Part shown: piece by piece, positions 1-64,000 of the stretch
Layout of the letters: each line of letters opens with the position of its first letter
Position numbering within the stretch: position 1 is the stretch's first letter
NCBI GenBank assembly: GCA_902522825.1
Contig: CABYXE010000001.1
Coordinates: 248,001-312,000, forward strand
Direction of reading: 5' to 3'
Source: an uncultured SAR86 cluster bacterium
GTDB taxonomy: Bacteria; Pseudomonadota; Gammaproteobacteria; Magnimaribacterales; AG-339-G14
DNA: 64,000 bases
Made by a program: the position numbers and the translations under genes
The notes under the pieces: generated by a model
Told to the model about the DNA's origin: nothing
The model's input: only the letters and a program-made list of their open reading frames with translations
The model's database searches: none

Positions 1-466
<466 letters not shown>

Positions 467-1147
467 TTAAAATATTCCGGGTATCAATTTTGCTTTTACT
501 TTTTCTTTATATCCCATGTATTCATCAAACTCATTCTGTAGTGTCTCTTCCTCGCTTTGAATTCTATAAGCAAGCAAAAGAAATAAAGTAATTGTCAGAA
601 ATAATGCAGAGAAGATACTTCCGAGCCATAAGGCCATACCAAGAAAAAATAAAAGGAATCCAGAATACATTGGATGTCTCACATATGCATATAAACCACT
701 ATCTATTATTTTATGACCTCGGTCAGTTTGAATTTCTACTACTGGTTCAATAAAATCGTTTTGATTCTGCGCTTTAGCTACCACCACAAACCCAATTAAA
801 TAAATTATTAACCCCAAAATTTGGAAGCTAGGATTAGCTTTTTCAAAGACTTCTAAGTAAAAAACATCTGTTGGAATCAATAAAGTTCCTAAAAGCATTA
901 TTGAAGCTATGCTTGCTAAAATGATTTTATCTTTTTTAGATTGATTTTCAGAGTTCATAACCATCCTTGCCTCCATTCCTTTGGGAAAGTAAACAGCGGA
1001 ATAAATTCCATAAGGAATCGCAATTGCAACATGCAGGCACAAAAAAAAATAAGCTTCAAACCAATATCCACCTGCAATTGGTAATAAGAGAATACCAAAT
1101 AAAAAAGCTTGGAATAAAACTCCAATAATTATCTTAAGTACTAACAT
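467..1147 (-). CDS. Isoprenylcysteine carboxyl methyltransferase (ICMT/PEMT)-family membrane protein
   Basis: This 226-residue protein has about five hydrophobic segments (around 5-25, 33-52, 75-92, 107-124 and 160-190). Its C-terminal half has the ICMT/phospholipid-methyltransferase signature: GLYAYVRHPMYSG at 151-163, then an EEE...F...Y..Y motif before the C-terminus. Family members methylate small lipids, prenylated cysteines or other hydrophobic substrates with SAM at the inner membrane. The bacterial substrate is generally unknown, and nothing here identifies it. The gene sits between acpS and adk with no spacer to adk. Family assignment is firm; function is not. Confidence 0.8.
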   Translation of the reverse strand: MLVLKIIIGVLFQAFLFGILLLPIAGGYWFEAYFFLCLHVAIAIPYGIYSAVYFPKGMEARMVMNSENQSKKDKIILASIASIMLLGTLLIPTDVFYLEVFEKANPSFQILGLIIYLIGFVVVAKAQNQNDFIEPVVEIQTDRGHKIIDSGLYAYVRHPMYSGFLLFFLGMALWLGSIFSALFLTITLFLLLAYRIQSEEETLQNEFDEYMGYKEKVKAKLIPGIF

Positions 1148-1158
1148 TATATGTTCCT

Positions 1159-1542
1159 CTAATTAATTATTGCTTGCGCTACTGCAACAGCTAGTCTGTC
1201 TGTATCACTAAGACTTAATGATATGCTTTCGATTCCTTTCTGAAAAGCCAGTTCCTTTGCCTTACCTTTCAACTCAACTTGAGGAGGACCATATTTTCTT
1301 ATAACAACTATGTCTTTTGGTCTAACACCTTGGCTAAATCCTACACCTAAAACTTTAGAAACTGCTTCCTTAGCTGCAAAATTCTTTGCAAGGAAATTTG
1401 GCTTGGCTCTATTTGATTTTTTATTAAATTGGTCTATTTCAAGCGGATCATAGACTCTATTTAAAAATCTTTCTCCAAAATTTTTATAAGTGCTTTTAAG
1501 TCGATCAACTTCTACTAAGTCTATTCCAGAATTTATTTTCAT
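1159..1542 (-). CDS. acpS: Holo-[acyl-carrier-protein] synthase
   Basis: AcpS transfers the 4'-phosphopantetheine of CoA to a serine of acyl carrier protein, activating it for fatty acid synthesis. The protein begins MKINSGIDLVEVDRL (the family's GIDLVEIxR motif) and contains NFLAKNFAAKEAVSKVLG, the conserved FAAKEAxxK segment. The open frame extends 12 codons further up, but those codons read into the 3' end of the DUF3604 gene and lack family similarity. The ATG at 1540-1542 gives the usual length of 127 residues, 2 bp after the upstream stop. In gammaproteobacteria acpS normally closes the rnc-era-recO-pdxJ operon, as here apart from the absence of pdxJ. Confidence 0.93.
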   Translation of the reverse strand: MKINSGIDLVEVDRLKSTYKNFGERFLNRVYDPLEIDQFNKKSNRAKPNFLAKNFAAKEAVSKVLGVGFSQGVRPKDIVVIRKYGPPQVELKGKAKELAFQKGIESISLSLSDTDRLAVAVAQAIIN

Positions 1543-1544
1543 TT

Positions 1545-3536
1545 CTAATTTGAACTCACCCAAATTGGTGAAGACCACGCTCTCTCTTGAATTATTTTAT
1601 CAATTCCTTCTCTAGGCGCATAATTATTTTTAACAGCATCCCACGTTGACCACCTGCAAGTAGGATTTTCTAATACCCTCAAATAATAAAAGGTTTCAAT
1701 ATTGGGGTCATATTCTTCATCAACCCATGAAGTTTTGAGTTCACTTGCACCTTTATCTTGAGAAAATTCACAGGTATCTAAATTTACTGACGCATTATTT
1801 GAGGCACATAGTTTTGATACTGGATCTGGTTTAAGTCCGTCGGCACAAATCACGTCAATTAATTGCTCTTTAGTCTCTCTATCTTCTTCGCTGTAATAAC
1901 CTTTAATAATTTGAATTCTTTGAAGTGGTGCTCCATTTTTGTCTTTTTGGGCCCAAACAACGAAAGATGGTTTTTTTGTTTTAGGTAAAATTAAATCACC
2001 TCCCATAGCAACACCCGATTCATAAACTTTAGTTATGAGCTCGTCATCGTTTAAGTTTAAATTCAATAGATTATCGCCAGCAAAAAATCTTAACCTTATT
2101 CTAGTACCTGAAGTGGCATAAGTTTCCTTATTGGAAAGTGCTTCAAAAATTGAGTCTCTAGTATTGGCTTTTGCCCATACTGCTGCGAGACCTCCAACTG
2201 AATTAGAAATAACCTCGCTACCTGAATAGAAACCCTGGTCTTCCTCTTCAGTCATATCTAAGTTTTTCACCTCATCTGTTAAGAGTTCTTCAGGAATAGG
2301 AATTGATCCTCTTATCATGGGAGAAGTAAGAATAGCTGCTGTACCTGCGCTATCTGATTCTTGAAAAATATATGCGCCATTATGAGTATCTGTAGAACCT
2401 ATAAAGCCTATTTTGAAAGGATTTCCTCTTTCCTCATGCTCTAAAGCAAGCCCTCTTTGCAGTCCCTGTCTAACATAACTGCCATCTGGTTCAGAATAAG
2501 ATGTTCTTTTTCCTTTTCTAGAATTTACAATTTCAAAATCTGCCCACTTATCTTGTGGCGATAGCCGAGGATGAGTTTCAGATGTACCTTTTATTTGAGT
2601 AATTTCTACAATTGGTTCATTTCTCATCCTTTGATCAGAATAATCTTGGTCTATTGGACTTCCATCAAACTTATATTTTTTAAATACTTGGCCATTTGAA
2701 CCATTAGGATTATGAGGAATCGCTAAACTATCCAAGCCATTTGACCTAAGTCCGTCCATCCAATTCCACAACTCTTCTGGATTAATTGAATCGAACGAAG
2801 AAAAAGGTCTTTTAGGTGCCTTTGATGATTTAAAAATAACATTTCGATGATATGAGCCACTTTCTGGTTCTTGGCTTCTAACAGTCCACTCGTATGCATT
2901 AAAAGTAGTAAATTTTCCTGGGTCGTTATGTTCCTCGGCTGCTTCCATAATTTTTCTCCAAGCAGATAGGTGTTCTTCATGATCATAAGCTGCTGAGGCA
3001 AAAATAAAATTTTGAGCAAAAAAAGCTCTAATAAGATCTAAAATACTGCCTCGTTCTGAAGGAAATCCTCCATCACTTCCGCGGATAGTATTAAATAACA
3101 AAAATCTATCAAACGCTGATTCAGGGATCAAATTTTCAGGCCTATTAAGATTGTGAAAAGGCTTAGCTTTTGGATGCTTTCCAATATTTGAAGTTGGATC
3201 AGCCCATAAGCTTGCCATGCCTAGTAGGATGGCATGATCTGTTACCGCATAAAAATCCAATGGTTCTTCTAAAGTCATATCTCTAACACCATTAGAGATA
3301 GTTTCTCCCTTGGCAAATCTATAACTCATATCTGGCGTGACAGTAGTACCAAGCAGATAAGCATCGAAAGAGTATTTTGTATGAACATGCAAATCTCCAA
3401 AATAGAGATTTCTTTCTTCGTTTAGAGGAATATCTTTAATTTCAGCTTTAGAAGAAAAGTCTATTATTTGATCGTATTGTTTAGAGCATGCGCTCAAAAA
3501 TTGAATAATTACTAAAATTGATATTATTTTTTTCAC
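1545..3536 (-). CDS. DUF3604-family lipoprotein, probable PHP-like metal-dependent hydrolase
   Basis: This 663-residue protein has a lipoprotein signal peptide (hydrophobic stretch, then LSAC with the lipidated Cys at about residue 17). Soon after comes NLYFGDLHVHTKYS (HxH at 50 and 52), the metal-binding entry motif of PHP-type phosphoesterases found in DUF3604 proteins. Further metal-ligand candidates are the Asp/His in AVTDHAIL, IPHNPNGSNG and FIGSTDTHNG. DUF3604 proteins are common in marine gammaproteobacteria, but the substrate is unestablished. The start overlaps the recO stop by 4 bp and the stop lies 2 bp before acpS, so it is embedded in the era-recO-acpS operon where pdxJ often sits. 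Envelope location is inferred from the lipobox. Confidence 0.82.
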   Translation of the reverse strand: MKKIISILVIIQFLSACSKQYDQIIDFSSKAEIKDIPLNEERNLYFGDLHVHTKYSFDAYLLGTTVTPDMSYRFAKGETISNGVRDMTLEEPLDFYAVTDHAILLGMASLWADPTSNIGKHPKAKPFHNLNRPENLIPESAFDRFLLFNTIRGSDGGFPSERGSILDLIRAFFAQNFIFASAAYDHEEHLSAWRKIMEAAEEHNDPGKFTTFNAYEWTVRSQEPESGSYHRNVIFKSSKAPKRPFSSFDSINPEELWNWMDGLRSNGLDSLAIPHNPNGSNGQVFKKYKFDGSPIDQDYSDQRMRNEPIVEITQIKGTSETHPRLSPQDKWADFEIVNSRKGKRTSYSEPDGSYVRQGLQRGLALEHEERGNPFKIGFIGSTDTHNGAYIFQESDSAGTAAILTSPMIRGSIPIPEELLTDEVKNLDMTEEEDQGFYSGSEVISNSVGGLAAVWAKANTRDSIFEALSNKETYATSGTRIRLRFFAGDNLLNLNLNDDELITKVYESGVAMGGDLILPKTKKPSFVVWAQKDKNGAPLQRIQIIKGYYSEEDRETKEQLIDVICADGLKPDPVSKLCASNNASVNLDTCEFSQDKGASELKTSWVDEEYDPNIETFYYLRVLENPTCRWSTWDAVKNNYAPREGIDKIIQERAWSSPIWVSSN

Positions 3537-4219
3537 TTAAATACTTCCCTTGATGAGAGAGGCTTTTCAATAATATTTTCGATCGCCGCTCTCATTATCA
3601 TTTTTATAGAAAATCTTGTCTCTGGATCTTTAAAATTATTTTTTAAAAAATTAATTATGTGCTGCCCCAATATTTTTTGTCCTTTCTCTCCTTTAGAAAA
3701 TCCTAATTGAGGGTTAAAAGAATATTTTGACTTGGAGTCAATATTCCTTCCTTCAACATCCTTATCTATATTAAAACCGTATCCAAGTTCTGATATCAAC
3801 ATATATTCAAACTGTCTTAATTCAAATTCGATAGATTCATTTTTATGTCCATCTAAGAATTTAAAAATGTTCACTAGATTTTCATAAACGTGCGGCATTG
3901 ATTCATAAGATTCTAATAACTTTAAGATGATTTCATTTAAATAAAGATAAATTTTAAAATTGGGACCTTTAATGTCTATAGTCTCGGTAGATTCACAGCT
4001 AGTAAGAGTTTTTAAGTCATTTTTTCCTGAAAAAGAAATCTTAAAAATAGCTCCAGGAACTGTTAAAACTTGAAATTTACTTTTTTTAGATCTGGCTCCT
4101 TTTGCGACAGCAGAAACTTTTCCAAAGTCCTTAGAAAAAAAAACACATAGCAAACTTGATTCTTTAAACTTTGTTGCGTGCAACAAAAAAGCATCAGATT
4201 GATTTTGATTTGATTTCAA
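3533..4219 (-). CDS. recO: DNA repair protein RecO
   Basis: RecO works with RecF and RecR to load RecA onto SSB-coated gaps. The 228-residue protein opens with the RecO N-terminal OB-fold pattern (DAFLLHATKFKESSLLCVFFSKDFGKVSAVAKG, quoted in part by position 9-41). It continues with a helical C-terminal domain including FEYMLISELGYGF. The family's zinc-finger cysteines are absent, as in many gammaproteobacterial members. The start overlaps the end of era by 4 bp, suggesting translational coupling. Length and gene position (era-recO) match the family. Confidence 0.9.
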   Translation of the reverse strand: MKSNQNQSDAFLLHATKFKESSLLCVFFSKDFGKVSAVAKGARSKKSKFQVLTVPGAIFKISFSGKNDLKTLTSCESTETIDIKGPNFKIYLYLNEIILKLLESYESMPHVYENLVNIFKFLDGHKNESIEFELRQFEYMLISELGYGFNIDKDVEGRNIDSKSKYSFNPQLGFSKGEKGQKILGQHIINFLKNNFKDPETRFSIKMIMRAAIENIIEKPLSSREVFK

Positions 4220-5112
4220 AAATTATCTCCGTAACCAAACTTATTCATTAGATTAAGATTGTTTGTCCATTTTTTGCTGACTTTAACGAACAATTGAAGG
4301 TTAATTTTTCTTTTCATCTCTGCCTCTAAATCTTTTCTTGCCGAGGTTCCAATAGCTTTTATCATTGAGCCTCCCTTTCCAAGAATAATGCCTTTTTGAC
4401 TTGAGCTTTCAACAATTATGTTTGCATATATAGTGATTAATCCTTTTTTTCTTTCTACTTTATCTATTCCTACATTCAACCGATAAGGCAATTCGTCGCC
4501 AAGCCTATTTATGGCCTTTTCTCTAATAATTTCCGAAATGAAAAAATTTTCTGAAAACTCTGTCATTGAATTCTCAGGAAAATGAAATGGTCCTTCTGGA
4601 AGCTTTTTTGTTATTTCGTTAGTTAAATTTTCAAGATTTTTCTTTCTTAAGGCTGAAATAGGTATTACAGCTAAGAAATCAAATTTTTGTTTAATTTCAC
4701 TAATCAAAGGAAGTAATTCCTCTTTCTTTTCAAGTCTATCTATTTTATTTATAGCTAAAATTATTGGCTTGTTAAGTTCTTTAAGGCTATCTAAAATATT
4801 TTTTTCTTCTTTGAGCCACTTAAATCTATCAACTACAAAAACTACTAAATCAACCTCTTCATAACAATGTTTGGCCAACTTGTTCATATATTTGTTAAGA
4901 GCTCTTTTGTGGCCAGTATGGAATCCTGGGGTGTCTAGATAAACTATTTGAGATTCTTGACTGGTAGAAATTCCTAAAATTCTATTTCTAGTGGTTTGAG
5001 GTTTTCTAGAGGTGATAGCAATTTTTTTTTCAATTAAAGAATTGATCAATGTAGATTTACCTACATTAGTTCTTCCGCTAATAGAAACAAATCCAAATTT
5101 TTTATTATTCAT
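4216..5112 (-). CDS. era: GTPase Era
   Basis: Era binds GTP and the 3' end of 16S rRNA and is needed for 30S subunit maturation. Visible motifs are G1 GRTNVGKS at 13-20 (the common Pro is Thr), the switch region TTRNRILGI, G3 DTPGFH at 60-65, G4 NKID at 122-125, and a C-terminal KH domain with GKGGSMIKAIG near 240-255. The length of 298 is typical. It overlaps the end of rnc by 8 bp and the start of recO by 4 bp, keeping the classical rnc-era-recO order. Confidence 0.97.
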   Translation of the reverse strand: MNNKKFGFVSISGRTNVGKSTLINSLIEKKIAITSRKPQTTRNRILGISTSQESQIVYLDTPGFHTGHKRALNKYMNKLAKHCYEEVDLVVFVVDRFKWLKEEKNILDSLKELNKPIILAINKIDRLEKKEELLPLISEIKQKFDFLAVIPISALRKKNLENLTNEITKKLPEGPFHFPENSMTEFSENFFISEIIREKAINRLGDELPYRLNVGIDKVERKKGLITIYANIIVESSSQKGIILGKGGSMIKAIGTSARKDLEAEMKRKINLQLFVKVSKKWTNNLNLMNKFGYGDNF

Positions 5113-5770
5113 AAAAATTAACTAATTTACTTAAAATATTTTCTGCGGCTTTCTGCTCTGCTTCCTTTTTATTTCTGCCATGTCCTTCACTCGAAAGGTT
5201 TAGCTCCTGTATTTCGCAAATAACTTTGAAACTATCCTCATTATCTTCTTTTAATTTATAAACCGGAAGATTAACTTTTCTTTGTTGCAACTCTTCCTGA
5301 AGAAGCGTTTTTTTATCTTTAGTCTGATCAGTTGAAAGAGATTCAATTTCATTCTGGAGTAAATCAATCATCACGGATGCTGCTTGATTGAAGTCTTTAT
5401 CAAGATAGATTGCTCCGATAATTGCCTCAAGCGCATTTCCATAAATTGATATTTTTTTATGTTCTTGGTTTGAAAGAGATTTACCTATCATAAGATTGCT
5501 TTCTAAGTCTAATTTGGAAGCCACTTTAGATAAGGTAGCCCTGCTTACCAAATTTGATCTCAAAATAGATAAAGAGCCCTCATCAAGATCAGCAAAGTTT
5601 TTTATTAAATATTCTGAAACTGCAAGATTTATTACAGCGTCTCCCAGGTACTCTAATCTTTCATTGTTATCTTTAGATTTGCTGCTATGAGTTAGAGCCG
5701 TTTTTAAATAAGTTTTATTTTTAAAAGAAAAATTTATTTTTTTTTCTAGAGCGTTAAAATTTTTTGTCAT
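5105..5770 (-). CDS. rnc: Ribonuclease III
   Basis: RNase III cleaves double-stranded RNA, including the rRNA precursor. The signature NERLEYLGDAV is at residues 36-46, the second acidic cluster is in NALEAIIGAIYLD, and a double-stranded RNA-binding domain fills about 150-220 (ELQQRKVNLPVYKL...GRNKKEAEQKAAENIL). The length of 221 is normal. The ATG overlaps the lepB stop by 4 bp and the 3' end overlaps era, so lepA-lepB-rnc-era-recO form one tight transcription unit. Confidence 0.97.
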   Translation of the reverse strand: MTKNFNALEKKINFSFKNKTYLKTALTHSSKSKDNNERLEYLGDAVINLAVSEYLIKNFADLDEGSLSILRSNLVSRATLSKVASKLDLESNLMIGKSLSNQEHKKISIYGNALEAIIGAIYLDKDFNQAASVMIDLLQNEIESLSTDQTKDKKTLLQEELQQRKVNLPVYKLKEDNEDSFKVICEIQELNLSSEGHGRNKKEAEQKAAENILSKLVNFYE

Positions 5771-6741
5771 TCTATAAATTTATTTCTTGAAAGCGAGGGA
5801 ATACAGCTTAAACATTCCCAATGCATCCAAATGAAACTGGCTTTTCCCGATACATCTTCTTCCGAGACAAATCCCCAGCTTCTGCTATCTAAACTATTAT
5901 CTCTATTGTCTCCTGAAACAAAGTAATGCCCATCAGGTACCTTCCATGAATTGCTTAAATTTCTATTTTTATTAGTTTGTCGAACTAAATAATTATTTAA
6001 ATTTTGCGATTCTTCAAAAATAAATTCATTTGATTCTTGTTTTATAAATTTCTTTTTTAAAGGCTCGCCATTAACGAAAAAATTTTTATTTTGATATTTG
6101 ATTTCGTCTCCTGGCAACCCAATGACTCTTTTAATGTATTTGACTCCCAATTCAGAACAATTTTCATAATATCTTTGCCAATTAAATCTTTGTTGGTTTG
6201 AAATTAAATCTAAACTTTCTGGGTAAGCGCTTTTCAGATTTGAAGAACATACAGTGTGTTTTGGTGTAAAAACTATCACATCGCCCCTTTTGGGAGAGCC
6301 TAACTTGACAAAGGTTTCGTTTCCTATTGGATTTTTTAATCCATAACTGTACTTATTAACTACCAAAAAATCGCCAATTGCTAATTGCGGCAGCATTGAT
6401 TCAGAAGGAATCTGAAAAGGTTCAAATACAAAAGATCTAAAAGTGGTAATTAAAAATAAAATAATGAAAAAAGATTTAGCTTCCTTTTTTAGACTATCAA
6501 GATTTATAAAAATAGCAGCCATCCAGATCAGAAAAGCTACAACAGTGATTGAAACTAACACATAGCCAAAATCTAAATTTAATTTAAATATTGCGTAAAG
6601 AGCTAAGAGAGGAAAAGGGAAAGAGATCCAATTAATTATCTTATTGAACTTTCCTTCTAATTTTATTTCGGAATAAACCCAACCTAAAAAGAGTCCTACA
6701 AGGATAATTATCGAACTTAACAGAATCAACTCAAAGTTCAT
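5767..6741 (-). CDS. lepB: Signal peptidase I
   Basis: LepB removes signal peptides from exported proteins at the periplasmic face of the inner membrane. Hydrophobic segments lie at about 5-23, 40-52, 60-80 and 92-105. The catalytic Ser is in IPSESMLP (Ser115; most relatives have SGS rather than SES). The catalytic Lys is Lys204 in [11 protein letters not shown]. The later family box [15 protein letters not shown] is intact near 277-291. The length of 324 matches gammaproteobacterial LepB. It overlaps lepA and rnc by 4 bp each. Confidence 0.96.
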
Positions 6742-8537
6742 TTTGTAACCCTAAGAACAGACAAGAAAGCTTCTTGCGGAACTTCTACTTTTCCAATTTG
6801 CCTCATTTTTTTCTTACCCTTTTTTTGTTTTTCTAATAGTTTTTTCTTTCGGGTAACATCTCCTCCATATAACTTAGCAGTTACATCTTTTCTATAAGCT
6901 TTAACTGTTTCTCTGGCTAAGATTTTGCTTCCGATTGCACCTTGAATTGCAACATCATACATTTGTCTGGGAATGACTTCTCTAAGTGATTTTACGATTT
7001 CTCTCGCTTTAAAATCTGCTTTAGATTTATGAACCATAAAATTAAGAGCATCTACTTTCTCTCCATTCAAAAGAATATCTATCTTAGTGATATCACTAGA
7101 CTCAAATCTTAAGAAATCATAATCCAAAGAGGCATACCCTTTGCTAGAAGATTTTAATTTATCAAAAAAGTCTAAAACTATTTCATTCATAGGCATTTCG
7201 TAAATAAGTTCAATTTGTCCTCCTACGTATCTGAGTGATTTTTGGACTCCTCTTCTTTCAACACAAAGTGAAATTACATTTCCTATATATTTTTCAGGGA
7301 CTAAAATTGTTGCTCTTGCAATAGGCTCCCTTACCTCATTGATAGAACTTTGATCTGGATATTTGCTGGGATTTTCTACTTCAATTAAGTTGTGAGAAGT
7401 ATCCTCAATTTCATATATCACTGTTGGAGCTGTGGCTAAGAGCTCAATGCCATGTTCTCCTTGAAGTCTTTCGATAATTATTTCCATATGAAGCGTGCCT
7501 AAAAATCCACATCTAAAACCTGAGCCCAATGCCTGAGACTGTTCTGGTTGGAAAGTTAAAGCTGCATCATTTAAAGATAATCTTTCTAATGACTCTCTGA
7601 ATAATTCGAATTCAGAAGAATCTAGTGGGTACAAAGCTGCATAAACTTGAGGTTTAACAGGTTTAAATCCTGGAAGAGCTTTTTCATGATCTGGGTGAGT
7701 GACGGTATCTCCAACAGGCGCGCCCCTAATATCTCTGACTCCTGCGCATATGAAGCCAACCTCTCCAGCTTTGAGTTCTTTTTTTTCTAATCTTTTGGGA
7801 GTAAAGACACCTACTTTTTCTGCAATATGAATATTTTTGTTAGAACTTAACTTAATTTTTTCCCCGGCAACTAAAATTCCATTTACTACTCTTACAAGTG
7901 AAACCACACCTAAGTACTGGTCAAACCATGAGTCAATTATCAAGGCTTCCAGTTTTTCATTAATATTTCCTTCTGGAGGGGGAACAAAAGAAACTAAAAT
8001 ATTTAACAGCTCTTCAATTCCTTCTCCGTTCTTTGCACTTATGGCTGGAGCATCCGAAGCATCAATACCTATTATTTCCTCTATTTCAACTTTTACTCTT
8101 TCAGGATCGGCTTGAGGAAGATCGATCTTATTTAAAACTGGTAAAATACTTAGCCCTTGATCAATAGCGTTATAACAAGTTGAAAGTGTTTGGGCTTCGA
8201 CTCCTTGGGATGCGTCCACTAATAAAATTGCAGCTTCGCAAGCAGCCAAGGATCTTGAAACTTCATAAGCAAAATCAACGTGCCCGGGTGTATCTATCAA
8301 ATTAAAATTAACTATTTCTTCGCTAGTTTCAAATCTCAGAGCAACTGATTGGGCTTTAATTGTGATGCCTCTTTCCCTTTCTATGTCTAAAGAATCCAAG
8401 ACTTGTGCTTGCATTTCTCTGTTGCTTAAACCTCCACAAAACTCAATTAATCTATCTGCTAAAGTAGATTTTCCGTGGTCAATATGTGCAATTATTGAAA
8501 AATTTCGAGTAGTTTCTTTTTTTTCATGCTTTGGCAT
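6738..8537 (-). CDS. lepA: Elongation factor 4 (LepA)
   Basis: LepA is a ribosome-associated translational GTPase linked to initiation/30S assembly and to back-translocation under stress. The 599-residue protein carries G1 AHIDHGKST at 17-25, [24 protein letters not shown] and SAKNG. The EF-G-like domains and the LepA-specific C-terminal domain ([20 protein letters not shown]...) follow. Its length is exactly in the family range. It lies directly upstream of lepB, the standard arrangement. Confidence 0.97.
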
Positions 8538-8551
8538 GAGCCGATTATGTC

Positions 8552-9973
8552 TTATTTTGCAATTTTTAGCGTTAGAAAAGTACCATTCCCATTTCTGACG
8601 ATTCTAATTGGAACGCTTGATCCTTTTTTAAGAAAACTAATAACCTTTTTGTAATCGTTTAAATTATCAATTTCCTTTTGTGCGATTGAAGTTATTACAT
8701 CTCCTATTTGCAAACCCGCTTCCATTGCTGGTCCTGAGTAAACCTCTTTTACCAAGACTCCATTAGATATATTCAATCTCTCTCTATTTTCAGGCGATAT
8801 CTCTTCTATTGAGCCAACTATGATCCCTAATTTATTTCTTTTTTCCGATTTCTCGGCAATAACCGGTTGATTTGGATCTAATTCTTCCAATTGTCCTACT
8901 TTCACAGCTATCATTTTTTCTCTTTTATTTCTAAATACTAGAGCATCAACTTTAGTGTCTGGTTTAATTCTGCCTACTATCAAGGGTAGATCGCCCGAAT
9001 AGATAATTTTCTTACCATCAAATTCTAAAATTACATCCCCGTTTTTAAATCCTGCTTTTTCTGCTGGGCTGTCTTTAATGACGCTACCTATTAAGGCTCC
9101 TCTTGGTGTTCCAAGTTCGAAAGAATCAGCTAGATCTTTCGTAATCTCTTGAACACTTACTCCAAGCCATCCCCTAGCAACCGAGCCAGTCTCTTTAATT
9201 TGATCAACTATTTCTTTTGCATAATTCATCGGAATAGTAAAAGAAATTCCCATGTATCCACCTGAGCCAGAGTAAATCATTGCATTTATTCCGACCACTT
9301 CACCATTCATGTTGAAAAGTGGGCCACCAGAATTTCCGGGGTTAATTGCAACATCGGATTGAATGAAAGGAATATAAGATGTCTCTTGACCAGGAACACT
9401 TCGTGTTTTTGCACTTACTATTCCCGCAGTGACAGAAAAATTTAGTCTATAAGGAGAACCAATTGCAACTACCCAATCTCCCACTTTGACCTCATCAGAG
9501 TTGCCTAATTTTAAAAACGGAAGATCTTTATCAGCATTGATTTTAAGGACTGCTACATCAGCTTTTTTATCACTACCTATTAATTTTGCTTTGAACTCTC
9601 TTCTATCATTCAAACTTATAGTAATTTCAGAAGCATCTTCTATTACGTGGTGATTAGTTAAAACATAGCCATCGGCTGAGATTATAAATCCTGACCCGCC
9701 CGATTGTATTTTTCTTTCTGGTTGATTTCTTTCTTCAAATGGAAAATTGAAAAAATCTTCAAAGGGACTTCCAGGAGGAAAAGGAGAGCGAGATCCATGC
9801 ATCCTATCTCTTCCTGAAGGAATAGTTTTTACCACACTAACATTTACTACTGCTGGTGAGGTGTATTCCGCTAACGATGAAAAATTAGGAAGATCTTCTT
9901 TATCAATTCCAGAAAAGGAAAAAACAGAAGTAGATATTAAAAAAATTGTTAAATAAAAGCTTCTCCTAAGCAT
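8552..9973 (-). CDS. degP: Periplasmic serine endoprotease DegP/MucD (Do family)
   Basis: This is a periplasmic trypsin-like protease/chaperone that removes misfolded envelope proteins. There is an N-terminal signal peptide (1-20), a Pro/Phe-rich LA-type loop at 60-80, and the catalytic triad His109 (TNHHVIEDA), Asp139 (KKADVAVLK) and Ser215 ([10 protein letters not shown]). Two PDZ domains follow (about 255-345 and 380-470). It stands immediately after rseA, as mucD does in pseudomonads, so transcription from the sigma-E promoter is expected (inference). Paralogues DegQ/DegS would have one or two PDZ domains; length 473 and context favour the MucD/DegP type. Confidence 0.94.
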
Positions 9974-9987
9974 ATTAATTATTAATT

Positions 9988-10701
9988 TTATTTATTAAAA
10001 AAAGTGTTAGATATTTTAATTAACTTACTATTCGAAATTTGGTCACTAGAAACATTCAAAACTACTGGCTCATTACCAGCCTTTGTATGAAGAGTAATCC
10101 CAGTTTCAATCAAATTTAATCTTTCTGTTTGAGAAATATCATTAAAATAAACTTTAATTTTTACAGCTTCATCGTTAGATAATTGGTAGTTAGCTTCGAT
10201 GGCGTTATCAGATACCATCCTATAGTTTTTTAGACTACCGTCAAAGTTAGAGCCTAAATCAACAAGAAGAGCTTCATTACCTGGTAATGGCAAATTTTGA
10301 TTAAAAGTTTTGGAGGGGTTGGTTATTTTTGAGAGGGAGTCTGGAGGAGAGAAGTTTTTTAAATTTATTAAGGGAGATGAGAGAACTAAGAAAAAACCTA
10401 ATAAATAACAGCACGCCTTAATATAATGTGTCGGAAAAAAATGTGAAAATTGCCAGGTCTGAGTATTTGAAAGTGAGAGAATTTGAGAAGTTGAATTGAG
10501 ATGGGACATTACTGAAGAGGAGATATCTAAGTTGGGATCTATAAGCTCTCCCTTTAGAGCAGCCCTCTGCTTATTCATCCTAAGCCAAAGAGCTTTGATA
10601 TGGGGATTACAATCTATCTCATCCACGAGTCTCTTGGTCTCAAATGGAGTAGTTTCTCCATCTAAAAGCATTGACAATCTTTGTTCTAAAGTTTCATTCA
10701 T
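9988..10701 (-). CDS. rseA: Anti-sigma-E factor RseA/MucA-like
   Basis: RseA binds and holds sigma-E at the inner membrane until envelope stress leads to its proteolysis. The N-terminal part matches RseA: MNETLEQRLSMLLDGET, then a helical region rich in charged residues up to about 50. A single membrane span lies at about 94-112 and a periplasmic domain follows (about 140-237). The protein overlaps the end of rpoE by 4 bp and precedes degP. The periplasmic half is poorly conserved, which is normal. Assignment rests on the N-terminus, topology and position. Confidence 0.85.
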   Translation of the reverse strand: MNETLEQRLSMLLDGETTPFETKRLVDEIDCNPHIKALWLRMNKQRAALKGELIDPNLDISSSVMSHLNSTSQILSLSNTQTWQFSHFFPTHYIKACCYLLGFFLVLSSPLINLKNFSPPDSLSKITNPSKTFNQNLPLPGNEALLVDLGSNFDGSLKNYRMVSDNAIEANYQLSNDEAVKIKVYFNDISQTERLNLIETGITLHTKAGNEPVVLNVSSDQISNSKLIKISNTFFNK

Positions 10702-11279
10702 ATTTTTCTAGCCCCAAAATTAGACATGTTATATTTGGAAAAAGTTTGATCTAACATTTCTCTTCCTTTGTGAATTCTTGATCTAACCGTTCCGATCGGA
10801 CATTCGAGAACATTAGCTATTTCTTCATAGCTAAGCCCATCAAATTCTCGCAAACTTAATGTAACTCTGATGTCTTCTGGAAGATTCTGCAAAGCTTTGT
10901 TAATTGCTGATCTCAATTGTTCCGCTTGAAGAATATTCTCTGGATTCTCAGATGTTGTTGCCGATTCAGATAGAAGTTGATCGGTTGTGTCATTATCATA
11001 AACTTCAGAAGCTCGAGCTTTGGTAGAAATAACATTTTTTGCTGTGTTAATGGCTATTCTGTAAATCCATGTGTAAAACTTACTATCACCTCTGAATTTT
11101 TCTATATTTTTAAAAGCTTTAATAAAAGCTTCTTGAGCAATATCCTGAGAAAGTTCAAAATCTTTTAAAAACTTGTAGACAGAATAGACCAAACGGTCTT
11201 GATATTTCAAAACAAGTGCATTGTAGGCCTTTTTGTCGCCCTTTTTGACCAATTCTATTAGAGCTAATTCGTTATCCAT
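10698..11279 (-). CDS. rpoE: RNA polymerase sigma-E factor (RpoE/AlgU)
   Basis: This is an ECF sigma factor for envelope stress. It has region 2 (DNELALIELVKKGDKKAYNAL; SQDIAQEAFIKAFKNIEKFRGDSKFYTWIYRIAINTAKN, quoted only by its position at about 40-90 of the track frame) and region 4 with LPEDIRVTLSLREFDGLSYEEIA and GTVRSRIHKGRE. The open frame has an earlier ATG at 11315, but MDNELALIEL at 11277-11279 matches the family start, gives 193 residues, and leaves room for a sigma-E-like promoter upstream. rseA and degP follow in the same direction. Confidence 0.95.
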   Translation of the reverse strand: MDNELALIELVKKGDKKAYNALVLKYQDRLVYSVYKFLKDFELSQDIAQEAFIKAFKNIEKFRGDSKFYTWIYRIAINTAKNVISTKARASEVYDNDTTDQLLSESATTSENPENILQAEQLRSAINKALQNLPEDIRVTLSLREFDGLSYEEIANVLECPIGTVRSRIHKGREMLDQTFSKYNMSNFGARKI

Positions 11280-11294
11280 TATTGTCCTTTTCAA

Positions 11295-11322
11295 TTTGAC
11301 AAGTGCATTGTGCATAAGTTCA
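11295..11322 (-). promoter_or_regulatory. Candidate sigma-E autoregulatory promoter for rpoE
   Basis: On the minus strand TGAACTT (11316-11322) is followed after 16 bases by TCAAA (11295-11299). This resembles the sigma-E pattern GGAACTT-N16-TCnnA with one change in the -35. A transcript would start about 10 nt before the rpoE ATG, which is short. Positive autoregulation of rpoE is well known in gammaproteobacteria; this particular site is a prediction from two short motifs. Confidence 0.35.
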
Positions 11323-11323
11323 G

Positions 11324-11584
11324 CTAAATTTCACTAGAAAATTTAATTATTTTCAAAATTATTTCTTCATATTTTTCCGTAGCTTTTGCCTTCCCGTATA
11401 AAATTAGATCAGCTAAGTCCACGTCTTCAAATTCTAATAACTCAATAAAATTTAATTTTTCTAAATCTTGAAGGTTTTCAAACTCTCTATTAACAAACGG
11501 TACTAAAATTTGATCTAACTCGTTTAATCCTCTTCTGCTTTTAAATTTGGCTTTATCTAGCAAGAATGGACTCTCTTTTTTCAT
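11324..11584 (-). CDS. sdhE: FAD assembly factor SdhE (YgfY)
   Basis: SdhE promotes covalent attachment of FAD to the succinate dehydrogenase flavoprotein. The 86-residue protein has the family motif RRGLNELD at about 17-24 and the conserved acidic helix with FEDVDLADLILYG, where Trp is commonly found in place of this Leu. Its length is typical. It is divergent from ygfZ with only 27 bp between the start codons; sdhE and ygfZ are also divergent neighbours in Escherichia coli. Cytoplasmic. Confidence 0.88.
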   Translation of the reverse strand: MKKESPFLLDKAKFKSRRGLNELDQILVPFVNREFENLQDLEKLNFIELLEFEDVDLADLILYGKAKATEKYEEIILKIIKFSSEI

Positions 11585-11611
11585 TATAAAATTGTAAAAT
11601 ATTAATTAATC

Positions 11612-12310
11612 ATGAATATATCTGCTTCTGACAATATTGTACAAATATCGGGTTTAAATTCTGCTGAATTTCTTCAGGGTCAAATTACAAATGATATAAA
11701 TCTTGTGTCTGATAACGCTATGCTGGATAGCGCTATTTGCAATGTGAAAGGAAGGGTTATTGCTGTATTTAGAATTCTTAAGGCAGAAAATAGTTTTTAT
11801 ATTTTTTTAAACCATTCTGTGGCTGAAAAATTTGTAAATCATCTTGAAAAATATTCAGTTTTTTATAAAGCAAACATAAAAATCTTAGACTATTTTCCTA
11901 AAAGTATCGAAATAATTCCAGAATTGACTTGGAAACAAAATTGCATAGATAGAGGCTTTGTGGATATGAATTCTTCAATTTCAGAATCTTACACTCCTCA
12001 TGAATTAAATTATCAGGATTTAGAACTCATTAACTTCAAAAAAGGATGTTTCACAGGGCAAGAGGTAATTGCGAGAATGCATTACAGAGGTAAATTAAAA
12101 TTTGGACTGGCCAAATACCATATTCATGAAGATAGTTTCTTAGGTGAGTTTGAATTTGTATTCAATGAAAATGGAAAAAAAATAGGTCAAGTTGTATCTT
12201 GTACTAAAAACATAGGCTTAATAGCAATGAAGGATAAATCTTATTTAAAGGAGAAGTTTTTTAAGGAAAATTCAGAGGAGATTTGTTTTCTTAATATCGA
12301 GTCTACTTAA
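11612..12310 (+). CDS. ygfZ: Folate-binding YgfZ-like protein (iron-sulfur/tRNA modification factor), short form
   Basis: YgfZ is a tetrahydrofolate-binding paralogue of GcvT that supports iron-sulfur cluster enzymes such as MiaB. The hallmark motif KGCFTGQE lies at 144-151 with the key Cys intact, followed by VIARMHYRGKLK. The N-terminus (GLNSAEFLQGQITNDI) is also typical. At 232 residues it is shorter than the E. coli protein (about 326), lacking much of the C-terminal domain. Its last 8 bp overlap the convergent ung gene. Confidence 0.88.
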   Translation: MNISASDNIVQISGLNSAEFLQGQITNDINLVSDNAMLDSAICNVKGRVIAVFRILKAENSFYIFLNHSVAEKFVNHLEKYSVFYKANIKILDYFPKSIEIIPELTWKQNCIDRGFVDMNSSISESYTPHELNYQDLELINFKKGCFTGQEVIARMHYRGKLKFGLAKYHIHEDSFLGEFEFVFNENGKKIGQVVSCTKNIGLIAMKDKSYLKEKFFKENSEEICFLNIEST

Positions 12311-12974
12311 TTTGCCAATCAATCTCCTTTTTACCAGCGTCTTTTAGGAAAGCGTTACATAAACTGAAGTGTTTACACCCAATAAAACCTTTGTAACAAG
12401 ATAATGGAGAAGGATGAGAAGTCTCTAGCACCAAATGTTTTTCTTTATCTATGAATTCGTTCTTTCTTGAAGCAAAATTACCCCACAACATAAATACTAG
12501 ATTATTTTTTTTATTAAAAGATCTGATTATATGATCAGTGAATGTCTCCCATCCCAGTTTTAAATGTGATCCAGGAATTCCCTTCTCAACAGTAAGGGAA
12601 GAATTCATTAACAAGACGCCCTGTTTCGCCCAATAAGACAAATCACCATGCTCAAAATTTTTTATTCCCAAGTCGTTTTCGATTTCTTTAAATATGTTTT
12701 TTAGAGATGGAGGTAAAGGCTCTTTCTTATTTACAGAAAAGCTTAAACCATTTGCTTGGTTATAATTGTGATATGGATCTTGACCCAAAATAACAACTTT
12801 GGTGTCTTCAGGGCAAGTTAATTCAAATGCTTTAAAAATATCTCTTTCTAGAGGAAAAATTTTTTTATTTAATTTTAATTCTTCTTCAAGTCTTTGTTTC
12901 AACGATAGCACATACTCTTTTTTATGTTCGTTTGAGATAAAATCTTTCCAGTTTCTTGGCATCGAAAAATTCAT
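12303..12974 (-). CDS. ung: Uracil-DNA glycosylase (family 1)
   Basis: Ung removes uracil from DNA as the first step of base excision repair. The catalytic water-activating loop GQDPYHN is at 64-70, followed by ANGLSFSV. The family motif around LLMNSSLTVEKG...SHLKLGWE is present, as is the Leu-intercalation/His loop ETSHPSPLS near 185. The length of 223 is normal. The start MNFSMPRNW is the first Met; a second Met four codons on is also possible. The gene ends overlapping ygfZ tail-to-tail and starts next to the origin-like element. Confidence 0.96.
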   Translation of the reverse strand: MNFSMPRNWKDFISNEHKKEYVLSLKQRLEEELKLNKKIFPLERDIFKAFELTCPEDTKVVILGQDPYHNYNQANGLSFSVNKKEPLPPSLKNIFKEIENDLGIKNFEHGDLSYWAKQGVLLMNSSLTVEKGIPGSHLKLGWETFTDHIIRSFNKKNNLVFMLWGNFASRKNEFIDKEKHLVLETSHPSPLSCYKGFIGCKHFSLCNAFLKDAGKKEIDWQIK

Positions 12975-13001
12975 TTTTATATCGTATCAAAGTGATTTTT
13001 T

Positions 13002-13010
13002 TTATCCACA
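13002..13010 (+). promoter_or_regulatory. DnaA box, perfect consensus
   Basis: TTATCCACA is the highest-affinity DnaA box (R1/R4 type). It is one arm of a perfect palindrome with the next box. Confidence 0.7.
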
Positions 13011-13015
13011 GAATC

Positions 13016-13024
13016 TGTGGATAA
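13016..13024 (-). promoter_or_regulatory. DnaA box, perfect consensus, inverted
   Basis: TGTGGATAA is the reverse complement of TTATCCACA, 14 bp from the first box start to start. A one-mismatch copy (TTTGGATAA) follows at 13028-13036 in the same orientation, 12 bp further on. Confidence 0.7.
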
Positions 13025-13120
13025 GTCTTTGGATAAAAAAAAGTATTTAACTGAAGCCCTTATGATAAATGGTCTTTACTTAAATTGGTTAAAAAGTGAT
13101 CAATTAAAAAAATTCAATAA

Positions 13121-13133
13121 TATCAATACTTTA
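13121..13133 (+). promoter_or_regulatory. IHF consensus site
   Basis: TATCAATACTTTA fits WATCAANNNNTTR exactly. It lies between the DnaA boxes and the A/T tract, the relative position of the IHF site in enterobacterial oriC. In AT-rich DNA a chance match is possible. Confidence 0.4.
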
Positions 13134-13339
13134 CGTGTGCTTTAAAAAAGTGCAACTTTTGAGTAAGAATTTATCAAATATTTTAGGCATTGAAAGCATA
13201 TCTATGAGTTTGTGTGTAACTTTTACCTTTTTTTAAAAAAATATATATAAAAAAAATTTTTTTTAGTTATAAATAATCTTACAAGATGAAAATATTTCTT
13301 GATTTTTTTTATTAAAGTTAAATCAATAGGTTGCGAAAG

Positions 13340-14122
13340 CTATTTTAATGGAACCGGTCCGCCAAGATGCATTCCTCCGTCCAAAAGAAGTGTTTCGCCT
13401 GTAGTTGTTACGGCATCTTCTACAAAATAAATAATTGAATCGGCTACTTGATCAGCAGTTACTGTTAAACCAAGAGGCGTTGCTTTTTCAGTTGATTCTT
13501 TGACCATCTCATAAACCTCATCACCTAGGCCATTCCTTAACCAGTCGCCTTGAATAAATCCTGGGCAAATTGCATTAACTCTTATAGGCCCTAATGCCCT
13601 CGCTAAAGATTTTGTCATATTCAAAAGAGCCCCTTTCGAAGATGCATAAGCAATAGAGCTACCAATTCCAGTTACTCCTGCTATTGATCCGACATTTACT
13701 ACGCTAGGATTTGGACTTTTAAGAAGAAATGCTTGAGCTTCTTTGAGCATCATATAAGGCCCAACTGTATTCACGCTATAAAGTCTTAAAAAATCTTCCG
13801 AAGTCAAACCAGCTAAATTTTCGTGGGCATTAAATTTTGTTGTGCCTGCGTTATTTATCAAGGCATCTAATCTTCCCCATTTTTGGGTAGTCTCTAAAAC
13901 AACATCATGACAATTTTTTTCTTCAGAAACATCAGATTGTATAACTAAAGTTTCTGCTCCAAGTTTTTGACATTCTTCAGAAACTTCCATTGCAGCTTTT
14001 TCAGAGCTGGAACAGGTGATTGTCACATTCCACCCACGCGAGGCTAATTTAACTGCTGTAGAGGCTCCTACACCCCTACTTGAACCTGTTACTATTGCTA
14101 CCGGCTTGTCTGAATGAGTCAT
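13340..14122 (-). CDS. SDR-family oxidoreductase (3-oxoacyl-ACP reductase-like)
   Basis: This is a classical short-chain dehydrogenase of 260 residues: cofactor motif TGSSRGVGAS at 12-21, NNAG at 90-93, catalytic Ser146, Tyr159 and Lys163 (YASSK), and a C-terminal LLLDGGMHLG. The sequence resembles FabG-like reductases, but FabG itself normally sits in a fab cluster and is a little shorter. The substrate cannot be read from the sequence. It lies 4 bp downstream of serA on the same strand, so it is probably co-transcribed, although no link to serine synthesis is evident. Confidence 0.85.
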   Translation of the reverse strand: MTHSDKPVAIVTGSSRGVGASTAVKLASRGWNVTITCSSSEKAAMEVSEECQKLGAETLVIQSDVSEEKNCHDVVLETTQKWGRLDALINNAGTTKFNAHENLAGLTSEDFLRLYSVNTVGPYMMLKEAQAFLLKSPNPSVVNVGSIAGVTGIGSSIAYASSKGALLNMTKSLARALGPIRVNAICPGFIQGDWLRNGLGDEVYEMVKESTEKATPLGLTVTADQVADSIIYFVEDAVTTTGETLLLDGGMHLGGPVPLK

Positions 14123-14126
14123 AAAT

Positions 14127-15308
14127 CTAGATTGCTCTCACGTTTATTATATTTTCTAACGACTTGAGTTCTTCAATTACTTTTTCTGATGGTTGAGTTT
14201 CTATGTCAATAACATTGTATGCAATTTCATCTCTACTCTTATTGACCATATCGATAATATTTAAGTTATTTTCTGCCAATATTGTCGTAATTTGACCAAT
14301 CATCCCTGCCACATTCTTATTTGCCACAGTAATTCTAAACTCGGACTGTCTTTCTTCTACTAACTCAGGAAAATTAACCGAATTTTTTATATTTCCGTTC
14401 TCTAAAAAATCTTTTAATTGATTTGCAGCCATAACCGAACAATTTTCCTCTGCTTGCCTAGTACTAGCCCCTATATGAGGCAAAATTATTACATCTCCAT
14501 CCTTTTTTGCTCTTTTGATAAGATTTAAATCTGCAAAATCTGTCACATATGCTCCTAATTGATTCGTACCAAGAGCCTCAATTACAGCAGCAGAGTCAAC
14601 AATTTCATCTCTTGCAAAATTTATTAACTTTAATCCAGGTTTGCATGAAGAAAGTAAAGGTTTATCAATAAGATTTTTCGTCGCTTCAATAGCCGGAACA
14701 TGCAAAGTAATGTAATCAGAATTAGCGAAGATTGTTTTTAAATTATCTGTTCGTTTAACATTGTTTGGCAGTTTCCATGCAGCCTCTACTGTAATGGCTG
14801 GGTCATAGCCAATTACGTTCATATCTAAAAAAACTCCCATACTTGCAACTTGTGCGCCTATAGCACCCATTCCGATAACTCCTAATGTAGCTCCTTTTAA
14901 TTCTCTTCCTTTAAATTCTTTTTTACCTGCCTCTATATGCGCTTTTAGATCATCAGAATCAATTCCATCTATTTCATTTACAAAGTTAGCTCCGGCGTAT
15001 ATTCCTCTTGAGGACATAAGTAGACCAGCCAAAACTATTTCTTTTACTGCATTAGCATTTGCGCCAGGAGTGTTAAATACCACTATTCCTTTTTCAGAAC
15101 ATTCAGCTACGGGCACGTTGTTATAGCCGGCACCTGCTCTAGCAACGGCTTTAAGGGAATTATTTAATTCATCAACAGGAAGCTTATAACTTCTTAAAAT
15201 GATAGCATCTGGATCATTTTGAGCATCCGAAACAGAAAAATTTCCCTCTTGAAGCCTAGTAAGTCCAGTATCAGCTATGGCATTATGTGTTTTTACTTTA
15301 AAATTCAT
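14127..15308 (-). CDS. serA: D-3-phosphoglycerate dehydrogenase
   Basis: SerA oxidises 3-phosphoglycerate with NAD, the first step of serine synthesis. The protein has GMGAIG at 146-151, RAGAGYNNVP near 58-66, the active-site region ILPHIGASTRQAEEN near 275-290, and a C-terminal ACT domain from about 320 (FRITVANKNVAGMIGQI...NIIDMVNKSRDE) for serine feedback. The frame is open 21 codons further up, but the ATG at 15306-15308 (MNFKVKTHNAI) gives the family N-terminus and 393 residues. It is of the short SerA type. Confidence 0.92.
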   Translation of the reverse strand: MNFKVKTHNAIADTGLTRLQEGNFSVSDAQNDPDAIILRSYKLPVDELNNSLKAVARAGAGYNNVPVAECSEKGIVVFNTPGANANAVKEIVLAGLLMSSRGIYAGANFVNEIDGIDSDDLKAHIEAGKKEFKGRELKGATLGVIGMGAIGAQVASMGVFLDMNVIGYDPAITVEAAWKLPNNVKRTDNLKTIFANSDYITLHVPAIEATKNLIDKPLLSSCKPGLKLINFARDEIVDSAAVIEALGTNQLGAYVTDFADLNLIKRAKKDGDVIILPHIGASTRQAEENCSVMAANQLKDFLENGNIKNSVNFPELVEERQSEFRITVANKNVAGMIGQITTILAENNLNIIDMVNKSRDEIAYNVIDIETQPSEKVIEELKSLENIINVRAI

Positions 15309-15361
15309 GAACTTTTTTTTAAAAATAATAAATAGATCAGCAATTCTATAGTCTAACTTCC

Positions 15362-16258
15362 ATGTCACCAAAACATTTTTTAAATTTTCAAGGAATTACT
15401 AAGGAAGATTTTCATACAATTATTAACAGAGGCTTAGAGCTAAAAAATTCATCTGATCTTAAAAAGACATTAAAAAATAAAGTTTTAGGGCTTGTTTTTG
15501 AGCAACCCTCTACGAGAACTAGAGTTTCTTTTGAAGCAGGTATACAAAGATTGGGGGGAACCTCTCTCTTTCTTTCTGGTAAAGAATTGCAGCTCTCTAG
15601 AGGAGAGCCCATTTCAGATACTGCTAAAGTTTTATCTTCTATGTTGGACGCTATTATCTTAAGGACTGCTGAACATGAAAAATTAGAAATTTTTTCTCAA
15701 AATTCATCTGTTCCACTTATAAATGGTTTAAGCGATTTGTATCATCCTTGCCAAATAATGGCAGATTTAATGACATATAAAGAAGTTATGCGTGAGATAG
15801 AGTTAGAAAATGTATGCTGGATTGGAGATGGCAATAATGTTTGTCATTCTTATATTGAAGCAGCCAAAATTTTAGGCTTTAATTTATCCATATTTTGTCC
15901 AAAGGGGCACGAGCCCAATGCGACTATTTTAGAATCGTCGAAACAATTTGTTACTTTAACTCCTAGTAAAGAATCAGCATTAGAAAATGCAAATATTGTA
16001 ACCACTGATGTATGGACTTCAATGAACTCTAATTCACAAACTAAAGAAAAAGAAAAGATATTCAAAGATTTCTTTGTTTCACCTGAAGATATGAAAAAAG
16101 CTTCAGAAAATGCAATTTTCTTGCATTGTCTGCCAGCCCATAGAGGCGAAGAAATAACTTCTGATATGCTAGAGGATCAATCGGCAAAAGTCTGGGTGCA
16201 AGCTGAAAATAGAATGCATGTGCAAGAAGCTATTCTCGAGTTCTTGTTATTGGATTAA
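15362..16258 (+). CDS. argF: Ornithine carbamoyltransferase
   Basis: The enzyme makes citrulline from ornithine and carbamoyl phosphate in arginine synthesis. The carbamoyl-phosphate motif STRTR is at 50-54, HPCQ at 128-131, the ornithine-side region VTTDVWTSM near 215, and HCLPAHRGEEI near 254-264. The length of 298 is at the short end of the family but complete. It is divergent from serA with a 53-bp gap. Its last 12 bp overlap the convergent glpK, so no separate terminator fits between them. Confidence 0.95.
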   Translation: MSPKHFLNFQGITKEDFHTIINRGLELKNSSDLKKTLKNKVLGLVFEQPSTRTRVSFEAGIQRLGGTSLFLSGKELQLSRGEPISDTAKVLSSMLDAIILRTAEHEKLEIFSQNSSVPLINGLSDLYHPCQIMADLMTYKEVMREIELENVCWIGDGNNVCHSYIEAAKILGFNLSIFCPKGHEPNATILESSKQFVTLTPSKESALENANIVTTDVWTSMNSNSQTKEKEKIFKDFFVSPEDMKKASENAIFLHCLPAHRGEEITSDMLEDQSAKVWVQAENRMHVQEAILEFLLLD

Positions 16259-17695
16259 TTTTTTTAAATACTTCTGCCAAGCTGCAAATTTTTGATCAAG
16301 ATTATTTTCCGGTAGAAATTTCTTGTCCATATTCCAAAAGTCTTTTAGGTCATCTTGCTTTGCAAATCCAGAGCCTATAGCAGCAAGATATGTAGCCCCT
16401 AGCGCTGTAGTTTCTATATCTTTAGGCTTATAAATTTCTGTTTTCAAAGTATTAGCCAAAAGTTGAGAAAAAAAAGCATTATTTGACATTCCGCCATCAA
16501 TTTTAATTGAGTTCACCTTTGCTCCATCGGCCTGCATTGCGTTCAGAAGCTCTTTCGTTTGAAAAGCAACTGACTCAAGAGTTGCTAAAGATATTTCATT
16601 TATACCAGAATTCAAAGTAAGCCCAAAGATTGCCCCTTTGGCCTCTGGTTTCCAATGCGGAGCGCCAAGCCCAGTAAAAGCCGGCACCACAAAAACTTGA
16701 GAACTTGGATCAGCTTCCAGGGCAAACTTTTCTGACTCCTCTGCAGAATTAAAAAAATTTAATTTATCTCTTAAATATTGAATGGAAGATCCTGCAACAA
16801 AAATACTTCCTTCCAGAGCATAAGTAATATCTCCATCAAGCTTATAAGCTACGGTTGTAAGAAGTTTATTTTTTGAAGTAACTAAATTTTTTCCAGTATT
16901 CAACATTAAAAAACAGCCAGTGCCATATGTGCTTTTAACAGAGCCTGACTCGAAGCAAGTTTGACCAATTAGCGCTGCTTGCTGATCTCCAGCAACCCCG
17001 CAGATTTTTATAGTGCCTCCAAACAATTCGGTTTCTCCAAAATAGTCTGCGTTTTCTTTAATCTCTGGAAGTTGAATATCTTCTAAATCAAAAATTTTTA
17101 AAAGATCCTCATCGTACTTGCAATTTTGTATATTAAATAATGAAGTTCTTGATGCATTTGAAGCATCGGTAAAGAAATTTTTACCTCCTGAGAGTTTGTA
17201 TATTAAAAACGTATCTATAGTCCCAAATAGATAGTCAGATTTATTTTTTAAGTTTAAATTATCTTTTAACCATTTCATCTTTGAAGCAGAAAAATAAGGG
17301 TCTAATAAAAGACCTGTCTTTTCTTTTATAACTTCTTCTAATCCATCCTCTTTTAATTTTTTGCAAAACTCTGCCGTTCTTCTATCCTGCCAAACAATAG
17401 CTTTAGCTAAGGGCTTTTGAGTTTTTTTATCCCACAAAGCAACTGTTTCCCTCTGGTTAGTTATGCCTATACTTACTATCTCCTCAGGCTTTAAAGAATG
17501 TTTTTCTATTAATTCCCTAACGCAAAAAACTACAGAATTCCATATTTCTTCCAAGTCGTGTTCCACTAGTCCTTCTTTTGGGTAGTATTGGGTTAGTTCA
17601 ACCTGGCTTATATCTACTTTGTTTATTCTATTGTCGTAAAGAATAGCTCTAGAACTAGTTGTACCCTGATCAATTGTTATAAAGAAGTTTCCCAT
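16247..17695 (-). CDS. glpK: Glycerol kinase
   Basis: GlpK phosphorylates glycerol to sn-glycerol 3-phosphate. The 482-residue protein starts FITIDQGTTSSRAILYD (phosphate-1 motif DQGTTSSR). It continues with AIVWQDRRTAEFC, GVAGDQQAALIGQ, and the FGGY-family signature region GGMSNNAFFSQLLANTL near the C-terminus. No glpF or glpD is adjacent, but a glycerophosphodiesterase lies at 21.9 kb, so phospholipid head-group salvage is a plausible source of glycerol compounds (inference). It is divergent from nrdA. Confidence 0.96.
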   Translation of the reverse strand: MGNFFITIDQGTTSSRAILYDNRINKVDISQVELTQYYPKEGLVEHDLEEIWNSVVFCVRELIEKHSLKPEEIVSIGITNQRETVALWDKKTQKPLAKAIVWQDRRTAEFCKKLKEDGLEEVIKEKTGLLLDPYFSASKMKWLKDNLNLKNKSDYLFGTIDTFLIYKLSGGKNFFTDASNASRTSLFNIQNCKYDEDLLKIFDLEDIQLPEIKENADYFGETELFGGTIKICGVAGDQQAALIGQTCFESGSVKSTYGTGCFLMLNTGKNLVTSKNKLLTTVAYKLDGDITYALEGSIFVAGSSIQYLRDKLNFFNSAEESEKFALEADPSSQVFVVPAFTGLGAPHWKPEAKGAIFGLTLNSGINEISLATLESVAFQTKELLNAMQADGAKVNSIKIDGGMSNNAFFSQLLANTLKTEIYKPKDIETTALGATYLAAIGSGFAKQDDLKDFWNMDKKFLPENNLDQKFAAWQKYLKKLIQ

Positions 17696-17714
17696 GAAGG
17701 ATATTTATATCTAC

Positions 17715-17723
17715 TTATTCACA
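17715..17723 (+). promoter_or_regulatory. DnaA box upstream of nrdAB
   Basis: TTATTCACA matches the DnaA consensus TTATNCACA exactly and lies about 135 bp before nrdA. In E. coli the nrdAB promoter is controlled by DnaA through upstream boxes, so the position is suggestive. A single 9-mer could also be chance. Confidence 0.4.
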
Positions 17724-17772
17724 CTTAATCCACTGAATTTTCATAAATTGTTCTATTGATTTTTTGTTAAAA

Positions 17773-17788
17773 ACACTTTATCTTGTAT
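17773..17788 (+). promoter_or_regulatory. nrdR box: NrdR box 1 (nrdAB operator)
   Basis: ACACTTTATCTTGTAT fits the 16-bp NrdR palindrome (ACAC-WATAT-W-GTGT type). It is the first of two boxes separated by 15 bp, giving 31 bp centre-to-centre, about three helical turns, which is the known tandem geometry for this nucleotide-sensing repressor. Confidence 0.65.
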
Positions 17789-17803
17789 GTATTAAAAACA
17801 ACG

Positions 17804-17819
17804 ACACTACATATAGGGT
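17804..17819 (+). promoter_or_regulatory. nrdR box: NrdR box 2 (nrdAB operator)
   Basis: ACACTACATATAGGGT is the second box of the tandem pair, ending 38 bp before the nrdA ATG. It implies ATP/dATP-dependent repression of nrdAB by NrdR; nrdR itself is not in the window. Confidence 0.65.
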
Positions 17820-17857
17820 CTCCAATAACAAATAAATTGGTGGAGAATTAGAGAAAA

Positions 17858-20668
17858 ATGGACATAACAGAAGGAAATCAACAAAAAACGATGGAAAACT
17901 TAGGCTCCCAACCGCCTAAGAAAGAAATTATAGAGCCCGGAAAACTAAGAGTAATTAAAAGAAATGGTTCTGTTGTAAATTTTGATTCATCTAAAATAGA
18001 AATTGCAATCACAAAAGCCTTCTTGGCTGTTCATACCAGTGCTGCTGCAGCCTCTTCTAGTGTTCAGCAAAAAGTTAAAACGCTTTCTCAAAATGTCTTT
18101 GAGACCTTTTCTCAACGCATGCCCTCAGGCGGAACAATACATATTGAAGAAATTCAAGATCAAGTAGAGCTGGCTTTAATGAGGTCCGAAGAATTAAAAG
18201 TAGCCAGAGCATATGTTCTTTATAGAGCAGAAAGGTCTAAGTTAAGAGAAGAAGATTCTCTTGCCAATAGAGCAGAAAACGAATTAAAGCCTTCAGAAAG
18301 AACGGAGCTAATTGCAAAAGAAGCATGTGAAGGTCTAAGTGGAACCGATGCATCGGTAATCATAAAAGAAGCTAAAAAAAATCTTTATGATGGAGCGCCA
18401 GAAGAGGAAATTAAAGAAGCTCTCATACTGTCATCGAGATCTCTAGTAGAGGTTGAGCCAAACTACACTTTTGCGACGGCAAGAATTCTTCTTGATAGTC
18501 TCAGAACAGAGGCGCTAAGTTTTCTAGAAGTAAAAGAAAATGCTACTCATGCAGAAATGGAATCTCTATACGCTCCGTCCTTAAAAGCCTTTGTTGAAAA
18601 AGGTATAGATCTAGAATTGCTGGATCCTGAATTAAAAAATATGGACCTTGAATTTTTAGGTAGCCAGATTAAGCCAGAAAGAGACATGCTTTTTTCTTAT
18701 CTTGGTCTACAGACTTTATATGATAGATACTTTATTCACAGTGATGAAATCAGATTTGAATTACCTCAAGTCTTTTTTATGAGAGTTTCTATGGGTTTAG
18801 CCATTGCAGAAGAAAACAGAGAAGAAAAAGCAGTGGAATTCTATAATTTACTCTCCTCCTTTGATTACATGAGTTCTACACCAACTTTATTTAATGCTGG
18901 TACTCCTCATTCTCAACTATCTTCATGTTATCTAACTACTGTTCCGGATGATCTTCATGGCATCTATGGCGCCTTGCAAGACAATGCAATGCTTTCCAAA
19001 TGGGCGGGAGGCCTTGGTAATGATTGGACGCCAGTAAGAGGCATGGGAGCTCATATTAAAGGAACAAACGGAAAATCACAGGGAGTAGTTCCTTTTTTAA
19101 AAGTTGTTAATGACACAGCAGTTGCAGTAAATCAAGGCGGTAAAAGAAAAGGCGCTGTGTGTTCATACTTAGAAACATGGCACCTTGATATAGAAGAATT
19201 TGTAGAGCTTAGAAAAAATACAGGAGATGACCGAAGACGAACCCATGATATGAATACTGCTAATTGGGTTCCAGATTTGTTTATGGAAAGAGTCTTTGAA
19301 GGAAAAAAATGGACTCTATTTACTCCAAACGAAACACCAGACCTACATGATTTAACAGGCTCAGCTTTTAAAAAGAGATACGAAGAATATGAAAAAGCAG
19401 CTGAAAAAGGAGAAATAAAGGTTTATAAAGAAGTAGAAGCTGAAGACCTTTGGAGAAGAATAATTTCAATGCTTTTTGAAACCGGACACCCTTGGATAAC
19501 GTTTAAGGATGCCTGTAACTTAAGGTCTCCTCAACAACATGTTGGAGTTATTCATTCATCTAATCTTTGTACTGAAATTACTCTTAATACATCCCAAGAT
19601 GAAATTGCTGTATGTAATTTGGGATCAGTTAACTTACCAAATCATTTAGATGAGAATGGTGAGCTTAATGAAAAGAAAATTGAAGAAACAGTCAAAACAG
19701 CAATAAGAATGCTCGATAATGTTATAGACATAAATTATTATGCTGTTCCTCAAGCTAAAAATTCGAATGATAAACATAGACCAATAGGCTTAGGTTTAAT
19801 GGGATTTCAAGACGCTCTCTATTTAAGAAAGACTCCTTATGCTACAGAAGAAGCTGTGTCTTTTGCTGACCAGTCCATGGAAATGATTAGTTACTATGCT
19901 ATTAAATCATCTTCAGATTTAGCCTTAGAAAGAGGTTCCTACTCATCATTTGAAGGATCCCTTTGGAGCCAGGGAATAATGCCTTTAGACTCTGTTGACA
20001 TCATAGAATCTCAAAGAGGAGAAGGATATATTGACGTTGATAAAACGACGACAATGGACTGGAATACACTTAAAGAAACAGTGAAAAGCCAAGGCATGAG
20101 AAATTCCAATGTAATGGCGATTGCACCCACTGCGACCATTGCAAATATTACTGGCTTAACTCAATCTATTGAGCCGACCTATTCAAATCTTTTTGTTAAG
20201 TCAAACTTATCCGGAGAATTCACTGTAATAAACATGCATTTAGTAGATGCCCTCAAAGAAATTGATATGTGGGATGAGGTGATGGTCTATGATCTAAAGA
20301 ACCTTAATGGAAGCTTAGAAGGAATAAACAGGGTTCCTGAAGAACTTAAAAAGCTATTTGCTACTTCTTTTGAAGTTGAGCCAAAATGGTTAATAGAAGC
20401 TGCAAGTAGAAGACAAAAATGGATTGATCAAAGTCAATCACTCAATTTGTATATTTCTGATCCTAATGGAAAAAAACTTGACGTTATGTACAGAATGGCT
20501 TGGTTAAAAGGCTTAAAAACGACTTACTACTTAAGATCAAGAAGTGCTACTACTTCAGAAAAATCAACAATAACTAACTTAGAACTAAACGCAGTTCAAT
20601 CTACACAGGCAATTGAGGAACCCTCTGCTTGCTCAATTTTAGATCCTGATTGCGATGCGTGCCAATAA
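17858..20668 (+). CDS. nrdA: Ribonucleoside-diphosphate reductase, class Ia alpha subunit
   Basis: NrdA is the catalytic subunit that reduces ribonucleotides to deoxyribonucleotides. The 936-residue protein has an N-terminal ATP-cone (about 30-130, beginning LRVIKRNGSVVNFDSSKIE), and the barrel with SSCYLTTVPDD, NLCTEITLNTS (catalytic Asn-x-Cys...Glu) and VCNLGSVNLP. It ends in the redox tail ACSILDPDCDACQ. The start ATG at 17858 follows a GGAG element. Length and tail match the pseudomonad-type enzyme. It is in an operon with nrdB 15 bp downstream, controlled by the NrdR boxes just upstream. Confidence 0.97.
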   Translation: MDITEGNQQKTMENLGSQPPKKEIIEPGKLRVIKRNGSVVNFDSSKIEIAITKAFLAVHTSAAAASSSVQQKVKTLSQNVFETFSQRMPSGGTIHIEEIQDQVELALMRSEELKVARAYVLYRAERSKLREEDSLANRAENELKPSERTELIAKEACEGLSGTDASVIIKEAKKNLYDGAPEEEIKEALILSSRSLVEVEPNYTFATARILLDSLRTEALSFLEVKENATHAEMESLYAPSLKAFVEKGIDLELLDPELKNMDLEFLGSQIKPERDMLFSYLGLQTLYDRYFIHSDEIRFELPQVFFMRVSMGLAIAEENREEKAVEFYNLLSSFDYMSSTPTLFNAGTPHSQLSSCYLTTVPDDLHGIYGALQDNAMLSKWAGGLGNDWTPVRGMGAHIKGTNGKSQGVVPFLKVVNDTAVAVNQGGKRKGAVCSYLETWHLDIEEFVELRKNTGDDRRRTHDMNTANWVPDLFMERVFEGKKWTLFTPNETPDLHDLTGSAFKKRYEEYEKAAEKGEIKVYKEVEAEDLWRRIISMLFETGHPWITFKDACNLRSPQQHVGVIHSSNLCTEITLNTSQDEIAVCNLGSVNLPNHLDENGELNEKKIEETVKTAIRMLDNVIDINYYAVPQAKNSNDKHRPIGLGLMGFQDALYLRKTPYATEEAVSFADQSMEMISYYAIKSSSDLALERGSYSSFEGSLWSQGIMPLDSVDIIESQRGEGYIDVDKTTTMDWNTLKETVKSQGMRNSNVMAIAPTATIANITGLTQSIEPTYSNLFVKSNLSGEFTVINMHLVDALKEIDMWDEVMVYDLKNLNGSLEGINRVPEELKKLFATSFEVEPKWLIEAASRRQKWIDQSQSLNLYISDPNGKKLDVMYRMAWLKGLKTTYYLRSRSATTSEKSTITNLELNAVQSTQAIEEPSACSILDPDCDACQ

Positions 20669-20683
20669 TAAAAGGAGAAAATT

Positions 20684-21931
20684 ATGTTAACTTGGGATGA
20701 CTTTGACGAAAAAGAAGAGAATAAACCAGCTTTAGAAGCTGAAAAACAAGTGATTGAAAAATCAATTGTAGAAGAAACAAATATTACTGCTGAAAGTTTA
20801 GATTCAGAATCCGCCTCTTATGCGAGTTCAAGTTCTGAGAGAAAAGAAAAGGCATTAGCAGGTTTGAATGATCTTGATACAGAAGCAGGATTAGCAGATT
20901 TAGAGGGTGCCTCCGCAAGAGTCAGTGTTGATGAAAAACAAATGATTAATTGCAGAGCAGACGTAAATCAATTGGTTCCTTTTAAGTATGACTGGGCTTG
21001 GCAAAAATATTTAGACGGAAGTGCAAATCACTGGATGCCACAAGAAGTCAATATGACTGCCGACATTGCCTTATGGAAAAATAAAGACGGTCTAACGGAT
21101 GATGAAAGAAGAATCGTGATGAGAAACCTAGGTTTCTTCTCTACTGCAGATTCGCTGGTTGCAAACAATATAGTCTTGACTGTTTATAAACAAATAACTA
21201 ATCCAGAATGCAGACAGTATCTTCTAAGACAGGCTCTTGAAGAAGCGATCCATACACATGCATACCAATACGTAATTGAATCCCTCGGAATAGATGAAGG
21301 AGAAATATTTAATATGTATAGAGAAGTCCCTTCGGTAGCAAGAAAAGCTGCTTGGGCTCTTCCTTTTACCAATTCTCTTTCGGATGAAAACTTCAAAACT
21401 GGAACACTTGAGACAGATAAAACCTTATTAAGGAACTTGATTGCTTTCTATTGTGTATTAGAAGGTATCTTCTTCTATTGTGGTTTTACTCAAATATTAT
21501 CAATGGGAAATAGAAATAAAATGACTGGAACGGCAGAGCAATTTCAGTATATTTTGAGAGATGAATCTATGCATGTAAATTTTGGAATAGATATGATTAA
21601 CCAAATCAAGCTTGAAAATCCTCAACTATGGGATGAGGCTATGCAAGAAGAAGCTGCAGAAATGATTCTTCAAGGTACAGCTTTAGAAATAGAATATGCT
21701 AAAGACACAATGCCAACAGGAATTTTAGGAATGAATGCAGATATGATGACTGAATATCTTCATTTCATCGCTAATAGAAGACTGACCCAAATAGGTCTTT
21801 CTGAAGAGTTTCCTAATGCAACAAATCCTTTTCCTTGGATGTCGGAAATAATGGACCTAAGAAAGGAGAAAAACTTCTTCGAGACAAGAGTTATCGAGTA
21901 CCAAACCGGTGGCGCACTTAGCTGGGACTAA
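20684..21931 (+). CDS. nrdB: Ribonucleoside-diphosphate reductase, class Ia beta subunit
   Basis: NrdB carries the diiron-tyrosyl radical. The first 95 residues are an acidic, low-complexity extension beginning [12 protein letters not shown], as in other gammaproteobacterial 415-residue NrdB proteins. Candidate ligands and radical site are Asp156 (FFSTAD), Glu187 and His190 (EEAIH) and the radical Tyr194 four residues on. The second helix pair has VLEGIFFY and [10 protein letters not shown]. All key residues are intact. The GGAG ribosome site before ATG is strong. It overlaps the next gene's GTG start by 23 bp. Confidence 0.96.
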
Positions 21932-22664
21932 AACTCCATTAGTTATTGCTCATAGGGGGGCATCTTCTAAAGCACCGGAAAATACTTTCGCAGCATATGA
22001 TTTAGCTTGGAAGCTAAACTCAGATGCCATTGAGATAGATATAAGAAAAACAAGAGACTCTTTTTTTGTTTGTTCTCATGACAATAATTTAAATAGAGTG
22101 TCCTCTTGTAAAAAAAGCCTATCTTCTATGTCACTTTCAGAATTAGCTGATGTAGATATTGGTTCTTGGAAATCATTAAAGTATAAAAATGAAAGAATGC
22201 CACTTTTTTCAAAGGTTCTTTCTAAAATCCCTGATGGAAAAAGAGTCTTTATAGAAATCAAAGGGGCCCTAGAAGAAATAGACGAGCTAATTGATATTGT
22301 TAAAAAATCAAGATTAAAGACTAGAAACTGTCATTTTTTATCTTATATTCCTGCAAATATAAAAAAAATTAAAACAGATTTCCCAAGTTTTAAAGCTACG
22401 TTAAATACCATCCCAGCATTTTATAATTACGAAATAAACAAAATAAATAAAATAATTAAAAGTTCAATGTCAGATGGAATAAGTCTTCACATAGACTCTA
22501 GCGAATCAATCAAACTGGTAAAAAAGCTAAAGAAAGAAGAAAAATTTATTTTATCCTGGACTGTAAATGATAATAGTTTCATGAAGAAATTAATAAAATC
22601 ACAAGTTGACGGAATCATCACTGACTACCCCCAAAAACTAAATAAGATTCTTGATAAAAAATAA
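21909..22664 (+). CDS. Glycerophosphodiester phosphodiesterase (UgpQ/GlpQ type)
   Basis: The enzyme hydrolyses glycerophosphodiesters to glycerol 3-phosphate and an alcohol. GDPD motifs are present: [13 protein letters not shown] at 14-26, [11 protein letters not shown] (the catalytic Glu-x-Asp) near 44-54, and a second His in CSHDNNLNR. The C-terminus has [11 protein letters not shown], the usual end of the barrel. No signal peptide is seen, so it is probably cytoplasmic. The start is a GTG inside the 3' end of nrdB, which suggests coupling. With 251 residues it resembles UgpQ more than periplasmic GlpQ. Confidence 0.88.
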
Positions 22665-22696
22665 TCTATTATTTAAAAAATAATAAAATAGAAGAC

Positions 22697-23623
22697 ATGG
22701 AAGAATTAAAGAAACTAGCAGATGGTATTTATTTTGGTGAGGGTCCGAGGTGGCACGATAACAAACTTTGGTTTTCTGATTTTTATTCTCATAAAGTCAT
22801 GACCTTAGATGAAAATAATGTTCTGGAGACAATTTGTGAAGTTCCAAATCAGCCTTCGGGCTTGGGATGGCTGCCTAACGGTGATTTATTAATAGTTTCA
22901 ATGCTGGATAGAAAGATCTTAAAATTTGCCGATGGCGAAATATCTTTACATGCAGATTTATCAGAGCATGTAACACATAAATGTAACGATATGGTTGTAA
23001 GTTCAGATGGAACAGCCTATGTGGGAAATTTTGGTATGGAAGATGCCGGAGAAAGTGTGAATACCACCCATCTGATGATAGTAAAACCCGATGGAACAAT
23101 TCTAAAGGGTCCAGATAAACTTCTTTTTCCAAACGGAACTGTTATTACTCCGGATGGAAAAGAATTAATTGTTGGAGAAACTCTGGGAGCTAAATTAACT
23201 TCCTTCAAAATTGACGAAAATGGAGAATTAATAAATAGAAAGCTTTGGGCTAGGACTTCTCCATTAATTTTTCTTCTAATTATTAAATTTTTAAGCTCCT
23301 TAGGCTTCGATTTATCTAAAGTAGACTTTTCAAAATACTCGAAAAGCCTTCATGTTCCAGACGGAATTTGTCTAGATGAAAAAAATGGGATTTGGATTGC
23401 ATCACCCACGTCAAGTTCGGTGGTTAGAATAGAAAAAGGTGGAAAAGTAACAAATACAATAAAGACTCCTAAGAATGCTTTCGCATGCATGTTAGGTGGA
23501 AAAGAAAGAAAAACGCTCTTTGTATTACTTTCAAATAGTTCTGATCCTGTCGAGGCCCAGGCTACCCCTGAAGGAGAGATTCACTCCATCGAGGTAGAAA
23601 TTCCCGGCGTTGGAAAACCTTAG
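22697..23623 (+). CDS. SMP-30/gluconolactonase/LRE-family protein
   Basis: This is a six-bladed beta-propeller family protein of 308 residues. The N-terminal FGEGPRWHDNKLWFSDFYSH has the metal-binding Glu of SMP-30 proteins. Later blades carry the family Asn/Asp ligands in THKCNDMVVSSDG and LHVPDGICLDEKNG. Members are Ca/Zn-dependent lactonases acting on sugar or other lactones; the substrate here is unknown. It follows the diesterase on the same strand by 32 bp and overlaps the convergent SDR gene by 4 bp. Confidence 0.83.
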   Translation: MEELKKLADGIYFGEGPRWHDNKLWFSDFYSHKVMTLDENNVLETICEVPNQPSGLGWLPNGDLLIVSMLDRKILKFADGEISLHADLSEHVTHKCNDMVVSSDGTAYVGNFGMEDAGESVNTTHLMIVKPDGTILKGPDKLLFPNGTVITPDGKELIVGETLGAKLTSFKIDENGELINRKLWARTSPLIFLLIIKFLSSLGFDLSKVDFSKYSKSLHVPDGICLDEKNGIWIASPTSSSVVRIEKGGKVTNTIKTPKNAFACMLGGKERKTLFVLLSNSSDPVEAQATPEGEIHSIEVEIPGVGKP

Positions 23624-24528
23624 CTTTTACCTATCAGCTCAAAAATTTTGACAGTTTGATCTCCGCCTTGATACGGAAGCTTTGCGTCTGTCATATCAGA
23701 TATTTTTTCCCAATTGTCAGCTATATTTTCAGCTGTCATATCGTCTTCGGTTCCAAGGTTAACGCCCATTGTTTCATGAATCATAACTCTGGTGAAAACT
23801 CCTGCTCCTGCTGCAATTATTGCGCCATTAGGTGCGTCTTCGGAAACCATATAAGTTACTGCTGGCGTAACAAATTCGGGTTGAAGTTTCTCCAAAACCT
23901 CTCCAGGCATTAAATCTTCTGTCATTCTTGTACCCGCTACAGGTGCCAAAGCGTTACATTTAATATTATATTTAGCTCCTTCGAGTTTTAAAGTATTAAT
24001 CAAGCCAACACATCCCAGTTTGGCTGCTCCATAATTAGTTTGTCCAAAATTACCATAAAGCCCACTAGAAGATGACGTTACTACTATTCTTCCATAATTT
24101 TGTTCTTTCATTATTTCCCATACCGCCTTGCAACAATTTACGCTGCCCATTAAGTGAACTTCTAGAACCAATCTAAAATCTTCATCTGTCACTTTAGTAA
24201 AGCTTTTATCTCTTAATATCCCGGCATTGTTAACTAAAATGTCAATTCGACCCCATTTATCCATGGTTTGTTTAACCATTTCTGCTACTTGAGAAGTATC
24301 GGTAACACTTGCACCATTTGCCATGGCTTCTCCACCAGTGGCCTTAATTTCTTCTACCACTTTTTCCGCTGCAGATAATGAACCGTCATCTGAACCATCT
24401 ACATTTCCACCTAAATCATTTACAACTACTTTCGCTCCTCTTTTTGCTAAGTCTAAAGCGTGACATCTACCTAAACCGCCTCCTGCTCCTGTAACAATTG
24501 CTACTTTTCCTTCAAAATTAATGGTCAT
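23620..24528 (-). CDS. SDR-family dehydrogenase, multifunctional-enzyme type (3-hydroxyacyl-CoA dehydrogenase-like)
   Basis: This 302-residue protein has TGAGGGLGR at about 14-22, NDLGGNVDGS (the loop typical of the peroxisomal MFE-2/HSD17B4 dehydrogenase domain), NNAGILRDKSF, and the YxxxK motif in TNYGAAK. The family oxidises (3R)-hydroxyacyl-CoA or steroid-like hydroxyls; the C-terminal enoyl hydratase domain of the eukaryotic enzyme is absent. It is divergent from a thiolase gene with a 58-bp gap, so the pair may act on the same acyl-CoA substrate (inference). Confidence 0.86.
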   Translation of the reverse strand: MTINFEGKVAIVTGAGGGLGRCHALDLAKRGAKVVVNDLGGNVDGSDDGSLSAAEKVVEEIKATGGEAMANGASVTDTSQVAEMVKQTMDKWGRIDILVNNAGILRDKSFTKVTDEDFRLVLEVHLMGSVNCCKAVWEIMKEQNYGRIVVTSSSSGLYGNFGQTNYGAAKLGCVGLINTLKLEGAKYNIKCNALAPVAGTRMTEDLMPGEVLEKLQPEFVTPAVTYMVSEDAPNGAIIAAGAGVFTRVMIHETMGVNLGTEDDMTAENIADNWEKISDMTDAKLPYQGGDQTVKIFELIGKS

Positions 24529-24586
24529 TTAGTTCTCCTTGTTATTTAATACGCGTTTAATTAATTCAAGTCGGTAATATTACATC

Positions 24587-26128
24587 TTGTCTGAAAGTAA
24601 GCAAAATAAATTAGTAGATAAAAATGCTCCTGTAATAGTTGGTGTTGGAGATTTTATTGATAGATCTAAAGAAGATGGCTTAAATCTTCAAGATCTTTTA
24701 GCTAAGGCTGGAGCATCAGCAATTGATGACTGCGGTGTAAAGGATTTAAATAAACATATCAATTATCTAGGAGTTGTAAGATTCTCAATAGACTTCTTAA
24801 CTGCATCAAATCAATCAAGTTTTCAATATTCAAACTTTCCAAGGACGTTAAGTAATAAGTTAGGTATCTCAGCAAGAGAAGAAGTTTACGCCCCGATGGG
24901 GGGGAATAGTCCTCAGGTACTGCTCGATGATGCTGTAAGTAAAATATCTGCTGGTGAGATAGATTGCGCTCTATTGGCTGGAGGAGAAGCCCTTCAAACT
25001 ATGATAGCAAGATTAAAATTAGGTTTGTCTCTAGATTGGCTAGATGAGCCAGGAGGCAATCCAGAAATGATTGGAAATAACGCAGTGGGCTTTTCTGACC
25101 ATGAAAAGCTACATGGCATGGATCTTCCAACAAATGTATATCCTTTGTTTGCAAACTCTATAAGAAAAAGCGAAAACAAATCTGCTAAAACTCATCTAGA
25201 AGAATGCAGTGATTTATTTAGTGAATTCAGTAAAGTAGCCTCAAATAATCCTCTTTCATGGTTTCCGACCTATCGAAGCAAAAAAGAAATTTCAGAGATA
25301 ACTCCTACAAATCGAATGATAGGGTTTCCATATAATAAGTATTTAAATGCAGTTATAAGAGTAAATATGTCTTCTGCTTTTATACTAATGTCTCACAGTA
25401 AAGCTGAAGAATTAAATATAGAGAAATCAAAAAGAGTTTACGTTCATAGTTGTTCTATATTAGATGATATTTGGAATGTGACCCAAAGACCTAACTTTCA
25501 TAGCTCGCCGGCCATTAAAAAATGCGTAAATCAAGCCTTAGACAAATCGGAAATTAACTTATCTGATGTTGAATATTTCGACTTATATTCTTGTTTTCCT
25601 TCTGCAGTTCAAATTGCTAAAAAAGAACTTGGAATTGCAGAAGAAAAAAAAGACTTAACTGTTACGGGAGGATTGCCTTACTTTGGAGGTCCTGGGAATG
25701 CATACACAATGTTTTCAACTACAGAAATGGTTAGGAAATTAAGAGAAAAGCCCGAATCTTATGGATTGATTACAGCTAATTCTTGGTTCATTACAAAACA
25801 TGCAGCAGTTGTCTTATCGACCAAACCCTCTAAAAGTTACGAAAAGATAGACAACAGTCTTGTTCAAAAGGACATCAATTCAAAAACGATTAAGAACTTT
25901 ACCGAAACACCTATAGGAAATGGAAAAATAGATACTTATACCGTAATAAATAGTCGAAAAGGTTTAGAATTTGCTCTAATTATAGGCACACTAGAAAATG
26001 GTTCTCGTTTTATTGCTAATAGTGAAAAAGATGAGGCTTTACTAAAAAGAATGGTTAATAGTGAAATGCTTGATAGAAAAGTTTCAGTATCTCAAAGAGA
26101 AGGAAAGAATATCTTTAACTTAATTTAA
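24587..26128 (+). CDS. Thiolase-family acetyl-CoA acetyltransferase with C-terminal OB-like domain
   Basis: This 513-residue protein of the long thiolase-like type uses a TTG start (24587-24589). The thiolase fold is visible as VYAPMGGNSPQVLLDDAVSKISAGEIDCALLAGGEA (quoted by position, about 103-137), an HxxS-type region near the C-terminal lobe, and GLPYFGGPGNAYTMFSTTEM. The last 80 residues form the extra beta-rich domain found in type-1 thiolase-like proteins. The usual nucleophilic Cys is not obvious at the expected site, so it may be a degradative thiolase-like or carrier-type enzyme. It is divergent from the SDR dehydrogenase and followed by mdh. Confidence 0.8.
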   Translation: MSESKQNKLVDKNAPVIVGVGDFIDRSKEDGLNLQDLLAKAGASAIDDCGVKDLNKHINYLGVVRFSIDFLTASNQSSFQYSNFPRTLSNKLGISAREEVYAPMGGNSPQVLLDDAVSKISAGEIDCALLAGGEALQTMIARLKLGLSLDWLDEPGGNPEMIGNNAVGFSDHEKLHGMDLPTNVYPLFANSIRKSENKSAKTHLEECSDLFSEFSKVASNNPLSWFPTYRSKKEISEITPTNRMIGFPYNKYLNAVIRVNMSSAFILMSHSKAEELNIEKSKRVYVHSCSILDDIWNVTQRPNFHSSPAIKKCVNQALDKSEINLSDVEYFDLYSCFPSAVQIAKKELGIAEEKKDLTVTGGLPYFGGPGNAYTMFSTTEMVRKLREKPESYGLITANSWFITKHAAVVLSTKPSKSYEKIDNSLVQKDINSKTIKNFTETPIGNGKIDTYTVINSRKGLEFALIIGTLENGSRFIANSEKDEALLKRMVNSEMLDRKVSVSQREGKNIFNLI

Positions 26129-26140
26129 AAGGGAAATATT

Positions 26141-27136
26141 ATGAAAGAAGTAAATGTTTTAGTTACAGGAGCGGCAGGCCAAATTGGTTATGCACTTTTA
26201 ACAAGATTAGCAAGCGGAGAAACCTTTGGAGAAGATACTTTAGTAAATCTTAATTTAGTTGAAGTCCCTCAAGTGGTATCAAGATTAGAAGGATCTAAAA
26301 TGGAATTAGAAGATTGTGGTTTTAATACTTTGGGAAAAGTAAAAAACTTTTCAGATATAAATGAAGCTTCAGGAGATATTGATTGGGCTTTGCTAGTGGG
26401 AAGTATCCCTAGAGGTATAACCATAAATGGGAAAAAAATCGAAGAACGCGCAGATCTCTTGAAAATAAACGGAGGAATTTTTACTGAACAAGGAAAAGCT
26501 ATAGGAGAGAATGCTAAAAAAGATGCAAAAATTTTAGTTGTAGGAAACCCAGCAAACACAAATGCACTTATTGGTTCTACCCATGGAAATAATTCATCTC
26601 AAACGTGGATGGCAATGACAGCCTTAGATGCAAATAGAGCTAAAGCTCAGGTTGCAAAAAAATGTGATGTTTCAATTTCAGATATAAAAAAAATGACTAT
26701 TTGGGGCAATCACAGTCCCACTATGTATCCAGATTTAGATAACGCAGAAATTAACAATAAATCTGTAAGTAGTCTTATTAATAATTCAGCTTGGATTGAA
26801 AACGACTTTCTTCAAAACGTACAACAACGTGGAAAAGCTATTATTGATGCCAGAGGTGCCTCATCTGCAACCTCTGCGGCTAATGCGGCTATTGACACAG
26901 TGAAAGCTACTTTGACTGAAACTCCAGAAAAAGACTGGTTTAGCGCTGCTATTATGAGCGATGGAAGCTATAACGTTCCTGAAGGATTAATTTTTGGTTT
27001 TCCATTAAGATCAAATTCAAATGGTGAGGTTTCTATTGTTAAAAATTTACCAATCAGTGATTATGCTCAAGAAAAAATTGATATAACAACAAAAGAACTA
27101 TTAGAAGAAAAAAATGATATTGGTGATTTACTATAA
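26141..27136 (+). CDS. mdh: Malate dehydrogenase
   Basis: NAD-dependent malate dehydrogenase of the TCA cycle, in the cytoplasmic-type (eukaryote-like) subgroup rather than the E. coli type. NAD motif GAAGQIGYALL is at about 10-20, with VGSIPRG, GNPANTNALI, the substrate Arg region and the catalytic His in IWGNHSPTMYPD. The length of 331 is normal. The strong AAAGGGAAATATT ribosome site lies before the ATG. Its stop directly abuts the stop of a small convergent membrane ORF. Confidence 0.95.
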   Translation: MKEVNVLVTGAAGQIGYALLTRLASGETFGEDTLVNLNLVEVPQVVSRLEGSKMELEDCGFNTLGKVKNFSDINEASGDIDWALLVGSIPRGITINGKKIEERADLLKINGGIFTEQGKAIGENAKKDAKILVVGNPANTNALIGSTHGNNSSQTWMAMTALDANRAKAQVAKKCDVSISDIKKMTIWGNHSPTMYPDLDNAEINNKSVSSLINNSAWIENDFLQNVQQRGKAIIDARGASSATSAANAAIDTVKATLTETPEKDWFSAAIMSDGSYNVPEGLIFGFPLRSNSNGEVSIVKNLPISDYAQEKIDITTKELLEEKNDIGDLL

Positions 27137-27262
27137 TTAGTGTCGGTGCATAATATGTTCAAACGAATGTTCCATTTTAACTAATTGCATTTGGTAAAGG
27201 TTGTATAAAAGGAAGCTTCCAATAGAAATAATAACTAAAGCTAATAAAAATCCTTTTTTCAT
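27137..27262 (-). CDS. Small membrane peptide (41 aa), unrecognised
   Basis: A 41-codon frame runs from the ATG at 27260-27262 to the TAA at 27137-27139. It starts MKKGFLLALVIISIGSFLLY, a single hydrophobic span, and ends in a His-rich tail (EHSFEHIMHRH). The ATG overlaps the stop of the DUF6285 gene in an ATGA, the same junction used by real genes nearby. It fills the space to the mdh stop exactly. I do not recognise the family. The coupling and the clean membrane span argue for a real gene; its short length argues for caution. Confidence 0.5.
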   Translation of the reverse strand: MKKGFLLALVIISIGSFLLYNLYQMQLVKMEHSFEHIMHRH

Positions 27263-27612
27263 TTTTCTAAGTATTTTGGATTATCTACTTTAATTTTTTC
27301 CTCTGTTAAATCATATAAAAAATTTATTAAAGTCTGGTCTTCTGAATGAATCTCATTATTACTTATCTTTTCTGAAATTTTTTTAATTGAAAAATTTTTC
27401 TCTTTAATTAAATTTGAACCTCTTTCTATTAACTTTTCGCTGATTTTTTTGCTTAGTTTAATTTCTCTTTTAACAATACCGAGAACATTAAAAATTATTT
27501 TAAATTTAAGTGTCTTGTCATTTGAGAAATTTTCAGAATTTATTTCTTCATCAAGACTATCAATTATAGCGTCTAATAATTCTTTTATAGTTGGTCGATC
27601 AAAAATATTCAT
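27259..27612 (-). CDS. DUF6285 domain-containing protein
   Basis: This 117-residue protein starts MNIFDRPTIKELLDAI, matching the DUF6285 pattern (D-R-P-T-x-x-E-L-L) and its central FNVLGIVKREI segment. These small helical proteins occur next to an aminoglycoside-phosphotransferase-like gene and an acyl-CoA dehydrogenase, exactly the context here, and may assist that pair. The function is unknown. It overlaps the phosphotransferase gene by 4 bp upstream and the small peptide by 4 bp downstream. Confidence 0.7.
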   Translation of the reverse strand: MNIFDRPTIKELLDAIIDSLDEEINSENFSNDKTLKFKIIFNVLGIVKREIKLSKKISEKLIERGSNLIKEKNFSIKKISEKISNNEIHSEDQTLINFLYDLTEEKIKVDNPKYLEK

Positions 27613-28571
27613 AAATAATTTTTATGTTTTATCATGTTCATTAAATCAAATTCTGTCTCTGATACCCTTCTTCCAATTGCAGCTTTTTCTAAAGAATTAA
27701 CTGCTCCACTCAGATGGGCAAAAGTTTGAACCATACAAATAATACCCCATTTTAATGATCCATATAATTGCCATAAATCAAGCTGAGAAATATCTATGTT
27801 TATTTTTGAATTAGATTCATAGCCTGAAATTAAATCTTCAATATCTCCCAAACCCGCTGCTCGCTTGCGAACATTCCCAAATCGCCAAGACCTAACACAT
27901 AGCCATCCTAAATCTTCCATAGGATTTCCAATATGAGCTAGTTCCCAATCAATAACAGATTCCAATTTCTTCTCCGAAATAATGAAGTTGCCAAAGCGAT
28001 AATCCCCATGAACTAATACTTTGTCATAATCAATCACATCCTGATTTTCTAACCACTTAAAAGCTAAATCAAATACAGGTTGGGGTTGTTCAAAACTTTG
28101 ATAAATCGTATAGAGTTTATTCAAAGACTCAGCAAATGTAATTTGTTCTAAATCTTGTAATTGATCTAATTTAGTCTGATGAATTTGTGCTAAAGATTTT
28201 CCAATTTCAAAAGGTAGTTTATTTCTAACGCTTTCATAATTTTTATCTTTTAGTATTTTTCTCGGGATTGTTTCGCCAGAGACTGCTTCCATGACATAAC
28301 CTTCGCCAATTTCATTTCCTTCAGAAAATTCTAATAAGATTTTAGGTACAGGAGCTCCTTGAGCCTTAACTATTTTTTGAATTTTTGCTTCCAAAGATTT
28401 AGGTATTGCCATTACAGCTTTATCTTCTAAAATTGATCGCCTAACGATCAATTCTTCATCATTAGCAAGAACAATTCTATTAATATCGGCAGATGCTCCT
28501 CCTGTAAGAGGAATCAAAACATTGATTTTTTGATTTAGTGAATTTTCTAAAAATTCCTGAAAAACCGACAT
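27609..28571 (-). CDS. APH-family phosphotransferase (ACAD10/11 kinase-domain-like)
   Basis: This 320-residue kinase-fold protein has LTGGASADINRIVL (nucleotide loop), VRRSILEDKA (lysine region), the catalytic loop VLVHGDYRFGNFI and metal site SVIDWELAHIGNPMEDLGWL. It resembles the kinase domain fused to acyl-CoA dehydrogenase in animal ACAD10/ACAD11, which phosphorylates 4-hydroxyacyl-CoA before dehydrogenation. The neighbouring acyl-CoA dehydrogenase (2 bp away) makes the same pairing as separate genes. Action on hydroxyacyl-CoA is therefore a reasonable inference, and antibiotic resistance is unlikely. Confidence 0.85.
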   Translation of the reverse strand: MSVFQEFLENSLNQKINVLIPLTGGASADINRIVLANDEELIVRRSILEDKAVMAIPKSLEAKIQKIVKAQGAPVPKILLEFSEGNEIGEGYVMEAVSGETIPRKILKDKNYESVRNKLPFEIGKSLAQIHQTKLDQLQDLEQITFAESLNKLYTIYQSFEQPQPVFDLAFKWLENQDVIDYDKVLVHGDYRFGNFIISEKKLESVIDWELAHIGNPMEDLGWLCVRSWRFGNVRKRAAGLGDIEDLISGYESNSKINIDISQLDLWQLYGSLKWGIICMVQTFAHLSGAVNSLEKAAIGRRVSETEFDLMNMIKHKNYL

Positions 28572-28572
28572 A

Positions 28573-29784
28573 TCAAGAAGATACTAACGAGGCATCTCTT
28601 TCTCCAAAATCCCAGCCAGGACCATTATTTTCATAATTTTTTAAGATTCTTCTGGCAACAGATTGCACATGCACCTCATCTGGACCATCGTAAATTCTTG
28701 CCTCTCGGGCATGGCGATACATCAAACTCAAAGGAGTGTCATCTGTAAGGCCTTTAGCTCCATGAACTTGAATAGCACGATCAATAACGTTATGAAGCAT
28801 CTCTGCACCGAGAACTTTTATTAATCCAATTTCTATTCTTGCGTCATCGCCTTGATCAATTCTTTTTGCAGCGTCCAAAGTTAAATGCCTTGAGGCTTGA
28901 ATCTCACAAGCACTATCAAAAACAAATTTTTGAAGTAGTTGTTTTTTGGTTAAAGCTGTTCCGAATGTTTCTCTTTCATGCATTCTTTCACAAAGTAAAT
29001 CAAATGCTCTTTGAGCTTGGCCCAACCAACGCATGCAATGAAAAATCCTTCCTGGGCCTAATCTTTTTTGAGCAATAATAAAACCTTGCCCTCTTGGTCC
29101 TAATAAATTTTCTTCAGGCACTTCTACATTGTCGTATTCTACTTCGTAGTGTCCTCCATTGATTCCTAAAACAGGAGTTTCCCTTATTATTTTATAGCCT
29201 GGGTTATCTGTTGGAACAATTATCATGCTAAAAGCTCCATGACTTGCTGCATCTACTTCTGTTCGACACATTACGGTAGTATAAGCCGCTCGAGCAGCGC
29301 CAGTAGTAAACCACTTTCTACCGTTAATCTTCCACGCACCATTATCTAGAATAGCTGTTGTTTGAAGTTGAGTAGGATCAGAGCTTGCGACGTCAGGTTC
29401 TGTCATACCAAAACTTGGAAAAATTTCTCCTTGTACTAATGGTTCTAAATATTTGTCTCGCCATTGAGCCGAAGCAAACTCTCTAAGCATAATAGAATCT
29501 TGAAGAGAGTGAGTTCCAAGGGCTACCATTGCAAAAGATGATCTTCCTATAACCTCATTTACATAGACATATTCCATGAAAGGCATCCCTCCCCCTCCGA
29601 TATCTTCTGGATGACCTAAAGCCCATATTTTTTCTTCCTTTGCTAATTTCATTAAGGAGCCTAAAAGTTCTCTTGATTCAGGCGTTCCTTGAGCCAAATC
29701 ATTCTCTTTAGGGTAGATTTCACTCTCGATAAAATCTTTTACTTTAGCTCTTATTTTTGTCCAATCTTTACTCATATCATTCAC
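28573..29784 (-). CDS. Acyl-CoA dehydrogenase (ACAD10/11-like)
   Basis: FAD-dependent acyl-CoA dehydrogenase of 403 residues. Family motifs are FGMTEPDVASSDPTQLQTTA, the flavin-contact segment WKINGRKWFTTGA, ILVP-like IIVPTDNPGY and the C-terminal IQVHGAKGLTDDTPLSLMYRHAREARIYDGPDEVH, given by position at about 338-372. The catalytic base would be the Asp/Glu of the YDGPDEVH segment. It is in an operon with the phosphotransferase and DUF6285 genes and overlaps the lysS end by 4 bp, so the module is appended to the prfB-lysS operon. Confidence 0.9.
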   Translation of the reverse strand: MNDMSKDWTKIRAKVKDFIESEIYPKENDLAQGTPESRELLGSLMKLAKEEKIWALGHPEDIGGGGMPFMEYVYVNEVIGRSSFAMVALGTHSLQDSIMLREFASAQWRDKYLEPLVQGEIFPSFGMTEPDVASSDPTQLQTTAILDNGAWKINGRKWFTTGAARAAYTTVMCRTEVDAASHGAFSMIIVPTDNPGYKIIRETPVLGINGGHYEVEYDNVEVPEENLLGPRGQGFIIAQKRLGPGRIFHCMRWLGQAQRAFDLLCERMHERETFGTALTKKQLLQKFVFDSACEIQASRHLTLDAAKRIDQGDDARIEIGLIKVLGAEMLHNVIDRAIQVHGAKGLTDDTPLSLMYRHAREARIYDGPDEVHVQSVARRILKNYENNGPGWDFGERDASLVSS

Positions 29785-31235
29785 TTATTTTTTAGTTGTG
29801 GAAATAATAAAACATCTCTTATAGATTCTGCACCTGTTATTAGCATAGTCAATCGATCTATTCCGATTCCTACTCCTGCACAGGGAGGCAATCCATGCTC
29901 CAAAGCCTCTATATAGTCTCTATCAAAGTGCATAGCTTCTTTATCTCCTGAATCTTTTTTTGCTGCTTGCTCTTTAAAACGCTCTGCTTGTTCTTCAGGA
30001 TCATTCAACTCCGAAAAACCATTAGCTATTTCTTTACCATCAATAAATAATTCAAACCTTTCTGCAATATTGGGATCTGACGACGATGCTCTTGCTAGAG
30101 GGGAAATCTCTATTGGATAGTCAGTAATGAAAGTTGGCTCAATTAATTTTCCTTCTGCGCAAGCTTCGAAAATTTCATTTTTTATAATTGAATTGGAGGC
30201 TTTCTCTGGAATTTTAATTTTTTCTTTTTTGCAAAACTCTTTTAACGACTTCGAATCTGCTAAATCTTTTTTCTTAAGGGAAGTATGCATAATCACCGCA
30301 TTATCCATAGTTAGTTGAAGAAAGGGTTTTTTAAAGATTTTAGGTTTTATGGTTAAGTTTTTAACAATTTTTTTAAACATTTTCTCAATAAAATCCATTT
30401 GAAAATTGCTATCAACAAATGCAGTATAGAACTCTAACATTGTAAATTCTGGGTTATGTCGCGTTGACAAGCCTTCATTTCTAAAATTTCTATTTATTTC
30501 AAATACTTTTTCAAAGCCTCCGACCACAAGTCTTTTTAAATATAATTCTGGCGCTACTCTTAAAAATAAATCCATGTTTAAAGAATTATGATGAGTAACA
30601 AATGGTCTTGCCGTAGCGCCTCCTGGAATAGGATGCATCATAGGGGTTTCGACTTCTATAAATTTTTCTTCAATCAAAAAAGATCTCATATTATTTATAA
30701 TTTCAGCTCTAGTCTTAAATATCTCTAAACTTTCTGGGTTTGTAAGCAAATCTAAATATCTCTTTCTATAGCGTAATTCTGTATCAGTTAAGCCTGAGTG
30801 TTTTTCTGGAAGAGGCCTCAAAGATTTAGTTAAAAGTTTTATTTTTTTTACATGAATAGACAGTTCACCTGTGTTTGTTTTAAATACAATTCCTTCAACA
30901 CCGACAATATCTCCCAAATCATAGTTTTTAAATTCATCATAATTAGAAAGCTCATCGGCTCTAAGATAAAGTTGAATCCTGCCAGAGAAATCCTGAATAG
31001 TAGTGAAGCTTGCCTTGCCCATTAATCTTCTGAGCATAATTCTGCCAGCAACAGTAGTTTTTTTATTTTTCTTAGCTAAATCCTCTTTGGAGAATTGATC
31101 TAATTCATCTATGAGTTCTTGAGATAGATGTCTTCTCTTGAAATCATTAGGATAAGCTTTTTTAGCTAGTCTCAACTCAGCTAGTTTTTTTCGACGCTCT
31201 TCAATTAAGTGATTTTCTTCTTTATCTTGAGTCAT
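29781..31235 (-). CDS. lysS: Lysyl-tRNA synthetase (class II)
   Basis: Charges tRNA-Lys. The 484-residue protein has an N-terminal OB-fold anticodon-binding domain (about 60-145). Class II motif 2 is FRNEGLSTRHNPEFTMLEFY and motif 3 is GVGIGIDRLTML. Its start forms a TAATG overlap with the prfB stop. prfB-lysS is a conserved pair in gammaproteobacteria, so the order supports both calls. Confidence 0.97.
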   Translation of the reverse strand: MTQDKEENHLIEERRKKLAELRLAKKAYPNDFKRRHLSQELIDELDQFSKEDLAKKNKKTTVAGRIMLRRLMGKASFTTIQDFSGRIQLYLRADELSNYDEFKNYDLGDIVGVEGIVFKTNTGELSIHVKKIKLLTKSLRPLPEKHSGLTDTELRYRKRYLDLLTNPESLEIFKTRAEIINNMRSFLIEEKFIEVETPMMHPIPGGATARPFVTHHNSLNMDLFLRVAPELYLKRLVVGGFEKVFEINRNFRNEGLSTRHNPEFTMLEFYTAFVDSNFQMDFIEKMFKKIVKNLTIKPKIFKKPFLQLTMDNAVIMHTSLKKKDLADSKSLKEFCKKEKIKIPEKASNSIIKNEIFEACAEGKLIEPTFITDYPIEISPLARASSSDPNIAERFELFIDGKEIANGFSELNDPEEQAERFKEQAAKKDSGDKEAMHFDRDYIEALEHGLPPCAGVGIGIDRLTMLITGAESIRDVLLFPQLKNK

Positions 31236-32327
31236 TAATCTATTCCTTGTTTTAAACTAGCCTCAATAAATAAGTCGAGATTACCATCTAAGACATCGTT
31301 ACAGTTTCCAGTTTCTACTCCAGTTCTTAAATCTTTTATTCTGGCTGAATCCAATACGTATGATCTAATCTGACTTCCCCAACCAATATCTGATTTTGTT
31401 GCTTCTAGGTTTTCCATTTCTTGCTGCTGTTTTTTTAATTCTATCTCAAAGAGTTTAGCTCGTAACTGTTTCATAGCACTATCTTTGTTTTTATGTTGAG
31501 ATCTTTGAGTTTGACACTGTACAACTATTCCTGAAGGAACGTGAGTTAAGCGAACTGCTGAGTCAGTCTTATTAACATGTTGCCCGCCTGCTCCACTTGC
31601 TCGATAGGTATCGATTCTGATATCCGCAGGATTTAGATCAACCTGAATTTCATCATCGACTTCTGGGGAAATAAAAATAGAAGCGAAAGAAGTATGTCTC
31701 CGATTTCCTGAGTCAAATGGAGACTTTCTAACTAATCTATGAACGCCAGATTCAGTTCGAAGCCAACCATATGCAAACTCTCCATTAAATTTAATCGTAG
31801 CGCTTTTTATACCGGCTACCTCGCCAGGAGAAACTTCAATTAATTCAGTCTTAAACCCTTTATTTTCTCCCCATCTTAAATACATGCGTAAAAGCATTTC
31901 TGCCCAATCTTGTGCTTCGGTACCTCCTGATCCAGACTGAATATCAAGGTAGGAATTAGCTTGATCCATCTTTCCAGAAAACATTCTACGGAATTCTAAA
32001 TCGTTGATTTTTTCCTCTACCACCAAAAGATCTTTTTTAAGTTGATTTATTTCTGATTCATCGTCGCCCACTAACTCAAATAATTCGTTTAAATCATCAA
32101 TTGATAAAATTAAGGTTTCAATTAAATCAACTAGTTTTTCTGTGGAAGCCTTTTCTTTGCCTAAGTTTTGGCTTTTTTCTTGATTCGACCAAACTTCTGG
32201 GTCTTGAAGTTCAGTATTTATCTCTTCTAAGCGCTTCTTTTTACTATCAAAGTCAAAGGTACCCCCTAAGCTCTATCAAAGATTTAGATGCTGTTTTAAT
32301 TCTTTCACCTAAAGATAGTTCTACCAT
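31235..32327 (-). CDS. prfB: Peptide chain release factor 2 with programmed +1 frameshift
   Basis: RF2 terminates translation at UGA and UAA. The gene is in two frames: 24 codons from the ATG at 32325-32327 up to CUU at 32256-32258, then an in-frame UGA (32253-32255). Reading resumes in the +1 frame with GAC at 32252-32254, giving RGYL-DFDSKK. The product is 363 residues. It has the RF2 stop-recognition SPF in RKSPFDSGN and the GGQ loop in GAGGQHVNK. The ATG directly follows the thrC stop with no spacer. It is a functional autoregulated gene, not a pseudogene. Confidence 0.95.
32252..32270 (-). promoter_or_regulatory. prfB programmed +1 frameshift signal
   Basis: The minus strand reads AGG GGG TAC CTT TGA C: an internal Shine-Dalgarno (AGGGGG) three bases before the slippery CUU, followed by UGA and C. 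This is the canonical RF2 autoregulatory site; the E. coli site differs only in TAT for TAC. Low RF2 allows slippage at CUU and full-length synthesis. Confidence 0.95.
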
Positions 32328-33716
32328 TTAATTAAGCACCTCAGAATTTATGAAACTTTTCAATTCTTCGAAGTTGTTATTTATTACAGAATAAGATTCA
32401 TCCTTAATCATTATTTGCTTTAACTTTTCAGGGGTAATCTTTTCTAAATATTCTGACTGCGCTTTTACAGCATCTGGAAATTTTGCTGGATGAGCTGTAG
32501 CAAAAGTAACGACATCAGAAAGGTCATAATTTAAATCATCATTTCCTTTAAGAGCCGTAGCTGTATGAGGGTCAAATAAAATATTTTCATCTACAAAGCT
32601 TTGAGAAATAGTTTTAATAATATCCTTGTCATTGCATGTTGAACTTTGAAAAAACGTTTTTACATCTTTCCATATTTCATTAGTTTGATTATTAAATTCA
32701 ATAGGTTTCATCGGAAATGAAGAAAAAAGACTTCTCAAGAGCTGTCCGTCACCCTCGTAAATTTCAAATAATAATCTTTCAAAATTACTTGCTACAGATA
32801 TATCCATTGATGGTGCTAAAGACGATTTGGCCTCCTTTTTCTCATAGATATCTTTAGAAAATAATTGGTAGAGCACATCATTCATGTTCGTAGCAACATT
32901 TATGCCTTTAAAGGATAAGCCCATCTTTTTTGCGGTCCAGCCCGCATAGGCATGCCCAAAATTTCCTGAAGGAATTGATGCAATAAATTTTTTTTCTAAC
33001 TTTAATTTTGTATAAAAAAAGTAAACGCTTTGAGCCATAATTCTTGTCCAATTTATGGAATTAATTGAAACCAATCTGATATCTTTATTATCATTCTCTA
33101 AAAACATTTTTTTAACTTGATTTTGACAGTCATCAAAATTCCCTTTTACGGCCAAAGGAAAAACATTGCTCGCTCCAGAGGTTGTCATTTGTCTTTGCTG
33201 AACAGGTGAAATTTTTTTATCTGGAAACAAAATGACAATATTTATGTCTTTAAAATTTTTACAAGCTTCAATTGCTGCTGAGCCTGTATCTCCGGAGGTA
33301 GCTCCTAAAACAACAATTTTTTGATCAGTTTTCTCTGCTGCTTTATCAAGTAAAGCTGCTAAAAGCTGCATTGCAATATCTTTAAAAGCATATGTAGGCC
33401 CATGAAATAGTTCCAAAATAAATCCTCGATTTTCAGTTTCATTCAGTCTAATTACTTCTGGAATGCTAAAAGAGTCGTAAGCTTCTTTTACTAATTTTTC
33501 AAAATCATTCTTTGTTAGGAAACCTTCAATATAAGGAAATAGAATATTGGAAGCTAATTCTTGATAAGTTAAATTCTGAAAACTATTTATCTCATCTTCA
33601 GAAAATTCTGGGAAATTTTCAGGCATATATAAGCCTCCATCTTTTGCAGTTCCTGAAGTTAGAACGTCTACAAAGTCTAATCGTTTGGAATCTCCTCTTG
33701 TGCTGAAGTATTTCAT
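32328..33716 (-). CDS. thrC: Threonine synthase
   Basis: PLP-dependent enzyme that converts O-phosphohomoserine to threonine. The 462-residue protein starts MKYFSTRGDSKRLDFVDVL, the long-form N-terminus. The PLP lysine is in ELFHGPTYAFKDIAMQL near 109. The substrate/PLP-phosphate region includes LGATSGDTGSAAIEA. A C-terminal FATAHPAKFPDAV is also family-typical. It lies 1 bp after hom, so the two threonine genes are coupled. thrB is not present next to them. Confidence 0.95.
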   Translation of the reverse strand: MKYFSTRGDSKRLDFVDVLTSGTAKDGGLYMPENFPEFSEDEINSFQNLTYQELASNILFPYIEGFLTKNDFEKLVKEAYDSFSIPEVIRLNETENRGFILELFHGPTYAFKDIAMQLLAALLDKAAEKTDQKIVVLGATSGDTGSAAIEACKNFKDINIVILFPDKKISPVQQRQMTTSGASNVFPLAVKGNFDDCQNQVKKMFLENDNKDIRLVSINSINWTRIMAQSVYFFYTKLKLEKKFIASIPSGNFGHAYAGWTAKKMGLSFKGINVATNMNDVLYQLFSKDIYEKKEAKSSLAPSMDISVASNFERLLFEIYEGDGQLLRSLFSSFPMKPIEFNNQTNEIWKDVKTFFQSSTCNDKDIIKTISQSFVDENILFDPHTATALKGNDDLNYDLSDVVTFATAHPAKFPDAVKAQSEYLEKITPEKLKQIMIKDESYSVINNNFEELKSFINSEVLN

Positions 33717-33717
33717 T

Positions 33718-34986
33718 TTAAATTTCTAAAATTCTTATATGAGAAATGGGATTTTTTACTTCTGAAAGCATTTGTATGTCAGAAATTGTCTTTTGTATAA
33801 TTTTTTCGTCAGAATTATTTATTACTATAACCAATGGAATTGCCCCATCGCTTTTATCTAACTCTTTTTGTATTAAGTTGTCTATGGAAAGATTGTTTTC
33901 TGCCAAAAGTGTAGAAATTTTTGCTACTACTCCAGTTTCATCGCTGACTGTTATTCTTAAATAATGATCGCATGAAAAGTTTTCAAAACTTGAAAAGAGA
34001 GGATTTTCTACAAATTTTTCATAATTAAATATTTTTCCGTCACCCACATCCATTATGTCCGATAAAACTGAATTGGCAGTAGGTTTCGCACCTGCGCCAG
34101 GACCGGCATACATAGTACTACCGACATTTTCTGCATTTATAAGAACTGCATTACTCTCGTTTTCTATTGGAGCTAGAAGAGAGTTCTTTTTTACAAAAGC
34201 TGGAAAACTCCCCAAAGTAACACTCTCCGTTGACATTATGCCAACTGATAATGGCTTTAAGATAAGTTCCAGTTGTTTGCCAAAATTGATATCCAAAGGT
34301 GAGATATTATCAATGCCTTCAAAAAATATATTTTTTATAACAGCATGCTTACAGAATGAAAGAGTTGCCAAAATACTAGTTTTTTGTGCTGCGTCTTGTC
34401 CTGAGATATCAAAAGTAGGATCTGGTTCTGCAAAACCCTCTTCTTGAGCTAAAAGTAATGCAGCTTCAAAAGATAAATTTTCGTCAGCCATTTTAGAAAA
34501 AATAAAGTTTGAAGTGCCGTTTAAAATTCCAGCAAAGGAATTAATTTTATTACTTATCAAACCGTCTCTTATTATTCTAATGATAGGAATACCTCCCGCA
34601 ACGGAGGCCTCAAAACCAAAGTGAACATTATTTTCGTTAGCTAGTTTGAAGAGCTCTTTAGAGTGGGTTGCAACTAATGCTTTATTTGCCGTTACAAAAT
34701 GTTTTTTATTTTTTAAAGAAGCTTTTGCTAACTCATAAGCTTCCTCAACCCCACCAATTAACTCAACTACAACATCTACGTCATTTGATTTTGGAACTTC
34801 GTAAATATCTGTGACTGTGTGAATATCTTCAAGACCTTGAACTTTACCTTTTCTAGCTCCTATAAGAGATATAGAAACACTAAGACCATAATTTTTTTCA
34901 ATTAATGCTTTTGAATTAATTATAGTTTTCGCAAAAGCGTAGCCTACGTTTCCTGTTCCGCATAATCCAATTTTTAAATTTTTCAT
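33718..34986 (-). CDS. hom: Homoserine dehydrogenase
   Basis: NAD(P)-dependent reduction of aspartate semialdehyde to homoserine. The 422-residue monofunctional enzyme has the cofactor motif GLCGTGNVGYAFAK at 7-20, ANKALVA near 100, GILNGTSNFI near 160, the catalytic EGIDNISPLDI region, and a C-terminal ACT domain from about 345 (LRITVSDETGVVAKIS) that confers feedback sensitivity. It precedes thrC by 1 bp and follows alaC by 3 bp. The hom-thrC pair is typical of pseudomonads and relatives. Confidence 0.95.
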   Translation of the reverse strand: MKNLKIGLCGTGNVGYAFAKTIINSKALIEKNYGLSVSISLIGARKGKVQGLEDIHTVTDIYEVPKSNDVDVVVELIGGVEEAYELAKASLKNKKHFVTANKALVATHSKELFKLANENNVHFGFEASVAGGIPIIRIIRDGLISNKINSFAGILNGTSNFIFSKMADENLSFEAALLLAQEEGFAEPDPTFDISGQDAAQKTSILATLSFCKHAVIKNIFFEGIDNISPLDINFGKQLELILKPLSVGIMSTESVTLGSFPAFVKKNSLLAPIENESNAVLINAENVGSTMYAGPGAGAKPTANSVLSDIMDVGDGKIFNYEKFVENPLFSSFENFSCDHYLRITVSDETGVVAKISTLLAENNLSIDNLIQKELDKSDGAIPLVIVINNSDEKIIQKTISDIQMLSEVKNPISHIRILEI

Positions 34987-34989
34987 GCC

Positions 34990-36168
34990 TTACTTAAAGA
35001 GTTTTTTAATATTTTTTAACGCTTGCTTAGTTCTTTGATCATTTTCTATTAAAGAAAATCTAATATAGTCGTCTCCATACTCTCCAAAACCTATTCCAGG
35101 AGAAACAGCTACTTGAGCTTGTTCTAATAAAAGTTTGGAAAACTCTAAAGATTTCAAATTAAATCTTTCAGGAATTTTTGCCCATACAAACATTGTTGCT
35201 TTCGGCTTTTCAACTTCCCATCCAATAGCATTCAATCCCTCACATAAAACATCTCTTCTCGATTTATACATTTCGCAAATTTCTTCTACGTACTTATCGC
35301 CATTATTTAATGCTTCAATTCCTGCAACTTGAACTGGTGTAAAGTGTCCGTAATCAAAATATGATTTTAGTCTTGCTAATGCGCCAATAAGTTCGGTATT
35401 TCCACAACAAAACCCTATTCGCCACCCAGGCATGTTGTAGCTTTTAGAAAGAGTAAAAAATTCTACAGCTATGTCTTTAGCTCCATCTACTTCTAAAATT
35501 GAAGGTGCTTTATATCCATCAAAACAGAGATCTGCGTATGCCAAATCGTGAACCACCCAGATTGAATTTTCTTTAGCTACTTTTATAATTTTTTCAAAAA
35601 AAGCTTTATCTACACATTGTGTAGTAGGATTGCTGGGAAAGTTGATTAACAGCATTTTTGGTTTTGGAAATGATGACTTTATTGCCTCTTGAAGGCTTTC
35701 AAAAAAATCAATATCCGGTCCGATTGGAACGTGTCTTATATCTGCACCAGAAATGACAAATCCGAATGGATGAATTGGGTAGGCAGGATTTGGGACTAAA
35801 ATTGTATCTCCCTTATCTACGGTAGCCATAGCAAGATGACCTAAACCCTCTTTAGAGCCAATTGTTACAATAGCTTCTGTTTCTGGATTTAAAATAACTT
35901 CAAACTTTCGTTCGTACCAATCAGTAATTGCTTTTCTAAGTCTTGGTATTCCTATAGATTGAGAATATCTATGAGTATCGGCTCTTTGAACAGTCTCAGT
36001 AAGTTTATCAACGATACTTTTGGGAGTTTCGCCATCAGGATTACCCATACTAAAATCAATTACATCCTCTCCTTTTCTTCTTGCCTCCATTTTTAAAGCA
36101 TTAATTTGCTCAAAAATATAAGGGGGCAATCTATTAATTGCTGAAAAGTTTCTATCTAGGTCGTCCAT
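34990..36168 (-). CDS. alaC: Alanine transaminase (AlaC-type class I aminotransferase)
   Basis: PLP-dependent aminotransferase of 392 residues, close to E. coli AlaC, which makes alanine from pyruvate and glutamate. It shares the N-terminal pattern INRLPPYIFEQINALKMEARRKGED...DFSMGNPDG (positions 11-48) and IVTIGSKEGLGHL. The PLP lysine is in LSKSYNMPGWRIGF near 235, and the carboxylate-binding Arg in the C-terminal DDYIRFSLIEN. In many proteobacteria this gene sits just before hom, as here. Overlaps dsbC by 1 bp. Confidence 0.9.
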   Translation of the reverse strand: MDDLDRNFSAINRLPPYIFEQINALKMEARRKGEDVIDFSMGNPDGETPKSIVDKLTETVQRADTHRYSQSIGIPRLRKAITDWYERKFEVILNPETEAIVTIGSKEGLGHLAMATVDKGDTILVPNPAYPIHPFGFVISGADIRHVPIGPDIDFFESLQEAIKSSFPKPKMLLINFPSNPTTQCVDKAFFEKIIKVAKENSIWVVHDLAYADLCFDGYKAPSILEVDGAKDIAVEFFTLSKSYNMPGWRIGFCCGNTELIGALARLKSYFDYGHFTPVQVAGIEALNNGDKYVEEICEMYKSRRDVLCEGLNAIGWEVEKPKATMFVWAKIPERFNLKSLEFSKLLLEQAQVAVSPGIGFGEYGDDYIRFSLIENDQRTKQALKNIKKLFK

Positions 36169-36887
36169 TATTTTAAATATTCTATTAAATCTTTAGCATC
36201 AATATAGCCGGGTATAGTGAAGCCTGATTGAGAGATTATAGTCGGTGTTCCTTGGATATCTATGCTTTTGGCTAATTCGTAATGAGTTTTTATTGGATTA
36301 TTCAAGCAATCTTTATTTTCAAAATTTATATCTTTTTTAAGTCCTGTCAGGATTTCTTGTTTGTTCGCTGAGCACCACGCAGTAGACATTTTTTTATAGG
36401 TTTCACTTTGAGTACCTGATCTTGGAAAGGCTAAATAATTTACTTCTATTCCTTCATCTAAATAAGACTTAATTTGACTGTGAAACTTTCTACAAAACCC
36501 ACAATCTACATCTGTAAAGACGTAAATTTTATATTTTAATTCTTCAGGAGAAAATTTAATCAAGGAAGCTTCATCAATTTTTTTTAGCATTGCTTTTGCT
36601 TTAGAGTAATTTTTTTCTCTAGATAAATTAATTAACTCTTCATTGGTTATTTTAAAAATATCTCCAAGTAATAAATATTCTCCGTCTTGCTGGACATAAA
36701 AAAAAGAACCATCTGAGAGCTTAACTTCGAAAAAGTTTGGAAGTTGTGAGTCGCTTATAGACTCAATGTTTAGTTCAATGGGAATTATATTTGATAACTT
36801 TTCCTCAATTAAATCTATGGAGTCATTTTTTGACTGGGCACAACCAAATATAAAGAAAAGAAGAAATATAGAAACAATTTTTTTCAT
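36168..36887 (-). CDS. dsbC: Thiol:disulfide interchange protein DsbC, apparently lipid-anchored
   Basis: DsbC is a periplasmic disulfide isomerase. The 239-residue protein has an N-terminal dimerisation domain (about 25-85), a linker helix, and a thioredoxin fold with the active site CGFC at 129-132 (E. coli has CGYC) and the cis-Pro region IQGTPTII near 215. The leader ends IFGC with Cys16, a lipobox-like signal with no residue resembling the normal Ala-x-Ala site. Lipidation would be unusual for DsbC and is inferred. It is directly downstream of xerD, the conserved order. Confidence 0.9.
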   Translation of the reverse strand: MKKIVSIFLLFFIFGCAQSKNDSIDLIEEKLSNIIPIELNIESISDSQLPNFFEVKLSDGSFFYVQQDGEYLLLGDIFKITNEELINLSREKNYSKAKAMLKKIDEASLIKFSPEELKYKIYVFTDVDCGFCRKFHSQIKSYLDEGIEVNYLAFPRSGTQSETYKKMSTAWCSANKQEILTGLKKDINFENKDCLNNPIKTHYELAKSIDIQGTPTIISQSGFTIPGYIDAKDLIEYLK

Positions 36888-37787
36888 TTACCCTCTTGGA
36901 TGATGTTCGTTATGAAGCTGCTGCAACCTATATTTAGCAACTTCCGTGTAGATTTGAGTAGTATTCAAATCACTGTGTCCTAACAAAAGCTGAACAACTC
37001 TTAAGTCAGCACCATTATTAAGTAAATGCGTTGCAAAGGCATGTCTCAATACATGAGGCGAGATATTTTTTTTATTTAAGCCTGCTTTCTCGGAATAGAA
37101 TTTTATTCTATGCCAAAAACTTTGTCTCGTCATTTTAGATCCTCTTGAAGATATAAAAAAATAATCCGATATATTTCTATTCAATAATTTTGGTCTGCTG
37201 TCATTTAAATAAGCATTCATGATATTAATTAATTTCTCTCCCATTGGAACTAATCTTTCCTTTTGGCCCTTACCAAGAACCTTCATTACGCCCTGACGTG
37301 CATTAACATGAATTAATTCTAGATTTATTAACTCGGAAACTCTAAGGCCACATGAATATAAGGTTTCTATCATAGCTTTATCACGAAGACCCAATGAAGA
37401 ATTATCATCAGGGCATTCTAATAATCTTTCTATTTCATTTTCATCCAAGGTTTTAGGAATAGATTTCATTACTTTCGGAGTTTCAACTTTTTCACATGGA
37501 TCTATAGATAATATATTTTTTACAACTAAGTATTTGTAGAACATTCTTAGAGAAGAAAGTTTTCTTGCGACCGATTTGCTGCCTAGTTTTTGATTAAATA
37601 GATACGAAAGATATTGAAGAATATCGGCTCTAGAAACTTCTTCGTAATTTAATGAAATTTTTGAAAGCCACAAGAAATACTTTTCGATGTCGCTTTTGTA
37701 AGAATCCAAAGTGTTTTGACTCAACCCTTTTTCAATCCAAATAGTATCTAAGAAGGTATCTAGAATTTGCCCTTCATCGCTTCTCAT
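36888..37787 (-). CDS. xerD: Tyrosine recombinase XerD
   Basis: XerD with XerC resolves chromosome dimers at dif. The 299-residue protein has an N-terminal SAM-like core-binding domain (about 10-100) and the catalytic set Arg149 (SCGLRVSEL), Lys173, His245 and Arg248 (HVLRHAFATHLL), His271 (LLGHSDL) and Tyr280 (TQIYTEV). The xerD-dsbC adjacency separates it from XerC and from integrases. It lies 10 bp after rplS. Confidence 0.94.
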   Translation of the reverse strand: MRSDEGQILDTFLDTIWIEKGLSQNTLDSYKSDIEKYFLWLSKISLNYEEVSRADILQYLSYLFNQKLGSKSVARKLSSLRMFYKYLVVKNILSIDPCEKVETPKVMKSIPKTLDENEIERLLECPDDNSSLGLRDKAMIETLYSCGLRVSELINLELIHVNARQGVMKVLGKGQKERLVPMGEKLINIMNAYLNDSRPKLLNRNISDYFFISSRGSKMTRQSFWHRIKFYSEKAGLNKKNISPHVLRHAFATHLLNNGADLRVVQLLLGHSDLNTTQIYTEVAKYRLQQLHNEHHPRG

Positions 37788-37796
37788 AGAGATATT

Positions 37797-38150
37797 CTAG
37801 ATTTTTTCTTTGATTCTTGCTGATCTTCCGGATCTTTCTCTTAGATAGAAAAGTTTAGACTGTCTTACTTTGCCTTTTCTTTTTCTTTTGATTGATTTGA
37901 TCAAAGGACTATGAGTTTGAAAAGTTCTTTCAACTCCAACTCCATTTGAAATTTTCCTAACTGTAAATGAAGAGTTTAATCCTCTATTTTTGATAGCAAT
38001 TACAACGCCTTCATATGGTTGAAATCTTTCCTTAGAGCCCTCTCTTACAAGATAATCAACTAAGACGGTATCGCCTTGAGCGAACTCCGCTATATCTTCT
38101 TTTAATTGAGGATTTTCAACTAATTGAACAGATTTTCTTGAACTTGTCAT
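37797..38150 (-). CDS. rplS: 50S ribosomal protein L19
   Basis: L19 sits at the 30S-50S interface. The 117-residue protein has the family segments [27 protein letters not shown] and [18 protein letters not shown], followed by [25 protein letters not shown], which are quoted by position at about 28-115. It is the last gene of the rpsP-rimM-trmD-rplS operon and overlaps trmD by 4 bp. Confidence 0.97.
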
Positions 38151-38926
38151 TTTCTTTTAATGCCCTTTAATAAGTTCGCAATTCTATCAGATTCATAACC
38201 AAGGTCACTAAAAAATTCTTCTAAAAGTACAAAATCTTTCAAGTCTAATTCTTCTGGAAAAATATCTCTTCTGTTTAAAAAAGTTTTTCCTAAAGATTGT
38301 TTTTTTCTCCAACTTTTAATTTTTTCATGATCTCCAGACAACAAAACTTCAGGAACCCTTCCTAAATTATTTTTTTCTGGTCTAGTATATTGAGGATATT
38401 CGATATATTCTTCAGAAAATGATTCTTCTTTAATTGAATTAATATCTCCTAAGACGTTTTTAATATTTCTTACTATTGTTTCGAAAACAACCAGCGCAGG
38501 CAATTCACCTCCGGTCACCACATAATCACCAATACTAATTTCCTCGTCAACTAGAGAGTCAATTAACCTTTGGTCTATTCCTTCATATCTTCCACAAATA
38601 AAAATTAATTCTTTTTCTAAAGATAATTCTTGAGCTCTTTTTTGTGTTAGTTTTTTTCCTTGAGGAGATAAATTGATCACCTTTGTATTTTTTGAAGTAA
38701 GTTTTTTTGATTCTTCTATTGCTTTTTCTATTGGCTCAGATCTTATTAACATTCCTGGTCCCCCCCCAAAAGGAGAATCATCTAAACGTTCATTTTTTTC
38801 TAAAAATTTAATTGGATTTATTGTTTCAAATTCTAAGATGGATTCTTTATAAGCTTTATTAATAACACCTACAGAAAAAAAAGTTTCGATTAATTCAGGA
38901 AAAATAGTGACGAATATTGCTTTCAT
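38147..38926 (-). CDS. trmD: tRNA (guanine-N1)-methyltransferase
   Basis: TrmD methylates G37 of tRNAs reading CNN codons, preventing +1 frameshifts. The SPOUT-fold protein of 259 residues has PFGGGPGML near 53-61, the trefoil-knot SAM site ([31 protein letters not shown]) at about 110-145 and the C-terminal helical region with [21 protein letters not shown]. It immediately follows rimM with no spacer. Confidence 0.97.
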
Positions 38927-39430
38927 TTAGATATACCAATCAACAATAATTAAGTTATCACTTACTTCTTTAATAACTTCTCCAAAATTGAATGGGATAA
39001 GTTCTTTTTTGTTATCCTTTTCAATAACTAACACATCATCTGATCCCGTTTCTAAGATTTCTATGACTTTTCCAATGTGAGTTCCATCTAAGTGCTCTAC
39101 TTCTTTGCCAATCAAATCTTTCCAATAAAATTTATCTTCATCTAATTTTGGAAGATCTTCAGCTTTTATAAATATTTCCTTGTTTTTTAGAATTTCTATT
39201 TCCTCAATAGAATTTAATGATTCGACTTTTAAAATATAATTTTTTCCAGATTTAGAAAATTGATCAATTTTTAAAATTTCTTTTTTTCCTTTTTTATCTA
39301 AATAAAAATTTTTAAAATTAAATAAATTTTCAGGAGGTCTCGTGAAAGAATTGACCTTTGCCCAACCTTTTAACCCAACAGGTTTACCAACTGAGGCAAC
39401 CAAAATGAATTCGTCATCCTGGGCATCCAT
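38927..39430 (-). CDS. rimM: Ribosome maturation factor RimM
   Basis: RimM binds S19 and helps mature the 30S head. The 167-residue protein opens LVASVGKPVGLKGWAKVNSFT, the family's GRI-x-KPHGL-x-G-like N-terminus. The PRC-barrel domain begins near 95 with KFYWKDLIGKEVE and carries VLVIEKDNKKELIPF. It is between rpsP and trmD, its fixed place in proteobacteria. Confidence 0.93.
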   Translation of the reverse strand: MDAQDDEFILVASVGKPVGLKGWAKVNSFTRPPENLFNFKNFYLDKKGKKEILKIDQFSKSGKNYILKVESLNSIEEIEILKNKEIFIKAEDLPKLDEDKFYWKDLIGKEVEHLDGTHIGKVIEILETGSDDVLVIEKDNKKELIPFNFGEVIKEVSDNLIIVDWYI

Positions 39431-39440
39431 ATCTATTAAT

Positions 39441-39869
39441 TTATTTATCGTCTTTTTTGTCTGATTCTTCAGCTGGTGTTTCTTCAGCTGGTGCTTCTTC
39501 GGCTGGTGCTTCTTCGGCTACAACTTCTTCAGCTGGTGCTTCGGCTTCTAAATCTGCTTTTTTCTTAGCTAATTTTTTTAGTCTTAGCTGTTCTTTCTTT
39601 TGTTCTATTTTTAATAGATCATCAGCAGATAATTTTGATTCTTTTATTAAAGACTCCACTCTTTCACTTAAAGTAGCCCCTGTTCCAACCCAGTAATCTA
39701 CTCTTTCGTGATCTACACTCAGCCTAATATCTTTTCCTTTTGCGATAGGATTAAAAAATCCGACTCTTTCTATGAATCTTCCGTCTCTTGGTTTTCTAGA
39801 ATCTGTCACAGTAATGTGAAAATAAGGACGCTTTTTTGCACCCGCTCTAGATAGTCTAATAGTTACCAT
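39441..39869 (-). CDS. rpsP: 30S ribosomal protein S16 with long acidic, repetitive C-terminal tail
   Basis: The first 82 or so residues are a standard S16 ([19 protein letters not shown], then [14 protein letters not shown]). The family usually ends near 80-90 residues. Here a charged helix ([22 protein letters not shown]) is followed by a tail of about 30 residues built from APAEE-type repeats and ending ESDKKDDK. The tail is encoded by near-perfect 15-bp repeats. Tails of this type are seen on S16 in some marine alpha- and gammaproteobacteria; a role is unknown. It is the first gene of the rpsP-rimM-trmD-rplS operon. Confidence 0.95.
39467..39545 (-). repeat. Tandem ~15-bp repeats in the rpsP 3' end
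   Basis: On the plus strand the unit CTTCTTCAGCTGGTG (with variants TTCGGCTGGTG) recurs about five times, encoding EAPAE-like units in the minus frame. Copies differ by one or two synonymous bases. It stays in frame throughout, so it is a coding minisatellite, not a CRISPR array or a regulatory repeat. Confidence 0.75.
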
Positions 39870-39898
39870 AATTAAGTATTTTTCCTTTAAGAGTGGCT

Positions 39899-39926
39899 AT
39901 TCTAAGTAAATTCGTTTGGTATTCAA
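39899..39926 (-). promoter_or_regulatory. Candidate sigma-70 promoter of rpsP operon
   Basis: On the minus strand TTGAAT (39921-39926) and TAGAAT (39899-39904) are 16 bp apart, each one or two bases from consensus. The transcript would begin about 24 nt before the rpsP ATG, after which AAAGGA serves as ribosome site. The position just upstream of the operon's first gene supports it. Confidence 0.55.
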
Positions 39927-39984
39927 GTAAAACATCATATAATTAGAAAACAATGTTAATTTTCTTAATCTTCTTTTTTAAAAT

Positions 39985-41268
39985 TTGAACGAAATCCCTA
40001 TTTGGATGCTTATTACAAGTATCTTCTTTTTGCTTTGTCTCTCCGCTTTTTTCTCTAGTGCTGAAACTGGAATGATGGCGCTTAATCGATTTAAATTAAA
40101 ACATTTAGTAAAACAAAAAAATAAGTCTGCTATCAGAGCAAATAAACTTCTTCAGCGGCCTGACAGACTTCTTGGAATTATTTTGATAGGGAATAATTTT
40201 GTAAATATATTGGCTGCTGCATTAACTACGATCTTATGTCTTAGACTATTCGGAGATAGTGGCGTTTTGATAGGCTCAATAGTTTTAACAATGATTATTC
40301 TAATATTTGCTGAAGTTACGCCTAAAACTTTCGCAGCAAATTATTCAGAAAAAGTAGCTCTACCCTCATCAATAATTCTTAAATTTCTTCAAAAATTATT
40401 ATATCCATTGGTATGGATAGTAAATTTTTTCTCAAATTCTCTTTTAAAAATGTTTGGGGTCAAGGAAAAAAAATCTGATGATGACTTGTCTCCTGAAGAA
40501 TTAAAAAGTGTGTTAGAAAATTCTGGTGATTTAATCCATGCTAGATATCAAGAAATGCTTTTGAGCATTTTAGAATTAGATAAAATTTCTATAGACGAGG
40601 TAATGATTCCTAAAAATGAGATTATCGGAATTGATATATCAAAAGATATAGATGACATAGGAAATTTTTTAAAGAACTCTAAAAAAGAATTTTTTCCAAT
40701 TTTTGATCAAAATATCGATGACATAAAAGGCATTATTAATCTTTATGGAATTAACTCCTTTTTATCTTCAAAAGAGAAAGATACAGATTGCCTAATGGAA
40801 AATTCAGAAGAAGTGTATTTTGCTTTAGAAAATACTGCTTTAAATATTCAACTTAATAACTTTCAGCAAGATAAGAAGCGAGTTGCGGTCGTACTTGATG
40901 AATATGGTTCAGTTAAAGGCATGGTGGATATAAATGATATTCTTGAAGAAATTGTCGGAGAGTTATCAGATCCTCATGAGAAAGTTAAAATTGATATTAA
41001 AGAACAAAAAGATGGCTCCTATTTAATCGATGCAAGCATTTCAGTTAGAGAAGTAAATAAAAGATTAGGTTGGGACTTGCCTCTCTCAGGGCCTAAGACT
41101 CTTAATGGGTTAATCTTAGAAAATACTGAAACTATTCCTGAAGCTAATATTTCTTTGGAGGTAGAAGACTACCTTATAGAAACAATATTAATCAAAGATA
41201 ATATGATTAAGTATGCCAAAGTTACGAAACTTAAATCTCCTGATTTAAATGAAGAAGAGTTTGACTAA
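39985..41268 (+). CDS. CorC/HlyC-family CNNM-CBS membrane protein (YfjD-like)
   Basis: This 427-residue protein has an N-terminal DUF21/CNNM membrane domain with about three to four spans (7-27, 58-80, 85-105, 120-145). A CBS pair follows (about 190-310: VMIPKNEIIGID; VVLDEYGSVKGMVDINDILEEIVGEL), then a CorC/HlyC C-terminal domain. It resembles E. coli YfjD, starting with the ETGMMALNR(F/Y)(K/R)L pattern. The family is linked to magnesium or cobalt export; the ion here is unproven. A TTG start at 39985 is used because no ATG fits the N-terminus. Confidence 0.88.
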   Translation: MNEIPIWMLITSIFFLLCLSAFFSSAETGMMALNRFKLKHLVKQKNKSAIRANKLLQRPDRLLGIILIGNNFVNILAAALTTILCLRLFGDSGVLIGSIVLTMIILIFAEVTPKTFAANYSEKVALPSSIILKFLQKLLYPLVWIVNFFSNSLLKMFGVKEKKSDDDLSPEELKSVLENSGDLIHARYQEMLLSILELDKISIDEVMIPKNEIIGIDISKDIDDIGNFLKNSKKEFFPIFDQNIDDIKGIINLYGINSFLSSKEKDTDCLMENSEEVYFALENTALNIQLNNFQQDKKRVAVVLDEYGSVKGMVDINDILEEIVGELSDPHEKVKIDIKEQKDGSYLIDASISVREVNKRLGWDLPLSGPKTLNGLILENTETIPEANISLEVEDYLIETILIKDNMIKYAKVTKLKSPDLNEEEFD

Positions 41269-41295
41269 ATAGGACATATAAAAACACTCAATGTG

Positions 41296-41301
41296 TATAA
41301 T
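41296..41301 (+). promoter_or_regulatory. Candidate -10 element before the 129-aa membrane protein
   Basis: A perfect TATAAT lies 25 bp before the ATG at 41327, followed by an AAAGAGG ribosome site. A weak -35 (AGGACA, 41271-41276) is 19 bp upstream. The gene may thus be expressed separately from the CBS gene. Confidence 0.35.
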
Positions 41302-41326
41302 TATTTAAAATTTAAAGAGGTAAAAA

Positions 41327-41716
41327 ATGTTAAAAAATGAATTTACTGTATTTGGTTACGAGATGGAAAAAGTTACAGTTGCTTTTGGTTTTTTCTTAGT
41401 ATTTTGGGGAGTGGCTGTTTCAATGATTGCTCAGAGTGATTCAATAACCTCTTACATACCATCTATATTAGGATTGCCATTAATTTTATTCGGGTATTTA
41501 ACCTTAAAGATTCCGTCAAGAAAAAAATTATTTATGCACCTTGTAGTGCTTTTTGGATTGATAATTTTTTTAGGAGGATTGGATGTCATTAGAAGTTATC
41601 CTGGAATATTTTCTAATTTTTGGGCTGATCTATCTAAACTCATGTTAGCTGTGACTGGTTTTATATATACATACTTAAATATAAAATCGTTTATTTATGC
41701 AAGAAAAGCTAATTAA
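41327..41716 (+). CDS. Small integral membrane protein, unrecognised (129 aa)
   Basis: The protein has four likely membrane segments (about 17-35, 45-62, 68-86 and 100-121) joined by short loops, with positive residues after spans 2 and 4. I cannot name the family. It follows the CBS protein by 58 bp, with its own TATAAT and AAAGAGG elements, and ends 3 bp from the convergent sodX. The clean topology, good ribosome site and codon use like its neighbours make it a real gene. Confidence 0.75.
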   Translation: MLKNEFTVFGYEMEKVTVAFGFFLVFWGVAVSMIAQSDSITSYIPSILGLPLILFGYLTLKIPSRKKLFMHLVVLFGLIIFLGGLDVIRSYPGIFSNFWADLSKLMLAVTGFIYTYLNIKSFIYARKAN

Positions 41717-41719
41717 CTC

Positions 41720-41983
41720 TTAGGAAACTACTTTTCCAAAAATATCTTGTTTTCTGTGCAGTTGATCGCAAACAGAGGAATGCAGCTTTTTATTGTCTCC
41801 TCTTAATATTATTAATCCTCTATTGAAACCTTCTATTCTTTTTATGACATACCCTAATTCAGGCATTTTTAATACTACGACATCGTCTTTAAAATAATTA
41901 GGAAAAGAATCAATTTCTACAATGTCCCCATCTTTGTATGTAGGATTCATGCTGCTGCCTTTGATTCTAAACTTTTCAGGCAT
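41720..41983 (-). CDS. sodX: Nickel-type superoxide dismutase maturation protease
   Basis: This 87-residue peptidase of the S26/S24 (signal peptidase-like) type has a Ser in IKGSSMNPTYKDGD (about Ser11), a Lys in YVIKRIEG (about 48), and the following RGDN box. There is no membrane anchor. It is adjacent to sodN, starting right after its stop, the standard sodN-sodX pairing. The enzyme is thought to cut the SodN propeptide so that the mature protein begins at the nickel-binding His. The context makes the call much firmer than the short sequence alone. Confidence 0.88.
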   Translation of the reverse strand: MPEKFRIKGSSMNPTYKDGDIVEIDSFPNYFKDDVVVLKMPELGYVIKRIEGFNRGLIILRGDNKKLHSSVCDQLHRKQDIFGKVVS

Positions 41984-42442
41984 CTAAAGTTTAGGAACTA
42001 CCATTTCTAGTGCAGGTGGATATGGTGCAGTAACTCTTGAGGTTTCAATATTTTTAGTTTTCCAAAAAATCTCACTAAAGTTATTTACAAGCTCAACTAA
42101 TTTTTCTGCATTTCCTCTTTCAAGACTTTGTTTGCACTTTGATCCCTGCATCATAATTGAATGGACCACTTCGTGAACATTAGGAAACGCTTCTATTTGA
42201 GGGCCTTTAAAATAGTCTCCCCATATAATCCTTGTCTCATCTTTAACAATGCGAGCCTGATTTTCTTTTTCTAAGGTTAGCCTTGATAGTTCTGAAGAGT
42301 CTTCGGGTTTTGAAGTATCGAGATTTTTCTCTTCAATTATGTCAATGATTCTTACTACAGTAAGAGCTGCAATTTGAATGACAATTGGATCATAGATTTT
42401 GCAAGGAATATCGCAATGAGCTGAAGCTTCTTTAATTTTCAT
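41984..42442 (-). CDS. sodN: Nickel superoxide dismutase
   Basis: SodN dismutes superoxide with a nickel ion bound by the processed N-terminus. The nickel hook HCDIPCKIYDP is visible; the family usually has HCDLPCGVYDP, so the Gly is Lys here. The His, both Cys and the Tyr are kept. A short propeptide (MKIKEASA) would be removed before His by SodX. The start at 42442 overlaps the stop of the upstream peptide in an ATGA; an alternative ATG at 42457 adds five residues. The helical-bundle part and the Trp-rich WGDYFKGPQ segment are typical. Confidence 0.92.
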   Translation of the reverse strand: MKIKEASAHCDIPCKIYDPIVIQIAALTVVRIIDIIEEKNLDTSKPEDSSELSRLTLEKENQARIVKDETRIIWGDYFKGPQIEAFPNVHEVVHSIMMQGSKCKQSLERGNAEKLVELVNNFSEIFWKTKNIETSRVTAPYPPALEMVVPKL

Positions 42443-42591
42443 TTTATTTTTCTCCATAGTGTTCTTACCAAAAGCACCATCATTGGAATCATTATAAACG
42501 CTGCTTCCAAGTGAAAATGAACTAAGTTATTTCCTGAGTGGGCAAAAAGAACACTTGGGAAAAGTAAAAACATACTGTAATTTTCTAACAT
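42439..42591 (-). CDS. Small His-containing membrane peptide coupled to sodN (50 aa), unrecognised
   Basis: A 50-codon frame starts MLENYSMFLLFPSVLFAHSG. A signal-like hydrophobic stretch ends at LFA, next to the segment HSGNNLVHFHLEAAF (three His), and a second span (IMIPMMVLLV) follows, then a basic end. The AHSG after a signal-like segment recalls the AHxGH start of HupE/UreJ nickel transporters, but the protein is far too short for one. The stop overlaps the sodN start. A TATAAT lies 6 bp before the ATG with no ribosome site, suggesting a leaderless transcript. All of this is inference. Confidence 0.55.
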   Translation of the reverse strand: MLENYSMFLLFPSVLFAHSGNNLVHFHLEAAFIMIPMMVLLVRTLWRKIK

Positions 42592-42614
42592 AAATTCATT
42601 ATAAATTATAAAAA

Positions 42615-42643
42615 AAAAATAGGGGCTATTTGCCCCTATTTTT
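42615..42643 (-). terminator. Rho-independent terminator after groL
   Basis: A perfect 12-bp stem (42615-42626 with 42632-42643; GC-rich core AGGGGC/GCCCCT) with a 5-base loop lies 18 bp after the groL stop. On the minus strand it is followed by a run of T residues, as expected of an intrinsic terminator for groSL. The flanking A and T runs could also let it act in the other direction. Confidence 0.9.
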
Positions 42644-42660
42644 ATAAGTTTATTCAGCTA

Positions 42661-44617
<1,957 letters not shown>

Positions 44618-44698
44618 ATCTTTTTCTCCATATATCCTTAAACAATTGTTTTGAGTTCCGCATTCTAGTTAAGACTAAGAAAATAAACAACTCAAATA

Positions 44699-44726
44699 TA
44701 TTTATGTTCTTCTTTTAATTTTTCAA
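44699..44726 (-). promoter_or_regulatory. Candidate promoter of groSL
   Basis: On the minus strand TTGAAA (44721-44726, within CTTGAAA) is followed after 16 bp by TAAATA (44699-44704). The CTTGAAA matches both sigma-70 and sigma-32 -35 elements, but no C-rich sigma-32 -10 follows. No CIRCE element was seen between here and groS. Confidence 0.4.
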
Positions 44727-44730
44727 GTGT

Positions 44731-45072
44731 TTAAGTTAAAAAAAATTTTTTTATAAAAATTACTCCAATTCCTAAATAATTAAAAAATAAATCTACTAAA
44801 TCTCCGTCTCTGTATATAAGAAAGAATTGAATTAATTCAGATATTGATGCGTAAAGAATAATAAATATGAAAGAAATTTTGAAATAATTATTAGATTTTA
44901 TTAAGAAATGAGATAACAAAAGGAACATTAAAAAATGCAAAATTTTATCTGATAGTCCTATAGAAAAATCTCCTGAAGGTTTTGAGAAAAGACCATAAGA
45001 ACTTATTAATAACATTAATAAAAAAGTAAATGTCCACAAGAATGAAATTTCTTTTTTCTCAATCAAAACCAA
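44731..45072 (-). CDS. VanZ-family membrane protein
   Basis: The 113-residue protein has four membrane segments and the VanZ-type pattern: SDKILHFLMFLLL near 41-53, ISELIQFFL near 77-85 and RDGDLVDLFFNYLGIGV near 88-104. VanZ-like proteins occur widely in bacteria; the best known confers low-level teicoplanin resistance, but most have unknown jobs. It overlaps the end of ampG by 14 bp, so a cell-envelope role is plausible. No resistance function should be assumed. Confidence 0.75.
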   Translation of the reverse strand: MVLIEKKEISFLWTFTFLLMLLISSYGLFSKPSGDFSIGLSDKILHFLMFLLLSHFLIKSNNYFKISFIFIILYASISELIQFFLIYRDGDLVDLFFNYLGIGVIFIKKFFLT

Positions 45073-46339
45073 AAATCTCTTTTTTTTGATAAACCATTAA
45101 GGAAAAAACTATTGCAGGTATTCCAAGTAAAGCACAAATTACAAAGAAATAATGAAATCCGAAATCATCAACTATAAAGCCTGAGCTTCCAGAAATAAGT
45201 CTTGGAGGTATAGCTACTAAACCAAACAATAATGCATATTGTGTGGCAGTATAAGTTTTAGATACCATCCTTGATAAGAAAGTTATGCCCACTACTCCAA
45301 TGAATCCTTGAGAAAAATTGTCAATGGTAATGGTAAGAACTAATGCCCTAATATCATAACCAACAGAATTTAGATAAATAAAAGGTAAATTCGCAAGCGG
45401 AACAAAAAATGCACCGAAAACCATATTTTTTACTAATCCAAATTTATAAAGAGTAGTTCCAGCAAAAAGTCCCCCAATAATTGCCATCCAAAGCCCATAA
45501 AAGTTAGCAATTTCTGCAACTTCTATTTTTGAGAAACCAACTGATTGATAAAATGGCATTGCCATTGGGCCTAAAAACATATCACTAAGTCGATAAGTGA
45601 ATGTAAGTAGTAAAAGCAAAAATAAATGCTCTTTATATCTATAGAAAAGGTCTGTCATAGGGGCAATAAAAGAATCTTTAAACCAAATTAGCGGTTTATT
45701 AATTATCGAAATATAAGGCTTCTCTTCTCTTTCCGGCTCAGGTAAAAAAAATAAAATTACTAGCGAAAAAAATAAGAATAAAATTCCTACAAAGATATAG
45801 GCTAAATTCCAGCCATAATATTCTGCTATGTAAAACGTGATTACTTGCGAAAGGAGAACTGCTCCTATTCTGTAACCTATTATATAAACTGCTGAGGCTT
45901 CTCCAATTTCATTTTTATTTACTAGCTCTATTCTTAATGCATCGACACAGATATCCTGCGTAGCTGAAAAAATACTCAAAAGAATAACCGCGAATACAAA
46001 AATTTGTAGATTTTTTGAAGGATCCTGAAATCCAATAATAATAATTGTTAAAAAACTTAGAACTTGCGATAAAAAAAGCCAACTCCTTCTTTGTCCGATT
46101 TTATGAAAATAAGGAACTCTAAGTCTATCAACGAGAGGAGCCCAAAACATTTTTAGCGAATATGCTAAAAGCACTAAAGACAAAAGTCCGATTGTAGATT
46201 TTTTTATCCCTATTTCAGCTAACCAAAAATTTAAGGGGTCAATCAGAAGTCCCAATGGCAAGCCTGATAAAAATCCTAAACAAAGAACTAGTATTACCCT
46301 AGGTTGCGAATAACTCCTAAGGGAATTAATCCAGCTCAT
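45059..46339 (-). CDS. ampG: AmpG-like muropeptide permease (MFS)
   Basis: AmpG imports anhydromuropeptides released from peptidoglycan across the inner membrane. The 426-residue protein has about 12 membrane segments and the AmpG-like start LVLCLGFLSGLPLGLL, then LKMFWAPLVDRLRVP, ATQDICVDALRIE and a central loop with FLPEPER. The nearby ampD and dadA genes support a role in cell-wall recycling. Other MFS roles are possible but less likely. Confidence 0.88.
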   Translation of the reverse strand: MSWINSLRSYSQPRVILVLCLGFLSGLPLGLLIDPLNFWLAEIGIKKSTIGLLSLVLLAYSLKMFWAPLVDRLRVPYFHKIGQRRSWLFLSQVLSFLTIIIIGFQDPSKNLQIFVFAVILLSIFSATQDICVDALRIELVNKNEIGEASAVYIIGYRIGAVLLSQVITFYIAEYYGWNLAYIFVGILFLFFSLVILFFLPEPEREEKPYISIINKPLIWFKDSFIAPMTDLFYRYKEHLFLLLLLTFTYRLSDMFLGPMAMPFYQSVGFSKIEVAEIANFYGLWMAIIGGLFAGTTLYKFGLVKNMVFGAFFVPLANLPFIYLNSVGYDIRALVLTITIDNFSQGFIGVVGITFLSRMVSKTYTATQYALLFGLVAIPPRLISGSSGFIVDDFGFHYFFVICALLGIPAIVFSLMVYQKKEIFGFD

Positions 46340-46342
46340 TTT

Positions 46343-46825
46343 TTAATCTCGAAAATTTTTGAATTGCAAAGGAATTTCTATTTCTTCTTTCTTAAGCAGT
46401 GAAATTACTTCTTGTAATTCGTCTCGCTTTTTTCCTGTAATTCTTAACGAATCTCCTTGAATTGAGCTTTGAACTTTTATTTTTGAGGATTTAATAGTTT
46501 TTACTATTTCTCTAGCTATATCTTGGTTTATCCCTTGAGTAATATCAGCGCTCATAGAAGCTGTATTATTTGAGATAGACTTTTCACCTAACTTCAAAGC
46601 TTTTAAATCTATAGACCTTTTGGCTAAATTTTCTTTTAAGATTGGAATCATTTGATCTATTTGAAAAATTTCTTTTGCATTTAGTTTAACTATTTCGTTT
46701 GCAAATTCAAAAGAAGCATTTGCTTCTTTAAAATCATATCTATTTGTAATAACTCTATTAGATTGATCAATGGCATTGGTAAGCTCATGAAGATCAACTT
46801 TGGATTCGATATCAAAAGATGGCAT
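46343..46825 (-). CDS. yajQ: YajQ-family nucleotide-binding protein
   Basis: This 160-residue two-domain protein starts MPSFDIESKVDLHELTNAIDQ, the invariant YajQ opening. It continues with NRYDFKEAN and the C-terminal GDSLRITGKKRDELQEVI. Relatives bind cyclic di-GMP or other nucleotides and affect phage transcription and virulence; the role here is not known. It sits between ampG and ampD with 2-3 bp spacers. Confidence 0.92.
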   Translation of the reverse strand: MPSFDIESKVDLHELTNAIDQSNRVITNRYDFKEANASFEFANEIVKLNAKEIFQIDQMIPILKENLAKRSIDLKALKLGEKSISNNTASMSADITQGINQDIAREIVKTIKSSKIKVQSSIQGDSLRITGKKRDELQEVISLLKKEEIEIPLQFKNFRD

Positions 46826-46827
46826 AA

Positions 46828-47361
46828 CTAAACCTCAGATTTAAAATATTCCCAGTCAAAATATATTCCAGGATCCGACTTTCTCCCTGGAGCAACAAAT
46901 GAATGGCCGACAATTCTATCTTTGTTAATTTTAGGATAATTTTCCATTAATGTACGAGTTAATTTTATTAATTTTGAATATTGAACCTTTTCAAATTTAC
47001 TATCATCAGTTCCTTCTAGTTCTATGCCAATGGAAAAATTATTACAATTATTTTTTCCTTCAAATGAGGATTCTCCTGCATGCCAGGCACGATCTTCTGT
47101 AGAAACAAATTGTTTAAGTACTCCCGTTCTCTCTATTAGAAAGTGTGAAGAGACTTTCAGATTAATTATTTTCTCGAAATAAGAATGTTTTGAAGAATCT
47201 AATTTATTTAAAAAAAACTTATCTATATCATTGGAACCATACTTTGAAGGTGGAAGACTTATGGAGTGAATAACAATTAGACTTATTTCATCACTTCTTT
47301 GATCAAAATTTGGAGACTCTAAAATTTTAGCTTCTTTGATCCATCCTTTTTTTTTATCCAT
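46828..47361 (-). CDS. ampD: 1,6-anhydro-N-acetylmuramyl-L-alanine amidase
   Basis: AmpD is the cytoplasmic zinc amidase that removes the stem peptide from anhydromuropeptides taken up by AmpG. The 177-residue protein carries the zinc ligands His32 (IVIHSISLPP), His near 154 (IVGHSFVAPGRKSDPG) and Asp near 164. DRAWHAGESSFEGKNNCNNFSIGIE lies between them (about 91-115). There is no signal peptide, which fits AmpD rather than periplasmic AmiD. It overlaps dadA by 8 bp. Confidence 0.93.
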   Translation of the reverse strand: MDKKKGWIKEAKILESPNFDQRSDEISLIVIHSISLPPSKYGSNDIDKFFLNKLDSSKHSYFEKIINLKVSSHFLIERTGVLKQFVSTEDRAWHAGESSFEGKNNCNNFSIGIELEGTDDSKFEKVQYSKLIKLTRTLMENYPKINKDRIVGHSFVAPGRKSDPGIYFDWEYFKSEV

Positions 47362-48592
47362 TAATCATTTTCTCAGCCAATAAGTCTCCAGTAGCAGCCC
47401 CCAAAGTCCAGCCTAAGTGTCCATGTCCAGTATTATAAAAAATTCCCTTTGCCTTGCTCTCAAATATTAATGGCATCATGTCTGGCGTCATTGGCCTTAA
47501 CCCGGCCCAGGGTGTGTAATTTTCAGTGCTTACTCCAGGAAAATATTCTCTTACCCATCCCAAGAGAGGTCTGATTCTATCTTGTCGAATATCTTTATTT
47601 TTTCCAGCCAATTCAGCAGTTCCTGCAACTCTTAACCTATCTCCCAACCTGCTTGATACAATTTTTTTTGGATCATCCAATAAAGAAACTTTTGGGGCAG
47701 ATATTTTGGATTCTTTATCATCTAAATGGATTGTTACGCTATACCCTTTTACTGGATAAACTCGCATGCTGTCGCCAAGCACATCTGCAAATCTTTGAGT
47801 TTCAATCCCTGCACAAATAGCAACTTGATCAAATTGTAAGCCTGAAGCGCCAGATTCATTGGTAGCAGAAAGAATGACCTTATCTTTATCCTTATAAATT
47901 GATTCAATCTCAGTATTAAATTTTGACTTAACGTTGTATTTTTCTTCTAAGACCTCGTGCATATTTTTGCAAAATTTATGTATATCTCCACTTGCATCTG
48001 ATTTGGTATAAATTCCTCCCACGATCTTTTTATCATTTTTTGCTGATTTAAAAGCAGGCTCTAAATCTTCAACTTCATCAGAATCAAGCACCTCCCATTC
48101 CATTCCCTCTTGGTGCAGCCAAGATGCCTTACTAGCTGCCGCGTTCAATTCTTTTTTACTATCGTAAAAGTGTAAAATTCCTTCTTTGAGCAGATCAAAA
48201 TCTATTCCTTCATGATCTGCTATATCAAAATATATTTGCCTAGCCCTTTTTGCTAACTCAATAGTCTCTTGAGTTTTTGATTTATGTTTTCCATCAAATG
48301 TAGCCATTAAGAACCCCATGATCCATTTGTATTTTTGTAAACTTGGCGATGGATTAAATAAAAGTGGAGCATCTTTTTTAAACATCCATTTGACTCCATT
48401 CATTATATTTTTTGGGGTATTCCAAACTTCTGAGTTACTAGCACTTAATTGTCCTCCGTTAGCATAACTTGTTGCCATTGCAGGATATCTTCTGGAGTCT
48501 ATAAGGGTCACATCTAATCCTTGTTTAGCGAGGGAATAAGCTGTAGTAGTTCCAGCAATTCCAGCTCCAATTACTGCAATTTTCTTTTTCAT
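47354..48592 (-). CDS. dadA: D-amino acid dehydrogenase
   Basis: FAD-dependent oxidative deamination of D-amino acids, chiefly D-alanine. The 412-residue protein starts with the dinucleotide fold IAVIGAGIAGTTTAYSLAKQGLDVTLID (positions 4-31), and has TSYANGGQLSASNSEVWNTP, typical of DadA, and a C-terminal YNTGHGHLGWTLGAATGDLLAEKM. The usual alr partner is absent. Beside ampG/ampD it could oxidise D-alanine released from recycled stem peptides (inference). It overlaps ispH by 4 bp. Confidence 0.92.
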   Translation of the reverse strand: MKKKIAVIGAGIAGTTTAYSLAKQGLDVTLIDSRRYPAMATSYANGGQLSASNSEVWNTPKNIMNGVKWMFKKDAPLLFNPSPSLQKYKWIMGFLMATFDGKHKSKTQETIELAKRARQIYFDIADHEGIDFDLLKEGILHFYDSKKELNAAASKASWLHQEGMEWEVLDSDEVEDLEPAFKSAKNDKKIVGGIYTKSDASGDIHKFCKNMHEVLEEKYNVKSKFNTEIESIYKDKDKVILSATNESGASGLQFDQVAICAGIETQRFADVLGDSMRVYPVKGYSVTIHLDDKESKISAPKVSLLDDPKKIVSSRLGDRLRVAGTAELAGKNKDIRQDRIRPLLGWVREYFPGVSTENYTPWAGLRPMTPDMMPLIFESKAKGIFYNTGHGHLGWTLGAATGDLLAEKMING

Positions 48593-49524
48593 CTTAGTTC
48601 GGAAGGTAGTTTGAAATAAATATTTTCTTCTAGGCCATCTAACTCTTCTTCATTTGAATAGCCAAAATCTGTGCATTTTTGAACTATTGATTGAACTAAC
48701 TCTTCTGGGGCAGAGGCACCAGCAGTGATTCCTAGAGAAGAAACATTTTCTAACATATCTCCAGAAATTTGATCAGGATCATCTATTAAATATGATTTTG
48801 ATCCTGATTTTTCAGCCAATTCTTTCAATCTATTTGAATTAGAGCTATTTTCTGAACCAACTACTAATATGAGTTGTGTTTCTAAAGCCAGTTGTTTAAC
48901 TGCATCTTGCCTATTTTGTGTTGCATAACAAATATCTTCTGAATTTGGTTCTTGCATCGCGGGAAACCTTTTTTTTAACTCAAAAATTATTTCCTTTGTA
49001 TCTGAAACCGAAAGTGTTGTTTGGGTAACAAGAAATAAGTTTTTAGGCTGATTAATAACTACGTTTTTAGCCTGTTCAACGTTTTCAACTAAATACATTT
49101 TTCCATCTGATCCATTTGGAAACCTTCCAAGCGTTCCTTCTACTTCCGGATGGTTTTTATGACCGATCATGACAATATCTTTTCCCGCAACAGCATATCT
49201 AATCACTTCTTTATGAACCTTAGAAACCAATGGGCAGGTAGCATCAAAGTACTTTAATTTTCTCTCATTAGCATCAAGTTCTACTTTTTCTGCAACACCA
49301 TGAGCAGAAAAAACGGTAATGCCGTCTTCGGGAATTTCTGATAATTCTTTTACAAAAATAGCTCCTTTCTTTTTTAAATCTTCAACAACTTTTCTGTTGT
49401 GAACTACTTCATGTCTTACATAAATTGGAGCACCATATTTTTCAAGAGCCAATGAAACTATATCTATAGCTCTATCAACTCCAGCGCAGAAACCTCTTGG
49501 GTTAGCTAATTTTATGACTTTCAT
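48589..49524 (-). CDS. ispH: 4-hydroxy-3-methylbut-2-enyl diphosphate reductase
   Basis: IspH is the [4Fe-4S] enzyme of the last MEP-pathway step, making IPP and DMAPP. Cluster cysteines are visible at Cys13 (RGFCAGVDRA), near 96 (DATCPLVSKVH) and near 198 (ICYATQNRQ). The conserved His/Glu motifs (RHEVVHN; GHKNHPEVEGT) are intact. The length is 311. It overlaps lspA by 23 bp, keeping the ileS-lspA-ispH order, although the fkpB gene found between lspA and ispH in E. coli is missing. Confidence 0.96.
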   Translation of the reverse strand: MKVIKLANPRGFCAGVDRAIDIVSLALEKYGAPIYVRHEVVHNRKVVEDLKKKGAIFVKELSEIPEDGITVFSAHGVAEKVELDANERKLKYFDATCPLVSKVHKEVIRYAVAGKDIVMIGHKNHPEVEGTLGRFPNGSDGKMYLVENVEQAKNVVINQPKNLFLVTQTTLSVSDTKEIIFELKKRFPAMQEPNSEDICYATQNRQDAVKQLALETQLILVVGSENSSNSNRLKELAEKSGSKSYLIDDPDQISGDMLENVSSLGITAGASAPEELVQSIVQKCTDFGYSNEEELDGLEENIYFKLPSELR

Positions 49525-50026
49525 TTTCTTTGTTAAAAAATAAAGATTTAATTATGTAAATTAATATACCTATAGTGACATAGGAGTCAGCCAAATTAAA
49601 TATATAAGGATTGAAAGATATATCAATAAAATCTATCACGAAACCATATGTGACTCTGTCAATAAAATTACCCAATCCACCTGCTAATATTAAAGAAAAA
49701 GCAAAATACTCCACTACTGAAAACTTTTCTTTAAATACAGAGGTAAAAATATATAAAAATAATATTATGCATATTAAAAAAACCAATAATGCTATCCAGC
49801 CAGACATGTTAAAGCTTTCGTTATTTAAGAAGCTAAAAGCAACCCCATAATTTTTTACAAAAGTAAAACTTAATAAATTAAAAATATTCTCAGATTGATT
49901 AGTTTCCAAGTTATTTATGATTAAAAATTTTGAGATTTGATCCAAAGCAACAAGAAAAAATATTATAAAAAATAGTCTAAGCTTTAGTTGGTAATTATAT
50001 AAAAAATCTAGTTTCACCTTTCCCAT
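49502..50026 (-). CDS. lspA: Lipoprotein signal peptidase
   Basis: LspA cleaves signal peptides of prolipoproteins after lipidation. The 174-residue protein has four membrane spans and the aspartyl active-site motifs GNFIDRVTYGFVIDFI near 118-133 and FNLADSYVTIG near 140-150. The N-terminal ALDQISKFLI is typical. The start lies inside the 3' end of ileS (32-bp overlap). The DUF3604 protein and others in this window would be substrates. Confidence 0.94.
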   Translation of the reverse strand: MGKVKLDFLYNYQLKLRLFFIIFFLVALDQISKFLIINNLETNQSENIFNLLSFTFVKNYGVAFSFLNNESFNMSGWIALLVFLICIILFLYIFTSVFKEKFSVVEYFAFSLILAGGLGNFIDRVTYGFVIDFIDISFNPYIFNLADSYVTIGILIYIIKSLFFNKENESHKIS

Positions 50027-52787
50027 CTATATTTTCATTGCATCTTGAACAAATCATATCATCGCCAAATGGAAGAAGCTTTTCAACGTGATGCCAGCAT
50101 CGGGCACATTTTTCTAATTCACATAGCTCTACTGAAATATTTAATCCTTGAATTTCTGAATTAAAGTCATCATTCTCCTTAAGGATTAGATTTACTTTTG
50201 ATGTAATGAAAAGATATTTTAATTCGTTAGAAATTTCATTTAGCTGCATATAAATTTTGTCATTGCATTCTAAATTTAACTCTGCTTCTAACGAAGATCC
50301 AATGACTCCATCATTTCTCTTGCTTTCTAAAAATTTATTCACTTCAACTTTCATTGAAAGAAGAAGCTTCCATGTATCTTGGCTGACGGAACTTTCAAAT
50401 TTTGGCCAATTTTCATACCATTCTAATAAAAATACTGAAGAGTCGTCTTTAGTAAATTCTTGATAAGCCTCCTCTGCGGTATAACTTAATATTGGAGAAA
50501 TCCATCTAATCAAAGCATTTAAGATATGAAAAATGGCAGATTGAGCTGATTTCCTAGCCTCACCTTCTTTTTTAGAAGTGTAAAGTCGATCCTTAATTAT
50601 GTCTAAATAAAAGCCACCTAATTCGTTTGTACAAAATGTAAGAATTTTTTGAAAAGCTAAGTGAATTTCATAATTATCATAATCTTGTTTAATCTCTTCT
50701 TGGAGACTATTTGCCATTTCAACTATCCATTTATCAATTTCGGTATATTTATCAGAATCTAAAAGATCATTATCGTAATCAAAATCATCTAAATTACTTA
50801 TTAAAAATCTTATAGTATTTCTAATTCGCCTATAGGAATCAGAAGTTCTTTCTAAAATCTCTTCAGAAAAATTCATTTCATTTCTAAAGTCAGCTGAAGC
50901 GGTCCATGCCCTTAGAATATCTGCACCACGTTTATTCCATACTGACTGAGGTGAAATTACATTACCGAGTGACTTAGACATTTTTTTTCCTTTCGAATCA
51001 ACAACGAATCCATGGGTCAAAGCAGTTCTATAGGGTGCATTTTTATTCATAGCCATAGAAGAAAGCAAGGAGGATTGGAACCAACCTCGATGTTGATCTG
51101 AACCCTCCAAGTAAAGATCAGCTGGATAGTCTAGGTTATTATTTTCCTTTAAAACACAATTGTGAGTTACACCTGAATCAAACCATACATCTAATATATC
51201 GGTTACTTTTTCATAGTTTTCATGGTCAGTTTTTAAAATATTTTTTATATCTTCTGAAAACCAAGCTTCAACACCTTCTGTTTCGATTTTATCTGCAATT
51301 CTATTTATTATTTTTATTGAATCTTTGTGTGGTTCTCCAGTTTCTTTATGGATAAACAAAGGTATCGGAACGCCCCACGTTCTTTGTCTTGAAATACACC
51401 AATCTGGACGCTCGTCCATCATTGCAGATATTCTTGACTTACCCCAATCTGGAAGCCAATTTATTTCTTCCAGAATATTTTCACTATCTTTTAAAAGGTC
51501 AGCCTTACTCATAGAGATAAACCACTGGGGAGTTGCTCTGAAAAACAATGGGATTTTGTGCCTCCAACAAGATGAAACGCTATGCAAATACTTCTTGTTT
51601 GCCAGTAAAAGACCTTTTTTTTCTAGAAGATCAATTACGGTATCGTTAGCATCTTTTATATTTTGTCCGCCAACATAAGGAATATCATCATTAAACTTTC
51701 CATCTCCTTTAACTGGACTAGTTAAGTCAATTTCTAGCTCTTTACAAGCATCATAATCTTCTAAGCCATGAGCGGGCGCAGTATGCACAAAACCTGTTCC
51801 CATTTCTGCAGTAACATGCTCGCCGGGAATTAGTGGCGACTTTTGGTCTAAAAATGGATGACTACAAACTAACCCAGATAGCTCTTCTCCAGTTACATTC
51901 CCTAGTTTTTTATAAGTCTCTATTTCATATCTTGCAAGAGTTGCCTCTATAAGGTCGCTACAAATTATTATATTGAAAATTTTACCTTTAACTTTCAACT
52001 CTATAAGTTCGTAATTAAACTTAGAATTAAAGCAAATTGCTTTATTACTTGGAATTGTCCAAGGAGTAGTAGTCCAAGAAGCAATAAAAGTATTTTCAGA
52101 TGAAATCTCCTTGAATATTTCTTTAATCTGATTGTTATCAATATGAAATAAAAAATCTATTGCTTTAGATTCTTTATCTGCATATTCCACTTCTGCTTCG
52201 GCTAAAGCAGAGCCACACTCTTCGCACCAATAAACTGGTTTAGAGCCCCTTGTCAAATGACCTGATTCAATTATTTTTCCTAGAGATCTCACGATGTTTG
52301 CTTCAAATTTAAAATCCATTGTTTTGTATGGATTTTTCCAATCTGCAATTACCCCGAGTCTTTTAAAATCATTTCTTTGAATTGCAATTTGCTGATTTGC
52401 ATACTCTCTGCATTGAGCTCTAAAATCTTCAGGAGAGATTTCTATGTTTACCTTTCCTGATTTTTTTTCAACATTCAGCTCTATCGGCAATCCATGGCAA
52501 TCCCATCCGGGCACATAAGGAGAATTGAAGCCTGAAAAAGATTTCGATTTTACAATAATATCCTTTAGCACTTTATTAACTACGTGCCCAAGATGAATCG
52601 GACCGTTTGCATACGGCGGTCCATCATGAAGAATAAATGTAGGATTGTTTTGATTCTTTTCTAACATTTTTGAATATAAATCTATTTCTTCCCAATATTT
52701 TTGTAAGCCAGGTTCTTTTTGAGCTAAATTGGCTTTCATTGAGAACCCTGTTTTGGGTAAATTTAATGTGTCTTTTAATTTTTTCAT
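49995..52787 (-). CDS. ileS: Isoleucyl-tRNA synthetase
   Basis: Charges tRNA-Ile and edits misactivated valine. The 930-residue class Ia enzyme has HLGH in PPYANGPIHLGHVVNK near 64, the editing domain (TTPWTIPSNKAI; GTGFVHTAPAHGLEDY), KMSKS in DSKGKKMSKSLGNVI near 605, and the C-terminal zinc-binding CARCWHH...CSRC. It is bracketed by ribF and lspA. Confidence 0.98.
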   Translation of the reverse strand: MKKLKDTLNLPKTGFSMKANLAQKEPGLQKYWEEIDLYSKMLEKNQNNPTFILHDGPPYANGPIHLGHVVNKVLKDIIVKSKSFSGFNSPYVPGWDCHGLPIELNVEKKSGKVNIEISPEDFRAQCREYANQQIAIQRNDFKRLGVIADWKNPYKTMDFKFEANIVRSLGKIIESGHLTRGSKPVYWCEECGSALAEAEVEYADKESKAIDFLFHIDNNQIKEIFKEISSENTFIASWTTTPWTIPSNKAICFNSKFNYELIELKVKGKIFNIIICSDLIEATLARYEIETYKKLGNVTGEELSGLVCSHPFLDQKSPLIPGEHVTAEMGTGFVHTAPAHGLEDYDACKELEIDLTSPVKGDGKFNDDIPYVGGQNIKDANDTVIDLLEKKGLLLANKKYLHSVSSCWRHKIPLFFRATPQWFISMSKADLLKDSENILEEINWLPDWGKSRISAMMDERPDWCISRQRTWGVPIPLFIHKETGEPHKDSIKIINRIADKIETEGVEAWFSEDIKNILKTDHENYEKVTDILDVWFDSGVTHNCVLKENNNLDYPADLYLEGSDQHRGWFQSSLLSSMAMNKNAPYRTALTHGFVVDSKGKKMSKSLGNVISPQSVWNKRGADILRAWTASADFRNEMNFSEEILERTSDSYRRIRNTIRFLISNLDDFDYDNDLLDSDKYTEIDKWIVEMANSLQEEIKQDYDNYEIHLAFQKILTFCTNELGGFYLDIIKDRLYTSKKEGEARKSAQSAIFHILNALIRWISPILSYTAEEAYQEFTKDDSSVFLLEWYENWPKFESSVSQDTWKLLLSMKVEVNKFLESKRNDGVIGSSLEAELNLECNDKIYMQLNEISNELKYLFITSKVNLILKENDDFNSEIQGLNISVELCELEKCARCWHHVEKLLPFGDDMICSRCNENIDGKGETRFFI

Positions 52788-52790
52788 TTC

Positions 52791-53735
52791 TTAAGAAAAA
52801 AATTTCCTTGTTTTAACTATATCTAAATTAATTTGTTCTTTAAGTTTGTCTAAATTATCAAATTTTTGTTCGTCTCTTATCTTTTTAAAAAACTCTACTT
52901 CGATTCTCTCTCCGTATATCTCCTCATTAAAGTCAAAAATATGAATTTCTAAGACCGGAGAAGTACCTCCAACAGTTGGTCTCACGCCCATATTAGCAAT
53001 TCCTTTAAAAGTTTCATTCTTAACTAAAGCCTTGACAGCATAAACTCCTCTAATTGGAAGATTACTTTTTGGAACCCAAATATTTGCTGTTGGAATTCCT
53101 ATAGTCCTACCGAGCCTATTTCCGAATACTACCTTACCTGAAAATGTATATCTTCTATCTAATAGCTTTTGGGCTAAATCAAAATCTCCGTTAGCGATAC
53201 TTTCTCTAATCCAAGTGCTACTTACTCTTCTTTCGAGAAGACTAAAGGTGGGAATTCTATCAACTTTTATTTCATTGTTCTCTCCCCAATTAGCTAAGAA
53301 ATCAAAATCCCCGCTTCTTTCTTTTCCAAATTTAAAATCATCTCCTATCATCAAATATTTGATATTTAGTTTAGATAAAACCTTTTCGATGAATTCTTCA
53401 GGAGACATTCTTTGCAATTTTTTATCAAATCTTAAAAAAAAAGCATAATCAACTTTATTATCTTTTAATCTTTTACATTTATCTCTCCATGGAGAGATCC
53501 GAGTTGGCTGATCTAGCAAATCTTTTTGTTCAGCAAAAAATTCTTTAGCATGAGGTTCAGTAAATATTACCAAAGATTTTAAGTTATCTTTTGTTCCAAT
53601 AGATTTCATTCTTTTTATAATCTCTTTGTGTCCAAGATGAAGTCCATCAAAATTTCCTATAGTCGCAATGAGCGGTTCAGATGAAAACTTTTTATTGAAG
53701 AAATCAATATTATGTATATCTCTAATTAAATACAT
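52791..53735 (-). CDS. ribF: Bifunctional riboflavin kinase/FAD synthetase
   Basis: RibF phosphorylates riboflavin to FMN and adenylates FMN to FAD. The N-terminal nucleotidyltransferase has ATIGNFDGLHLGHKEII (HxGH) near 25-41 and the ISxxSSTWIRE-like SSTWIRESI near 167. The C-terminal kinase has GNRLGRTIGIPTANI near 205. The length of 314 is usual. The position between murJ and ileS is conserved. Confidence 0.96.
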   Translation of the reverse strand: MYLIRDIHNIDFFNKKFSSEPLIATIGNFDGLHLGHKEIIKRMKSIGTKDNLKSLVIFTEPHAKEFFAEQKDLLDQPTRISPWRDKCKRLKDNKVDYAFFLRFDKKLQRMSPEEFIEKVLSKLNIKYLMIGDDFKFGKERSGDFDFLANWGENNEIKVDRIPTFSLLERRVSSTWIRESIANGDFDLAQKLLDRRYTFSGKVVFGNRLGRTIGIPTANIWVPKSNLPIRGVYAVKALVKNETFKGIANMGVRPTVGGTSPVLEIHIFDFNEEIYGERIEVEFFKKIRDEQKFDNLDKLKEQINLDIVKTRKFFS

Positions 53736-53736
53736 A

Positions 53737-55047
53737 TTAAATTAATTTTAAAATCCCTTGATTGCGTAACCAAACATAACTAATTATAAAGATTATTCCG
53801 GAGCTTATTGAAGTGGCTAAAGCTAAGCCAAAATGTCCTAGGTCTAATTGATAGATAAAATAATAATTGAAAATAATATTTGAAATTAAAGAAATTAAAC
53901 CTGTTACAACAACCATATTAGTTTTAGAAATAGCAAAAAAAATACTATTGAAAAATTTTTGCGGCAGAATAAATAGCATAGATAAAGCATATCCCTGCAA
54001 TGCCAAAAAAGTCATCCCAACATCAAAAAAAGTAAATTCACCTCTTAAAAAAAGTAATCTAATTGCTAATTCTCCAAAAAAGAAAGCGCCTAAGACGCAA
54101 GCCAAACCTAAAAGAATTAAGACTCTAAGAACTTTTGTACTTTGCTCCCTTAATTCCAACATTTTTTTTTCTAAGAATAACTCTGTCATATTAGGAAGAG
54201 CTACAAGTGCCAAGGCAACACCAAATAAACCCAATGGAAACTGAATCAGTCTTTCAGAGAGATAAAGCCAGGTTGGACTTCCAGTTACTAAGAATGAAGC
54301 AAATACTGTATCTACTAATACATTTAATTGATAAATACCGGCGGCAAAAAAAGCTGGAATTAGTTTATTAAAAAAAGATTTAAGTATTTCTTTATCAAAA
54401 CTTGTGACAAATTTAGGCAGGTAATTAAAATAAAAAACTACAGAAAAATTGAGAATAAGTTGAATAACGCCTGCAATTAAAATAGAGATTCCTAAGATTT
54501 CTAAATTAAATTCATTTGATAATAAAGCAAAGGAAATTAAAGTTATATTAAAAATTATTGGAGTCGCAGCAACTATTTGAAAGACTTTTTTAGAATTTTG
54601 AACAGCTCCAAAAAAAGCTGTAAAAGAAATTAACAATATATAAGGAAAGACTAATCTAAGAAAATCCGAAGCCGCTTTAAGTTTTTCAGGGTCCTCATAA
54701 AAGCCAGGTGCAAATAAAGAAATAAAGATACCCGGAAAAACTTCTGCAATAATTACAAAAAACATCAATGTTATAAATAAAAGAGTAAAAACTTGATTCA
54801 AAAATGAATTTAAATTTGCTTTTGCTTCTAATATGCTCGGAACCAGAGACTGCGTAAGCGCCCCTTCTCCAAAGAAACTTCTGAAAACATTAGGAATTCT
54901 AAAAATTACGACAAAAATATCATGCGCAGAACTCGCTCCAAGCAAAGAAGTTAGAACAAGATCTCTTAAATATCCAAATATTCTTGAAATTAGCGTGAAG
55001 AATGAAAAGGCTGCTGAAGATTTCCAGAATTTATTCATCTGGTTCAA
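53737..55047 (-). CDS. murJ: Lipid II flippase MurJ, short form
   Basis: MurJ flips lipid II across the inner membrane for peptidoglycan synthesis. The 436-residue protein has about 12 membrane spans and family segments RDLVLTSLLGASSAHDIFVV and FRSFFGEGALTQSLVP near the N-terminus. E. coli MurJ has 14 spans and 511 residues, so this form lacks the extra C-terminal spans. Two nearby Met (first and fourth residue) could start it. It overlaps msrB by 17 bp. Confidence 0.93.
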   Translation of the reverse strand: MNQMNKFWKSSAAFSFFTLISRIFGYLRDLVLTSLLGASSAHDIFVVIFRIPNVFRSFFGEGALTQSLVPSILEAKANLNSFLNQVFTLLFITLMFFVIIAEVFPGIFISLFAPGFYEDPEKLKAASDFLRLVFPYILLISFTAFFGAVQNSKKVFQIVAATPIIFNITLISFALLSNEFNLEILGISILIAGVIQLILNFSVVFYFNYLPKFVTSFDKEILKSFFNKLIPAFFAAGIYQLNVLVDTVFASFLVTGSPTWLYLSERLIQFPLGLFGVALALVALPNMTELFLEKKMLELREQSTKVLRVLILLGLACVLGAFFFGELAIRLLFLRGEFTFFDVGMTFLALQGYALSMLFILPQKFFNSIFFAISKTNMVVVTGLISLISNIIFNYYFIYQLDLGHFGLALATSISSGIIFIISYVWLRNQGILKLI

Positions 55048-55405
55048 AAGTCATGGCAACCGAATTCATACAATATCTTAATCCTGTAGGTTGGGGACCA
55101 TCTGGAAAAACATGTCCAAGGTGAGCATTGCAGCTTCCACATTGCACTTCGACTCTTACCATCCCATGACTTCTATCTTCTAAATTTTTAACTGCATTTT
55201 CGTTTATTGGCTCCCAAAAGCTTGGCCAGCCTGTGCCAGACTCAAATTTAGTTTTCGTGATGAATAAAGGATTGCCACAACAAACACATTTAAAAATGCC
55301 ATCTTCTTTAATATCTAATAATTCACCTGTAAAAGCTGGCTCTGTGCCTTGCTCCTGGGTTACATAATAAGCTTTGTCTGAAATTTTATTTTTTAAGTCT
55401 TCCAT
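55031..55405 (-). CDS. msrB: Peptide-methionine (R)-S-oxide reductase
   Basis: MsrB repairs methionine-R-sulfoxide. The 124-residue protein has two zinc CxxC pairs (CVCCG; CGSCNAHLGHVF), the substrate region SGTGWPSFW and the catalytic Cys in RYCMNSVAMTF. No signal peptide is visible, so it is cytoplasmic. It overlaps the start of murJ by 17 bp, so these two genes are probably on one transcript. Confidence 0.95.
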   Translation of the reverse strand: MEDLKNKISDKAYYVTQEQGTEPAFTGELLDIKEDGIFKCVCCGNPLFITKTKFESGTGWPSFWEPINENAVKNLEDRSHGMVRVEVQCGSCNAHLGHVFPDGPQPTGLRYCMNSVAMTFEPDE

Positions 55406-55422
55406 ATTTCTATTATAAAGAT

Positions 55423-56568
55423 TTATTCTTCTTGAATCCTAAAACCAAGCACTATGAGCATTTCTTTAAGATCCGAACTCATATTTTCAGCGTATAGTTC
55501 GTATTCTCCAAACCCTTTTCTAATGGAAAGATTTCTAAATTTTTGAAAAGAGTTTTTCAGAGGAATCTCTTCTCGAAATCTTTTATCTATTTCTTCAATA
55601 TCAACAAACTGTTTAAGAAACTCAAATGGAATATTATTACCATTTAAAGATTCATTTAGCTCACTTATGTCGTTAGTAATATTTAGCTGCTCTAAATTTT
55701 TAAAAGCAGGTCGTGAAATATTTTCTAACTCTGGAAAATCATTAGAAAAAAATCTTTTTAAATCATTAAAAATGAAACTTAACGATTCATATTTTGCCTC
55801 AAAAGTATTGCCTGCAATATGAGGGCTTGAATAAATCTGATTTGGACCATTTATCTTGAAGTCTGTAACTTTAGGATTGGGCTCATTGTTCCAAACATCA
55901 TTTACACATTGTCTAAAATGGAGTTTCGTATAATCTATAACTTCTCCTCTTGATGTGTTTATAAGCAAAGCCGAAGATCCAATTTTTGTCTCATAATTTA
56001 CCATTTGATGAGAAGGGTATTTTCCTTCTTTTGAATAAGATGCATTTATAGAGACATTAAAGAGCTCTTTTTTTCTAGTTTTATCTTTGTAAGCAAGCTC
56101 CCAGTTAGCATATTTGTTGTCTTTCATATTCACGTAAGGATCATAAGTCGTGATTTGATAATCAAAATATTTCAAGATTTCTTTGAGCTTAGTTCCCACA
56201 AATCCTTGGCCAATAATAAAGATTTCTTTTTTACGTTCAGGGCATAGTCCCAAAGCACTTAAAGTATATTCAACGACTGATTTTGCATTTGCTCCTTTGG
56301 CTGTTTTAACTATTATTGGCAAATTCTTTATATCTTTAAAATTGATATGATCTTCTCCCGCGGTAACAGATCCAACCATCTTAATATTAGTATTTTCAAG
56401 GAGTTCCTTATTTATAGTTGTCACGGATCTAGAGATGAGAATGTCCATATCTCTTAAGGCTTTATTATGAATTTCTTCCCAATCTAATTTTTTTAAATTA
56501 AAAATATCTTCATTTGAAAAAAAATCATCTAAATATGGAATTTCTTTATCAGCAGCTATTTTAATCAT
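55423..56568 (-). CDS. pdxB: Erythronate-4-phosphate dehydrogenase
   Basis: PdxB oxidises 4-phosphoerythronate in the DXP-independent route to pyridoxal phosphate. The 381-residue protein starts IKIAADKEIPYLDDFF, a PdxB-type opening. It has ISRSVTTINKELL, VGSVTAGEDHI, GANAKSVVEY, NAD motif IGQGFVGTKL near 120, the ligands NTSRGEVID and catalytic SPHIAGNT. The Glu-His acid-base pair appears present. The C-terminus carries the PdxB-specific extension. pdxJ, commonly beside recO/acpS, is not in the window. Confidence 0.9.
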   Translation of the reverse strand: MIKIAADKEIPYLDDFFSNEDIFNLKKLDWEEIHNKALRDMDILISRSVTTINKELLENTNIKMVGSVTAGEDHINFKDIKNLPIIVKTAKGANAKSVVEYTLSALGLCPERKKEIFIIGQGFVGTKLKEILKYFDYQITTYDPYVNMKDNKYANWELAYKDKTRKKELFNVSINASYSKEGKYPSHQMVNYETKIGSSALLINTSRGEVIDYTKLHFRQCVNDVWNNEPNPKVTDFKINGPNQIYSSPHIAGNTFEAKYESLSFIFNDLKRFFSNDFPELENISRPAFKNLEQLNITNDISELNESLNGNNIPFEFLKQFVDIEEIDKRFREEIPLKNSFQKFRNLSIRKGFGEYELYAENMSSDLKEMLIVLGFRIQEE

Positions 56569-57287
56569 TGATCAGATTTAGGATAAAATTTGCTTTTTAT
56601 CCATCTAAATAAAGTGTTCTTTTTTAAACTAATTCGATCAATCTCTAAATAAAGGTCATCTAATTCTTTAGGACTTGAAAACATATCAGCTCTAGAGACT
56701 ATTTTTTCACTTGGGTCTAGTTCTTTAACTATTTTTGCAGGATTCCCTGCAACTATTACATTCGGTGGTACATCCTTGATCACAACAGTCCTTGCTCCTA
56801 CTATTGAATTCTTTCCAATAGTCACTCCTTTGCTTACGATCGCTCCATCGCCTATCCAAACATTGTCTTCTAGAACAACTTCTTTAGATTGTCCTACTGG
56901 AAGTGCTCGATCATAAATGCCGTGCCAATCTGAATCCGAAATATAAGCACTGTTTGCGAACATGCAAGAGTTACCGATTTTAATCTTAGTAGCTGCAGAA
57001 ACTCGTACTCCTGGACTAAACAAACAAAAATTACCTATTTCAATTTTTCCGTTGTGTTTATCTGCATTCCAAGTTGTTAGGTGTATGTGTGAGTCTGGAG
57101 CAGAGATGAAAGTAGCAAAATCTCCAACAGAGATCCCCTCTCCATTTACATGGAGATATTTAATTCCCAAAACTAATGGTCCAACACCCAATTTTTCAAA
57201 TTGAGGTGAAATTACATTTTTTATATATTTTTGGTCAAACCACCAATGAATACGTTTTAACCAAAAGGGGCGATTATCTCTTCTAAT
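56565..57287 (-). CDS. Left-handed beta-helix acyltransferase (WbbJ/LbH type), probable ATT start
   Basis: Hexapeptide-repeat acyltransferase with repeats at about 75-190 of the longer frame (IGNFCLFSPGVRV; IGDGAIVSKGVTIGKNSIVGA; VIAGNPAKIVKE). Acyl group and acceptor are unknown; it may modify sugars or lipids. The first conventional start (TTG, 57189-57191) has no ribosome site. The same frame is open upstream and reads like protein (RRDNRPFWLKRIHWWFD...), beginning at an ATT (57285-57287) with GGAG (57296-57299) 8 nt before it. Related proteins begin with MRRxxRPYWL-like segments, so I prefer the ATT start (240 residues). Confidence 0.72.
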   Translation of the reverse strand: MRRDNRPFWLKRIHWWFDQKYIKNVISPQFEKLGVGPLVLGIKYLHVNGEGISVGDFATFISAPDSHIHLTTWNADKHNGKIEIGNFCLFSPGVRVSAATKIKIGNSCMFANSAYISDSDWHGIYDRALPVGQSKEVVLEDNVWIGDGAIVSKGVTIGKNSIVGARTVVIKDVPPNVIVAGNPAKIVKELDPSEKIVSRADMFSSPKELDDLYLEIDRISLKKNTLFRWIKSKFYPKSDQ

Positions 57288-57333
57288 TTTTTTATCTCCA
57301 AGATAGTTTCAAGTAGTATCATACCCTACCTTT

Positions 57334-58746
57334 ATGAAAGAAATCGAAGATAAGCCCTCTGAATTAGCTTCTCAAGCTTCAAATAAAATAAGTTTTGAGA
57401 TAAAAACATTCGCTAGTTTGGTTATTCCTATTTATTTTTCTCAGCTGGCTGCTCATGCTACAGGTGTAATTTCTGCCTTAATGACAGGAAGCTATAATAC
57501 GTTGGATCAAGCTGCGGTGGCGACAGGAAATATGTTATTTTGGCCTGTTTTCTTTGGCTTGGGAGGAAGCTTATTCATTGTTACTGCTTTTGTAGCTCAA
57601 TTTTATGGTGCAAAAAGAAATACAGAAATTGGTCCTCTTCTAAAGCAAGCTTTTTGGCTCTGTATTCCATTAATAATTTTAGTAACTATATATTTGAGTT
57701 ATGTGAGTCAAATCTTAGATTTTTTTGGAACTCCAGAAGAAGTTCAGAAAATAACTAAAGGTTATCTAACGGGTTTAATGATAGGAACCCCAGCGCTATT
57801 TTTGTTTCAACCTCTTAAGTCATTTAGTGAAGGCATTACAAGACCGCTTCCAGTCACAGTCATCAATATAGGCATGGTAACTTTAAGCGCGATTTTAAAT
57901 TATGGGTTTATTTTCGGAAACTTTGGTCTCCCTGAACTTGGTGGAGCTGGTTGCGGTATCTCTTTTGCAATATCTTCTTGGAGTGCGTTGTTAGCACTAG
58001 TAATTTATATTTATTTTTCCAAACATTACCAATCAGCCAAGTTATTTACGAAATACGAAAAACCTAATTTAGAAAAAATTACTGAAATTTTTAAGTTAGG
58101 CTTTCCAATTGGAGCATGTATTTTTGTCGAATTTGGTCTTTTTAGTGGCAGCGGTCTTTTGTTGAGTAATCTTGGTGAACAAACTATCGCTGCGCATGCT
58201 ATTGCTATGCAAGTCACAACCGTGACATTCATGCTTCCTTTATCAGTTGGCTTAGCTGCAGCGGTCAGAACCGGTAATCTTTTAGGGGCAGGAGATTTTG
58301 TTGCAGCAAGATATTCTTCTTTTTTTGCCATTGTGGTTGCAGTGACATTAGCATCTTTTAATTTTTTAGCTTTAATCTTTTTCGGCGATTATTTTGCTGC
58401 ATTTTTCAATGCGGATAGATCTATTATTGCTTTATCAAGCTCCCTTTTATTCATTGCTGCTTTCATGCAACTATCAGATGGAGTTAGTTTTACTGGTCAA
58501 GGAGCCCTTAGAGGCTATAAAGATACACTTGCCCCTATGTATATTATGATTTTAGCTTTTTGGTTCTTTGGTTTGCCTATTGGTTACTCTCTCGGACTGA
58601 CCGATACTTTTATTCCTGCATTAGGCGCTTATGGAATGTGGATTGGTATGTGTTGTGGCGTTATTCTAGCTTCAATTCTAGTCTTTTTTAGACTTGATAA
58701 AACTACTAAAAAAGCCATATCAGACAAAAACTTTAAAGTTTTTTAA
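57334..58746 (+). CDS. MATE-family efflux transporter
   Basis: Multidrug and toxic-compound extrusion family (NorM-like) of 470 residues with about 12 membrane spans in two similar halves. Family segments are LVIPIYFSQLAAHATGVISALMTG near 30-53, GVSFTGQGALRGYKDT near 390 and GLPIGYSLG. These are cation-coupled antiporters; the substrate is unknown. It is divergent from the acyltransferase gene with a 46-bp gap, and precedes the nucleotidyltransferase-cupin gene by 25 bp. Confidence 0.9.
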   Translation: MKEIEDKPSELASQASNKISFEIKTFASLVIPIYFSQLAAHATGVISALMTGSYNTLDQAAVATGNMLFWPVFFGLGGSLFIVTAFVAQFYGAKRNTEIGPLLKQAFWLCIPLIILVTIYLSYVSQILDFFGTPEEVQKITKGYLTGLMIGTPALFLFQPLKSFSEGITRPLPVTVINIGMVTLSAILNYGFIFGNFGLPELGGAGCGISFAISSWSALLALVIYIYFSKHYQSAKLFTKYEKPNLEKITEIFKLGFPIGACIFVEFGLFSGSGLLLSNLGEQTIAAHAIAMQVTTVTFMLPLSVGLAAAVRTGNLLGAGDFVAARYSSFFAIVVAVTLASFNFLALIFFGDYFAAFFNADRSIIALSSSLLFIAAFMQLSDGVSFTGQGALRGYKDTLAPMYIMILAFWFFGLPIGYSLGLTDTFIPALGAYGMWIGMCCGVILASILVFFRLDKTTKKAISDKNFKVF

Positions 58747-58771
58747 GTTAAAAATAAATTAAAATAAATAT

Positions 58772-59548
58772 ATGAAAATTGTCGTTGTAAGCGGTGGCTT
58801 TGATCCAATTCACTCTGGTCATATATCGTATTTTAAGTCAGCAAAAGGGCTTGGGGAAAAACTCATTGTTGCTTTGAATAGTGATGCCTGGTTAATAAAA
58901 AAGAAAGAAAAATTTTTCATGCCATTTGAAGAGCGAAAAATAATTATAGAGAATCTATCAATGGTTGATGAAGTGATTGATTTTGATGACGACGAATTTG
59001 GAAGTGCTTCGCAAGCTTTAATCAAAATAAAAGGTTTTTATCCGAAAGATGAAATCATATTCTGTAATGGCGGAGATCGAACGAAAGATAATATTCCTGA
59101 AATGCAAATTAAAGATATACTTTTTGAATTTGGTGTTGGTGGAGAAGATAAAAAAAATTCATCCAGCTGGATTTTAAAAGATTATCAATACGATAAAGAA
59201 AAAAGAGTTTGGGGAGAATTTTATAACTTGTTTTCTAATGATTTTTTAAAGCTCAAAGAATTAATTATAAAACCAAAACAAGGAATGAGTTTTCAGAAAC
59301 ATTTTTTAAGAAATGAGATTTGGTTTGTAAGTAAAGGTCAATGCTCAGTAAATTTTAGTAAAGATGACCCAGATAATTTTGAGGAAATTTCTCTCCATAC
59401 TGAAGAAACTTTTCATGTGCAAAAAGAAGCTTGGCATCAAATTTTTAATCCCTTTGATGAACCCTGCCACATAATTGAAATTCAATACGGGGAAGAAACT
59501 AACGAAGACGATATTGAGCGACTAAGATACTACAAAGATGAAGATTGA
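58772..59548 (+). CDS. Nucleotidyltransferase-cupin fusion protein
   Basis: A two-domain protein of 258 residues. Residues 1-130 are a cytidylyltransferase-like (RfaE-C/TagD) fold: SGGFDPIHSGH with HxGH at 14-17, ALNSDAWLI and a GGDRTKDN loop near 98-105. About 145-258 is a cupin of the mannose-6-phosphate isomerase type II kind: RVWGEFYNL, KPKQGMSFQKHF, WFVSKGQCSVNF and EAWHQIFNP...IIEIQYGE. Both domains suggest activated sugar or polyol metabolism (inference). I do not know the activity. Its last 11 bp overlap tusA. Confidence 0.75.
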   Translation: MKIVVVSGGFDPIHSGHISYFKSAKGLGEKLIVALNSDAWLIKKKEKFFMPFEERKIIIENLSMVDEVIDFDDDEFGSASQALIKIKGFYPKDEIIFCNGGDRTKDNIPEMQIKDILFEFGVGGEDKKNSSSWILKDYQYDKEKRVWGEFYNLFSNDFLKLKELIIKPKQGMSFQKHFLRNEIWFVSKGQCSVNFSKDDPDNFEEISLHTEETFHVQKEAWHQIFNPFDEPCHIIEIQYGEETNEDDIERLRYYKDED

Positions 59549-59753
59549 TGCTGTAGGCTTGATTTGCCCCGAGCCAATTATGCTTCTTCATAAAGCCATT
59601 CACGAATCCAACTCTGGAGACATTGTTGAGCTAATAGCAACTGATCCGGTTGCAAAAAAAGATGTAGAGAAATTTTGCGAATTTTTAAACCACAAATTAC
59701 TTTCTTTTGAAACAAAAAAAGATCAGCTTATTTTTAAAGTTCAAAAAAAGTAG
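59538..59753 (+). CDS. TusA-family sulfurtransferase
   Basis: This 71-residue single-domain protein has the persulfide-carrying Cys10 in the motif LICPEP (the family's CPxP) and the usual beta-alpha-beta-alpha-beta-beta pattern, ending LIFKVQKK. TusA relays sulfur for tRNA 2-thiouridine; paralogues serve other sulfur transfers. The start overlaps the fusion gene by 11 bp, which suggests coupling. Without the rest of the Tus system here I give the family only. Confidence 0.85.
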   Translation: MKIDAVGLICPEPIMLLHKAIHESNSGDIVELIATDPVAKKDVEKFCEFLNHKLLSFETKKDQLIFKVQKK

Positions 59754-59800
59754 AATTTAGATTGCCTTCTAAAAGTCTTTTCTGTAAAAAATCAAAAAAA

Positions 59801-60217
59801 CTAATCTCTTTGATCTCTGAGTTTTTCTAAACTAAGTTTGTCTTTTAGACTCATTAAATAAGCCGCACCAGCAAGAATTAATACAGCACTGGCCTCAGCT
59901 ATTATTATCAATGCGTCCATATCTTTGTTTTGCATAACAATCAATCTGCAAAGTGCCGTTATGGCAATGATGATGGGCAAAGTTACCGGAATTCTTTTGG
60001 AGCTATAAAATGCAGCCACCATTGCAAGAATTTCCGTAAATATAAAAAGCATGAATAAGTCTGCCAATACAATTTTTTGTAACAAATACATTTGAAACAA
60101 ATGTTGCAAAGAGGCTATGCAAGTTGCTATTCCAATTATAACTAATAAGACTTTTTCACTAGCTGAGGTAAGCCAGTGAATACTGTCTACTGATTTTTTT
60201 TCTTCTGACATATGCAA
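59801..60217 (-). CDS. PsiE-family membrane protein
   Basis: The 138-residue protein has four membrane segments (about 24-45, 50-68, 74-92 and 104-123). Central motifs such as LFMLFIFTEILAMVAAFY and ITALCRLIVMQNKDM match the phosphate-starvation-inducible PsiE family. Function is unknown, and no Pho box was obvious upstream. The start could be the first or the second Met (MHMSEEKK). It stands alone, convergent with tusA. Confidence 0.78.
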   Translation of the reverse strand: MHMSEEKKSVDSIHWLTSASEKVLLVIIGIATCIASLQHLFQMYLLQKIVLADLFMLFIFTEILAMVAAFYSSKRIPVTLPIIIAITALCRLIVMQNKDMDALIIIAEASAVLILAGAAYLMSLKDKLSLEKLRDQRD

Positions 60218-60289
60218 ATTATCATCAAAATCTGCTTTTTAAGCTAGTTAAAAATTTAATTTAATTTAAAATTATTTCATGGTTTTGAC

Positions 60290-60910
60290 ATGATTAAAAT
60301 TTGGGGATCCAAAACTCCAAGAAGTCTGCGCCCTATCTGGATGGCAGAAGAATTAGAGATTGAATATGAGCTCTTGCCTATAAGTCCTAGGAGCGGTGAA
60401 ACTTTAACTAAGGAATACACCAACCTTAATCCCAAACAAAAAATTCCTTTCATGGAACATGAAGACTTTAAACTTTCTGAAAGTTTAGCCATATGTAAAT
60501 ATCTACAAAATACTTTTTCTTCTAATAATTTATTTATTCCCCAGACGGCTCAGGAACTTGCTGAAGAAGATGAATGGTGCAGTTTTATTTATGGAGAATT
60601 AGATGAAACTTGTCTTTATGTCATGAGACGACACTACGACTTAACCGATATTTATGGCTCAGCACCAAATGTCGTAGATGCTTGCAGAGAATACTTAAAG
60701 CGTCAGTTTCTTGTTATCGATAAATATCTCAAAAATAAAAAGCATTTATTAGATCAAGGTTTTGGTGTGGCTGATATTTTCTTGGTATCTTGTTTGGATT
60801 GGGCAGTTTTCTATGAGTTTGAATTGCCAAAAAATATTAAAATGTATAAAGAAAAAATTTCTGAACGGAAAGCATATAAAAAGGCAATGGAAATAAACTA
60901 TCAAAATTAA
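60290..60910 (+). CDS. Glutathione S-transferase family protein
   Basis: The 206-residue protein has a thioredoxin-like N-terminal domain (IKIWGSKTPRSLRPIWMAEELEIEYE at about 2-27, cis-Pro in KQKIPFMEHED, then LSESLAICKYL at 62-72) and an all-helical C-terminal domain with VADIFLVSCLDW near 160. The glutathione-binding acidic residue is in the E-S-L-A turn (Glu64-Ser65). The substrate is unknown. It is 3 bp before the CoA-transferase gene, so co-expressed with it. Confidence 0.86.
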   Translation: MIKIWGSKTPRSLRPIWMAEELEIEYELLPISPRSGETLTKEYTNLNPKQKIPFMEHEDFKLSESLAICKYLQNTFSSNNLFIPQTAQELAEEDEWCSFIYGELDETCLYVMRRHYDLTDIYGSAPNVVDACREYLKRQFLVIDKYLKNKKHLLDQGFGVADIFLVSCLDWAVFYEFELPKNIKMYKEKISERKAYKKAMEINYQN

Positions 60911-60913
60911 ACT

Positions 60914-62098
60914 ATGGGACCACTTGAAGGAGTAAAAGTATTGGATTTAACTGGCATGGTTTCAGGACCTGTTGGTGCCATGATGCTTGCGGATCAGGGT
61001 GCAGAAGTAATTAAAGTTGAACCCATAACTGGCGAGCTAGTGAGACATATGGCTGCACCTCATAATGGTGTAAATCCCGTTTTCTTTTCATGCAATCGAG
61101 GCAAAAAATCAATCGCATTAAATCTTAAATCTGAAGAAGGAAAACAGATATTATTCAAGTTAGCAGCTGAAGCGGATGTCTTTATGCAAAATTTCCGTCC
61201 CGGCGCCGTTGACCGAATGGGTATAGGAGAAAAAACTATCCGGGAGATTAATAATAAAATAATTTATGTCTCTATCAGTGGCTTTGGTAACAAAGGACCT
61301 TATGCCAACTCAAGAGTCTATGACCCAGTTATTCAAGCTCTATCTGGTGCAACTGATATTCAAGCTGATAGAGAAACTGAAACGCCAAAAATGTTCAGAA
61401 TTATTATTGCTGACAAAGTAACCGCTCTTACCTCTGCTCAGGCTGTATCCTCTGCTTTATATGCCCGTGAAAAAAATGGAAAAGGTCAGCATATAGAATT
61501 ATCTATGCTCGATAGTATGTTGTCTTTCTTTTGGCCGGAAGGCATGGCAGGAATTGTTTATGCTGAAAATGAGATAGATGTTCGAAAACTTCAAGGAACT
61601 CAAGATTTAATATACAAAGCTAAGGATAGATATATTACTGCCGGTGCGGTATCAGATGCCGAGTGGGAAGGCATGTGCAAAGCGTTGAATAGAGAAGATT
61701 TAATAAATGATGAAAGATTTGCAACCCCGTCTGGGCGAGTCTCCAATGCTCAAGTTAGAAAAGAAATAACTGGGGAAGAGATTTCAAAATGGAATGGTGA
61801 AGAAATCCTCCTGCGCCTTCAAAAAGAAGGTGTGCCTAGTGCGCCATTACTTAATCGAATGGAGCTATTGGATAATGAACAAATTATTTCTAATGATTCT
61901 ATATTGCGAACTGACTACGAAGGTTTTGGTGAAGTCAGACAAGCGAAGTCCGCAGCTCATTTTAGTGAGACACCCAGTGAAATTTCCAAACCTGCTCCTA
62001 AATTAGGAGAACATACGCTCGAGATCCTTTCCTCCATTAAATATAGTGATGAAGATAAAGAAAGGCTTATTAAAGAAGGTGTCGTTGCTGTTAGTTAA
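60914..62098 (+). CDS. CaiB/BaiF (class III) CoA-transferase
   Basis: The enzyme moves CoA between acyl groups via an aspartyl thioester. The 394-residue protein starts MGPLEGVKVLDLTGMVSGP, and has GAEVIKVEP, NRGKKSIALNLKSEEGK, FMQNFRPGAVDRMGI, YVSISGFGNKGPYANSRVYDPVIQA (about 118-142, the region leading to the catalytic Asp near 165-170) and ELSMLDSMLSF. The donor and acceptor cannot be inferred. It is in tandem with a GST gene. Confidence 0.92.
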   Translation: MGPLEGVKVLDLTGMVSGPVGAMMLADQGAEVIKVEPITGELVRHMAAPHNGVNPVFFSCNRGKKSIALNLKSEEGKQILFKLAAEADVFMQNFRPGAVDRMGIGEKTIREINNKIIYVSISGFGNKGPYANSRVYDPVIQALSGATDIQADRETETPKMFRIIIADKVTALTSAQAVSSALYAREKNGKGQHIELSMLDSMLSFFWPEGMAGIVYAENEIDVRKLQGTQDLIYKAKDRYITAGAVSDAEWEGMCKALNREDLINDERFATPSGRVSNAQVRKEITGEEISKWNGEEILLRLQKEGVPSAPLLNRMELLDNEQIISNDSILRTDYEGFGEVRQAKSAAHFSETPSEISKPAPKLGEHTLEILSSIKYSDEDKERLIKEGVVAVS

Positions 62099-62125
62099 AA
62101 GTATTTCAGAGTTAGGAGAGCTTAT

Positions 62126-62725
62126 TTAAGCATCCTTAAAACCTGCCATTTTATCCATGGCTTTAATTCTTGATTCTGGAACACCGGCATCGACAACGTC
62201 ATCGTGAAATCTTTTATAAGTATAGGGTTTTATTTTTTTTCTAGTATTTAAAAAATAAACAAATAAACCCCATATATTCAATCCCAAGCAAAGATAAAAA
62301 ATTTCAGCTCTTATTAAGTCAGAAAATAAAATAAACATAATTAATGAAAGATAAGTCTCTGGCTTTGTTAGCAACATAGTTAAAGCTAATCTTTCAGGAG
62401 GCAATATCATCCAGAGCAGCATCATTATCAACGCAAGACCTATGAACAAAAGTTCTATTTCAAATCTTGTTACTGCCCCTTCTATAATTCCATTAAGAGC
62501 TATAAAACCAAGAAAAAAACAAATTGCGGCATGGAATTTATGTTGCATCTTATCTTCCATAAATAAATATGAATTAAGTTTTCCATTAAGATTAGTCCAT
62601 GAAGGTAATTTTCTAAAGAAGTCATCAAAAATCTCAACTATACCTATCCCTAAATAAACAATTGTCTCCACCCAAAGAACTATTTTAAGAGCTAGAGTTA
62701 ATTCAAAAATTTCCGTTGTACTCAT
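62126..62725 (-). CDS. Integral membrane protein, unrecognised (199 aa)
   Basis: The protein has about five membrane segments (7-27, 63-82, 85-108, 112-135 and 138-158), with a soluble basic C-terminal tail of 40 residues (KKIKPYTYKRFHDDVVDAGV...MDKMAGFKDA). A loop rich in His/Lys/Met lies at 55-65 (MEDKMQHKFHAA). I do not recognise the family. It overlaps the 138-aa gene by 4 bp, so the two are translationally coupled. Confidence 0.75.
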   Translation of the reverse strand: MSTTEIFELTLALKIVLWVETIVYLGIGIVEIFDDFFRKLPSWTNLNGKLNSYLFMEDKMQHKFHAAICFFLGFIALNGIIEGAVTRFEIELLFIGLALIMMLLWMILPPERLALTMLLTKPETYLSLIMFILFSDLIRAEIFYLCLGLNIWGLFVYFLNTRKKIKPYTYKRFHDDVVDAGVPESRIKAMDKMAGFKDA

Positions 62726-63138
62726 TCTTCTACCTTATCAAATTCAGGATTGGGTTCAAGGATTGTTAGCTTTTGGAAGAATTGTTCTTTTAATTCTTTG
62801 ACGTTTGTCGGATTTCCATAATCTTTGAATGCAATCTTGCTAAAAATTTCTATCATCTCATTCTCTGTCTCGCCAATTACACATGGAAATTGATAATTTT
62901 TATCATGAATATTTTTTGGAATTTCATTGCGATGTAATATTTTTACTTTGTATTGTTTTTTTAGTTCTTTGATAAATTTTAACCATTCAAATCTTACAAA
63001 GAATTTACTATGAGAGATATCACATAGTTCGCATTCATTCTTTTTTTTTAATAGATTTTTATTAATCCAGTATTTGATTTCATTCCATATCCCGCCGTCT
63101 GCGTCATAGATAAAATAAACAGACTTAAGTTGTATCAT
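62722..63138 (-). CDS. Uncharacterised soluble protein with CxxC-type motif (138 aa)
   Basis: The protein begins VYFIYDADGGIWNEIKYWINK and has NECELCDISHSKFF near 35-48 with a CxLC pair and a nearby His. It continues with KVKILHRNEIP and a C-terminal EPNPEFDKVEE. The opening looks like a thioredoxin-superfamily strand-loop with Y-D-A-D-G in place of the redox dipeptide. Similar small proteins of unknown function exist, but I cannot name one with confidence. It is coupled to the membrane protein downstream. Confidence 0.7.
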   Translation of the reverse strand: MIQLKSVYFIYDADGGIWNEIKYWINKNLLKKKNECELCDISHSKFFVRFEWLKFIKELKKQYKVKILHRNEIPKNIHDKNYQFPCVIGETENEMIEIFSKIAFKDYGNPTNVKELKEQFFQKLTILEPNPEFDKVEE

Positions 63139-63192
63139 TTTTCTACCTTATCAAATTCAGAACTGGATTCAATAAAGAATAGAGATTGTTCG
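63136..63192 (-). pseudogene. Remnant of a gene tail, duplicated from the 138-aa gene
   Basis: On the minus strand the frame reads ...LFFIESSSEFDKVEK and then TGA, which overlaps the 138-aa gene's ATG in the same ATGA fashion as that gene's own end (ILEPNPEFDKVEE). At DNA level, 62723-62759 and 63136-63172 match in 33 of 37 bases, with a 20-base exact core. It looks like the leftover C-terminus of an upstream paralogue. The 5' part is lost. A chance match is unlikely. Confidence 0.45.
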
Positions 63193-63230
63193 GGGCGGCA
63201 GGATTTGTACTTGCGGCTCCTAGAGCCCCA
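63191..63230 (-). other. GC-rich segment resembling the 3' end of a tRNA
   Basis: 26 of 40 bases here are G or C in an otherwise AT-rich window. On the minus strand, GCAAG-TACAAAT-CCTGC (63198-63214) has the size and loop pattern of a T-arm (four of five pairs; one change from TTCAAAT). It is directly followed by CGCCCCG-A, the length of an acceptor 3' strand. No matching 5' half or D-arm is found upstream, and CCA is replaced by ACA. It may be a decayed tRNA end. GGGGC/GCCCC at its ends also allows a plain hairpin. Confidence 0.3.
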
Positions 63231-63314
63231 GTTAAGAGCAATGCTTGGAAACTAATAAGTTACAATGATTGGAACAAAAAAAACAATTTTCACATCAAGT
63301 TAGGAAATTTATTT

Positions 63315-64000
63315 ATGACGTTTCTAGATCCTTCAAAGCCAGTAATACTTTATGGCTCGAACATTTCTTATTTCACTGGGAAGATGGAAAATTATTTTAA
63401 AATCAAAGAAATTCCTTATGAGCTTAAATCTGTAAAATATCCAAAATTTGAAAAAACTATGAAAGAAAAAGTTGGTATTCATCAAATGCCAGCAGTAGAA
63501 CTTCCAGATGGAAGGTGGATGACAGATTCTACAAAAATGATTCAGTGGTTCGAATCTCAAATTCAGAAAAATAGTCTGCTTCCCAAAGATCCTTTGCAAG
63601 CTTTTATCTGCTTTCTATTGGAAGATTGGGCTGATGAATGGTGGTGGCGTCCAGCAATGCACTACCGCTGGCATTATAGCGAAGGAGCAAATTTTGCCTC
63701 TAGACATTTAGCTGAAGAGCTTTTAAATGAAATACCAGTTCCTTTATGGATAAAAAAAATATATTTTACCAGGAGACAAAGGAACGGTTATACAACCGGT
63801 GACGGCATAACAAAAGAAAATGTTGAACAAGTAGAAGAAAACTTCTTAAGTTTGCTAAGAAATTTAGAGGTGGTATTCAAAAATAGACCCTTCTTATTTG
63901 GGAATCGTCCGTCTATCGCAGACATTGGGCTCTCTGGTCCTTTTTTTAGACATTTTGCATTAGACCCAGTTCCATTGGAAATTATTCGTCAGGAAGCGCC
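63315..64000 (+). CDS. Glutathione S-transferase family protein, cut by window edge (first 228 aa)
   Basis: An open plus-strand frame runs from the ATG at 63315 to the window end. It encodes an N-terminal thioredoxin-like domain (VILYGSNISYFTGKMENYF, then VGIHQMPAVELPDG with the cis-Pro and TDSTKMIQWFES) and a helical C-terminal domain with LLEDWADEWWWRPAMHYRW, and RPFLFGNRPSIADIGLSGPFFRHF near 204-227. This pattern is typical of GST-like proteins in marine gammaproteobacteria. TTAGGA before the ATG serves as ribosome site. The frame is open further up through the GC-rich segment to a TTG at 63186, but that extension does not look like GST. Confidence 0.85.
   Translation, partial: MTFLDPSKPVILYGSNISYFTGKMENYFKIKEIPYELKSVKYPKFEKTMKEKVGIHQMPAVELPDGRWMTDSTKMIQWFESQIQKNSLLPKDPLQAFICFLLEDWADEWWWRPAMHYRWHYSEGANFASRHLAEELLNEIPVPLWIKKIYFTRRQRNGYTTGDGITKENVEQVEENFLSLLRNLEVVFKNRPFLFGNRPSIADIGLSGPFFRHFALDPVPLEIIRQEA

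Follow-up and report, generated by a model that had tools for sequence, protein, structure and literature searches.

What is encoded directly upstream of sodN in a SAR86 genome, and does it serve the nickel superoxide dismutase (Ni-SOD) that follows it? The question concerns a 50-aa minus-strand frame in the window, that is, the whole stretch of 64,000 nucleotides that was analysed, which belongs to genome G000 (1.11 Mb, 30 contigs). An earlier note had described this frame as a membrane peptide with a signal-like span and a second span, translationally coupled to sodN, and had suggested a role in nickel handling.

The mechanical ORF list and the sequence itself agreed with that description in position, strand and overlap. 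The frame 42439-42591 starts with ATG, ends with TGA and contains no internal in-frame stop, and its stop codon forms an ATGA overlap with the sodN start at 42442. The encoded peptide reads MLENYSMFLLFPSVLFA before and HSGNNLVHFHLEAAFIMIPMMVLLVRTLWRKIK after an Ala-His junction, written A/H below. In this SAR86 genome, the minus-strand order is groES, groL (both putative, named from sequence), a hairpin, the 50-aa frame, sodN and a sodX-like peptidase gene. The features are as follows.

42615..42643, minus strand: terminator-like hairpin separating groL from the peptide gene (one found against 0.8 expected by chance in the region)
42439..42591, minus strand: gene of the 50-aa peptide, stop codon included (ORF list; E 3.4e-17 with a profile built including the window sequence; dN/dS 0.43 against L023)
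42541..42591, minus strand: signal-like hydrophobic stretch, residues 1-17, ending FA/H (from sequence; putatively cleaved)
42508..42540, minus strand: stub of residues 18-28 with H18, H25 and H27, predicted to face the periplasm and a putative metal site (sequence alignment)
42442..42510, minus strand: residues 28-49 as a membrane helix, with a short basic tail, RKIK (AlphaFold2, block pLDDT 87-90)
41984..42442, minus strand: sodN, nickel superoxide dismutase, leader MKIKEASA followed by HCDIPC (PF09055, E 3e-43; TIGR02753 over its cut-off; start from relatives)
41720..41983, minus strand: sodX-like S24/S26 peptidase, abutting sodN (PF00717, E 8.8e-11; TIGR02754, E 3.8e-6, under its cut-off)

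The identity of SodN is certain. Its start was placed at 42442 and not at 42457, the position given in the mechanical ORF list, because several relatives possess only the homologous start (L037 and L038, MKIEEALA-HCDIPC). Among the 114 unique loci that extend far enough past sodN, 113 have a sodX motif downstream of it. Upstream of the peptide gene, no promoter-like site was detected.

For comparison, 126 sodN loci were collected, comprising L001, 30 others, the best 80 of 274 matching the window SodN, and a further 15. A detector was applied that required a hydrophobic stretch, a small residue, His and a later hydrophobic helix, with the stop codon at most 150 nt before the HCD motif. Of 115 unique sodN loci, 94 gave an upstream hit, compared to 12 of 432 other ORF starts taken from these contigs as controls; the former value is no estimate for all SodN, as 80 loci were the best of 274 matches to the window SodN. 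When His was swapped for any other residue, at most 32 of the 115 loci were hit, the maximum being reached with Ser.

On inspection, three of the hits (L056, L096 and L102) proved to be larger proteins, leaving 91 one-helix peptides, while the peptides of L060 and L079 had been missed by the detector threshold and L059 was recognized as a fusion. After inspection, the 115 loci comprised 94 with a one-helix peptide, five with a multi-helix protein (L056, L077, L096, L102 and the fused L104) and 16 with neither. With SodN as the query, two plasmid records were retrieved, and the phage search returned none.

Conservation in the same gene order among relatives, one of the checks proposed beforehand, was found in most sodN-bearing genomes of the order. 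Of 199 SAR86-order genomes, 46 carried sodN and 153 did not. In the profile search (E ≤1.6e-6), a full-length peptide match adjoining sodN was obtained in 43 of the 46 sodN-positive genomes, and no full-length match in any of the 153 sodN-negative ones; some of these peptides had gone into the profile, which makes the positive count dependent on it but leaves the zero independent. Weak matches of the SAR86-type (A2) profile in 15 sodN-negative genomes (E 2.4e-4 to 0.01) were dropped before this count, as they showed partial profile coverage, frames of other length or an internal stop; several shared their frame with the HupE/UreJ-2 protein of the same genome.

The second proposed check, synonymous-site bias, gave a consistent result. 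Among 140 pairs with sodN dS <2, 99% of those with a non-zero pS had a pN lower than pS (median pN/pS 0.53), the pairs sharing history and hence not being independent. Between the window and L023, dN/dS was 0.43 for the peptide and 0.04 for sodN. The peptide gene is coding and under purifying selection, with a weaker constraint than that acting on SodN. The 50-aa frame was thus confirmed as a real member of a conserved, very divergent family.

Conservation was not without exceptions. The earlier note had named missing conservation or in-frame stops in relatives as evidence against the frame; this was not seen across the family, but it was seen in three genomes. In G001 and G005, two species of the window's genus, the DNA before sodN aligns with the peptide gene, with the start and the frame lost, and in G138 no peptide frame was found before sodN. 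Each of these genomes retains SodN together with a sodX-like frame. The remnants beside intact sodN indicate that the peptide is dispensable in some species, and the loss in two species suggests a conditional function, as would be expected of a scavenging aid. The decayed remnants of the two species are those of loci L031, L033, L034 and L115, where the flanks still align and sodN and sodX are intact.

A relation was observed between the peptide and the form of SodN. Ten of 369 gammaproteobacterial genomes carried sodN. Seven of these encode the HCD(I/V)PC type, six of them with the peptide (G000, G041, G336, G354, G464 and G482) and the seventh (G394) with a version in which Arg replaces the first His. 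The other three (G494, G538 and G559) encode an exported SodN, which has a signal sequence of its own and carries HCQ(I/V)PCGIYDD. In the G564 family, sodN was found in 16 of 144 genomes: 11 with the peptide, one with a fused peptide, one without it (L161) and three of the exported type. At the six exported-type loci examined, the peptide was found in none. In the loci examined, therefore, the peptide goes with SodX-processed SodN and not with the exported type, its presence tracking the form of SodN that the genome makes. Loci L153-L155 and L173-L175 encode this exported form, recognizable by its signal sequence and the HCQ(I/V)PCGIYDD start.

The junction between the two genes also differed between lineages. 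Among 42 unique SAR86 loci, the ATGA overlap was present in 24, another overlap in five and a gap of 0-15 nt in 13. Outside SAR86, the spacing to sodN varied, and the ATGA overlap was found once in 48 loci.

All family members share a common layout, consisting of a hydrophobic signal-like stretch, an A/H junction, two to five His within 15 residues, a single membrane helix and a basic tail. The window peptide shows each of these features and lies directly before a SodX-type sodN, which places it in the sodN-linked A/H peptide family as defined here, even though it lacks the Lys or Arg near the start that most relatives have. The A/H junction in the 91 unique peptides is fixed by the design of the detector; in all 91, two to five His fall within the first 15 mature residues, and the last 14 residues are net positive in 84. 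By the positive-inside rule, the basic tail would lie in the cytosol and the His stub in the periplasm. Of the two spans described earlier, only the second corresponds to a confident helix (residues 28-49) in the AlphaFold2 model, which contains little else and no strand (mean pLDDT 72); the first is the signal-like stretch.

In 28 SAR86-type peptides, with a mean identity of 32%, the invariant residues were M1 and three His, arranged as H-x(4-8)-H-x-H. These correspond to H18, H25 and H27 of the window peptide, of which H18 was required by the detector and H25 and H27 were not. The 19 Alteromonas/Marinomonas-type (A1) peptides have the core AHPGHDHxHWxS...H, with H39, G41, H42 and H53 invariant. 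The predicted mature stubs are of two types, HSGNNLVHFHLE and HPGHDHSHW, and the two types of peptide were only weakly joined (hhalign probability 22%). His-poor versions also occur beside sodN, namely those of G394 and L106.

No Pfam or NCBIfam family matched the window peptide over cut-off. The resemblance to HupE/UreJ (PF04955) that had been suggested from the start of the mature chain did not extend to homology, which was rejected at the level tested, by Pfam and hhalign comparisons. PF04955 did not match the window peptide even with E values up to 10 admitted, no match was listed for the A2 members, and one of 19 A1 members matched at E 0.027; hhalign against a HupE set of 25 sequences from 32 loci gave a probability of 3%. 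The two share a signal stretch ending in A/H, a His-rich mature start and a position beside a nickel enzyme as membrane proteins. In contrast, HupE/UreJ is a full permease, whereas the peptide has one helix after the signal. The motif of HupE/UreJ in the first membrane segment is H-x5-[DE]-H; it was seen in the HupE sequences, whereas the window peptide has H-x6-H-x-H and no acidic residue.

Other small membrane proteins were compared as well. CbtB and CbiN/NikN are small membrane subunits that assist cobalt/nickel importers; neither the window peptide nor the A2 members had any of them among their listed matches, and for A1 they were absent from the 25 families shown out of 34. DUF6732 (PF20506) is similar in size (about 70 aa) and in having a signal-like start followed by a helix, and 14 of the 19 A1 members matched it weakly (best E 1.6e-5). 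All listed scores, up to 15.4 bits, were nevertheless under the curated cut-off of 27 bits, and the window peptide gave no match.

The anglerases Ang-1 and Ang-2, DUF4198 and DUF6702 are described as carrying a mature N-terminal His after a signal peptide, with membrane metal capture proposed (PMC12537917). The peptide would have the same mature start if cleaved at its A/H junction. The proteins of that kind, however, have folded beta-sandwich domains, with Ang-1/2 fused to HupE/UreJ-2, whereas the mature chain of the peptide comprises 33 residues with one helix and no strand. None of these comparisons placed the peptide in HupE, DUF6732 or the anglerases.

In the literature covered, the accessories described for Ni-SOD are the leader peptidase SodX and, in cyanobacteria, the transporter SodT, which lies beside sodN and sodX (PMC4284471, PMC10119275). 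SodT, of the UreH family, is the proposed nickel supplier to SodN in marine cyanobacteria (PMC4284471). It resembles the peptide in being a membrane protein encoded beside sodN and sodX, and differs in its six predicted helices (PMC4284471), against one confident helix in a chain of 50 aa. A description of such a peptide was not found in the titles and abstract openings of the open-access literature searched, so that it is provisionally regarded as undescribed.

The place before sodN is taken by other proteins in some lineages. On a Novosphingobium plasmid (L206), a full-length HupE lies directly upstream of sodN (PF04955, E 8.3e-47). In alphaproteobacterial MAGs, multi-helix proteins of 126-151 aa precede sodN, with HupE scores just or well below threshold: E 1.2e-4 for L056 (22.1 against 23 bits), E 0.0033 for L077 and E 0.017 for L096. 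No HupE match was listed for the multi-helix neighbours of L102 and L104, and these alphaproteobacterial multi-helix proteins are possible homologs of HupE.

Two fusions were found, each a single observation from a MAG. In L059 (a Pseudomonadales MAG), peptide and SodN form one continuous frame, and the stretch from the helix to HCDIPC contains neither a stop nor an ATG, GTG or TTG. In L104 (MarineAlpha2_Bin1, 2575-3462), the reading frame of a multi-helix membrane protein likewise runs on into that of SodN, although sodN could have a start of its own at an in-frame TTG some 31 codons ahead of HCD. The fused sodN is the only one found in each genome, and both loci retain the A/HCD site and a sodX-like gene. 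No fusion of the L059 type was found in other members of the G564 family.

Short A/H peptides were also noted directly after the gene of the [NiFe]-hydrogenase large subunit (L131, 1504-1677; L133, 1501-1716). That of L133 is a one-helix N-terminal fragment of HupE_UreJ over the Pfam cut-off (E 6.5e-7), and that of L131 scored with DUF6732 below its cut-off. Together with the sodN loci, these cases indicate that small signal-plus-His membrane proteins recur beside nickel enzymes.

The invariant His residues, the occurrence of HupE or HupE-like proteins in the same place in alphaproteobacteria and the one peptide-SodN fusion point to nickel. It is proposed, with about an even chance of being correct, that the peptide is a minimal nickel-capturing inner-membrane protein that would supply nascent cytosolic Ni-SOD. 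Of the accessory envisaged in the earlier note, the co-encoded membrane peptide is borne out by conservation, coding selection and phyletic and positional linkage, and its role in nickel handling is the best reading of indirect evidence.

Coding conservation, architecture, adjacency, the association with SodX-type SodN and one fusion to SodN were observed; the chemical steps added here (metal binding, transport and SodN loading) are inferred. The signal-like stretch would be exported and cut at A/H. The mature N-terminal His, offering a free amine and an imidazole, may then bind Ni2+ on the periplasmic face together with the further His, while one helix would cross the inner membrane and leave the basic tail in the cytosol. 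As an oligomer alone, or as a receptor for another permease (SAR86 HupE/UreJ-2), the peptide could raise the supply of nickel where SodN is made. Coupled translation would place apo-SodN by the tail, and SodX would then cleave the SodN leader at A/HCD.

Nickel supply is favoured by the co-occurrence with sodN, the excess of detector hits over controls, the fact that the invariant residues are His, and purifying selection. It is further favoured by the lack of the peptide at exported-type loci, the Novosphingobium HupE, the hydrogenase-linked peptides, the L059 fusion and the absence of any NicO or DsbD_2 match in 24 SAR86 genomes chosen from 200, DsbD_2 being taken by us as a Pfam proxy for UreH/SodT. 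Against it, SodN manages without the peptide in G001 and G005, which lost it, and in G138. A HupE_UreJ_2 protein was found in 23 of the 24 SAR86 genomes, sodN-positive and sodN-negative alike; SAR86 thus has a partner permease, and nickel could also enter by a route other than the peptide. The His-poor versions beside sodN, the inability of a one-helix protein to act as a permease alone and the failure to reach homology with HupE also speak against nickel supply.

A more specific form of the proposal, which must be called doubtful, is a membrane-coupled hand-off. The one-helix His peptide or a HupE-like protein would carry nickel inward and pass it directly to the adjacent, co-translated SodN precursor, and SodX cleavage at A/HCD would free the loaded enzyme. 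In some lineages (L059, possibly L104), the membrane protein is physically fused to SodN.

Among the alternatives, a membrane tether or assembly factor is rather unlikely. Its basic cytosolic tail would dock the SodN precursor, SodX or both at the membrane and thereby coordinate folding, nickel loading and leader cleavage, and the His stub would be of minor importance. In agreement with such docking are the L059 fusion, in which the tail end is joined to SodN, the fusion of a larger membrane protein in L104, the ATGA overlap in most unique SAR86 loci and the association with SodX-type SodN only. The conserved residues, however, are the His on the predicted outer side and not the tail, which differs in length and sequence, and the spacing to sodN varies outside SAR86.

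Handling of another metal, or protection of the envelope against metal stress (copper, zinc or cobalt), appears unlikely. The linkage to sodN would then reflect shared conditions such as iron limitation, under which the Ni-SOD of A. macleodii rises (PMC7190382), and N-terminal His sites are reported to bind copper too (PMC12537917). A general role in metal stress does not predict the absence of full-length matches from all sodN-negative SAR86 genomes, nor does this reading accord with HupE occupying the corresponding position in L206.

A small regulator or sensor, which would perceive the metal or redox state of the envelope and tune SodN translation or stability through the coupling, is quite improbable. 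Small membrane regulators are common, and the start is coupled in most SAR86 loci, but no tail motif is conserved, the sequence is divergent apart from His, and the coupling is not kept outside SAR86. That the frame is non-functional, a chance frame or translational spacer before sodN, is very improbable despite its decay in two species of the same genus and its high divergence, given the detector, substitution and co-occurrence results, and for the window copy alone it is contradicted by the dN/dS against L023.

If the peptide supplies nickel, it would represent a third type of Ni-SOD accessory, present in SAR86 as well as in Alteromonas, Marinomonas, Pseudoalteromonas and related marine bacteria, in all of which peptides of the family were found. 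Its gene is small enough to escape gene callers, and the locus would then form a compact genetic and chemical system for the delivery of nickel to one enzyme in an ocean bacterium. Were the direct hand-off correct, the peptide would deliver nickel specifically to Ni-SOD and would rank among the smallest metal-uptake components known.

Two further neighbours of sodN were recorded. The 129-aa ORF at 41327-41716 on the plus strand encodes a membrane protein with no Pfam match over cut-off. It was considered as a partner and dropped: although homologs occur in the vicinity of many sodN loci, neither their strand nor their distance is constant. In the window's own family the gene is convergent with sodX, and in several SAR86 and gammaproteobacterial loci it lies directly 3' of sodX in the orientation of sodN. 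Upstream of sodN in L055, L078, L091, L098 and L103, and upstream of the peptide in L162, L163 and L166, a TPR-like protein of roughly 140-170 aa is encoded, so named by eye.
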